This document shows, one piece after another, positions 1 to 30,414 of a DNA stretch of 30,414 nt. The notes under the pieces were generated by a model that saw nothing but the letters and a program-made list of their open reading frames with translations, did not search any database and had not been told where the DNA came from. The stretch lies in the IMG/VR virus record IMGVR_UViG_3300048836_000301, positions 1-30,414 of that record. One strand, 5' to 3'. Position 1 is the stretch's first letter. Every line of letters begins with the position of its first letter. This DNA comes from a virus. The position numbers and the translations under genes were made by a program.

Positions 1-127
1 AATCATTTTTCTCAATTAGTCGTTTTAATTCTGACCAAGAACAATCTATAAATGTAAACTCTTTGATATCTGATCTTCTTGTTAATATAGTTCTTCCTTT
101 AGTTGGACAAATAGAATGATATAAAAA
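1..127. repeat. 127-bp direct terminal overlap, left copy
   Basis: These 127 bases are identical to 30288-30414, and the open reading frame at the junction reads through without interruption when the ends are joined. The length equals a common assembler k-mer, so this is most simply the overlap left by a circular assembly graph, giving a unique genome of 30,287 bp. A true packaged terminal repeat is possible but less likely, because the repeat lies inside a gene. Confidence 0.95.
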
Positions 128-427
128 CTTAATATAAAATATTCTATCTGCTTCACATTCAAAAAACCATCCATCATCTCTTCCATCATGTTGTTGTTTT
201 TCTACTAATATATCTTTAGCTTTATATAGATTTTTATGTGTCATATTTTCCGCGTAGTGTCTCAACTTACCTTCAACTTTCATATTTGAAATATTGTAAT
301 CATATTTTAATAAGTCTTCTAAAGGACATTCTTCTATTTGTTTTGTTCCATATTGCTGTACTGTATATACTTGCATGATTCTGTAAAAAACTTCGTTATA
401 TGTTAGTGGATCTGGTATACGTTTCAT
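1..427 (-). CDS. Hypothetical protein, cut by the linearisation point (N-terminal part)
   Basis: This starts at ATG 427-425 after an AGGAGA site and runs off the left end. Joined to 30190-30287 it gives one 174-residue protein with stop TAA at 30192-30190. It is rich in charged and aromatic residues (for example DGWFFECEADRIFYIKFL and SGKTTGSWNWIVPLDD), with several cysteines but no zinc-binding spacing I recognise, and no signal peptide or membrane segment. The start overlaps the TGA of the preceding gene as ATGA, so translation is probably coupled. It is the last of four overlapping small genes read from 1055 downward. I do not recognise the family. The reading frame is certain; the function is unknown. 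Confidence 0.8.
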   Translation of the reverse strand, partial: MKRIPDPLTYNEVFYRIMQVYTVQQYGTKQIEECPLEDLLKYDYNISNMKVEGKLRHYAENMTHKNLYKAKDILVEKQQHDGRDDGWFFECEADRIFYIKFLYHSICPTKGRTILTRRSDIKEFTFIDCSWSELKRLIEKND

Positions 428-762
428 AGAGATTCTCCTAGTGCTTTTATATATCTAAAAAGATCATTTGCTTTTGATGTTTTGTTTTCTTCTATATACT
501 CTAGTTTCTTTTCTAAGTTAGTTGTATCATAAATATAAAGTGTATCAGCAAAAAGTGGTTTAGTTGTCCAAGATATAAGTGCTTTTTGATAAAGTGATGC
601 TCGAATCTTCTTTATAGTTGAAGCGTTATATAAATAAGTTGATTCGCTCTCTTTATATTGTCCTCCAGAAGCTAATATCTCTAATAGAAATAAAGCTTCT
701 GTTTTACTTAATCCTAATTCCCTGTAAGTTTTTATTAATTTAGTTAAGCTGTTGTTCATCAT
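424..762 (-). CDS. Hypothetical 112-residue protein, possibly helix-turn-helix-like
   Basis: The protein is mostly helical. A pattern near residues 12-60 (YRELGLSKTEALFLLEIL, then a segment ending ASTIKKIRASLYQKALISW) resembles a winged-helix or MarR-like layout, in which a recognition helix is followed by a strand. I saw no catalytic motif. Two adjacent ATG codons (762 and 759) follow AGGAGA, and either could be used. The gene overlaps its upstream neighbour by 23 nt and its downstream neighbour by 4 nt, so it belongs to a translationally coupled mini-operon. A DNA-binding regulatory role is only a guess from the predicted fold. Confidence 0.7.
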   Translation of the reverse strand: MMNNSLTKLIKTYRELGLSKTEALFLLEILASGGQYKESESTYLYNASTIKKIRASLYQKALISWTTKPLFADTLYIYDTTNLEKKLEYIEENKTSKANDLFRYIKALGESL

Positions 763-910
763 GAAGTTCTCCTAAAAGTGACATAAAATACTCATCTCTG
801 AGTTTTTCATCTACACCTATTTTTATTAAACAAGAATAAAATTCTCTTGCCTTTTTTCCATTTATTATTCTGTAAAAATTAATTAATTGCTCTACTCTTT
901 CTAGTGTCAT
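740..910 (-). CDS. Hypothetical 56-residue protein
   Basis: This small gene starts at ATG 910-908 with GGAGAAAAGA in front and ends at TAA 742-740, inside the next gene. The product starts MTLERVEQLINFYRI and is helical and charged, with one cysteine and no membrane segment. It overlaps the preceding gene by 32 nt and the following one by 23 nt in different frames, the compression typical of small phage accessory genes. I do not recognise the family. Support comes from the ribosome binding site, the coupled overlaps and an uninterrupted frame of phage-like composition. Confidence 0.6.
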   Translation of the reverse strand: MTLERVEQLINFYRIINGKKAREFYSCLIKIGVDEKLRDEYFMSLLGELHDEQQLN

Positions 911-1055
911 TCTTTTCTCCGTGTGTTAGTGATTTATACATCTTTCTATTTTTTCTGCATGCCTCAATAAGTTTTTCTCTTGTTGATCTTTCATCATCAA
1001 TTTCTTCAAAAATAGCAATAAAATCTTTTATAGTTGTTCCTTCTGGTAGTGTCAT
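879..1055 (-). CDS. Hypothetical 58-residue protein, first gene of a coupled mini-operon
   Basis: ATG at 1055-1053 follows a perfect AGGAGG, the strongest ribosome binding site in this part of the genome, and the frame ends at TAA 881-879. The product starts MTLPEGTTIKDFIAIFEEID and is short, acidic at the N-terminal end and basic at the C-terminal end. It is the first gene after the terminator at 1118-1143, so it probably leads a new transcription unit that passes through 910, 762 and 427 and on across the circular junction. No known domain was recognised. Confidence 0.65.
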   Translation of the reverse strand: MTLPEGTTIKDFIAIFEEIDDERSTREKLIEACRKNRKMYKSLTHGEKNDTRKSRAIN

Positions 1056-1070
1056 ATACTTTCCCTCCTG

Positions 1071-1112
1071 TTTTGGTGTATATATTTACCTTTGCACAAA
1101 ATATGAAAAGAT
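1071..1112 (-). promoter_or_regulatory. Possible promoter after the terminator (weak)
   Basis: A promoter is expected between the terminator at 1118-1143 and the gene starting at 1055. On the minus strand a TATATA lies at about 1084-1079, and a TTTTCA about 19 nt upstream could act as a poor -35 element. The spacing is not ideal and the match is weak, so this rests more on position than on sequence. Confidence 0.2.
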
Positions 1113-1117
1113 TACGA

Positions 1118-1143
1118 AAAAAGCACCCTTTCGAGTGCTTTTT
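1118..1143 (-). terminator. Intrinsic terminator (could work in both directions)
   Basis: A 9-bp stem, AAAAAGCAC paired with GTGCTTTTT, encloses an 8-nt loop and has T-runs on both strands. It lies directly after the stop of the gene at 1147-1347 and closes the unit that begins with the replication protein. Confidence 0.8.
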
Positions 1144-1146
1144 ATT

Positions 1147-1347
1147 TTAGATAATTGTTGTCGTTCCTGTGTAATAAAATTGTTGATGTTCGTATTGTTT
1201 TGTGTTTAACTGTGCTTCTATTCTATTCAACTGTGCTCTAATTTCTCTCATTTCTGTTATCATTTCATCTAGAAGATCTCTTAAAGGAACTTCATCTGCT
1301 AAAGTGCGTATCATATCTTCTACTATTACATCTTCATGTTCATTCAT
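1147..1347 (-). CDS. Hypothetical 66-residue coiled-coil protein
   Basis: An acidic N-terminal half (MNEHEDVIVEDMIRTLADEV) is followed by a heptad-like helix around residues 28-50 (MITEMREIRAQLNRIEAQL) and a short polar tail. This suggests a small oligomeric coiled-coil protein. ATG 1347 is preceded by AAAGGAGAT and overlaps the end of the preceding gene by 8 nt. It is the last gene before the terminator at 1118-1143. I do not recognise the family; an accessory or regulatory role is possible but the sequence does not show one. Confidence 0.7.
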   Translation of the reverse strand: MNEHEDVIVEDMIRTLADEVPLRDLLDEMITEMREIRAQLNRIEAQLNTKQYEHQQFYYTGTTTII

Positions 1348-2206
1348 AAAAATCTCCTTTTAAAATATAATCTTTATTTATCTTGTGTTCTACATATTGA
1401 ATGTTGCAATCTTTATGAATAAAAGGTATACAACCTCTATGTTCAGCTTCTAAGTAGCGGATTAGTGAAAAGTGTTCAGTGTCATATGATGGAATTATCA
1501 GTGTTCTTCTACTATGTTGCAATAGTCTGTTGTATTCAGGTACCGGAAGTAGTGTGTCTTCTTCATCACCTTTGTAGGTGAAAGGTACACCTTGTTTCTT
1601 TAACTCGTTGTACAGTTCAGTTCTAAATGGTATCCTACTTACATTTGAAAAACCAAAGGTAAAGTCTATAGTTTTTTCAAGAGGTCCTGGTTGTAGCGCT
1701 ACCATCTGTTCAACATAAGGATGAAAAGATCTACCAGGATAGTCATAGAAAAACCATTCTTTAACACCAAAAGTAGATAGATTAGTTTCCAAAGGATCTG
1801 ATGGGAAATGTTCAACTGGTAGTCCACTGTCTAAACAGAACAATATTTTCTTGTATTCTTTGAATGAGCTTTGGAAAGTCATACCGTTTCTAGGATTACG
1901 AAATGTTCTTTTCTGATAGTTTTCGATATTTCTTGGTGTGATACCTTTGGTTACCGGTGCAAAATAGAATAGAATCTTTCCGTAGGGTTTAACTAAGTCT
2001 TTTAATATATCTCTACTTGTTGGCCAATCTGCTTTTATAAAAGTAGATGCATCAACTATAGTAGCAGTCGGAAATAACTTTTGCATTCGTTTTGGTTGGA
2101 TAAAAGATACAAGATGATATGGTTCTGTTTGGATATCTAAGAACTGTTGTAGTGCATATTGAGCATAAAACTGGTGGGGTGTTATCCCTAATACGACTAA
2201 GTTCAT
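1340..2206 (-). CDS. Possible GT-B-like glycosyltransferase
   Basis: This 288-residue soluble protein starts with a Rossmann-like strand and turn (MNLVVLGITPHQFYAQYALQ). Its C-terminal half has a layout seen in GT-B and exostosin-like glycosyltransferases: a FTFGFSN strand, then YNRLLQHSRRTLIIPSYDTE, then RYLEAEHRGCIPFIH, resembling the donor-site helix in which a conserved acidic residue precedes a G-C-I-P-F strand. No signal peptide or membrane helix is present. Family members in phages can modify phage DNA or virion proteins, but neither target is shown here and no base-hypermodification gene was seen nearby. The start overlaps the stop of the preceding mini-gene as ATGA. The coding call is certain; the enzymatic call is moderate to low. 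Confidence 0.75.
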   Translation of the reverse strand: MNLVVLGITPHQFYAQYALQQFLDIQTEPYHLVSFIQPKRMQKLFPTATIVDASTFIKADWPTSRDILKDLVKPYGKILFYFAPVTKGITPRNIENYQKRTFRNPRNGMTFQSSFKEYKKILFCLDSGLPVEHFPSDPLETNLSTFGVKEWFFYDYPGRSFHPYVEQMVALQPGPLEKTIDFTFGFSNVSRIPFRTELYNELKKQGVPFTYKGDEEDTLLPVPEYNRLLQHSRRTLIIPSYDTEHFSLIRYLEAEHRGCIPFIHKDCNIQYVEHKINKDYILKGDFYE

Positions 2207-2364
2207 AGTTTCTCCTTTGTAGTTTCATGAATATCTCCTGAAAGAAGAAGATATTCAATAGCATCTTCATCATTCATTTTTAGTGCTTTTTCTATTTGTT
2301 CTTGTGAATATGATGATAAGTCCCAACCTATTCTTAATTCTAATTTTTCTCTTTCTTTAGTCAT
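2203..2364 (-). CDS. Hypothetical 53-residue protein
   Basis: ATG 2364-2362 overlaps the TGA of the replication gene and the stop overlaps the ATG of the 288-residue gene, both as ATGA, so all three are probably translated together. GGAGATATTT lies just upstream. The product starts MTKEREKLELRIGWDLSSYS and continues with an acidic helix containing NDEDAIEYLLLSGD. It has no cysteines and no membrane segment. I do not recognise it. The paired overlaps make it a convincing small gene. Confidence 0.65.
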   Translation of the reverse strand: MTKEREKLELRIGWDLSSYSQEQIEKALKMNDEDAIEYLLLSGDIHETTKEKL

Positions 2365-3257
2365 AAATATCTCCTTACTATTTCTTGTTTTCCTTTCGAT
2401 ATTGTTTCAGCTTGTTCTATGATAGATTCTACATCTACTCCTTGTCTTTTTAACTCTTTACAAAGTGTATGAAATGCTGATGTGTTGGTAAAGTTTTCTA
2501 CAAAAGTTTGAAGTTGTATCCAAACATGTGGTAATATAGATGGATGTTTTGTAGTTGTGTTCCAGTACTTTTCATCAAAATATGGTAAATATGGAATATA
2601 TTCTTCCACTTTATCTAGATTCACAAGTACTTGTATATCAGACTTTCTAAGCTTTATACCAGGAATATATTTATTATATAGTGTAGTTAAGTGTTGTTGC
2701 CTGCTCACCGGAGCTGAGAGCTCCGCTTTGCTTTCAGCTTTAGTAGTACTACTATTATTGTTTAGTTTGTTATTGTTCTGTTTGTTCTTGTTAGCATCAA
2801 ATCTGTTAACATCGGAATATGAACAGTTTTGATTTTGCAATATTAACGGCTTTAAGTTTGGTATATTAACATCTTTAATATTGGTTGATAGTATATTTTC
2901 TAGTATATCAAAGTGTATAATATATGTATTAACTGTTTTGCAATCTTCTTGTTTAGCTTTAGTTCTAACAATACTTAATATTCCTTTTTCTACTAGTGCA
3001 GATTCACCTTTTCTCTGTAAGTGTGCTGATATTCCAATATCAGATTCTATATTTTCTCTTGTGTCAAAAAATGATCCATCAAAATGATGTCCAATAGTTT
3101 TTTCATAACTTTCTGTATTTCTTTTCCAATACAAATACTTATCTATTAGATTTCCCAACATAACTGCTGCCTCAAGACCACAAAGTTTAGATATTTTTTT
3201 ATTATACTTTACCCAGTCTTGACTATCAAATGCACTCAATAAAACTTCTTTGCTCAT
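2361..3257 (-). CDS. Putative phage replication initiation / replisome-organiser protein (winged helix)
   Basis: This is the only recognisable replication gene (298 residues). Residues about 24-115 match the winged-helix domain of phage replication proteins of the DnaD/gpO-like group: a helix (GLEAAVMLGNLIDKYLYWKR), a FFDTRENIESDIGI segment acting as helix-turn-helix, a recognition helix with QRKGESALVEKGILS, then a wing with YIIHFD. A low-complexity Asn/Lys linker (residues about 145-175) leads to a C-terminal helical domain that could contact the host helicase or loader. AGGAGAAAGAA precedes the ATG. Unusually, a terminator-like hairpin lies immediately upstream. Two partner repeats, one in the linker coding region and one upstream, may be initiator sites. 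The phage must borrow the host replisome. Confidence 0.75.
   Translation of the reverse strand: MSKEVLLSAFDSQDWVKYNKKISKLCGLEAAVMLGNLIDKYLYWKRNTESYEKTIGHHFDGSFFDTRENIESDIGISAHLQRKGESALVEKGILSIVRTKAKQEDCKTVNTYIIHFDILENILSTNIKDVNIPNLKPLILQNQNCSYSDVNRFDANKNKQNNNKLNNNSSTTKAESKAELSAPVSRQQHLTTLYNKYIPGIKLRKSDIQVLVNLDKVEEYIPYLPYFDEKYWNTTTKHPSILPHVWIQLQTFVENFTNTSAFHTLCKELKRQGVDVESIIEQAETISKGKQEIVRRYL
2695..2724 (-). repeat. 16-bp dispersed repeat (copy 1) next to a perfect palindrome, inside the replication gene
   Basis: Bases 2695-2710 (TGTTGCCTGCTCACCG on the plus strand) recur exactly at 3348-3363. Copy 1 is followed by GGAGCT-GAG-AGCTCC (2710-2724), a 6-bp perfect hairpin. The block is unusually GC-rich for this genome and lies in the linker-coding part of the replication gene, a common place for phage replication origins. 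Confidence 0.55.
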
Positions 3258-3271
3258 TTCTTTCTCCTACT

Positions 3272-3306
3272 AAAAAAAATATTGAGTGTAAATAAATACA
3301 CTCAAT
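3272..3306 (-). terminator. Intrinsic terminator or attenuator directly before the replication gene
   Basis: A perfect 10-bp stem, ATTGAGTGTA with TACACTCAAT (3281-3290 and 3297-3306), has a 6-nt loop and is followed on the minus strand by eight T. The ribosome binding site of the replication gene starts only a few bases after the T-run, so no promoter fits between them. Transcription must read through or be released from this hairpin. Confidence 0.8.
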
Positions 3307-3320
3307 TAAAATGTGTAGGA

Positions 3321-3363
3321 ATGTAGTTTGTTTATGTAGTTTGTTTATGTTGCCTGCTCACCG
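3321..3363 (-). repeat. Tandem 13-bp repeat plus second copy of the 16-bp repeat; origin-like block
   Basis: ATGTAGTTTGTTT is present twice in direct tandem (3321-3333, 3334-3346) with a partial third unit. It is followed at once by TGTTGCCTGCTCACCG (3348-3363), identical to 2695-2710 inside the replication gene. The stretch 3311-3408 contains no convincing gene. Iteron-like repeats next to an initiator gene fit a replication origin or autoregulatory site, but two units are few. Confidence 0.45.
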
Positions 3364-3408
3364 TCGCTTGTCGCTCAAATGTATTTGATGTATAGTGTTA
3401 TCTTTACG

Positions 3409-3549
3409 TTATTCTTCAATTGTTGCGTTTGAAAAGTGTTTTTCTGCCATCTCAATATATTCTTCTATAGTAATCTTCTTGTCTGTTCCCGGACACCATA
3501 CCATAAATCCACCTAAATCCATACTATAAACTAATTCTTCTATAGTCAT
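3409..3549 (-). CDS. Hypothetical 46-residue protein under a structured leader
   Basis: ATG 3549-3547 follows AAAGGAGTGAAT and the frame ends at TAA 3411-3409. The product starts MTIEELVYSMDLGGFMVWCP and ends in an acidic helix containing TIEEYIEMAEKHF. The two TIEE-containing segments give it a faint internal repeat. One cysteine is present and there is no membrane helix. The gene sits directly behind the terminator at 3567-3607 and its 5' leader, so its expression is probably conditional. I do not recognise the family. It is a good candidate for a regulatory or host-takeover peptide only because of its position. Confidence 0.6.
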   Translation of the reverse strand: MTIEELVYSMDLGGFMVWCPGTDKKITIEEYIEMAEKHFSNATIEE

Positions 3550-3566
3550 ATTCACTCCTTTAAAAC

Positions 3567-3607
3567 AAAAAAGCCCTGACTGTCGAACTGGGAAGTTCAG
3601 TCAGGGC
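3567..3607 (-). terminator. Intrinsic terminator with a second helix in its loop
   Basis: Stem GCCCTGACTG / CAGTCAGGGC (3573-3582 with 3598-3607) is a perfect 10 bp and the T-run is TTTTTTGTTTT. The 15-nt loop can form a further 4-bp helix (AACT/AGTT). The RBS of the 46-residue gene follows about 8 nt after the T-run. The loop is also complementary to the proposed transcript start at 3676-3665. Confidence 0.9.
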
Positions 3608-3676
3608 AAGAACCAAGTAAAGATATAATTTATGTCATTCTGCATCAACGATGCATATAACTTCGAACTTCCCAGT
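3567..3676 (-). ncRNA. Candidate structured small RNA or attenuating 5' leader
   Basis: This is a gene-free stretch of 168 nt (3550-3717). A TATAAT at 3688-3683 places a start near 3676. The RNA would begin ACTGGGAAGTTC (3676-3665), which pairs perfectly over 12 nt with GAACTTCCCAGT in the loop of the terminator. Between them is a small perfect hairpin, TGCATC-GTT-GATGCA (3655-3641). The 5' segment can therefore act as an antiterminator, or form a pseudoknot with an intact terminator. TCTTTACT occurs both before the start region and again about 60 nt later. No known riboswitch or phage RNA family was recognised. The structure is seen in the sequence; the function is inferred. Confidence 0.5.
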
Positions 3677-3682
3677 AAAGAA

Positions 3683-3688
3683 ATTATA
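3683..3688 (-). promoter_or_regulatory. -10 element (TATAAT) for the leader or small RNA
   Basis: A perfect TATAAT lies just after the stop of the upstream gene. Seven bases downstream is position 3676, the first base of the 12-nt antiterminator segment. No good -35 element is visible at 16-18 nt, so the promoter would be weak or need an activator. Confidence 0.45.
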
Positions 3689-3717
3689 TAAACCGTTTAA
3701 TATATCTTTGCGTTACA

Positions 3718-3864
3718 CTATGAAATATGCAACTTTTTCTTTAAAATTTGTAATTCTTCATGCAAATAATCTGTTCTTTCTAACAAATGATCTATCATTT
3801 CTTTTTGATCTTTGTTTTCTTTCTTCAACTCCACTAACACCTTTATTAGAGCTTTTTCGTTCAT
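3718..3864 (-). CDS. 48-residue coiled-coil protein, in frame with the lipoprotein
   Basis: ATG 3864-3862 has an excellent AGAGGAGAGG site with 4-5 nt spacing, so independent translation is likely although the same frame is open from the lipoprotein upstream. The product (MNEKALIKVLVELKKENKDQ and on to a Lys-rich end) is one charged heptad helix, probably a dimeric coiled coil, without membrane segment or cysteine. A strong terminator hairpin (3884-3943) directly precedes its ribosome binding site. It may be a separate gene behind the lipoprotein, or the C-terminal domain of a 234-residue fusion. I favour a separate gene because of the ribosome binding site. The function is unknown. Confidence 0.6.
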   Translation of the reverse strand: MNEKALIKVLVELKKENKDQKEMIDHLLERTDYLHEELQILKKKLHIS

Positions 3865-4422
3865 ATACCTCTCCTCTCTAAATAAAAAAAAGCTATTAAC
3901 TGGGGCCACCCGAGATGCTTTGGGCAGGATGCAGTTAATAGCTAGTACAATCCACAATTCATCAAACGTATAAATATAACCAATAGTTGCATTTTTTTCT
4001 AACCCACTCTGAGGTTCTATAATCTTTCCATCAAAATAAACCATGGCATGATCAACTTTACCCCCTTCAACTACTGATCTACTAATAGTAGTGCTATCAA
4101 GAGTGATAAAGCTCATCTTCTGTTTCATTCCAAAATAAGCGATATTTATAAACAGCACAGATATATCTCCACAAGCACCTTTACCAGTAGAAAGGGTAAC
4201 TTCAGGATCTTTGTGCTCAGTGGGATCATCACTAAAATCATAAGTGACATGCTCTTTGATATACTGAGCTATCTTGACATAAGTGTCTAGAGTGTCAAAA
4301 TCACTGTGATAATAGAGTTTTTGTGATCCTAGTTGATTTTCTGTCCACTCATCTTGTACAAAATTGTATACATTCTGACAACCAGTGAGTAGAACAGCTA
4401 ATATAAAAATAAAGTATTTCAT
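3718..4422 (-). CDS. Moron-like lipoprotein with transglutaminase/cysteine-peptidase-like domain
   Basis: Residues 1-15 form a lipoprotein signal: K3, a hydrophobic stretch and lipobox LLTGC with C15 as the lipidated cysteine. After export it would be anchored to a membrane. Residues about 45-140 resemble the transglutaminase-like fold: a helix with YIKEHVTYDF, then GKGACGDISVLFINIAYFGMK with likely nucleophile C84, then VDHAMVYFDG with H125, then KIIEPQSG with E136 where an Asp is more usual. It stands alone between two terminators, with its own extended -10 promoter and no Shine-Dalgarno. This is the layout of a moron and suggests cell-surface alteration, for example superinfection exclusion; that role is inference. 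The lipoprotein domain ends near residue 160. The remainder is encoded by the terminator hairpin and the 48-residue coiled-coil gene in the same frame. Confidence 0.75.
   Translation of the reverse strand: MKYFIFILAVLLTGCQNVYNFVQDEWTENQLGSQKLYYHSDFDTLDTYVKIAQYIKEHVTYDFSDDPTEHKDPEVTLSTGKGACGDISVLFINIAYFGMKQKMSFITLDSTTISRSVVEGGKVDHAMVYFDGKIIEPQSGLEKNATIGYIYTFDELWIVLAINCILPKASRVAPVNSFFLFREERYMNEKALIKVLVELKKENKDQKEMIDHLLERTDYLHEELQILKKKLHIS
3884..3943 (-). terminator. Large terminator hairpin lying inside an open reading frame
   Basis: A perfect 12-bp stem, AGCTATTAACTG with CAGTTAATAGCT (3891-3902 and 3932-3943), is followed on the minus strand by eight T and then ATTT. The 29-nt apical part is GC-rich and can form an inner helix (CTGCCC with GGGTGG, including two wobble pairs). 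The hairpin lies in the frame that links the lipoprotein to the 48-residue coiled coil, with no stop codon before or within it. Confidence 0.85.
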
Positions 4423-4428
4423 AGTGAT

Positions 4429-4437
4429 ATTATATCA
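4429..4437 (-). promoter_or_regulatory. Extended -10 promoter for a leaderless lipoprotein mRNA
   Basis: TGATATAAT on the minus strand combines a perfect TATAAT (4434-4429) with the TGn extension. The start seven bases downstream would be 4422, the A of the lipoprotein ATG. A possible weak -35 (TTTTAG) lies 17 nt upstream. The short gap holds no ribosome binding site. Confidence 0.65.
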
Positions 4438-4458
4438 TATATCTTACATCTCTAAAAT

Positions 4459-4488
4459 AAAAAAAAGGAAGAAACTTTCATTTCTTCC
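4459..4488 (-). terminator. Intrinsic terminator ending the late (structural and lysis) transcript
   Basis: Stem GGAAGAAA / TTTCTTCC (8 bp, 4467-4474 and 4481-4488) with a 6-nt loop is followed on the minus strand by a run of eight T. It lies about 55 bp after the holin stop and just before the lipoprotein promoter. Bases 4489-4543 hold nothing else I can recognise. Confidence 0.85.
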
Positions 4489-4543
4489 AATTTGTAAGAT
4501 TAATAAAAAGCATAAAATGTTATCCCATACGGGAAATATTTAA

Positions 4544-4870
4544 TTATGCTTTCCCACTTTCAATATCTTTCTTAGCTTTTACATAATTGCTGTAACTAGA
4601 ACCACCTGCATATGCTAGAACTAGTGGTGCCCAGAATGCTGCAAAATTTCCTAGAAATTGAATATACTTATCCATATTAATAGGGCTTTGTTCTAAAGAA
4701 GCAACTACACCTAACAAAGTAATCAACACGAATGTAGCATTTATTAGAAGTTTAGTCCAACTTATTCCCTTCTTTTTGTTGGGATCAGCTTCTGCTGCTT
4801 GTTCTTGCTCTCTAATTCTATTCATTTGCTCAGCTAATAGAGCTAATTGTCTTTCAGTATCTCTAGCCAT
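4544..4870 (-). CDS. Holin
   Basis: This 108-residue protein has a charged N-terminal helix (residues 1-35, rich in Gln/Glu/Arg), a Lys cluster (NKKKG), and two hydrophobic segments at about 41-58 (LLINATFVLITLLGVVAS) and 73-90 (FLGNFAAFWAPLVLAYAGG), ending with a basic tail. This is a two-span holin layout. Holins form the membrane lesion that releases or triggers the endolysin. Its ATG follows the endolysin stop directly (TAA then ATG), so the pair is coupled. It is the last gene of the late unit, directly before the terminator at 4459-4488. The role is inferred from topology and position rather than a family signature. Confidence 0.75.
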   Translation of the reverse strand: MARDTERQLALLAEQMNRIREQEQAAEADPNKKKGISWTKLLINATFVLITLLGVVASLEQSPINMDKYIQFLGNFAAFWAPLVLAYAGGSSYSNYVKAKKDIESGKA

Positions 4871-5302
4871 TTATTTACTCCCTATAGTCTGTATATGTGG
4901 ATAGTCTTTTTGTTTCCATCGTCCACCCCATTCTAATCCAAATTCTTCTGCAACTTTACCTATACTTTCCCAAATTTCGAAAGGTGCTGTCCACCATAAC
5001 TTATTATTTTTTGGATTTATAGGAACTATATCTATTGCTTCTCCTATTAGATGTTTACTTTTTAAAGTCCAAGTTATTTGTTTTTTATTTTCTTCTTCTG
5101 TAAGTGGTCTTAGTTTAGCTACAGATCTTAATCTATTTACAGTTACAAGAGGTTCTCTTCCTTGAGCATAATATGCTGCCTGAACTTCTTTACTTCTAAT
5201 TCCTTCTGTTATGTAATATTTTATACCTAACTGATCTAATCTAGTCATCAACGCATCTACTTGTTGTTTAAATCCTTCTTTTAATCCGTATAGTTTTTGC
5301 AT
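4871..5302 (-). CDS. Endolysin, M15C L-alanyl-D-glutamate-type peptidase
   Basis: This 143-residue, single-domain enzyme has the M15 signature: SKHLIGEAID, with zinc ligands H84 and D91, and EWGGRWKQKDYPHIQ with H136 as the third ligand. R36 lies in the ITEGIRSKEVQ strand typical of the family. The layout matches the T5-type endolysin, which cuts the L-Ala-D-Glu bond in peptidoglycan stem peptides, and no cell-wall-binding domain is attached. There is no signal peptide, so release would depend on the holin next door. It overlaps the preceding 77-residue gene by 22 nt. The family assignment is strong; the exact bond cut is by analogy. Confidence 0.92.
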   Translation of the reverse strand: MQKLYGLKEGFKQQVDALMTRLDQLGIKYYITEGIRSKEVQAAYYAQGREPLVTVNRLRSVAKLRPLTEEENKKQITWTLKSKHLIGEAIDIVPINPKNNKLWWTAPFEIWESIGKVAEEFGLEWGGRWKQKDYPHIQTIGSK

Positions 5303-5514
5303 CTTTCTTTCACCTCTAGCTCTATATATTTATATAGACTTTCTATTAGAAGTGCATTTTCTTCTTTAGAATGCAAATCTATAGTTTCATCTATATATGA
5401 AAGTAAAAGATCTATAAGCTCTTTCCAACTTTGTAGATCTTGATCTCTATGAGAAGAGTAAATATCTTGTATATAACTCTTCATGCTTTCTCTTAATTGA
5501 TCTCTACTCATCAT
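5281..5514 (-). CDS. Hypothetical 77-residue protein in the lysis cassette
   Basis: This acidic, fully helical small protein (MMSRDQLRESMKSYIQDIYS, then a helix with WKELIDLLLSYIDETIDL) has no membrane segment. Two neighbouring ATG codons (5514 and 5511) follow AAGGA; the first overlaps the stop of the XhlA-like gene as ATGA. Its end overlaps the endolysin start by 22 nt. Its place between the membrane protein and the endolysin suggests a lysis-timing or accessory role, but no family was recognised. Confidence 0.7.
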   Translation of the reverse strand: MMSRDQLRESMKSYIQDIYSSHRDQDLQSWKELIDLLLSYIDETIDLHSKEENALLIESLYKYIELEVKERCKNYTD

Positions 5515-6035
5515 AGTGTCCTTATATATTGCAAAATAATCATTCCTATTATTCCCACAACTCCTCCACCAATTGCAATAAACACAGCATTTTTTATAGA
5601 TGTACTTACTCCATCAACTAATCCTGCTTTCTTAACCATCGGCATTTTTTCAAGAGTTTCTACTCTATCTTCTAGTGTAGAATATTTTTTTTCTAAATTT
5701 TGTATTCTAGTAACATATTGCTTAGCAACTTCCCATTTTTTATCATGTTCAACTAAAACATCATTTACACTCTCTTCATCTTCACAGTGATCATCTATTT
5801 TTTTTTCTAAATCATCTATCTGTTTACCCTTTAACTCGATATTATTGAATACTTTCTCTTCTAAGTTACTAATCTTGTCTTTTACACTTTCTAGTTTAAT
5901 TTCTAGATTACTTTCCATAGTCTCTACTTTTCCTATAAGTTTGACTAGTCCTTGCTGTAGATCCATGGTTGTGTCACTCCTTCTATCTGGTACAAATTGA
6001 CCATTTGGTAATTTAATATATGTTGTTGATTCCAT
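5511..6035 (-). CDS. Coiled-coil membrane protein, XhlA/holin-accessory-like
   Basis: Residues about 25-130 form a long coiled coil with clear heptads (LVKLIGKVETMESNLEIKL; later IQNLEKKYSTLEDRVETLE). A single C-terminal membrane span follows at residues about 149-168 (NAVFIAIGGGVVGIIGMIIL) with a short basic end. This is the layout of XhlA-type hemolysin/holin-accessory proteins, here with a longer coil than the usual 80-100 residues. It could be an antiholin, a holin partner, or a virion protein tethered to the membrane. Its RBS (GGATAAAATT) is weak and overlaps the stop of the preceding mini-gene, so it is probably coupled to it. Confidence 0.75.
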   Translation of the reverse strand: MESTTYIKLPNGQFVPDRRSDTTMDLQQGLVKLIGKVETMESNLEIKLESVKDKISNLEEKVFNNIELKGKQIDDLEKKIDDHCEDEESVNDVLVEHDKKWEVAKQYVTRIQNLEKKYSTLEDRVETLEKMPMVKKAGLVDGVSTSIKNAVFIAIGGGVVGIIGMIILQYIRTL

Positions 6036-6039
6036 AATT

Positions 6040-6219
6040 TTATCCTAATAGAGTGTTGAAAAGCGCTTGATCTCCTAGATCTCTAATTTGTTGAGTGATT
6101 TCTATTAACTTAGTTTCTTCATCATGAAGTTGTTCACTTAGACTCATAAGTTGAGTTTGTAGAATTTGAATAGTAGCTTTACTAGCTAAATAAGAGTTAT
6201 ATAGTTCTGTATTTGTCAT
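6040..6219 (-). CDS. Hypothetical 59-residue helical protein
   Basis: ATG 6219-6217 follows AAGGAGAAAAAT and the stop TAA is 6042-6040, two bases before the ribosome-binding region of the next gene. The product (MTNTELYNSYLASKATIQIL followed by Gln/Leu-rich helix) is a single amphipathic helix of coiled-coil character without membrane span. Placed between the collagen-like fibre and the lysis genes, it may be a fibre chaperone or small lysis accessory, but nothing in the sequence decides this. Confidence 0.65.
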   Translation of the reverse strand: MTNTELYNSYLASKATIQILQTQLMSLSEQLHDEETKLIEITQQIRDLGDQALFNTLLG

Positions 6220-6231
6220 ATTTTTCTCCTT

Positions 6232-7968
6232 TTATATTATAGTCCAAGAAATTATAATTCCATCTTTTATAATTACTTCATGTGATCCTTCTGTAGTTGT
6301 GAACGTCTTTGTTTCTGTTAGTCCTATTGAACCATCAGAAGATTTGTATTTTGAAGTTAGATATTTACCAGTATATACTATAACATCACCATACAATAGA
6401 GTTTCAGAAGTTATAGTTGAACCTAAAACTACTTGATTAGATTTAGTTACTCTAGAGTTATAACCAATACAAGTGCTACCAGTAATATTTGTCACACTAT
6501 CTGACCAACTATTGTAACCTATAAATATATTATTTGAAGTATTTACACCTGTAGAGACTCTGTATCCTGAGTCTCTACCTAAAGAAATGTTTGAAGATAC
6601 TGTGCATTTAGATCCTGCATTTCTACCTATAAAAATATTATCTGATTTTATAGATGATGTTGTACCATCAGTTCCACTTTGATAACCTATACAAATATTA
6701 TCAGATGAAGATGTTCCTATGCTTCCTGCAGAATTATATCCAAAGGTTAAATTTCTAAATCCAGTTGTAAGTCTTATTGTATTTAAGGCTCCTATGCTAT
6801 AATTTGAATATCCTGTGCTTAAAATATTATGATTAGAATTTCCTATCACTATATTTGAGAAACTTTGACCCTGAGTTTGTTGTGTGAAAGATATAGAATT
6901 GTTCGATCCTATACATACTTCGTTATATCCAGATGTATAAGTTGTGAGATTGTTTGAGCCCAATATTACAGAGTTACTAAAATTCTTGTTTACGCTTGAA
7001 GATGTTGCATTTAAAGATCCTATCAATAAGTTAGAAGCTCCAGTAGATCCAGTTCTCTCAGATATAGCAGAAGTAGCTTCTAAAATTATGTTCGAATGAT
7101 TTAATCCTGTAGTTCCAAATGTTTTTCTCAATCTTACTAAAGAATCTTTTATTAATTTTCCAGTAGTTCCATCAAAAGTAGATATATAATTATCTAAAGA
7201 AGATATAGGTCCTACCACATCTCCTACTTTGTTATCTATCCACTGAGTGTTATAATCTATAGAGTCTATCTTACTCAAGATTTGACCGGCAGTACCTCCT
7301 ATTGCTACTCCGGGTCCAGGTAAACCTTGAGGTCCAGTTTCACCAATAGGTCCAGTTTCACCTTGAGGTCCAGGTAAACCAATAGGTCCAGGTAAACCAA
7401 TAGGTCCAGTTTCACCTTGAGGTCCAGGTAAACCTTGAGGTCCAGTTTCACCAATAGGTCCAGTTTCACCTTGAGGTCCAGTTTCACCTTGAGGTCCAGT
7501 TTCACCAATAGGTCCAGTTTCACCAATAGGTCCAGTTTCACCTTGAGGTCCAGTTTCACCTTGAGGTCCAGTTTCACCAATAGGTCCAGTTTCACCAATA
7601 GGTCCAGGTAAACCTTGAGGTCCAGTTTCACCAATAGGTCCAGTTTCACCAATAGGTCCAGTTTCACCTTGAGGTCCAGTTTCACCAATAGGTCCAGGTA
7701 AACCTTGAGGTCCAGTTTCACCTTGAGGTCCAGGTAAACCTCTAAGACCCACATTCACATCTATTGCTAAAGGTGTTGCTAAAACATCTATGTTAGTTTC
7801 TTTTTTTTCTACTATTAATTCTGTTGTTTTAGGTTCTATAACTAATTCTCCAGCAATAGTAGTAGCAGTTAAATCTACGTTTAGAGGAGTTTCAACTACT
7901 TCTAATCTAACTTGAGGATCTGAAACAACAATTTTTTCTATTTCTTTTATGACTATTATATCTGTCAT
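6232..7968 (-). CDS. Collagen-like tail fibre with YadA-head-like C-terminal repeats
   Basis: This 578-residue protein has three parts. Residues 1-73 form a beta-rich anchor. Residues 74-220 are 49 uninterrupted Gly-X-Y triplets, almost all drawn from GPI, GPQ, GET and GLP, predicting a collagen triple helix and so a trimeric fibre. Residues about 275-540 carry a repeated pattern around N-(I/V)-x-I-G-x-N-S ([34 protein letters not shown]), as in the left-handed beta-roll head of YadA-type trimeric adhesins. It probably recognises or decorates the host surface at the tail tip; a head-fibre role is possible but less likely next to the baseplate genes. An AGGA site precedes the ATG. There is no intramolecular chaperone domain at the end. 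Confidence 0.85.
7309..7749 (-). repeat. Collagen-coding minisatellite (9/18-bp units)
   Basis: About 49 nine-base units encode Gly-X-Y. The same 18-bp modules (for example GGTCCAGTTTCACCAATA on the plus strand) recur with almost no synonymous variation. Such identity lets units be gained or lost in frame by slippage or recombination, and it may also have caused collapse in a short-read assembly. Confidence 0.95.
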
Positions 7969-7975
7969 TTTATCC

Positions 7976-8341
7976 TCACTTTGTTATTTCAGGACTTATA
8001 TTGCATGTTCCGTTTAATAATCTTATTACTTCTGATCCGTTTACAAGTTCTATATCGTACCATGCTTCAAGCACTTCTGTATAATTAGTGCCTTTAGTTT
8101 CTATTGCTTCAGAATCTGATGCTGGTAAAGATATAGTCACTTCTCCTTCAGTGGGATCTGTGACTGTCACTATAAAATCAGCTAGAGAAGTTGTGTCTGT
8201 AGCCTTTAATTTAATAGAACCTCTACCAGTATATCCAGTTAGATCTATAGGTGCAGGAGTAACTGCACCATCATTTAATTTAACAATCATAGTATATGTA
8301 GAACCTTGTTCTATAATTATATTATATATTCCAGCTGCCAT
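7976..8341 (-). CDS. BppU-N-like / Ig-fold baseplate or fibre-adaptor protein
   Basis: This 121-residue beta-strand protein contains the pattern seen in BppU N-terminal and similar small baseplate proteins: [13 protein letters not shown], then [14 protein letters not shown], then [12 protein letters not shown], then WYDIELVNG near the end. Family members bridge the baseplate to receptor-binding fibres and usually sit next to the fibre gene, as here. AAGGAGAAAAATA precedes the ATG, and the next gene, the collagen-like fibre, follows after 7 nt. No catalytic motif is present. The fold assignment is fairly good; the attachment partner is inferred. Confidence 0.65.
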
Positions 8342-8364
8342 TTATTTTTCTCCTTTTATATATC

Positions 8365-8853
8365 TTATGAAACTCTAGTCCAAGTTCCAGAAACTTTTAC
8401 GTAAACTGTACTTTTTTTCCAAACACCTGCATCTAAAACATAAGGAGTAGTATATAACCAACTGGGAGAATTTTTAACATCTGGATATAATATTACTGTA
8501 CTTTCTGAAGGAATAACTCCATCTTGAAATAAAACATATAATATTTGATTTCCAAAATCATAATAATAACAACCTACTCCTGAAGATAAATATTCTGTAG
8601 TTAAATCTGATATTGAAACTACAGAATTATATCTAACTCCATTTACTAGAACATGATTAATAGAAGGAGTGTTTTCACCCCAAACAGGAGTGGATCCTGA
8701 AGCTAGTGTTGATCCATAACTAGCGTATCCATAAGATCCACTCCCATAAGAAGTATTTGTAAGTGCGAAAGAAGGTTCATAATATTGTACATAATAGATT
8801 CCTCCACCATAAGGAATCCAAAGTTGTTCTTTATTTGCTGTGTATATAGACAT
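8365..8853 (-). CDS. Small tail protein sharing a module with the N-terminus of the 1555-residue fibre
   Basis: This 162-residue protein is rich in Tyr, Ser and Gly. Residues about 35-56 (SYGSGSYGYASYGSTLASG) and a later NQILYVLFQDG closely match the start of its upstream neighbour (FSYGFGAWGYFSYGSSGAG and TQILYVNFQN), so the two share a module, probably by duplication. The end (VYVKVSGTWTRVS) resembles short C-terminal segments in tail-fibre proteins, where a W-bearing strand closes the domain. GAGGTAAAATATG gives the start. It is probably a virion component on the tail tip; the binding target is unknown. Confidence 0.7.
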   Translation of the reverse strand: MSIYTANKEQLWIPYGGGIYYVQYYEPSFALTNTSYGSGSYGYASYGSTLASGSTPVWGENTPSINHVLVNGVRYNSVVSISDLTTEYLSSGVGCYYYDFGNQILYVLFQDGVIPSESTVILYPDVKNSPSWLYTTPYVLDAGVWKKSTVYVKVSGTWTRVS

Positions 8854-8863
8854 ATTTTACCTC

Positions 8864-11800
8864 TTATGGGAAAGTAGGAGCAGTTGTAGCTCCACCTGCT
8901 TTAGTCATAGTTTGATGGAAATATGTACCATCATAAATTACTTTTATTATTCCTCCTGCAGCCCAAGCACCAGTAGTTGTTACTGCACCAGCTTTATAAA
9001 GAGTTTTTGCTCCAGTCCCGTTGATGTTTAAAGTAGATGAAGCAGTTGCACCGTTAGTCATCACTATAGTAGCTTCAGCACCTTTTTCTAGAACCCAGTT
9101 AGAAAGTGTAACTACTTTAGCAGCTGTTGCTTGTGCAGTTGTACAAGTTCCAATTAAACTCTGAGTTGATCTAGTTGCTGTATTAGAATTTCCAGAAACG
9201 TTTCCAGTTAGTGTTCCTACAAATGATGTTGCAGTAACAGAGGTAAGACCTGCTAAAGTAAGTGTAGTTGTATCTACTGGTATAACTGTAGTTCCAATAG
9301 TTATATTAACTGCACCAGTATAAGAAGTTTTATACCAAATGTCTCCATCAGCACCACCACTTGGATCAGAGGCTGATATAGTTTTAGCAGCTCCATTCCA
9401 TTCAGTTGAATCTCTAGATATAGCAGCAGCAATTAAAGTTGATGTATGTGTAGATGTAATAGTTCCAAAAGCTGTAGGTTCAAATCCAATTACCCATCCA
9501 TCATCCCAAGAAGTATAAGTTTCTCCACCGAATCCAGCAACAAAATTTGTAACTCTAATTTGAGGATAAGACCATGTTGAGGCTAATTCACCTATATAAA
9601 CACAACACTTAGTTCCATCGTGACCAAATCTAACTGTAAAATCTCTACCTGTAGAAGTTCCAATAGTTTGAACAGATGTATTAATCCAAGATGGAGTTGT
9701 GATATAATTATATCCAGCAACTTTTACTGTAAAACTTTCTCCAGTTGTGTATTCATATATTTCAACATCAAACTTCATCATAGTAGAAGTCCAAGATTGA
9801 GGAAGAGTTACTTTTATAGCACCAGTTACGGTTGCAGTAGTTGTTTTATAACCTCCACCTTTTGGAGTAGGAATATAAACAGAATTTCCATCACTAACTG
9901 CTAATCCTGTACTTTGAACTGTGTCTAATCCTGTAAGTGCTAAAGCTGCAGATGCTCTATTTAGAGCTACTGCAGTTGTTCCTATATAAAGTGATGAAGC
10001 ACCTAGAACTGCTGAAGGAATTGTTCCAGAAAGTTGACCAGCAATAACGTTTCCAGTTCCATTTATAACTGTTGTTCCGTTATAGTTTAGAATATTATCC
10101 CAACCTGTTCCTATCCAAATACCGTTAGCTGTTCCCGCTCCAGCTGTTTTAGTATCAAACTTTATACCGTTAGTTGTAACACCAGAAGCAGATGCACCGT
10201 TGACTAATCTTATTGAGTTCCAAGTTCCTCCAGATGTTGATCCAGGAGTAACGTTGAATCTTGAAGCACTAGCTTCTATAGCCGCTGCTCCACCAACATA
10301 ATCTACATTTAAAGCACTTGTTCCTGCTGTTACAGTTCCAAATCCAGTGTTACTTATTTGAACTAAATCTACTGTTGGAGCTGCTGTAGAGGCTACTTTT
10401 AGATATCCTGCTGCAGGTTCGTTAAATGTAGTTGAACCTGTTACAGTTCCTCCTGTTAGTGCTAAGTTTCCAGATGCTGTTCCAGTTAGAGATCCTGTAA
10501 TTGTAGATCCAGAGATAGAAATATAATTTGCTCCGTTATACAATCTCATAGATGTTCCATCATCTAATAATTGTATGCCACCTCTAAAAGTTCCTCCAGA
10601 TGTACCAGATAATAACCAAGTAGCACCAGAAGCAACACCCATAAGAGTGTTATGTCCACCAGTGTTTACTCCAGAAGTGACTCCCCAAGAAGTAGAAAGA
10701 CCAGTAGCTTGAATATAACTAGCACCACTTAAAGGAACGTTACCAGATGCTGTTCCTGTTAGTGCTCCAACAAATGTAGTAGAAGTAACTGAAGTTAATC
10801 CTGTAATAGTTGTAGCACTACTTCCAAGAGGTATAGCAGTTGTTCCAACTGTTATAGAACTATTTGCAAGTTGAGCATTTGTAATACCTGCTGTTGCAGA
10901 TAAATTAGAAGTTGTTAGACCACTAACTGCATGTGTGTGAGTTGTAGTTGTAACAGAGTTTGTACTACTGTTAGTAACAGATGAAGGTGTTCCCAATCCT
11001 ATAACTTGTCCAGAAAGAGATAAACCATGATTAGTAGCTAAAGTAACTGCTACGTGTTTGTCAAATCCTAATTTTTCAATAGCTGTTTCAATAGTATCTG
11101 AAGAAGTAATAGTTCCTGAAGCAGCTACATATCCACTTAACACAGCTGCTGTTGGAGTATAAGAAGCAGAAGGTAAATAAGTTGTATTATCATAGCTTAA
11201 AGTTGTTCCAGATGCTTTAACAAATCCTGTTCCGTTGATGATATTTATATTTGCAGTTCCATCAAATCCAACTCCTTGAATAGTTCTAGATGTAGCAAGT
11301 TTAGTTGCAGTTGCAGCGTTAACTGAGAAATTGTTAATTTTTGTCCAATAAGATCCTTCTTCGGGAGTTACTCCCAGATTATCATCTAATAAACTTTCCC
11401 ACCAAGTAGAATTGTAGAAAACTATATTTCCATCTTTATATGAATAAGTTGCCACCCATTCTACTGAACCTGCTCCTCCACTTCCTCCAGAATTAAGTAT
11501 TTCCCAATCTAAGGGATTAGAAGAAGGTGAAGAATTCAAGTTTTGTCTAATAGCTCTGTATAATACTCCATCTTCTGCTGCAATAGCGTTAATAGGATAA
11601 ATTACATAATCTTGCCAGAATAACATACCAAACTCTGACCAGAAAGCTGAATCAGGAACAGGTTTATTATCAATAGAAGGAACAATAGCTCTCCATAATT
11701 GACCATCACTCTGAACAACTGCACCTTGAAGATAACTTACTCCTGGTTGCCACTTAATAAAAGTAGCAAGATCTATGTGAGCTGTTACATCTTCTAGCCA

Positions 11801-13531
11801 TCTTCCTGTAAAAGTTATTCTATTAGTATTATAATCTAGCGATACGCCTATAATAATTATTTTTACTTTACCATAAGAGTTATCAGTAAACTTATATAGT
11901 TCTACTTCTACTATATCTAAGATATCGATATCTGAGTGATATATTTTTGTATCAAATGTATATTCTGGAAATATTCCACCAAATTCATCTAGTACTTTAT
12001 TTGAGTAGACCTCTGCATCAGCTCTGTTTGTAAGTTGAGTTGGAAAATATTGTGTCTTACTTACTCGGTACTTTTCTTTCAACTCTAATTCTTTTGTTGA
12101 ATTTCTAAAATAGTTATAAGTTTCTTTTTCTGAATATCTTCTACTATATCCTACGTTTACTGTACTAACGTAACTATCAGAAGAATAGTTTAGAGAAGGA
12201 GGAGTGAGTAATTCAGAAACTGTAATAGTAGATTTTGTTGGAGCATCTACATCTTTTATTTTATAGGTGAATTTTCCATCTGGAGTTAATAAAAATAAAC
12301 CAAATATACTATTAGATAATTGATTAATTAAATCTATAGCAGAAGTAGATTCACCTACATAAAGATTGCAAGCAGGAAGTCCTGAATTTTTTACAGTTTC
12401 CCAGTGAGTTGTATCAAAATAGAAATTATTATAAGGAATATTTATTAAAGAACATAGTTCTTCTATAATTTGTAGAGGATTTTCTATTAAAGTTCCATCA
12501 ATTTCGTAACCTTCAAAATCTACTGTTACTTTTTGACCAGGTTTGTATACAGAAGATGATAGAACAAATGTTCCTGCTGATAAAGAAGATGCAGAATGGG
12601 TTACTTTTACACTATCTACATATACTTGATCGATACTCTTTATAAGATGTTGAGAAGTATCTACAAATTTAAATGTATAATTTGCAAGTGCGCCTTCGTT
12701 AAGTGAATAAGCAGGAGCATCTTTAATTTTTCCCCATGCTAAAGGAATCATCTTATCTTCTATTTTATCGTTAACTACTCCAGTAAATATATTTTTAACA
12801 ACTTTCTCTTCTAATACCTTTCTAGTATCTCTCATCACTATATTTAAGTCACGAGTAGAAAGAGAAAAACTATCTAAATATCCTGAATAAATTGTTTCAA
12901 ATGATTCATAATCCACTGATGTAGAACTTAATACTTTTACAACTGCTCCATAAATATCTTCATCTCTAAAATTATCAAATGCTCCATCTGTATTATTAAG
13001 AACTATACTACCAGTATCATAAGTCATAATTCCATAATATTGATTATCTTTTTTTATAGAAATAGAAGGAGCTGATCTAATTCTACCTTCATAGAATAGA
13101 TTTCCATAATATCCTTCAATATTACTATATCCTTTAGTTGCTCCTATAGCTAAATATTGATAATCTCCAGGTTGAGTATTTTGAAAATTAACATATAATA
13201 TTTGAGTAGGAATATCAAAATAGAATAAATACTCAGAAGATCTTAAATCTTCGAATGAATCTACTTGTATAAATTGTCTCAAATCAGTTTGAAAAGAATT
13301 TACTTTAAGTAATTGTTTTCTTCCTTCTAGTTCTAAAGGAAGAGTTCCTGCACCTGAAGAACCATAAGAGAAATATCCCCATGCACCAAATCCATAAGAA
13401 AAACTTGTATTTCTTTCGTCATTTGAGTAAGTTATACATTTTATATTGTTTTCAATAGATATCCATCCTGAAGATGGAAGAAAAACAGATCTATCAATCT
13501 CAAACAATATATAATTTTTAGATATTTGCAT
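8864..13531 (-). CDS. Tail hub / receptor-binding fibre protein (1555 residues)
   Basis: This is the largest gene. Residues 1-110 contain the SYG-rich module; 120-590 form a beta-rich hub-like part, including IVMRDTRKVLEEKVVKN and RADAEVYSNKVLDEFGG near the junction, as in siphophage tail-associated hub proteins. Residues about 594-735 hold three consecutive modules with the aromatic pattern of carbohydrate-binding (ChtBD3-like) domains, each roughly W..G..Y..G..V...G..W....N...P...W. Residues 740-1330 are tail-fibre repeats such as GLTSVTSTTFVGALTGTASG. The C-terminal 100 residues (LNINGTGAKTLYKAGAV, YDGTYFHQTMT) are a common fibre end. It joins hub and receptor binding in one chain. GGGAGTTAAA precedes ATG. 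No peptidase motif was found. Confidence 0.85.
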   Translation of the reverse strand: MQISKNYILFEIDRSVFLPSSGWISIENNIKCITYSNDERNTSFSYGFGAWGYFSYGSSGAGTLPLELEGRKQLLKVNSFQTDLRQFIQVDSFEDLRSSEYLFYFDIPTQILYVNFQNTQPGDYQYLAIGATKGYSNIEGYYGNLFYEGRIRSAPSISIKKDNQYYGIMTYDTGSIVLNNTDGAFDNFRDEDIYGAVVKVLSSTSVDYESFETIYSGYLDSFSLSTRDLNIVMRDTRKVLEEKVVKNIFTGVVNDKIEDKMIPLAWGKIKDAPAYSLNEGALANYTFKFVDTSQHLIKSIDQVYVDSVKVTHSASSLSAGTFVLSSSVYKPGQKVTVDFEGYEIDGTLIENPLQIIEELCSLINIPYNNFYFDTTHWETVKNSGLPACNLYVGESTSAIDLINQLSNSIFGLFLLTPDGKFTYKIKDVDAPTKSTITVSELLTPPSLNYSSDSYVSTVNVGYSRRYSEKETYNYFRNSTKELELKEKYRVSKTQYFPTQLTNRADAEVYSNKVLDEFGGIFPEYTFDTKIYHSDIDILDIVEVELYKFTDNSYGKVKIIIIGVSLDYNTNRITFTGRWLEDVTAHIDLATFIKWQPGVSYLQGAVVQSDGQLWRAIVPSIDNKPVPDSAFWSEFGMLFWQDYVIYPINAIAAEDGVLYRAIRQNLNSSPSSNPLDWEILNSGGSGGAGSVEWVATYSYKDGNIVFYNSTWWESLLDDNLGVTPEEGSYWTKINNFSVNAATATKLATSRTIQGVGFDGTANINIINGTGFVKASGTTLSYDNTTYLPSASYTPTAAVLSGYVAASGTITSSDTIETAIEKLGFDKHVAVTLATNHGLSLSGQVIGLGTPSSVTNSSTNSVTTTTHTHAVSGLTTSNLSATAGITNAQLANSSITVGTTAIPLGSSATTITGLTSVTSTTFVGALTGTASGNVPLSGASYIQATGLSTSWGVTSGVNTGGHNTLMGVASGATWLLSGTSGGTFRGGIQLLDDGTSMRLYNGANYISISGSTITGSLTGTASGNLALTGGTVTGSTTFNEPAAGYLKVASTAAPTVDLVQISNTGFGTVTAGTSALNVDYVGGAAAIEASASRFNVTPGSTSGGTWNSIRLVNGASASGVTTNGIKFDTKTAGAGTANGIWIGTGWDNILNYNGTTVINGTGNVIAGQLSGTIPSAVLGASSLYIGTTAVALNRASAALALTGLDTVQSTGLAVSDGNSVYIPTPKGGGYKTTTATVTGAIKVTLPQSWTSTMMKFDVEIYEYTTGESFTVKVAGYNYITTPSWINTSVQTIGTSTGRDFTVRFGHDGTKCCVYIGELASTWSYPQIRVTNFVAGFGGETYTSWDDGWVIGFEPTAFGTITSTHTSTLIAAAISRDSTEWNGAAKTISASDPSGGADGDIWYKTSYTGAVNITIGTTVIPVDTTTLTLAGLTSVTATSFVGTLTGNVSGNSNTATRSTQSLIGTCTTAQATAAKVVTLSNWVLEKGAEATIVMTNGATASSTLNINGTGAKTLYKAGAVTTTGAWAAGGIIKVIYDGTYFHQTMTKAGGATTAPTFP

Positions 13532-13543
13532 TTTAACTCCCTA

Positions 13544-15196
13544 TTAATCTACTACTCTTATTAAACTTAAATCAATATTTGCAAAAGTAACAACATCAGT
13601 TCCTGCAGAGTATGAAGGATGTGAATACCATAGTGATATAGTATCATTTATGTCTAAGGTCACTAATCCACTAAAACAAAATGGTCTATTATATAGAGTT
13701 GTAACAACTACTTCTTGATCTATAGTTGTTAGTGCATCATTCTTTCTGATTTGTAAAGTAACTACTTTATTTGCAGAAAGACCAACAAAGTTGCAAGATG
13801 CCGCAACTAAATATGTTCCACCTTGAGAACCTTGAGTGAGTGTAAGAGTATTTGAAGCTGCAGAAACACCTGATAGATTGTCTGATACAGTTAGTGTCAT
13901 TTTTGTAGGTGAAGCACTAGCAGATGAAAAAGATGCTGATCTCAAACTTCCAGTGGTTTTATTCTTGATCTGATTTACTTTAGTAACATTTAAACTAATA
14001 TTTGAAAAAGTTGCTTGATCTGTAGTAGAAACCCAAGATGGATGTGAATACCATAGAGATATAGTATCATTTGCAGCCAAAGAAACTAAACCTTGAAAAC
14101 CAAATGCTCTAGGATACATAGTTGTTACAGCTACTTCTTGTTGCATATAAGTCAATACTGTGTCATTCTTTCTGATTTGTAAAGTTACAGCTTTATTTGC
14201 AAGTGAGTTTATTGCATCACAAGATGCAGTAACTAAATATATTCCTTCTTGAGTAACTGTTAAGTTGTTAGATGCTGCTGTAACATTTAATAGATTATCT
14301 GAAGAAGTTAGTGTCATTTTTGTAGGTGAAGCACTAGCATCTGTAAAAGAATCAGAATATAAAGTTCCAGTTGATATATTATATGATTCGGAAACTCTAA
14401 TCAAACTAACATTTACATTCTGATATGTAGCAACATCAGTTCCTGCAGAGTATGAAGGATGTGAATACCATAGTGATATAGTATCATTTATGTCTAAGGT
14501 CACTAATCCACTAAAACAAAATGGTCTATTATATGTCTGTGTGATAGATACATTTTGTTTTAAATAAGGAAGAACTATATCATTCTTTCTGATTTGTAAA
14601 GTAACTACTTTATTTGCAGAAAGACCAACTACGTTACAAGAAACTGTTACTAAATATATTCCTCTCTTTGTTGCTATTAAATTGTTAGAATTTGATATAA
14701 CATCATATAAGTCATCTGAAGAAGTTAGTGTCATTTTTGTAGGTGAAGCACTAGCATCTGTAAAAGAATCAGAATATAAAGTACCAGAAACTAGATCTTT
14801 TTCAAAATCATCTTGATATGTATAAAATAACCACGAAGATGTAAGATAAACTTTAGCTATAGCTCTCCATGTTGGATTTATTGATCCATACCAACCATTT
14901 TTAGTTGCTGAAAATATAGGTTTTTCTACTGAATAATAAAAATCTAGTGTTCCTGCAATATCTCTAAAATAAATATAATACATATAATTCAGAGATACTG
15001 AATTAGAAGGGGAAGTTGCCGTATCAGATTTATAAACTACTCCGTTAGCTTCTATAACAGATCCTGCTTTTATTTGTTTATTAGTGACATCTAATTCAAC
15101 TACACATAGACCTTTCTTTAGATCATTCTTGCTTTCTACTTCATCTTGCCAGTTCGTTGCAAGATAAGCAGCATTTGTTAATTTTCTTATAGCCAT
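13544..15196 (-). CDS. Tail or baseplate protein with three tandem C1q/TNF-like domains
   Basis: In this 550-residue protein, the first ~140 residues are a separate N-terminal region starting MAIRKLTNAAYLATNWQDEV. The rest consists of three repeats of about 130-140 residues. Each begins near DSFTDASASPTKMTLT and continues through GIYLVT(V/A)SC, KVVTLQIRKND, F.F.GLV.L..NDTISLWYSHPS to a final (L/V)I+V strand. The layout of beta strands and the G.Y.V motif match the C1q/TNF-like jelly roll found in many phage receptor-binding proteins, which form trimers. The repeats are nearly identical in DNA, showing recent duplication or gene conversion. GGAGGTTAAATAAC precedes the start. It probably decorates the tail tip. 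Confidence 0.8.
   Translation of the reverse strand: MAIRKLTNAAYLATNWQDEVESKNDLKKGLCVVELDVTNKQIKAGSVIEANGVVYKSDTATSPSNSVSLNYMYYIYFRDIAGTLDFYYSVEKPIFSATKNGWYGSINPTWRAIAKVYLTSSWLFYTYQDDFEKDLVSGTLYSDSFTDASASPTKMTLTSSDDLYDVISNSNNLIATKRGIYLVTVSCNVVGLSANKVVTLQIRKNDIVLPYLKQNVSITQTYNRPFCFSGLVTLDINDTISLWYSHPSYSAGTDVATYQNVNVSLIRVSESYNISTGTLYSDSFTDASASPTKMTLTSSDNLLNVTAASNNLTVTQEGIYLVTASCDAINSLANKAVTLQIRKNDTVLTYMQQEVAVTTMYPRAFGFQGLVSLAANDTISLWYSHPSWVSTTDQATFSNISLNVTKVNQIKNKTTGSLRSASFSSASASPTKMTLTVSDNLSGVSAASNTLTLTQGSQGGTYLVAASCNFVGLSANKVVTLQIRKNDALTTIDQEVVVTTLYNRPFCFSGLVTLDINDTISLWYSHPSYSAGTDVVTFANIDLSLIRVVD
13591..13694 (-). repeat. 104-bp exact repeat within the C1q-like gene (copy 1; copy 2 at 14431-14534)
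   Basis: The 104 bases are identical to 14431-14534, exactly 840 bp (280 codons) apart, while the intervening second domain has drifted at these sites. A further 69-bp identical stretch links 14297-14365 with 14714-14782. Confidence 0.9.
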
Positions 15197-15197
15197 G

Positions 15198-15953
15198 TTA
15201 TTTAACCTCCAAGAAGTTTATACTAGTAGACCAGTTGAGTTGTTCTTTTCTTAATTGTATTTCTGATTGATTTATTACACAAAAGACAGGCGCTACTACA
15301 TCAAGTGAATTTTCCCAGATCATCAACCACACTGGAGTTGAGTTCTGAACTGTGTTCCACATATTTATAATATCTTTACGATTTGCAACTATTTTTCCAT
15401 CTCTTATCCAATTATTTTCTGGAACAAATGGAAAATCAAATGTTGTACTAAGATACTGATAGCCTAAATCTCCATATACTTGACCAGAAATAGAAAGATC
15501 TCTACTAGAAGTAGTTGCATAAGTTAGTTCAGCTTTAGGATCTATACCTGGCAATACTAAATAATCTCCTATATGTATATATCCTATAACTATGCTTGTT
15601 AAAGTTGCATCTGTAAATGATATCTTCCAATATCTGTAACTCTTATCTCCCATCCAGTACCAACAAGTATCTGTAGAAGTCATCACGAAACTTTCAGGAG
15701 ATATAAAAGTTGGATTATCATCAGCGTATAGAGTAACTGTAGTAGAAGAAGGTAATAAGTTACCCTTATCTATAATTACAGATTTTATTTGTCGTGAACT
15801 TTGAAGATCTAATCCTATAAAAGCTCCAGTGTTTAATTGTGAAAAAGTTTGACTTAAATGAGGAACTTTTAGATCATATATATCTTGTCCTACTGGAGTG
15901 TTTTGTGCAGTTAATATAGCATCTTCTAAATAATTTTTGAAATGAATTATCAT
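15198..15953 (-). CDS. Distal tail protein (Dit-like)
   Basis: This 251-residue beta-rich protein lies directly after the tape measure gene, the classical position of the distal tail protein that caps the tail tube and starts the baseplate. Its middle part (SRQIKSVIIDKGNLLPSSTT and SYRYWKISFTDATLTSIVIG) resembles a discoidin-like carbohydrate-binding beta sandwich, which would add sugar binding. The end region contains DIINMWNTVQNSTPVWLMIW, resembling the W-rich strands of siphophage tail-tip proteins. No family signature is decisive; the call relies mostly on gene order. The frame and start (GGGAGATATTATG) are sound. Confidence 0.65.
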   Translation of the reverse strand: MIIHFKNYLEDAILTAQNTPVGQDIYDLKVPHLSQTFSQLNTGAFIGLDLQSSRQIKSVIIDKGNLLPSSTTVTLYADDNPTFISPESFVMTSTDTCWYWMGDKSYRYWKISFTDATLTSIVIGYIHIGDYLVLPGIDPKAELTYATTSSRDLSISGQVYGDLGYQYLSTTFDFPFVPENNWIRDGKIVANRKDIINMWNTVQNSTPVWLMIWENSLDVVAPVFCVINQSEIQLRKEQLNWSTSINFLEVK

Positions 15954-15963
15954 AATATCTCCC

Positions 15964-18648
15964 TTATACTATTACTCTAGCAGGAACTCTAATAACACCG
16001 TTATTAAGTGCTTCTTGAGTTAATTCTAGTGCTACTTCTCCTAAACCATCTAATACTATAGTTAGATTCATAAGACCACTTGCCATATTTGCTCCTGTAG
16101 AAGATCCTGTCATACTTGATACTATTGCATCTCCAAGCATCGAGAATGTTTTATCTGTGAGAGGAGCAACTAATTCATCTGATCCACCTTCACCTATAAC
16201 CGCTGATACACCACCTGGAGTTGCAGATACTACACCTCCCTTTGCTAGATATTTTGGAGGCTGTGGAGCTGTAGGTTGAGGCTGAGAATAAACTACAGCT
16301 GCTTGTGCTGCACCCAAAATACCTAAAGCAACTGCTGCAATTGTTCCACCAATAGGACCTAATTCAGCATATCCTTTAACTATAGCTAGTGCTGTATTAA
16401 TAGCAATTTGTGCATAAGCAATAGCCTGTGATCTTCTAAATGCATCTTTTTCTATTTTATACTTTTGAACGTTAGCATCATATTCAGCTTTTAATTTAGC
16501 ATTTTGTAAATCTTTTATTCTTTGTTTTTCTTCTTCTGTTCTAACACCATCTTTATCAGCTGCATCTTCTGCTCTTGCTATTGCTTCATCATAATATTGA
16601 TTAGTTCTTTCTATTTGTCTGTCCCACTGTTCAATAGCTCTATCGGCTAAGTTACGATATATTTGAGCAATAGAATTTGCAAGTGACATAACTCTTGAAG
16701 ACCAAGTTTCTGCTGCTGCAATCATTTTTTGAGTTTTTTGTTTTTCTTTATCTATTTCTTCTTTTCTTCTTCTATCATCTTCTGCAGCTGCTTCATCTTT
16801 AATTCTTTGAGTTTCATCAGCAATTTGTTGTTCTAGTGCAATTAAAGCTTCTGCTTGTGCTGCTTTTTCAGATTCAAGAGTAAGATCTAGTGCTGCAATT
16901 TCATCATATTTAGCTCTTAAAGCTTCTAATTCTGTTGTGTTTGCTGCTTCAAAATCTCTTAGTACTTCGTTAATAGAAGCCATTCTTTCTTCTGCTGCTC
17001 TTTCAGCTTCTCTTGCAACAGTATCAGCTTTATCTTGTTCAAGTTTAGCTGCTCTAGCTGCTGTTTCTTCAGCTTCTTGTCTTTCTCTTTCGTTGAGTGC
17101 TACAATTTGATCTCTCAAAAGTTGAATAGCTTTTAATCTATCTGCTTCTCTTGCTGATCCAGTTGCCCATCTAAGAGCTTCTAATTCTGTTATTTGTTGT
17201 TGTATTCTTTGTTGTTCAGTAAGAGAATCTTGTATAATAGCAACTACTTTTTCTCTTCCTTCTATATATGTTTGTTCAGCTCTAGCTCTTGCTTCAGCTT
17301 CTGCTGCTTTGGCTGCTGCCTCTGCTGCCCTAGCTTCTTCTTCTCTAGCTCTAGCTGCTTCTGCATTCAGTCTTGCTCTTTCTTCAGCTTCTTTTCTTAT
17401 TTGTTCTTCTGCATCTAATTGTGCTAAAATAACTCTAGCACTTTCTTTATATTGATCTGATACTTTTTCAGATGCTATTGCAACTCTTAAGAACTGTTGT
17501 TCAGTTATTCCTAATTTTTCAGACCATGCTTCTACACCATCAGCGTTAACTTGTGTCCAACCTCGAAGAGATTTTTCAATAGCTACTATTTGTTCTCCAG
17601 TTACTCCTATTTCTTTTGCAAGATCACCAAATCTTTCTGTTGCGTTATCAATAGCTTTTTCATTCATAACAGCGTTAAGTGCTACTAATCCTACAGTTAA
17701 AGCTGCAATAGCTGCAATAGCTGCTCCTACTGGATTTGCTGCTAAAAATGTAAGTGCTGTACTTACTGCTCCTATTCCTGTAACTAAAGGACCTATTCCT
17801 GCTACTAAAGCTGCAATTGTGATAATAGTTTGTTTTGTAGTTGTACTTAAATCTCCAAACCATTTTGCAACATCTCTAATTCCACCCACTATATCTTTAG
17901 CTATAGGAAGAAGCTGTGTTCCCATTTCTACAGCTAAGTCTTTCATATCTCCTAAAAGAGCTGAAGTTTGGAATGATAGTGAAGATTGATTATCTGCAAC
18001 AGATGAAATAGCATCACCCGATTGTTGCATAACTAGTGCTAAAGTAGCTGATGCTTTAGCAGTTAATAGTGCTTGACCTTCTAGTTTTTCTTGGCCTCTT
18101 CTAACTAACTCTTGCTGAACATCTGTTTGTGTTAACTTTACACCCAATTCAACTAAACCATCTGTTTCACCTAGAAGAGCTTTTGTAATCTTTTGAGATG
18201 CAGTAGCTACATCTACACCGTTATAAGCAGATAGTGCAACAGCTAATTTTTGAACTTCTAAAGATGTATCTAGTGCTTGTTCAGAAGTTGCACCAAATCC
18301 TTTAAGTAGATCTCCAGTGTTAGCTAGTAACTGCTTTGATTGAGTATTTGATAATCCATATTGTTCGTTTAGTAGTTTTACTGCATCAGCAGCGGCTTGA
18401 AATGATCCTTGAAAAGCTGTATCAAACTTTCTTGATGCTACTTCTGCATCAGCAGCAAATTTAAGAGAAGCAGCACCTACAGCTAAAATAGGTAGAGTGA
18501 GTTTAGTTGTTAACTCTTTCCCTACCTTTTCTAGTTTCTTGTTAAATGCTTCTAATTTTTTATCAGCTCCATCAAGACTTTTATTGAATTCTGTATCACC
18601 AAGTACTAACTTGTAAAAAAGTGTTCCTAAGTCACCTTGTAGTGCCAT
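15964..18648 (-). CDS. Tail tape measure protein
   Basis: This 894-residue, Ala/Glu-rich protein has the typical organisation: an N-terminal helical part with GDKKLEAFNKKLEKVGKEL-type coils, hydrophobic segments around residues 269-329 (IITIAALVAGIGPLVTGIGA, then GAAIAAIAALTVGLVAL), a long charged coiled coil (about 410-720, with AEARARAEQ- and EEKQRIKDLQ-type repeats), and a second hydrophobic stretch near 750-792 (GPIGGTIAAVALGILGAAQA). By the usual rule of about 0.15 nm per residue it predicts a tail near 130 nm. It follows the frameshifted chaperone pair, as expected. No muramidase or peptidase motif was seen, so it may lack a wall-degrading domain. Confidence 0.93.
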   Translation of the reverse strand: MALQGDLGTLFYKLVLGDTEFNKSLDGADKKLEAFNKKLEKVGKELTTKLTLPILAVGAASLKFAADAEVASRKFDTAFQGSFQAAADAVKLLNEQYGLSNTQSKQLLANTGDLLKGFGATSEQALDTSLEVQKLAVALSAYNGVDVATASQKITKALLGETDGLVELGVKLTQTDVQQELVRRGQEKLEGQALLTAKASATLALVMQQSGDAISSVADNQSSLSFQTSALLGDMKDLAVEMGTQLLPIAKDIVGGIRDVAKWFGDLSTTTKQTIITIAALVAGIGPLVTGIGAVSTALTFLAANPVGAAIAAIAALTVGLVALNAVMNEKAIDNATERFGDLAKEIGVTGEQIVAIEKSLRGWTQVNADGVEAWSEKLGITEQQFLRVAIASEKVSDQYKESARVILAQLDAEEQIRKEAEERARLNAEAARAREEEARAAEAAAKAAEAEARARAEQTYIEGREKVVAIIQDSLTEQQRIQQQITELEALRWATGSAREADRLKAIQLLRDQIVALNERERQEAEETAARAAKLEQDKADTVAREAERAAEERMASINEVLRDFEAANTTELEALRAKYDEIAALDLTLESEKAAQAEALIALEQQIADETQRIKDEAAAEDDRRRKEEIDKEKQKTQKMIAAAETWSSRVMSLANSIAQIYRNLADRAIEQWDRQIERTNQYYDEAIARAEDAADKDGVRTEEEKQRIKDLQNAKLKAEYDANVQKYKIEKDAFRRSQAIAYAQIAINTALAIVKGYAELGPIGGTIAAVALGILGAAQAAVVYSQPQPTAPQPPKYLAKGGVVSATPGGVSAVIGEGGSDELVAPLTDKTFSMLGDAIVSSMTGSSTGANMASGLMNLTIVLDGLGEVALELTQEALNNGVIRVPARVIV

Positions 18649-18649
18649 A

Positions 18650-19359
18650 TTATACCTCTTGTTTAAGTTTCTTTAATCTTTCTTCAAATTGCTCATATTG
18701 TGTGTCAAGTTGTTTACTTACTACTTCGTTAGAGAGAGGATCAGCAAAACTTTCTATATATCTTTTTTTAATATCACTCTCTTTTTGTCCAGCAACAATA
18801 TTAACAATTCTATCTATAGGTATGTTATGAAGATATTCTTGAACATCTTCCCATGTATATTTCCACAACAACTCATCTCGAGGAATTTGATAAACTCTCT
18901 GCATGAGAGATAATATTTTTGTATGATTAATTTTGTAACCGAAGAGGGAATTCTTTTTTACTTCTTCTTTTTTTTTGTGTCTTCTTGAGGATCTTGAACT
19001 GTTCCAATAATATAATTTACAAGAGTATCAAATTCATCTAAGCTTATATTCTCTTGTAGCCATTCTTCGGTAACTTCATGTTTATTTGCTTTTAGTGTAG
19101 CTAAAATTATTTTTAATCCGCAATCTGTAAAATCTTTAGTAGCTTTCTGAAAGTCTTCAGCATCTTCTATAGTAGCTTTCCCTTCTTCATTTTTCTTCAC
19201 ATAATCTGTAATCTTCTTTACAGCTGTATGTTGTAGATCTACATATTGTGCTGTAAGTATATTTAAAATATATGGTCTATATGTCACATCTAATTCTGTT
19301 CCCATAACTGATTTAAATATTCTCTTTTCTTTATTCAAAACTAAACTACTATCTAACAT
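18650..19359 (-). CDS. Tail assembly chaperone, G-T fusion made by -1 frameshift
   Basis: Reading G to the AAG at 18969-18967, slipping back one base and continuing in the other frame gives an unbroken product of about 236 residues ending at 18650. The downstream frame has no stop from the slip site on and carries MQRVYQIPRDELLWKYTWED, then a charged helix ending RLKKLKQEV. In lambda-like phages the G and GT products bind the tape measure in a set ratio before tube polymerisation. The T part on its own (18650-18904) could start at ATG 18904 but has no convincing RBS, which favours frameshifting. It ends one base before the tape-measure ATG. Confidence 0.85.
18958..19359 (-). CDS. Tail assembly chaperone G (unshifted product)
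   Basis: This 133-residue helical protein lies between the major tail and tape measure genes, the position of G-type chaperones. The N-terminal part starts MLDSSLVLNKEKRIFKSVMG, and the last residues are DTKKKKK, encoded by the slippery A-run. RBS AAGGAGAG precedes the ATG. A strong terminator-like hairpin separates it from the major tail gene, which would reduce its amount relative to the tail tube. It is the more abundant of the two frameshift products by analogy with known phages. Confidence 0.85.
   Translation of the reverse strand: MLDSSLVLNKEKRIFKSVMGTELDVTYRPYILNILTAQYVDLQHTAVKKITDYVKKNEEGKATIEDAEDFQKATKDFTDCGLKIILATLKANKHEVTEEWLQENISLDEFDTLVNYIIGTVQDPQEDTKKKKK
18967..18973 (-). other. 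Programmed -1 frameshift site, A AAA AAG
   Basis: In frame the codons are ACA AAA AAA AAG. A AAA AAG is the well-known efficient bacterial slippery heptamer, within a run of nine A. The zero-frame stop TAA follows 6 bases later (18960-18958), and the -1 frame stays open through 18650. Confidence 0.88.
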
Positions 19360-19378
19360 TCATCTCTCCTTATGTGTT

Positions 19379-19415
19379 AAAAAGTAGGGAGAGGGAATCT
19401 GTAGTACCCTCTCCC
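19379..19415 (-). terminator. Terminator or attenuator after the major tail gene
   Basis: Perfect 9-bp stem GGGAGAGGG / CCCTCTCCC (19387-19395 with 19407-19415) with an 11-nt loop is followed on the minus strand by TACTTTTT. The T-run is slightly offset, fitting partial termination. It lies just before the RBS of chaperone gene G. Confidence 0.8.
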
Positions 19416-19423
19416 TTAATTAA

Positions 19424-20236
19424 TTAGTAACTTCTTGTGACTGAGAAAAGCTGATCTCCAGCTGTTCTTGAGTTATCTTTCTTAGCAACGAATGCCATAG
19501 GCATAGTGATAGGCTCAGAACTATTTTCAGGACTGAATCCGTGTCCAAAACTTCCGTTAGGATAAACTTTGTAGAAGTTGTATTCTACTGCGTTACCATC
19601 AGCATCAATTGTTTCAAACTTAACTTCGATAGGATTAATTACTTTGTTTCCACCAGTCTTCAAAATCTTAGAAGCAGCTGGAGTATAAGAATAAGTAACT
19701 ACAACATCCTGAACTTCGGTAGTAACAGTTGCAGAATCATGAACTGTGAGTCCCCATCCGAGACCTTCCATTTCAACAACTTCATAATCTGTTCCTGCTA
19801 CTAGAGCGTTATCAACTGATCCAACTACAGAAGTGATTGTCTGCTTAGCTCCAGTTGCATTCTGACCTGGAAGCAAAATAAACTTATCATAGTTCCAAGA
19901 TCCACTATCTGCAGTGTAAGTAGCACCAGAAACTAGTGTTCCTGCAACGTTAGTAACTGTAGACATTCCACCAGAAACAGAAGCAATAAAATCCATATCT
20001 AGAATTCTACCTGAATCAAATGAAATATCAACTGTTTCGTTGCTAACTTCATCTTGCACTGTTCCAACATCATCAAATTCAATTGAAGTTGATTCAACGT
20101 TCTTTTGGAAAGTAACTCCGTTAGCAAAAAGTGCTTTTGTGAAAGATCCTGTTGATCCATAATCTCTGTACCATACGATTGCAGGATTAGGATTAATCAT
20201 ACTTTTATCAGAATCTGTGAAAGAATTGTATGCCAT
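19424..20236 (-). CDS. Major tail (tube) protein
   Basis: This 270-residue beta-rich protein sits between the tail terminator and the chaperones. It begins MAYNSFTDSDKSMINPNPAI and contains EVSNETVDISFDSGRILDMD and later KILKTGGNKVINPIEVKFET, in line with tube proteins in which a beta sandwich forms the hexameric ring. Its codon use is more balanced (more C-ending codons) than the accessory genes, as is usual for abundant virion proteins. RBS AAGGAGAATTAAAT precedes ATG, and a strong hairpin after the stop may insulate its high expression. The assignment rests on position, length and composition. Confidence 0.82.
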   Translation of the reverse strand: MAYNSFTDSDKSMINPNPAIVWYRDYGSTGSFTKALFANGVTFQKNVESTSIEFDDVGTVQDEVSNETVDISFDSGRILDMDFIASVSGGMSTVTNVAGTLVSGATYTADSGSWNYDKFILLPGQNATGAKQTITSVVGSVDNALVAGTDYEVVEMEGLGWGLTVHDSATVTTEVQDVVVTYSYTPAASKILKTGGNKVINPIEVKFETIDADGNAVEYNFYKVYPNGSFGHGFSPENSSEPITMPMAFVAKKDNSRTAGDQLFSVTRSY

Positions 20237-20251
20237 AATTTAATTCTCCTT

Positions 20252-20614
20252 TTAATTTACTATTTGCGTTATAACTTGAATTGGTACATGTACCAATTTA
20301 GCCTCTTCTTCATAGAGATCACCTAGATCTCTTATTGATAGCACCCTCATAGAAGTGTTATCAAGTTTTCCATACCATCCTCGAAGAAGTTCAACAACAT
20401 CATCAACCATAGTTCTAGCATCATCTATTTCTCTAGCTCTACAACTGATTTGATAGTTAACTTCTTTTACAGGTGAATCTAAAACTACAGATCCAGGTAA
20501 TCTCAACATAGATATAGTTTTATTTCCATCTTCAGCATCTACTTTACCATACCAAACACTATATTGTGGTAGATTAAGTTGTAAATATCCATATAATTCC
20601 ATTTCGATGCTCAT
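20252..20614 (-). CDS. Tail terminator / tail completion protein
   Basis: This 120-residue protein has an alpha/beta layout: a start helix MSIEMELYGYLQLNLPQYSV, strands around SMLRLPGSVVLDS and VNYQISCRA, a helix ARTMVDDVVELLRGW, and a final strand HVPIQVITQIVN. This resembles the small tail-terminator fold (lambda gpU, SPP1 gp17 type), which stops tube growth and joins head to tail. It overlaps the HK97-gp10-like gene by 4 nt (ATGA) and precedes the major tail gene, exactly where that function is usually encoded. Confidence 0.72.
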   Translation of the reverse strand: MSIEMELYGYLQLNLPQYSVWYGKVDAEDGNKTISMLRLPGSVVLDSPVKEVNYQISCRAREIDDARTMVDDVVELLRGWYGKLDNTSMRVLSIRDLGDLYEEEAKLVHVPIQVITQIVN

Positions 20615-20925
20615 TTACTCACCTCTAACCTTTCTTTTATTATCTTTGCTACTTCAGAAACACTTTTAACAATTCCTCTTCTCATGAATGGATTAGCATA
20701 TTGATGTACAGTTCCAAATTCAACAAAGGGTGCATAATCTTTTGTGTTGTATATATATAAACCATCTTCTTCTTTTTTGTAATCTGTAGCTTTCTGTAAT
20801 TCTCCAGTAAGTACAGGTGTTTCTGATTTAACTGAATCAACAACTGCAGATCCGATTTGATCATAAGATGTTTGAATAGCTTGATCTAATTGTTGTTGAA
20901 ATCTTGCTTTTTTACTTTGAAACAT
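20611..20925 (-). CDS. HK97 gp10-like neck / tail-completion protein
   Basis: This 104-residue protein has the hallmarks of the HK97_gp10 family: an N-terminal helix with AIQTSYDQIGSAVVDSVKSE, then TPVLTGELQKA (the P-x-x-T-G-x-L motif), then DYAPFVEFGT with the conserved Y-A-x-x-V-E-F-G-T, and NPFMRRGI near the C-terminus. Members act in the head-tail junction. It lies one base from the preceding connector gene and overlaps the tail-terminator gene as ATGA. Confidence 0.85.
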   Translation of the reverse strand: MFQSKKARFQQQLDQAIQTSYDQIGSAVVDSVKSETPVLTGELQKATDYKKEEDGLYIYNTKDYAPFVEFGTVHQYANPFMRRGIVKSVSEVAKIIKERLEVSK

Positions 20926-20926
20926 A

Positions 20927-21241
20927 TTAATACCTACTTTCTAAAAGTACTTCTAAATGATGTCCTTTAGAGAAAGGATTTAATACACTTATTACGTTAA
21001 ACTCTTTTCCACCATATATAATTATGTCTTTCTCTTTAACCGATGTATTTGCGAAAGTGAATAGTTTATGACTGATGATAACTCTATCAGATCCATTTTG
21101 ATATACTAAAGCTACAGTTAGAGGATCTATTTTACCTTTCTTACCTGTAGAAGTTGTATAAGTAGTTTTTGCAACTCCGTTAACTTTTGAAGTGCTTTCA
21201 CTCTTTATATCAAAACTATCAGTAAAATATTTTTCAATCAT
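20927..21241 (-). CDS. Head closure / stopper protein
   Basis: This 104-residue beta-barrel-like protein contains KGKIDPLTVALVYQNGSDRV, then SVKEKDIIIYGGKEFNVISV and GHHLEVLLESRY at the end. A G-K-I(D) strand followed by D-x-I-x-Y-x-G-K-x-F-x-V is typical of head-closure proteins (SPP1 gp16 / Phage_H_T_join type) that seal the connector after packaging. It starts two bases after the gp6-like connector gene, in the standard connector order. Confidence 0.78.
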   Translation of the reverse strand: MIEKYFTDSFDIKSESTSKVNGVAKTTYTTSTGKKGKIDPLTVALVYQNGSDRVIISHKLFTFANTSVKEKDIIIYGGKEFNVISVLNPFSKGHHLEVLLESRY

Positions 21242-21243
21242 AA

Positions 21244-21588
21244 TTATACCGCCCTAATATATCTTTTTATAGCAGAAACTATTTCACTTGGATAACCTTT
21301 ATTTCTTGATGCAGTAGATCTATTATAAGAATATGATCCTATTGTTTCACTCTGCAATTCATAGTTTATAGTTGAGTTATTTAGTTTATATTGTATCATT
21401 TCAGCTGCTGTAATATCTGATCCCACCGGATAAACAGTTTCACCTTGATCATCTACTTCCCATGGTGCGTTTCTTATTTCTAAATATTGTTGTTCAACTA
21501 AAGGAATTAGTGCAGAAATCTTTGAGTCTTGTGTTGTGTCAGATATTCCTAGATAACTCTTTACTTTTGTAACAGTTGTTATAGCCAT
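21244..21588 (-). CDS. Head-tail adaptor (gp6/gp15-like connector)
   Basis: From ATG 21588 the protein is 114 residues and starts MAITTVTKVKSYLGISDTTQ, as expected for connector proteins whose first helix reads like VKxYLGI followed by D-x-x-L/I-xxLI. The helix KISALIPLVEQQYLEIRNAP fits this family. The frame stays open to ATG 21657, but that longer version would lie inside another small ORF. AAGGAG 8 nt upstream of 21588 supports the shorter start. It is the first ring below the portal. Confidence 0.82.
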   Translation of the reverse strand: MAITTVTKVKSYLGISDTTQDSKISALIPLVEQQYLEIRNAPWEVDDQGETVYPVGSDITAAEMIQYKLNNSTINYELQSETIGSYSYNRSTASRNKGYPSEIVSAIKRYIRAV

Positions 21589-21592
21589 AGTG

Positions 21593-21688
21593 TTAACTCC
21601 TTGTGTATTGAATAAAGGAGTAAGTTGGTTTACTACTAATCTTTCGAATGTATTCATATATCATACCTCTATAATATTTGATAACCAT
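21593..21688 (-). CDS. 31-residue mini-ORF coupled to the connector gene
   Basis: ATG 21688-21686 has AAAGGAG with 5-6 nt spacing. The product starts MVIKYYRGMIYEYIRKISSK and the stop TAA overlaps the sequence just after the AAGGAG of the connector gene. It is very basic and Tyr-rich. It may simply bring ribosomes to the connector start, or be a real small basic protein. I do not recognise it. Confidence 0.45.
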   Translation of the reverse strand: MVIKYYRGMIYEYIRKISSKPTYSFIQYTRS

Positions 21689-21707
21689 TTTTTACTCCTT
21701 TATAAAA

Positions 21708-22730
21708 TTATTTTCTCACCATCAATCCACTAATATTAGCAGTAACAGTTGGAGTTGTTGAAGTACTTTGTGCACTAAGAGAAACTCTTCCTGAAACTTT
21801 AACTGGATATATAAACTCTATTGAACTAACTCCTGCACCAACTTTAAACTCTTTAACTACAGTATAATCAGACATAATTCTAACAGTTAATATCTCAGAT
21901 GCTGTTGGATTAACAAAATCTATTCTTTCAATAAAACTATCAAACATCGAAGGTACAGTATAAACACAACCTGTAGATGTATTATATCCTATAGAAATCA
22001 TAGCATATCCTGTAGTTGGAACTCCAAGAGTTGCTGTTTCTGTTCCTACATAGATTTTTCCTACGTTACTATTTGCTGAGCCAGCAGTTAGAACTTTTAC
22101 ATAGATAATACTAGAATATTCTAAAGTACTCTCTACTTGTGTTTGTCCATTTAGTGATATTACTTCTTTTGAAATATTTCCAACAGTAGTAATACCTTTC
22201 AATTCAACTGTCCATGCACCAGTTCCTAGAGTATCATCTACTCCTGCAGTAGGATCTTCTGTGAAAGTAAGTGTTACATCTGTTCCTAATTCTAAATCTA
22301 CTGCATCAGTAGAACTATTAATATTTGATGTTACTATTACTTCTGCACCAGTTCCTGTGATTGTAAATCCTTCTAGAGTAGTTGCTCTCAAAGCAGCAGC
22401 AACTTGCTCAGCTGTCATTTCATCTGTAATAGAAGCAGATGTTCCATCAACAGTTGATGTCTTTAAATATATATCTTTAGGACCTTCAACCACTGTAGCT
22501 GCACTAGTAATAGTAAAAGTATTTGTATAAGCTGATCCTTCAACTTTAATATGTAAATCTTCTGCTGATGTGCTAGAAACAAATACAGATGAAGAAGGTG
22601 TGCCTGTTGCGGAAGTATCTAAAAGTGTGATTTCTTTCATCGAACCAGTTGCCAAACTTTTACTTCCATAAAGATCAATTGCTACAGAGTCTGAAAACAA
22701 TCCTCTAACGATAGACATTCTATTTGTCAT
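21708..22730 (-). CDS. Head decoration or head-fibre protein, Ig-like (uncertain)
   Basis: This 340-residue, Ser/Thr/Val-rich all-beta protein lies directly after the major capsid gene. Residues about 55-175 resemble an Ig-like domain (AYTNTFTITSAATVV, with TAEQVAAALRATTLEGFTIT as a short helix). The C-terminal part contains EVISLNGQTQVESTLEYSSI, then YAMISIGYNTSTGCVYTVPS, a pattern found in small phage virion proteins where a T-x-Y-x-V-P segment precedes strands. Position suggests a capsid-surface or fibre protein. AAAGGAGTTTAT gives the start. A GC-rich terminator separates it from the capsid gene, so it would be made at a lower level. Confidence 0.6.
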   Translation of the reverse strand: MTNRMSIVRGLFSDSVAIDLYGSKSLATGSMKEITLLDTSATGTPSSSVFVSSTSAEDLHIKVEGSAYTNTFTITSAATVVEGPKDIYLKTSTVDGTSASITDEMTAEQVAAALRATTLEGFTITGTGAEVIVTSNINSSTDAVDLELGTDVTLTFTEDPTAGVDDTLGTGAWTVELKGITTVGNISKEVISLNGQTQVESTLEYSSIIYVKVLTAGSANSNVGKIYVGTETATLGVPTTGYAMISIGYNTSTGCVYTVPSMFDSFIERIDFVNPTASEILTVRIMSDYTVVKEFKVGAGVSSIEFIYPVKVSGRVSLSAQSTSTTPTVTANISGLMVRK

Positions 22731-22765
22731 ATAAACTCCTTTTGCAACTTAAGAGCTGCATTTAT

Positions 22766-22800
22766 AAAAAAGGGACCGAAGCCAAGAAGGCCCCGGCCCC
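22766..22800 (-). terminator. GC-rich terminator or attenuator after the major capsid gene
   Basis: On the minus strand GGGGCCG (22800-22794) pairs with CGGTCCC (22778-22772) with one wobble, and an inner helix GGCC/GGCT can form. A run of six T follows. This is one of the most GC-rich spots in the genome and lies between capsid and decoration genes. Confidence 0.82.
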
Positions 22801-22826
22801 ACAGGAGAGAGAGAAAGCGTTATTTA

Positions 22827-23651
22827 TTATGCCTCTGCACCCTTACTAACCCAGATATCTACCATTTCATTTGGCCAGTTAACAACTGCACCGAATACAT
22901 AGAGACCCTTAACATAGTCAGCAAATTGTTTCTCAGCTCTTCCAGCCTCAACTGAATTAACTTGAGAAGCGAATGCAATAGCTCTCTTTGAGAATGCAAG
23001 AGGGTGACCTGATGCAAGAGAGTTAGAGATATAAATATCAAATCCTGCATATCTACCAACATAACCTTCGGTATAGATAGAACCAGGAACGATATACTTT
23101 GTCATACCAGCAAGTGCCAACTTGGTGTTCATCCAAGAAGGAATAACTAGTACTCTATCTTCAGGAGCATTCTGTCCATCCAATAGTTCTTTTGCAGTAA
23201 GAATAACTTCTTCTACGTTAGCAGAAGTAACTGCCAAAGCTGCAGGAGTACCACCACCATCGTTGATCTCAAGACCAGCGGTTGCATGGAGTCCAAAAGC
23301 ATAAGTATCAGCTTCAAGAGCCAATTTGCCAGAACTCTGAAGAATTGCAGGATTTCTAAAATCAGCCTGAGATTGCATAGCATCTACATCATCAACGTAG
23401 AATGCGAAGTATTTCTTCTGATTGAGTGAGAGTGTCTTTTGTGCATCACCAAGTGCTTGAATAGTGATATCTGATCCTGGTGTGTAAGTTCCGATAGTAA
23501 TATCAGAAACAGAGTTGATCTTAACTGCAGATGCACCAGCTGCATCAGCTTGCCACTGTCCTAAAGTAACAGCAGTGATAATACTCTTTTCTTGAGCAAT
23601 AAGTTCAACACCAGCTGCCCATTTTGAAGCCAAAAAATTACTGATAGCCAT
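22827..23651 (-). CDS. Major capsid protein (HK97 fold)
   Basis: This 274-residue protein follows the scaffold gene. It shows the sequence style of HK97-fold coat proteins of the P22/N4gp56-like group: VSDITIGTYTPGSDITIQAL in the N-terminal part, KYFAFYVDDVDAMQSQADFR forming the spine-helix entry, PEDRVLVIPSWMNTKLALAG in the A domain, VGRYAGFDIYISNSLA followed by a strand, and a C-terminal AVVNWPNEMVDIWVSKGAEA. No N-terminal protease-processed extension is present, consistent with a separate scaffold. Codon use is the least AT-biased in the genome, as expected for the most abundant protein. RBS AAAGGAGAC precedes ATG. Confidence 0.9.
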   Translation of the reverse strand: MAISNFLASKWAAGVELIAQEKSIITAVTLGQWQADAAGASAVKINSVSDITIGTYTPGSDITIQALGDAQKTLSLNQKKYFAFYVDDVDAMQSQADFRNPAILQSSGKLALEADTYAFGLHATAGLEINDGGGTPAALAVTSANVEEVILTAKELLDGQNAPEDRVLVIPSWMNTKLALAGMTKYIVPGSIYTEGYVGRYAGFDIYISNSLASGHPLAFSKRAIAFASQVNSVEAGRAEKQFADYVKGLYVFGAVVNWPNEMVDIWVSKGAEA

Positions 23652-23663
23652 ATAAGTCTCCTT

Positions 23664-24275
23664 TTATTTTGCTTGTTCCCTTTCTGCAGCAAGTTGAGCG
23701 GCTAAAGCTGCTTTATAATCTTCTTTGCTTGCATTTGCAGGGAGTTTTATTTCTTTATTTACATCTTGTGTAAATTTGTTACCATTTGCTGGAACACTTA
23801 TATTATGATTTTTAAGAACTTCCTGCTTAATCTTCGAAGAATAATCTTCAAATGTTTTACTAAGTGTAGTAAGCTTTTGATCTGTTTCTTCATCTGAAGA
23901 TCCCAAAAAATAATCTAAAATATCTGAAGGTAATCCTTTTTCAGAAGCAATCTTAAGAGCTCTAGCTTTTTGAGATGATCTAATAGCTTCTTGTTCTTTC
24001 TTAGCAAGTTCAGCTTTCAAATTATCTATCTCAATCTGCCACTCTGGTTTAGCCGATGCTTGTTCTTTCTTCTTTAACTCTTCTTCTAATTTCTTAGGAA
24101 GAGTATTCTTTTGAAAACTATCAACAGCTTTACTAACTTCAGAATCTTTAAAACTTATTAGTTGTTTACCTAATACTTCATCATGTAATATGTCATCAAA
24201 AGTAATCATACTTCTAACAGACTTCTTCAATTCAGGATCAGCATCTATAGCTGATTTAAGTTCTTCAATTGTCAT
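23664..24275 (-). CDS. Capsid scaffolding protein
   Basis: This 203-residue, highly charged, helical protein has the features of siphophage scaffolds: acidic N-terminus (MTIEELKSAIDADPELKKSV), a central coiled coil (LEEELKKKEQASAKPEWQIE), low aromatic content, and a basic Ala/Lys-rich C-terminal helix (KLPANASKEDYKAALAAQLA) that would bind the coat protein. I chose ATG 24275 rather than the upstream in-frame ATG 24296, because AAAGGAG lies just before 24275 and would otherwise be coding. The gene precedes the major capsid gene by 12 nt. Confidence 0.85.
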   Translation of the reverse strand: MTIEELKSAIDADPELKKSVRSMITFDDILHDEVLGKQLISFKDSEVSKAVDSFQKNTLPKKLEEELKKKEQASAKPEWQIEIDNLKAELAKKEQEAIRSSQKARALKIASEKGLPSDILDYFLGSSDEETDQKLTTLSKTFEDYSSKIKQEVLKNHNISVPANGNKFTQDVNKEIKLPANASKEDYKAALAAQLAAEREQAK

Positions 24276-24357
24276 AATAACTCCTTTCCCATACACGAGA
24301 TCATGTCTCCCATATAGTATTTAATAATATCTTTCCAACTCTAAAATACTTTTTTAA

Positions 24358-24516
24358 TTATTTCTTGAAAAATGCAGCGATGAGTGATAACAATATAAAT
24401 GCTCCACCTACTAAAGCTGTTACCATAGATTCACCAGCTCCACTCATAAATAGAAGTGCTGAACCTGTTACTGTACAAGCTACACCTGCAATCTTAAGAA
24501 TAGTATTTTTATCCAT
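24358..24516 (-). CDS. 52-residue two-span membrane protein in the head operon
   Basis: ATG 24516-24514 follows AAGGAGAAATAAAA, and its ribosome binding site lies in the end of the minor head gene. Two hydrophobic segments (residues 8-25, IAGVACTVTGSALLFM; 31-50, MVTALVGGAFILLSLIAAFF) are separated by a SGAGES turn, with Lys at both ends. This is a hairpin membrane protein with holin-like topology, outside the lysis cassette. It might be a second holin, an entry or injection factor carried by the virion, or a membrane-stress protein. I do not recognise the family. Confidence 0.7.
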   Translation of the reverse strand: MDKNTILKIAGVACTVTGSALLFMSGAGESMVTALVGGAFILLSLIAAFFKK

Positions 24517-24518
24517 TT

Positions 24519-25178
24519 TTATTTCTCCTTTTTAATTAATTTGATAGAACATCTGCAATTCCAGCGATATTGTTGAGGTATTTCTTGTGGTCCTTTAATC
24601 AATCCCCAAGGTGATTCAAAATATCCGTCTTCATTTGCTTTTTTATTGTCCATCTTTTTATGATCTTCTCTAGCATCATCATAAGCTGACCAAACTAGAT
24701 CATAATCTTGTTTTACTTCTTTAAAATATATTTCTTTAATAGAACTATCTAGATTCTGACTTTCAGCTCTTGCAACTAGAAGTGCTCTTCTTTTAGATAT
24801 ATCTAAAGAGTCTTGTAAATGCTGTTGTATTTCTGATGTGTTTAATCCGTTATATTTATCTGTTAATATGATTTTTCTCATTCTGTCTATATCAGCTTTT
24901 GAATATATACTACTTCCTTTCTTAAATATGCTTATTTGTGAATATATATTATCTATTACTTGTCTATTATATTTTAGGGGTAAATTTATAGAATATTTAC
25001 TTAATTCTCTAGCCATAATATTTGGAGCTGATTCAACTATTTCAGCTATCATTCCTTGTGTTAATCTATCTACACTTCTATATAGCTCTTCTTCAGCTCC
25101 AAACGAGTAATTCTTTATTAATTTAGATATAGAAGATATAAATTTTGATATTATATCTCTAAATATCTTATAGACCAC
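24519..25178 (-). CDS. Minor head protein (SPP1 gp7 / Mu F-like)
   Basis: This 219-residue protein lies directly after the portal. Its C-terminal half carries the Mu-F-type signature: RRALLVARAESQNLDSSIKE, then WSAYDDAREDHKKMDNKKA (the D-x-R-x-x-H element), then GYFESPWGLIKGPQEIPQQY, then WNCRCSIKLI with the conserved N-C-R-C. The N-terminal half (FRDIISKFISSISKLIKNYS) is helical. Family members are carried in few copies inside the head and influence DNA ejection. It starts at GTG 25178 with AGGAG six bases upstream and overlaps the portal gene by 11 nt. Confidence 0.88.
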   Translation of the reverse strand: MVYKIFRDIISKFISSISKLIKNYSFGAEEELYRSVDRLTQGMIAEIVESAPNIMARELSKYSINLPLKYNRQVIDNIYSQISIFKKGSSIYSKADIDRMRKIILTDKYNGLNTSEIQQHLQDSLDISKRRALLVARAESQNLDSSIKEIYFKEVKQDYDLVWSAYDDAREDHKKMDNKKANEDGYFESPWGLIKGPQEIPQQYRWNCRCSIKLIKKEK

Positions 25179-26463
25179 TTGAAACTCCTAGTTCTTCTAA
25201 TCCTTTCTGTGCTAGTTCTCTTGCATTTTCAAATCCTAAATAGTTTAAACTATCTTCTAGACTTAGAACTCCCTTTAATTGAACTAGTGCTGAAATCATG
25301 CTCTCTGTGTCTTGTATATAAGATCTATTGAACTCTATAGTTAAATAAGCATCATCTTCTAGTGAAAGGTAATTATTTACCCAATTCATCCAAAGTGAAA
25401 ATTGTTTCTCAAGTGCTCTCTTTGTAAATCTTTCTGTAACAGAACAATCTGTCTCAAGTCTCATAAGAGCTGTCTTAACTGTAAATATTCTAGTATTAGC
25501 ACCTAGCGCCATCATTTCAGATATATCTACTGAATCTGACTGTTCAAAAATAAGTTTCTTAAGTTCAGCTCTGAAACTCTTATAGGCTTCTGTATTCATA
25601 TTCTTTTCTAAGAACTGAGCATCACCTACCTTATTTCCAGCATCATCAAGTCCAAATAAAAGTGTACCAAATTCTCTTAAATAATCTGGAATTTGTATTT
25701 CGTTTCCATTCTCATCTACACCTGTATAAAGATCACCAAATATTTTTAAATAAGCAAATCTAGATGCCTTCATTTCTGAGCCTTCATCTGATAGACTTTC
25801 ATCATATGCATCAATAAGTGCCATAACTTTATCACAGTTACCTTGAATGTTGTCGTTGTTCAAAAATGGATAAATAGGAACTTGATTTGAAAGATGTACT
25901 TCAGGTTCTCCAACTTGTATATAATCTCCACCTTTTAGTTCAGTATGAGTTACATATATAGAGTCATATATATCACAATATTTTTTAGTTTTACCTAGAA
26001 GATCTGTTTTTTCAAAATAGTGATAAGCTTTTGTTGGTGAAAATATATCATCATCATAGTCATATATTACTTCCCAAGGATATAGCACCTTAATATATGG
26101 AAGTCCATTCTTCCAATAAAAAAGTCTATGTGATATACCAGAAGTAGTAGACTGTTTAGTGTTTTCTATATTTAAAACATCTTCTGAGTTACGATCTTTA
26201 AAAGCTTCCCATTCTTGTACTAGTAACTGATTTTCTGTATTAATATTTTCTACTATCTTTGATGCAAGATAACCTGTCTTAAGATTAACTATTTCAGAAA
26301 TAAAGTTTGCTGATATGTTGATCTGACTATCTTGTTTTAAAGGACTTACAGATTTTCTATACATAATAGGTGCATATGTTCCTAGATATCTGTTCCATTT
26401 TTCTTTGTATTGATTTCCAAAGTTGCTATCAAATACTCTCTTTATAGAAGTTGTATAATTCAT
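25168..26463 (-). CDS. Portal protein (SPP1 gp6-like)
   Basis: This 431-residue protein follows the large terminase. Indicators are KSVSPLKQDSQINISANFIS and VNLKTGYLASKIV at the start (the conserved N-x-x-x-I-V-N-x-K-x-G-Y-L element), LPYIKVLYPWEVIYDYDDD in the wing, DAYDESLSDEGSEMKASRFA (the typical D-x-x-x-S-x-x-x-x-x-x-x-x-x-x-R/A-Y-L helix), and TCSVTERFTKRAL-type sequence near the crown entry. It is somewhat shorter than SPP1 gp6 (503 residues). The portal forms the dodecameric ring for packaging and ejection. GGGAGATAAAT precedes ATG. Confidence 0.92.
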   Translation of the reverse strand: MNYTTSIKRVFDSNFGNQYKEKWNRYLGTYAPIMYRKSVSPLKQDSQINISANFISEIVNLKTGYLASKIVENINTENQLLVQEWEAFKDRNSEDVLNIENTKQSTTSGISHRLFYWKNGLPYIKVLYPWEVIYDYDDDIFSPTKAYHYFEKTDLLGKTKKYCDIYDSIYVTHTELKGGDYIQVGEPEVHLSNQVPIYPFLNNDNIQGNCDKVMALIDAYDESLSDEGSEMKASRFAYLKIFGDLYTGVDENGNEIQIPDYLREFGTLLFGLDDAGNKVGDAQFLEKNMNTEAYKSFRAELKKLIFEQSDSVDISEMMALGANTRIFTVKTALMRLETDCSVTERFTKRALEKQFSLWMNWVNNYLSLEDDAYLTIEFNRSYIQDTESMISALVQLKGVLSLEDSLNYLGFENARELAQKGLEELGVSSGL

Positions 26464-26474
26464 ATTTATCTCCC

Positions 26475-27716
26475 TTACATCTTAATATTGCTCAACTTAC
26501 TACCCATAGTGTAAGTACTCTTTATAGTTCCTCTCATACTTTTGATCCCTTTTCCACTCAGTTCAGTTAGTGCCCATACTAAAGCATCTAATCTATTTGG
26601 ACTTATTTGTCCTTTTTCTCCTGTATATGTAAACAATTCTTTTTCTAGTTCTGAGAAATGTTTAGCATGATCTACTTGCTGTTCTTCATATAAAGCAGCA
26701 ATAGGTTCTGCTCTTATAATCTTTCCTCTAGTAGCATGAACAGCTTTGTAAGATATAGTGGGATCTATATTTTTTATTATAGTCTCAACCATATCTCCAC
26801 CTTGATTTACTTCAGCTACTATACGATCTGCTTTATACTCATGATAAAGCTCTATTGCTTTACGAGCCCAAATAGCAGGTGTAGCTATCATAGTATAATC
26901 TCCTAATATAATATATCTATCTTCACCACTATATCTACCAGCAACTACTATTCCACAAGCATCACTTGTTTCTTTTCCTGTGATAGAGGGATCTATAGCT
27001 ACTACTATTCTACTCAATTGTCTTTCTTTTACAGTTGGAATAAGTATATAGTTAGGTTTCCAAAGTGCTTTAGGATCTATTTTCTTTAATTTACCCTCCC
27101 ATATATACTCGTATGAGATAAAATCTCTCTGTTTATCTCTTTCCATTTCTAATCTTAAAACATCTGGAAAGAATGGATTATCCCACCACTGCAACTCAAC
27201 TACATCAGCAAGTTCGTTGTTTTGTAAAATAAATTCTCTATATATTATATCTTGTTCATCTTTAGGATTAAATGTAACAAATATCTGTGAGTCTTCTGCT
27301 CTAATAGATGGAGTTAAAATTCTCCATGTGTTTTCTAATAGTGTTTGTGCTTCTTCGATCCAACAGTATTTGATATTACTCAAAGACTTAAGTGAATTTT
27401 CAGGATCTAATAAACCTTTAAATATAAATTTAGATCCAGTTAGTATACATCTTATCTCTTTATCTGTAAACTGAAAAAATTCTTGAAGAGAGTAATCATA
27501 TATTCTTTTTTTAATAAGCGAATAAACAGAATCTGCTATAGAAGTTTGTGTTTGTTTTGTACATAATACAACTATATTTCTCTCTGTAAGAGTTTTTGTC
27601 ATGAGAATATCAGATATCTGCCAACTCTTCATTCCTCCTCTTCCACCCCAAACAACTAAAAATCTCTTTTTAGAAGTCAAAAAGTGTTCAAGTTTTGGAT
27701 GGATGAATATTTTCAT
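26475..27716 (-). CDS. Terminase large subunit (PBSX/SPP1-like)
   Basis: This 413-residue packaging motor has an N-terminal ATPase with Walker A GGRGGMKS (24-31), Walker B KYCWIEEAQ (118-126) and the coupling motif TFNP (149-152). The C-terminal RNase-H-like nuclease has D243 in VVAIDPSITG, E303 in IVAEVNQGGD and D378 in NRLDALVWAL. All expected catalytic acids are present, so the enzyme should be active. It overlaps the small terminase gene by 29 nt and precedes the portal. Packaging type (pac or cos) cannot be read directly, though the nearby HNH gene is typical of cos-like arrangements. Confidence 0.96.
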   Translation of the reverse strand: MKIFIHPKLEHFLTSKKRFLVVWGGRGGMKSWQISDILMTKTLTERNIVVLCTKQTQTSIADSVYSLIKKRIYDYSLQEFFQFTDKEIRCILTGSKFIFKGLLDPENSLKSLSNIKYCWIEEAQTLLENTWRILTPSIRAEDSQIFVTFNPKDEQDIIYREFILQNNELADVVELQWWDNPFFPDVLRLEMERDKQRDFISYEYIWEGKLKKIDPKALWKPNYILIPTVKERQLSRIVVAIDPSITGKETSDACGIVVAGRYSGEDRYIILGDYTMIATPAIWARKAIELYHEYKADRIVAEVNQGGDMVETIIKNIDPTISYKAVHATRGKIIRAEPIAALYEEQQVDHAKHFSELEKELFTYTGEKGQISPNRLDALVWALTELSGKGIKSMRGTIKSTYTMGSKLSNIKM

Positions 27717-28131
27717 GTGATGTTGTTATCTCCAATACAGGTAAACTATTTATATCTATTTCAACTTTCTGTGTATCATATCCTTTAAACTTAGACATAT
27801 ATTTTAAATACTCTTTTGGATCTGTTTCTTTTAATTTAGTTAGTGCTTCACATATGCTTTCATCATCATGTCCTGTATAAGACATATAATCAGAAAGTGT
27901 AAACCTTAATTTCCTTAACAGTCTACTAGCGTATACTCCTGCTACGTTATCGTTGAATCTAGATCCAAAAACTCGCTGATAGCTCTTAGCACCTTTACCA
28001 GTTTTTATATATTCTATTAAAAAAGAATGCTCTTGTTTAGTTAATTCTACATCTGTAAACTCTTCTTTTATATATTTTTTGATGTCTTTTTCAACTAAAA
28101 CATCTTCTGCAACTTCTACTAATTCATCCAT
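27688..28131 (-). CDS. Terminase small subunit
   Basis: This 147-residue protein contains a DNA-binding region typical of small terminases: ELTKQEHSFLIEYIKTGKGA, then SYQRVFGSRFNDNVAGVYAS and RLLRKLRFTL, that is, the L-T-x-x-x-x-F-x-x-x-Y helix followed by a helix-turn-helix. The remaining part is helical and would drive ring formation. It overlaps the large terminase by 29 nt. The stop of the preceding membrane mini-gene is directly followed by its ATG, with AAAGGTGAG as RBS. It recognises the packaging start site. Confidence 0.88.
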   Translation of the reverse strand: MDELVEVAEDVLVEKDIKKYIKEEFTDVELTKQEHSFLIEYIKTGKGAKSYQRVFGSRFNDNVAGVYASRLLRKLRFTLSDYMSYTGHDDESICEALTKLKETDPKEYLKYMSKFKGYDTQKVEIDINSLPVLEITTSHENIHPSKT

Positions 28132-28269
28132 TTAACTCACCTTTAATAGAATCTTAATTAATAGTACAAGAATAGTGATCTCAAATGCTCCTCTAATCAA
28201 AAGTGGTACAAGTGATCTGTATAATTTTCTTATTCCCGACCATAATAGCTTCATATTTTCATCTGACAT
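28132..28269 (-). CDS. 45-residue single-span membrane protein
   Basis: ATG 28269-28267 follows AAAGGAGACTAAT and the stop directly abuts the small terminase ATG. The product has a basic N-terminal part (LLWSGIRKLYRSL) and one membrane helix at about 22-43 (PLLIRGAFEITILVLLIKIL). It is unlike usual terminase neighbours. It may be a small toxin-like, holin-like or superinfection protein. I do not recognise the family, but ribosome binding site and tight packing support a real gene. Confidence 0.65.
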   Translation of the reverse strand: MSDENMKLLWSGIRKLYRSLVPLLIRGAFEITILVLLIKILLKVS

Positions 28270-28280
28270 ATTAGTCTCCT

Positions 28281-28628
28281 TTATTGACTAGCAGGATCTT
28301 CATAGTGAAAATATTCTCTGATAAGATCCTTCATTCTTTGCATATATTCAGTTCTTATTTTTCTTTTCAACAGCTTATGACATTCTGAATGACAAGTTCT
28401 ACATAGTATCTGTAAATCTTCTCTTTTTTCTCTTCCCACTGTATGATAGTGAGTATGATGTAGAGTGAAAACTGTTTTCTTTAGAACCTTATTAGGATTA
28501 CGCTTACTAAACTGATATCTTCTTGTTCCACATATTTCACATACTGCATCTCTACAATTACAATACTGATCTACAAGTTTTCTCCAGTGTTCACTCTGGT
28601 AATATTCTCTAGTAGGTAATCTTTTCAC
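28281..28628 (-). CDS. HNH endonuclease next to the terminase
   Basis: This 115-residue protein has CEICG (C30, C33) and a second pair LCRTCH that bind a structural zinc, and the H-H catalytic centre TLHHTHYH, followed by ECHKLL. The beginning YYQSEHWRKLVDQ is typical of terminase-associated HNH proteins (HK97 gp74-like), which assist cutting of concatemeric DNA at cos sites together with the terminase. Its position directly before the terminase genes fits this. It overlaps the preceding gene as ATGA. It differs in type from the two NUMOD3 HNH proteins upstream and so probably serves packaging rather than homing. Confidence 0.87.
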   Translation of the reverse strand: MKRLPTREYYQSEHWRKLVDQYCNCRDAVCEICGTRRYQFSKRNPNKVLKKTVFTLHHTHYHTVGREKREDLQILCRTCHSECHKLLKRKIRTEYMQRMKDLIREYFHYEDPASQ

Positions 28629-29065
28629 TTTTTGTTTTTTTCCAATAAAGTTTTTCTGATTTTATCCTTTGTTTCTTCTGACATTTTTCTACCTTTTAGA
28701 CTTTCACTCATTTTTTTTCTTATTTTTGGATCTTGCATGGCTTTTTTTGTATTTTCACTAATTTTTTTCTTTGTTTCTTCAGAAAATTTTTTATGATTTT
28801 TATGTTTTCCTTTATTATTAATACTAATATTTTTTCTAGATTCTTCAGACATATTTTTAGAATGATAAGATCTATGATCAAAATCTGTCATACAGACTAG
28901 ATTTAATATATCGTTATTAGTTTTATCTCCATCTAAATGATGTATATGACATCTAACTCCGTTATCATCAAATGGAACTTCAACTTCCATAAACTCTTCC
29001 CATACTTTAATATGTTCTCTAACCCATCTATTACTTATAGAAGAATAATATCCTACTTTATACAT
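28625..29065 (-). CDS. Homing-type HNH endonuclease with NUMOD3 repeats (paralogue 1)
   Basis: This 146-residue protein has a first part with IKVWEEFMEVEVPFDDNGVR and the catalytic CHIHHLDGDKTNNDILNLVC, followed by FDHRSYH. The C-terminal 75 residues contain repeated basic motifs such as KFSEETKKKISENTKKA and KMSEETKDKIRKTL, matching NUMOD3 DNA-binding repeats of homing enzymes. It is clearly related to the gene at 29669-30163. The ATG overlaps the end of a 36-residue mini-gene and AGAGAGGTAAT lies in front. A free-standing homing role is likely; no intron or intein was recognised. Confidence 0.85.
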   Translation of the reverse strand: MYKVGYYSSISNRWVREHIKVWEEFMEVEVPFDDNGVRCHIHHLDGDKTNNDILNLVCMTDFDHRSYHSKNMSEESRKNISINNKGKHKNHKKFSEETKKKISENTKKAMQDPKIRKKMSESLKGRKMSEETKDKIRKTLLEKNKK

Positions 29066-29163
29066 ATTACCTCTCTAATTGTCACCCAGTGTCCAAATAG
29101 ATTTAGTTGCCAAACTGTCACTGTACCTGAATGATCTGTTTCAAACACTCTCTTCTTTATCAT
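29053..29163 (-). CDS. Hypothetical 36-residue protein
   Basis: ATG 29163-29161 overlaps the TGA of the zinc-ribbon gene as ATGA and has AAAGGAGTGAGAA in front. The stop TAG overlaps the start of the HNH gene by 13 nt. The product starts MIKKRVFETDHSGTVTVWQL and looks like a single small beta sheet with two Trp. It is too short for a family assignment. The tight ATGA coupling and ribosome binding site support translation. Confidence 0.5.
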   Translation of the reverse strand: MIKKRVFETDHSGTVTVWQLNLFGHWVTIREVICIK

Positions 29164-29435
29164 TTCTCACTCCTTTTTCTAGCTGCATATTCTCTCATCT
29201 TCTGTTTCTTTATTTCATATATACCAGAAAGATCTCTACATTCATCTGAACAGTACTTAGCTGTTGCCGATCCTGCTTCAAACTCTGTGTCACATACTTT
29301 ACATTTAACTTTATAAACTTTTCTTTCTTTTTCAACTGGCTTAGGAACTAGAACAACATCTTTATATTTTTCTCTCATCTCTTCTGACCATATTCTTTTT
29401 TTTCTTTCTTCCCATATTTCTTCATAGATTTTCAT
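29160..29435 (-). CDS. Zinc-ribbon protein (91 residues)
   Basis: A highly charged N-terminal helix (EEIWEERKKRIWSEEM) leads to a four-cysteine zinc ribbon (KCKVCDTEFEAG, then AKYCSDECRD: C-x2-C ... C-x3-C, residues about 47-67), then a basic helix (KKQKMREYAARKRSEK) suited to nucleic-acid contact. Such small ribbons in phages act as transcription or DNA-binding adaptors. Overlaps of 14 nt with the previous gene and ATGA with the next show a coupled unit. Its ribosome binding site (AGGACAAT) is modest. The zinc site is convincing; the role is unknown. Confidence 0.78.
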   Translation of the reverse strand: MKIYEEIWEERKKRIWSEEMREKYKDVVLVPKPVEKERKVYKVKCKVCDTEFEAGSATAKYCSDECRDLSGIYEIKKQKMREYAARKRSEK

Positions 29436-29691
29436 ATAATTGTCCTATTCTTCTATCTGTATCTTTATGCTCGTAATAACTTTCATTCAACATATCTGAC
29501 CAAAGTTCTTCTGTTGGTTTTAGAAGCTCTGGATTTATATATCTAGAATTTTCTTGTAGGTAATTTTTTACACCAGAATAATTTTCAAAATATATATAAA
29601 TTCCTTTTTTATTAAATAAATATTCTTCTATGTAACTAATAATATCTTTGTAAATTAGATCACTAGAATTAATTTGCTCTATGATTTCCAT
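29422..29691 (-). CDS. Hypothetical 89-residue acidic protein
   Basis: The product starts MEIIEQINSSDLIYKDIISY and is acidic and helical, with several Tyr (GIYIYFENYSGVKNYLQ) and an end with DTDRRIGQLYENL. It lacks cysteines and a membrane span. The start lies inside the end of the HNH paralogue 2 gene (23-nt overlap), with GGAAAGATT as a weak ribosome binding site, and its end overlaps the zinc-ribbon gene. No family was recognised. Confidence 0.65.
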   Translation of the reverse strand: MEIIEQINSSDLIYKDIISYIEEYLFNKKGIYIYFENYSGVKNYLQENSRYINPELLKPTEELWSDMLNESYYEHKDTDRRIGQLYENL

Positions 29692-30163
29692 AATCTTTCC
29701 TTGTTTTTCTAACTATATTTTTCATATTATATTTCATACCTATATGTGATTTTCCAATATTCTCTCTATGTTCTAAAGTCTTTTTTATTCCTTTTCTATT
29801 ATCTGACATATTTTTTTTAGTTTCATCACTATGTTTATGTCCTTTACATGATTTTCCTTTTTTACTTTTTGAAATATTATTTTTATGTTCCTTATTCATA
29901 TTATTTGCATGATATCTATGATGTTCAGATTCTGTCATACAAGCTAGATTTCTAATATCGTTGTTTTTCTTATTTCCATCTAAGTGATGAATATGACATC
30001 TTACTCCATTCTCGTCAAAAGGAACTTCAACCTGCATGAAATCTTCCCAAATTTTAACATGTTCAAAAACTCTTCTACCGTTTGAAACAACTTGTTTACC
30101 ATATTTATCTTTCATTTTGTTTTTCCTTTTTTCAATCTTTTCTATTATATCAGTTTTGCTCAC
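29669..30163 (-). CDS. Homing-type HNH endonuclease with NUMOD3-like tail (paralogue 2)
   Basis: From GTG 30163 the product has 164 residues. The frame stays open to a TTG at 30208, but AAAGGAG lies eight bases before GTG 30163. It has a basic N-terminal helix, then HVKIWEDFMQVEVPFDENGV, the catalytic CHIHHLDGNKKNNDIRNLAC and EHHRYH, and a basic repeat tail (KHSDETKKNMSDNRKG, KTLEHRENIGKSHIG) of NUMOD3 type. It resembles paralogue 1 over the whole catalytic part in protein and DNA. The extra N-terminal 20-30 residues are the main difference. It overlaps the next gene by 23 nt. Confidence 0.83.
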   Translation of the reverse strand: MSKTDIIEKIEKRKNKMKDKYGKQVVSNGRRVFEHVKIWEDFMQVEVPFDENGVRCHIHHLDGNKKNNDIRNLACMTESEHHRYHANNMNKEHKNNISKSKKGKSCKGHKHSDETKKNMSDNRKGIKKTLEHRENIGKSHIGMKYNMKNIVRKTRKDYGNHRAN

Positions 30164-30189
30164 AACATCTTCTCCTTTATAACTATGCT

Positions 30190-30414
30190 TTATAGAGAGT
30201 ATTTCCAAATATGTTTATCTTGTATATCATCTAAGGGAACTATCCAGTTCCAAGATCCTGTTGTTTTTCCAGAATATGTTAATTTATAATCATTTTTCTC
30301 AATTAGTCGTTTTAATTCTGACCAAGAACAATCTATAAATGTAAACTCTTTGATATCTGATCTTCTTGTTAATATAGTTCTTCCTTTAGTTGGACAAATA
30401 GAATGATATAAAAA
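30190..30414 (-). CDS. C-terminal part of the junction-spanning hypothetical protein (with duplicated overlap)
   Basis: This is the continuation of the gene that starts at 427. Bases 30288-30414 repeat the start of the window, so only 30190-30287 is new sequence. It encodes the end with YSGKTTGSWNWIVPLDD and closes with IWKYSL and TAA. It should be merged with 1-427 into a single 174-residue gene. Confidence 0.8.
   Translation of the reverse strand, partial: FLYHSICPTKGRTILTRRSDIKEFTFIDCSWSELKRLIEKNDYKLTYSGKTTGSWNWIVPLDDIQDKHIWKYSL
30288..30414. repeat. 127-bp direct terminal overlap, right copy
   Basis: Identical to bases 1-127. One copy should be removed when the genome is circularised. 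Confidence 0.95.

What the first reader, a model, noticed from the sequence alone, without database searches (positions are those of the whole stretch)
3550..3688. Structured leader or small RNA with a 12-nt antiterminator exactly at the predicted transcript start
TATAAT at 3688-3683 predicts a start near 3676. The first 12 bases, ACTGGGAAGTTC, are perfectly complementary to GAACTTCCCAGT in the loop of a strong intrinsic terminator (3567-3607). A perfect small hairpin lies between, and the ribosome binding site of a 46-residue gene follows the T-run. Two exclusive states (terminator, or 5' segment paired with its loop) or a pseudoknot are possible. This is riboswitch- or attenuator-like architecture, and no known family was recognised. 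A stand-alone sRNA is the alternative.
Basis: partly seen in the sequence, partly recalled or inferred. Interest (0 to 1): 0.8.

Follow-up and report, generated by a model that had tools for sequence, protein, structure and literature searches.

The report
Bistable terminator RNA in phage leader
A small RNA region in an isolated phage genome can fold either as a transcription stop signal or with its very first 12 bases clamped onto the loop of that stop signal; this probably sets how often RNA polymerase reads on into a tiny downstream gene, but no relative could be found to show that evolution has kept it.

Summary
On the minus strand, ACTGGGAAGTTC (3676-3665) is perfectly complementary to GAACTTCCCAGT (3598-3587). 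That second segment fills most of the loop of a 10-bp intrinsic terminator (3607-3573, T-run 3572-3567), and a 46-codon gene (3549-3409) follows. Dinucleotide shuffles expect 0.01 such GC-balanced 12-bp pairs in the whole window. Among about 280 other terminators no loop had more than 10 nt of upstream complementarity. A perfect TATAAT puts the predicted start exactly on the first base of the 12-mer, but there is no -35.

The terminator fold (-30.4 kcal/mol) and the long-range fold (-30.9) are equally stable, with a barrier near 22 kcal/mol. The long-range helix becomes available first during transcription. The best reading is a kinetically controlled attenuator giving part read-through and a ~110-nt RNA. 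A locked stable sRNA is the main rival.

No Rfam family matches. No usable relative was found in IMG/VR, GTDB, phage or plasmid collections (nearest near-full-length terminase 41% identity), so conservation and covariation, the decisive test, could not be run.

The parts
3683..3688 (-). TATAAT, candidate -10 (no -35: best 2 of 6; no extended TG)
   Evidence: 27 perfect TATAAT on the whole minus strand, so about 0.003 to have one 6-8 nt before the 12-mer by uniform chance (inference from that count)
3665..3676 (-). 5' segment A, ACTGGGAAGTTC, starting at the predicted +1
3641..3655 (-). perfect 6-bp hairpin TGCATC-GTT-GATGCA (P2, extended by an outer 5-bp helix)
3598..3607 (-). terminator 5' arm GCCCTGACTG
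3587..3598 (-). loop segment A', GAACTTCCCAGT, perfect complement of A; shares only G3598 with the terminator stem
3573..3582 (-). terminator 3' arm CAGTCAGGGC
3567..3572 (-). U-tract TTTTTT
3555..3561 (-). ribosome-binding site AAAGGAG of the small gene
3409..3549 (-). 46-codon gene p46 (GTG alternative start at 3555), no family match

Best explanation
A cis-acting transcription attenuator at the junction between the phage's lysis genes and its replication region. RNA starting at 3676 (or running through from the lysis operon) folds in one of two ways: the intrinsic terminator 3607-3573, which releases an RNA of about 110 nt, or a long-range helix in which nucleotides +1 to +12 clamp the terminator's loop. 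The clamp is available first and competes with terminator folding, so part of the polymerases read through into p46 and possibly on towards rep. Anything that occupied the first 12 nt (a protein, a ribosome, another RNA) would shift the outcome towards termination. Shown: sequence, statistics, two equally stable predicted folds, order of availability. Inferred: that the RNA is made, that the clamp lowers termination, that p46 is the target.
For: 12-bp complementarity far beyond chance and anchored exactly at the predicted +1. Terminator -30.4 versus long-range -30.9 kcal/mol, refolding barrier about 22 kcal/mol, ensemble 0.69/0.28 at 37 C. With 8-14 nt hidden in polymerase, 10-12 long-range pairs can form before the first terminator pairs emerge. 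The T-run is on this strand only and is followed directly by an RBS and an ORF. A described Listeria leader, Rli51, is predicted to use the same logic: the 5'-end segment pairs with the terminator hairpin as antiterminator, and a 121-nt RNA is released (PMC11394854).
Against: The clamp pairs with the loop and shares one stem base pair, so the terminator might form under it as a pseudoknot. The promoter lacks a -35. No relative exists to show conservation. p46 has no known function and no regulator is known. Local apical folding of GAACT-TCCC-AGTTC could outrun the long-range helix.
Confidence: 0.45

Rival explanations
1. A stand-alone phage sRNA of about 110 nt ending at the terminator, whose 5' end is locked by long-range pairing or an H-type pseudoknot (up to 12-bp and 9-bp helices) that protects the 5' end or presents the P2 hairpin; read-through into p46 is incidental.
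For: Own promoter-like TATAAT and strong terminator; complementarity ends exactly at +1, as expected for 5'-end sealing; distance across 12 bp is 33.6 A against 5 linker nucleotides, borderline feasible; 5'-3' long-distance pairing that makes transcripts very stable is described for hok and aapA mRNAs (PMC6733600).
Against: A gene with a well-placed RBS follows the T-run directly; no trans target of the 12-mer stands out in the phage (22 matches with up to 3 mismatches against 20.6 expected).
Confidence: 0.27
2. A DNA-level feature: two inverted copies of a quasi-palindromic site (GAACTTCCCAGTTC-like) bound by a phage repressor, one on the transcription start and one in the terminator, with the RNA pairing a by-product.
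For: Each copy is nearly palindromic; site 1 covers +1 to +12, a classical operator position (sequence).
Against: Only two copies in the genome, one buried in a terminator loop; no repressor gene recognised among the neighbourhood proteins scanned; the match ends abruptly at +1 rather than following the palindrome.
Confidence: 0.1
3. An ordinary terminator separating late and replication genes, with a neutral or chance inverted copy of its loop upstream.
For: Four terminator-then-RBS junctions lie close together here (4488, 3943, 3607, 3306), so insulation between modules is a sufficient reason for a terminator; conservation untested.
Against: 0.01 expected by shuffles, extreme outlier among about 280 terminators, and exact alignment with the predicted +1.
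Confidence: 0.15

Closest known systems
Rli51 leader of mpl, Listeria monocytogenes (PMC11394854)
   Same: Short leader (121 nt) ending at an intrinsic terminator before a gene; predicted antiterminator made by the 5'-end segment pairing with the terminator hairpin; terminated product is an sRNA
   Different: [quoted passage not shown] here it targets the loop, the states are isoenergetic, and the element is in a phage; no sequence relation was tested
aapA / hok mRNAs with 5'-3' long-distance interaction (PMC6733600)
   Same: The extreme 5' region pairs with a 3' structural element
   Different: Those mRNAs encode a toxin between the ends and the pairing hides its ribosome-binding site; here the RNA holds only a 14-codon frame without an RBS
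Type III toxin-antitoxin leaders (described in PMC8167048)
   Same: RNA, then intrinsic terminator, then a gene reached by read-through
   Different: No tandem repeats in the RNA, and the gene is a 46-codon ORF without any PADLOC match

Membership tests
Terminator/antiterminator attenuator (mechanistic class) | intrinsic terminator upstream of a gene in the same transcript | tested here: met
Terminator/antiterminator attenuator (mechanistic class) | alternative fold of comparable stability that uses terminator sequence | tested here: met
   -30.4 v -30.9 kcal/mol
Terminator/antiterminator attenuator (mechanistic class) | the two folds exclude each other | tested here: inconclusive
   one shared base pair; pseudoknot geometry borderline
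Terminator/antiterminator attenuator (mechanistic class) | covariation or conservation of both states | not testable with these tools
   no usable relatives found
Terminator/antiterminator attenuator (mechanistic class) | a signal or the alternative fold changes read-through | not testable with these tools
   needs in vitro transcription
Riboswitch / any Rfam family | match to a described covariance model | tested here: not met
   none at gathering score; best sub-threshold hit is on the opposite strand, 28.8 v 88 bits, read as a chance hairpin match
Type III toxin-antitoxin | tandem repeats in the antitoxin RNA | tested here: not met
   no tandem array within 3567-3676
Type III toxin-antitoxin | ToxN/AbiQ/CptN/TenpN-like toxin downstream | tested here: not met
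   no match of p46 in PADLOC, Pfam, NCBIfam or PHROGs
Leader-peptide attenuator | translated leader ORF reaching into the terminator | tested here: inconclusive
   14-codon frame 3645-3601 (MQNDINYIFTWFLP, stop inside the terminator 5' arm) but no ribosome-binding site before it (sequence)

The most novel reading that the evidence does not exclude
A minimal attenuator in which the transcript's first 12 nucleotides clamp the loop, not the stem, of its own terminator, tuning termination through a kinetic race or a pseudoknot without any ligand or leader peptide.
Probability: 0.2. Interest if true: 0.55.

Novelty: new variant of a known kind. Interest (0 to 1): 0.38.

Why it matters
If true, it would be a very compact self-contained phage attenuator in which the 5' end of the RNA reads the terminator loop, a simple design for testing whether loop clamping alone controls intrinsic termination. 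It also marks a control point between the lysis and replication modules of a phage with no close known relatives.

Tried and rejected
Relatives were sought with the core inverted-repeat pattern (20 hits; read by eye, none is followed by a T-run terminator like the window's and most look like GC-rich coding DNA), an exact 17-mer (0 hits), and with rep, the transglutaminase-like protein, p46, portal, capsid and terminase: nothing closer than 41% identity for near-full-length terminase and 33% for capsid. Plasmids gave no match. The phage-database DNA hits are 25-27-nt terminator-plus-RBS matches in T4-like phages, of no significance. Type III toxin-antitoxin: no repeats, no toxin family. Leader-peptide attenuator: a 14-codon frame ends inside the terminator arm and is rich in aromatic residues, but has no RBS; not adopted. 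LexA-type operator: the spacing of GAAC and GTTC is 6, not the 4 of the Gram-positive box (own knowledge); rejected. A second copy of the architecture at the neighbouring terminator 3943-3891 was looked for: its 29-nt loop has only a 4-nt upstream complement. Targets of the 12-mer elsewhere in the phage: no excess over chance. Literature searches for a described loop-clamping phage attenuator returned nothing direct.

Full report
What was checked. The window is a complete phage genome: its first ~127 bases recur at 30288-30414, so the circular unit is about 30,287 bp, 32% GC. The recognisable genes are on the minus strand: terminase, portal, capsid, tail, collagen-like fibre, endolysin (5302-4871), holin-like (4870-4544), a transglutaminase-fold lipoprotein (from 4422), a 48-codon ORF (3864-3718), the element, a 46-codon ORF p46 (3549-3409), and an O-like replication initiator (3257-2361).

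The observation. ACTGGGAAGTTC (3676-3665) and GAACTTCCCAGT (3598-3587) are perfectly complementary, 66 nt apart. In 100 dinucleotide shuffles of the window, inverted repeats this long, at least 20 nt apart and with at least six G/C occur 0.01 times on average. Over 193 terminators, the window's included, in 185 fetched sequences (2.47 Mb), this one has a 12-nt loop complement and the next best has 8; a shuffled null reaches 9. In AT-rich comparison phages (T4, SPbeta, a Flavobacterium phage) and four capsid relatives the best is a 10-nt A/T-only match. A perfect TATAAT places +1 exactly at the first base of the complement. With 27 such hexamers on the whole minus strand this coincidence has a chance of roughly 0.003, perhaps 0.01 after allowing for AT-rich intergenic DNA (inference). 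There is no -35.

Folding. The +1 to U-tract RNA (110 nt) has two folds of equal predicted energy: terminator with an apical extension, -30.4, and long-range helix, -30.9 kcal/mol. A path search gives a barrier near 22 kcal/mol, so whichever forms during transcription would persist. Ensemble probabilities at 37 C are 0.69 (terminator) and 0.28 (long-range). When 8-14 nt are treated as hidden in polymerase, 10-12 long-range pairs are available before any terminator pair emerges. The order of events therefore favours the long-range helix, although the small apical hairpin GAACT-TCCC-AGTTC is local and could compete. The 116-nt region folds better than 196 of 200 shuffles (z -2.8).

Exclusive or pseudoknot? 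The clamp pairs with the loop and shares one base (G3598) with the terminator stem. In idealised A-form geometry the linker TCGAC (5 nt) would have to bridge 33.6 A across a 12-bp helix, or 25-29 A if only 9-10 pairs form. At 6-7 A per nucleotide this is borderline.

What it most likely does. I take it to be an attenuator: a share of transcripts terminates, giving a ~110-nt RNA, and a share reads into p46 and perhaps towards rep, with the race between clamp and terminator setting the ratio. The logic is close to Rli51 of Listeria, a 121-nt leader whose 5' segment is predicted to pair with its terminator and whose terminated product acts as an sRNA (PMC11394854). It resembles aapA and hok transcripts in that the 5' end pairs with a 3' structure (PMC6733600), but without a toxin frame. 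Neither is a claim of homology.

What could not be shown. No relative was found that could test conservation. Terminase hits that span the protein top out at 41% identity in IMG/VR and 38% in GTDB genomes, capsid at 33%, and rep, portal, the lipoprotein and p46 have none in IMG/VR. The core sequence was found in no comparable terminator of the viral collection. The collections may leave out near-identical records. Without relatives there is no covariation, and the element rests on one sequence.

Verdict. A real, statistically exceptional and well-formed two-state RNA, probably a phage attenuator, of moderate interest; not shown to be functional, with no evidence for a riboswitch, and not a member of a described RNA family.

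Noticed in passing
1-127 and 30288-30414: Direct terminal repeat of about 127 bp: the contig is a complete, circularly assembled phage genome of about 30,287 bp.
   Followed up: yes
3335-3368 and 2682-2715: 34-nt direct repeat (79%; core GGTGAGCAGGCAACA identical) just upstream of and inside the replication initiator gene: candidate origin iterons; a 13-bp tandem repeat (AAACAAACTACAT, 2.3 copies) lies at 3350-3321.
   Followed up: partly
3718-4422: The transglutaminase-like lipoprotein frame runs without a stop through a 12-bp terminator-like hairpin (3943-3891, 29-nt GC-rich loop, T8) and in frame into the next small ORF (ATG 3864): a frameshift, a sequencing error or a hairpin inside a coding region.
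   Followed up: partly
4435-4465 and 3861-3891: 31-nt repeat (81%) of T-run plus leader and RBS before two successive genes; several genes here are preceded by terminator then RBS (4488-4467, 3943-3891, 3607-3573, 3306-3281).
   Followed up: no
3715-3703 and 3411-3399: TAACGYAAAGATA occurs twice without mismatch, just after or across the stop codons of the two small ORFs.
   Followed up: no
3690-3671 and 3632-3613: The promoter/+1 region is partly repeated inside the RNA (TATATAATTTCTTTACTGGG v TAAATTATATCTTTACTTGG, 80%).
   Followed up: no
3645-3601: 14-codon frame MQNDINYIFTWFLP whose UGA lies in the terminator 5' arm; no ribosome-binding site.
   Followed up: partly
28281-30208: Cluster of three HNH-endonuclease-like ORFs next to the small terminase gene (read from the sequence, no family search run on them).
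   Followed up: no

Follow-up and report, generated by a model that had tools for sequence, protein, structure and literature searches.

The closest described parallels to the locus considered here are two bacterial genes, arfA of Escherichia coli (PMC3989581) and brfA of Bacillus subtilis (PMC6881298), which as a group yield nonstop mRNAs through a terminator or an RNase III hairpin located within the open reading frame. Both encode ribosome rescue factors, span 71-72 codons and have their own stop codon shortly past the hairpin; by their example, a nonstop arrangement can be functional. A further precedent is the E. coli construct W38p, in which the terminator tR2 lies late in a coding region and the stop codon 38 bp past the U tract. 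Here, translation reduced termination to about 40%, the suppression depending on how closely the ribosome follows the polymerase (PMC4824070).

The stretch of DNA analysed here, referred to as the window, is a phage contig of 30,414 bases (30.4 kb; IMGVR_UViG_3300048836_000301) with a GC content of 32%. It is metagenome-derived and known from a single copy, as a second one was not found. Its minus strand carries phage genes for a terminase, a major head protein, a tape measure protein, a tail fibre and an endolysin, and the endolysin gene is followed by the region of interest and then by a replication-initiation gene. In the direction of transcription, the region comprises the following elements:

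4467..4488, minus strand: terminator-like hairpin with T8 that precedes the lipoprotein gene and delimits it as a unit.
4429..4456, minus strand: promoter-like site matching the consensus at 10/12 positions (TTTAGA-16-TATAAT), its -10 element preceded by TG.
3952..4422, minus strand: transglutaminase-like lipoprotein, residues 1-157 (MKYFIFILAVLLTGCQ...GYIYTFDELW), defined by the Pfam match PF01841, the lipobox LTGC and the span of its relatives.
3865..3951, minus strand: 29 extra in-frame codons, not protein-like, running through the hairpin and the Shine-Dalgarno sequence of the next gene.
3884..3943, minus strand: intrinsic-terminator-like hairpin with a 12-bp outer stem, an inner 6-pair stem and T8.
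3718..3864, minus strand: 48-codon coiled-coil ORF in frame with the lipoprotein, with a strong Shine-Dalgarno sequence (GGAGAGG) and a TAG end.

As in arfA and brfA, a terminator-like hairpin stands in frame near the 3' end of a gene, the frame being open across 3943-3884, so that a terminated mRNA would lack a stop codon. Unlike in those genes, the product is a transglutaminase-like lipoprotein and not a ribosome rescue factor, its relatives stop before the place of the hairpin, and the frame enters another gene; nor does the in-frame hairpin recur in the relatives, of which there are two. With W38p, the locus shares a stop codon downstream of the U tract, but W38p is an artificial construct in a known host, E. 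coli, whereas the phage host and its coupling may differ.

The lipoprotein frame (4422-3718, minus strand) comprises 234 sense codons without an internal stop, crosses the hairpin, meets the coiled-coil ORF in frame and ends with TAG at 3720-3718. The outer stem of the hairpin consists of 12 perfect pairs (3943-3932 with 3902-3891), four of them G-C, and encloses a 29-nt loop that holds the inner stem; the T8 tract occupies 3891-3884, its first T doubling as the last stem base. This is the architecture of an intrinsic (Rho-independent) terminator, a stable hairpin directly before a U tract. The minimum free energy is -22.7 kcal/mol (z -4.26), a stability reached in none of 200 shuffles, and the coding strand holds three perfect stems of at least 10 pairs that lead into T6 or more, against none on the other strand or in any of 60 dinucleotide shuffles. 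Given the missing counterparts in these shuffles and the fold z-score, the hairpin is far beyond chance, and presumably it terminates transcription. No Rfam family was matched, and the exact outer stem with a variable loop was not found in viral contigs. An earlier, sequence-only reading of the locus had described a frame free of stops through a perfect 12-bp-stem terminator with eight T, leading into a coiled-coil gene with its own strong ribosome binding site. Both descriptions are borne out, the latter by the ATG at 3864 with AGGAGAGG just upstream. Its coordinates were accurate to within a base or two, but the hairpin plus T tract lies at 3943-3884, and the TAG that a -1 slip would expose lies at 3880-3878, not at 3879-3877.

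The first 157 residues make up the lipoprotein proper. They match Pfam PF01841 (Transglut_core) above the curated cutoff (E 2.2e-6, 28.4 bits against 23), carry a signal peptide with a lipobox cysteine, recognized by reading (LTGC, residues 12-15), and include a cysteine, C84, and a histidine, H125, that are invariant in all three known proteins and presumably catalytic. AlphaFold, given the three sequences, modelled the core most confidently at residues 41-60 and 71-110, where block means are 77-93; stretches at residues 1-33 and 112-124 are poor, and the final elements are a strand and a helix at 147-165. The Foldseek matches, to LapG and further cysteine peptidases, are weak (best E 1e-3, TM about 0.3-0.4). 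Together with the Pfam match, they indicate a likeness to the transglutaminase-core or LapG-type (BTLCP) cysteine peptidase fold, from which the window protein differs as a short phage lipoprotein of putative function with weak matches. Upstream, the site at 4429..4456 is weak, as promoter matches show no enrichment relative to shuffles; since only 6 nt separate its -10 element from the ATG, the lipoprotein mRNA might be leaderless.

Where does this protein end in its relatives? The gene was found in two further viral contigs only, L082 (IMGVR_UViG_3300034965_000022) and L086 (IMGVR_UViG_3300031521_000238), whose proteins are 40-42% identical to the window protein across the whole lipoprotein (residues 1-157) and have the lipobox cysteine aligned; L082 also has an endolysin 51-52% identical to that of the window. 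The L082 protein ends ...GYAYSFDEVF-TAA and that of L086 ...NYSYSFTEVFN-TGA, where the window protein continues after ...GYIYTFDELW. These ordinary stops thus fall 0-1 residues past the position matching Trp157 of the window protein, eight bases ahead of the hairpin. A stop upstream of the hairpin in relatives, which the sequence-only reading had proposed to look for, is present in both at the aligned position, and this speaks against a designed feature. Neither record contains the coiled-coil gene or a comparable hairpin at the matching place. In L082, the stop is directly followed by a second, different transglutaminase-like lipoprotein gene, the two standing in tandem (8325-9195). Wider searches gave no further relatives: none at the DNA level in the phage collection, none in a protein search of phages and plasmids with the proteins of the window and its relatives, none among genome contigs of the prokaryote genome collection, and no phage with the same leader in a search with the replication protein. 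The terminase has many relatives, none more than 41% identical where the matches are long, and the lipoprotein was absent from all 14 of their records tried. As there are but two relatives, about 40% identical and both without the hairpin and the coiled-coil gene, their stops likely show the ancestral state and not what the window phage uses.

The 29 codons past Trp157 are of a different nature. Their codon score is below that of all 801 29-codon windows from the other genes of the phage, their CAI is 0.33 against 0.57 for the lipoprotein, their GC content 41% against 32% for the genome, and they use CGG, CTG and GCC, codons rare in this phage. AlphaFold predicts disorder for the linker (pLDDT <50 at residues 165-190), and both relatives lack it. 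A required RNA structure also distorts codon usage, so poor codons are expected even in a selected read-through region and are no proof against translation of the extension. Considered together, the stops of the relatives and the extension's lack of coding character place the natural end of the protein at about residue 157. The distance from the Trp157 codon to the hairpin, 8 nt, is much like that at a comparable terminator of the same phage, which starts 7 nt past the stop of its gene (gene end 19424, hairpin 19416).

We therefore consider it probable that an ordinary phage gene has here ended up without the stop before its terminator, its frame remaining open by chance into the next gene. 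The terminator, promoter-like site, transglutaminase-like lipoprotein gene and intrinsic terminator would form a unit of phage cargo ('moron'-like), in which the lipoprotein naturally ends at about residue 157, directly ahead of the hairpin that serves as its terminator. In this copy the in-frame stop would have disappeared, leaving the frame open through the hairpin to the next gene. Provided that the copy is real, transcripts ending at the hairpin would carry no stop codon and ribosomes would need rescue, the product probably being tagged and degraded through tmRNA; with a ribosome close behind RNA polymerase, termination would be partly suppressed, yielding a 234-residue fusion. By analogy with the described systems, both the tmRNA-cleared nonstop mRNA and the read-through fusion are expected to arise, in some proportion. 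The sequence-only reading had posed these outcomes as alternatives, a nonstop mRNA or else the fusion; its logic is sound and has the E. coli parallel (PMC4824070), but the earlier stops of the relatives tell against the arrangement as a designed feature. Against a chance origin it can be held that a 29-codon open run has a probability of about 8% at this composition, and only about 2.6% if it must also be in frame with the next gene, that hairpin-forming codons would look poor even if read-through were selected, and that the comparison comprises two relatives, about 40% identical and without the hairpin or the coiled-coil gene.

A loss of the stop, as opposed to a misreading, is our inference, and so is the fate of the product. 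A sequence or assembly error, masking a normal stop that the real phage has after the Trp codon at 3954 and ahead of the hairpin, we regard as rather unlikely, although it accords with the relatives stopping at that point and with the origin of the sequence from one metagenome-derived contig without a second copy. Moreover, each of the other two frames meets a stop at the 5' arm of the hairpin or within it (TAG 3944-3942, TAA 3937-3935), so a small indel error there would hide a stop; such closure is unremarkable by itself, being seen in about 15% of random 23-mers. Whatever happened must concern the bases from the Trp codon at 3954 to the hairpin arm, and as the stretch 3954-3938 contains no homopolymer longer than 2, a run-length assembly error is not an obvious cause. 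The other 35 genes of the contig read without visible breaks. For these two reasons we favour a real, small mutation. The sequence-only reading had suspected a miscount of the T8 run or a -1 slip within it, which is not borne out: the TAG revealed in this way is located past the U tract, where a terminated RNA is expected to have ended already. An altered genetic code was likewise considered, prompted by the stop usage of the 35 listed genes (TAA 25, TGA 10, TAG 0), to which the coiled-coil ORF with its TAG is the exception; it was dropped, as reading TAG as sense convincingly joined or extended no gene and would merely lengthen frames. Separately, an ORF upstream of the tape measure gene (19359-18958, minus strand) ends in ACACAAAAAAAAAGAAGAAGTAA (18958-18980), whose A9G run may represent the programmed frameshift that is usual in tail assembly chaperones.

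A functional arrangement, in which translation through the hairpin opens it for polymerase to reach the coiled-coil gene, or in which the nonstop mRNA makes the level of the product tmRNA-dependent as in ArfA and BrfA, is unlikely in our view. Besides these precedents, its merit lies in the surroundings. Only 26 nt separate the hairpin from the coiled-coil ATG, and since the scan shows nothing promoter-like in this interval, this gene is probably reached by read-through only. In addition, three successive genes within 3943-3257 (minus strand), namely the coiled-coil gene (ATG 3864), a 46-aa ORF (ATG 3549) and the replication-initiation gene (ATG 3257), share one layout, each being preceded within about 27 nt by a terminator-like hairpin, T6-T8, a Shine-Dalgarno sequence and then the ATG, which suggests control by read-through or attenuation. 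It is conceivable that this is a region of regulated read-through ahead of the replication gene, and that the missing stop could help. However, the arrangement is not conserved, the relatives having stops, the product is a transglutaminase-like lipoprotein and not a rescue factor, and a ribosome reading through would yield the fusion, within which the separate start of the coiled-coil gene would be buried. The more specific model of a translation-coupled attenuator made of a full-length gene, not of a short leader peptide, is very doubtful. Finally, a true fusion, in which the hairpin would be inactive and the lipoprotein would have 234 residues and end in a coiled coil, is highly improbable: the two ORFs are indeed joined in frame, but the coiled-coil ORF has a strong Shine-Dalgarno sequence and ATG of its own, the linker is not coding-like and is predicted to be disordered, and the hairpin looks like a strong terminator.

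The leader region downstream has further structure. The intergenic RNA at 3715-3560 (minus strand) is strongly structured (-43 kcal/mol, z -4.7), and the terminator hairpin at 3607-3573 has a loop side complementary to the 12-nt ACTGGGAAGTTC from 3676, which makes a pseudoknot or antiterminator possible. In L082, two hairpins with T runs stand upstream of the replication gene (6520-6670); their loops, GTGGCGG and CCGCCAC, could pair, in a leader that would resemble that of the window without sequence similarity.

What does the open frame mean for this phage? Most likely, we are looking at an ordinary gene with a lost stop, or with a small sequence error, and not at a new control mechanism. If the missing stop is an error, terminator-containing frames need comparison with relatives before they are described as programmed. 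In a real copy, the outcome, nonstop mRNA or read-through, depends on the host; and if the sequence is right, this would be a natural phage gene whose own terminator gives rise to a nonstop mRNA, and with it both the translational suppression of terminators and the cost of ribosome rescue to a phage could be tested.
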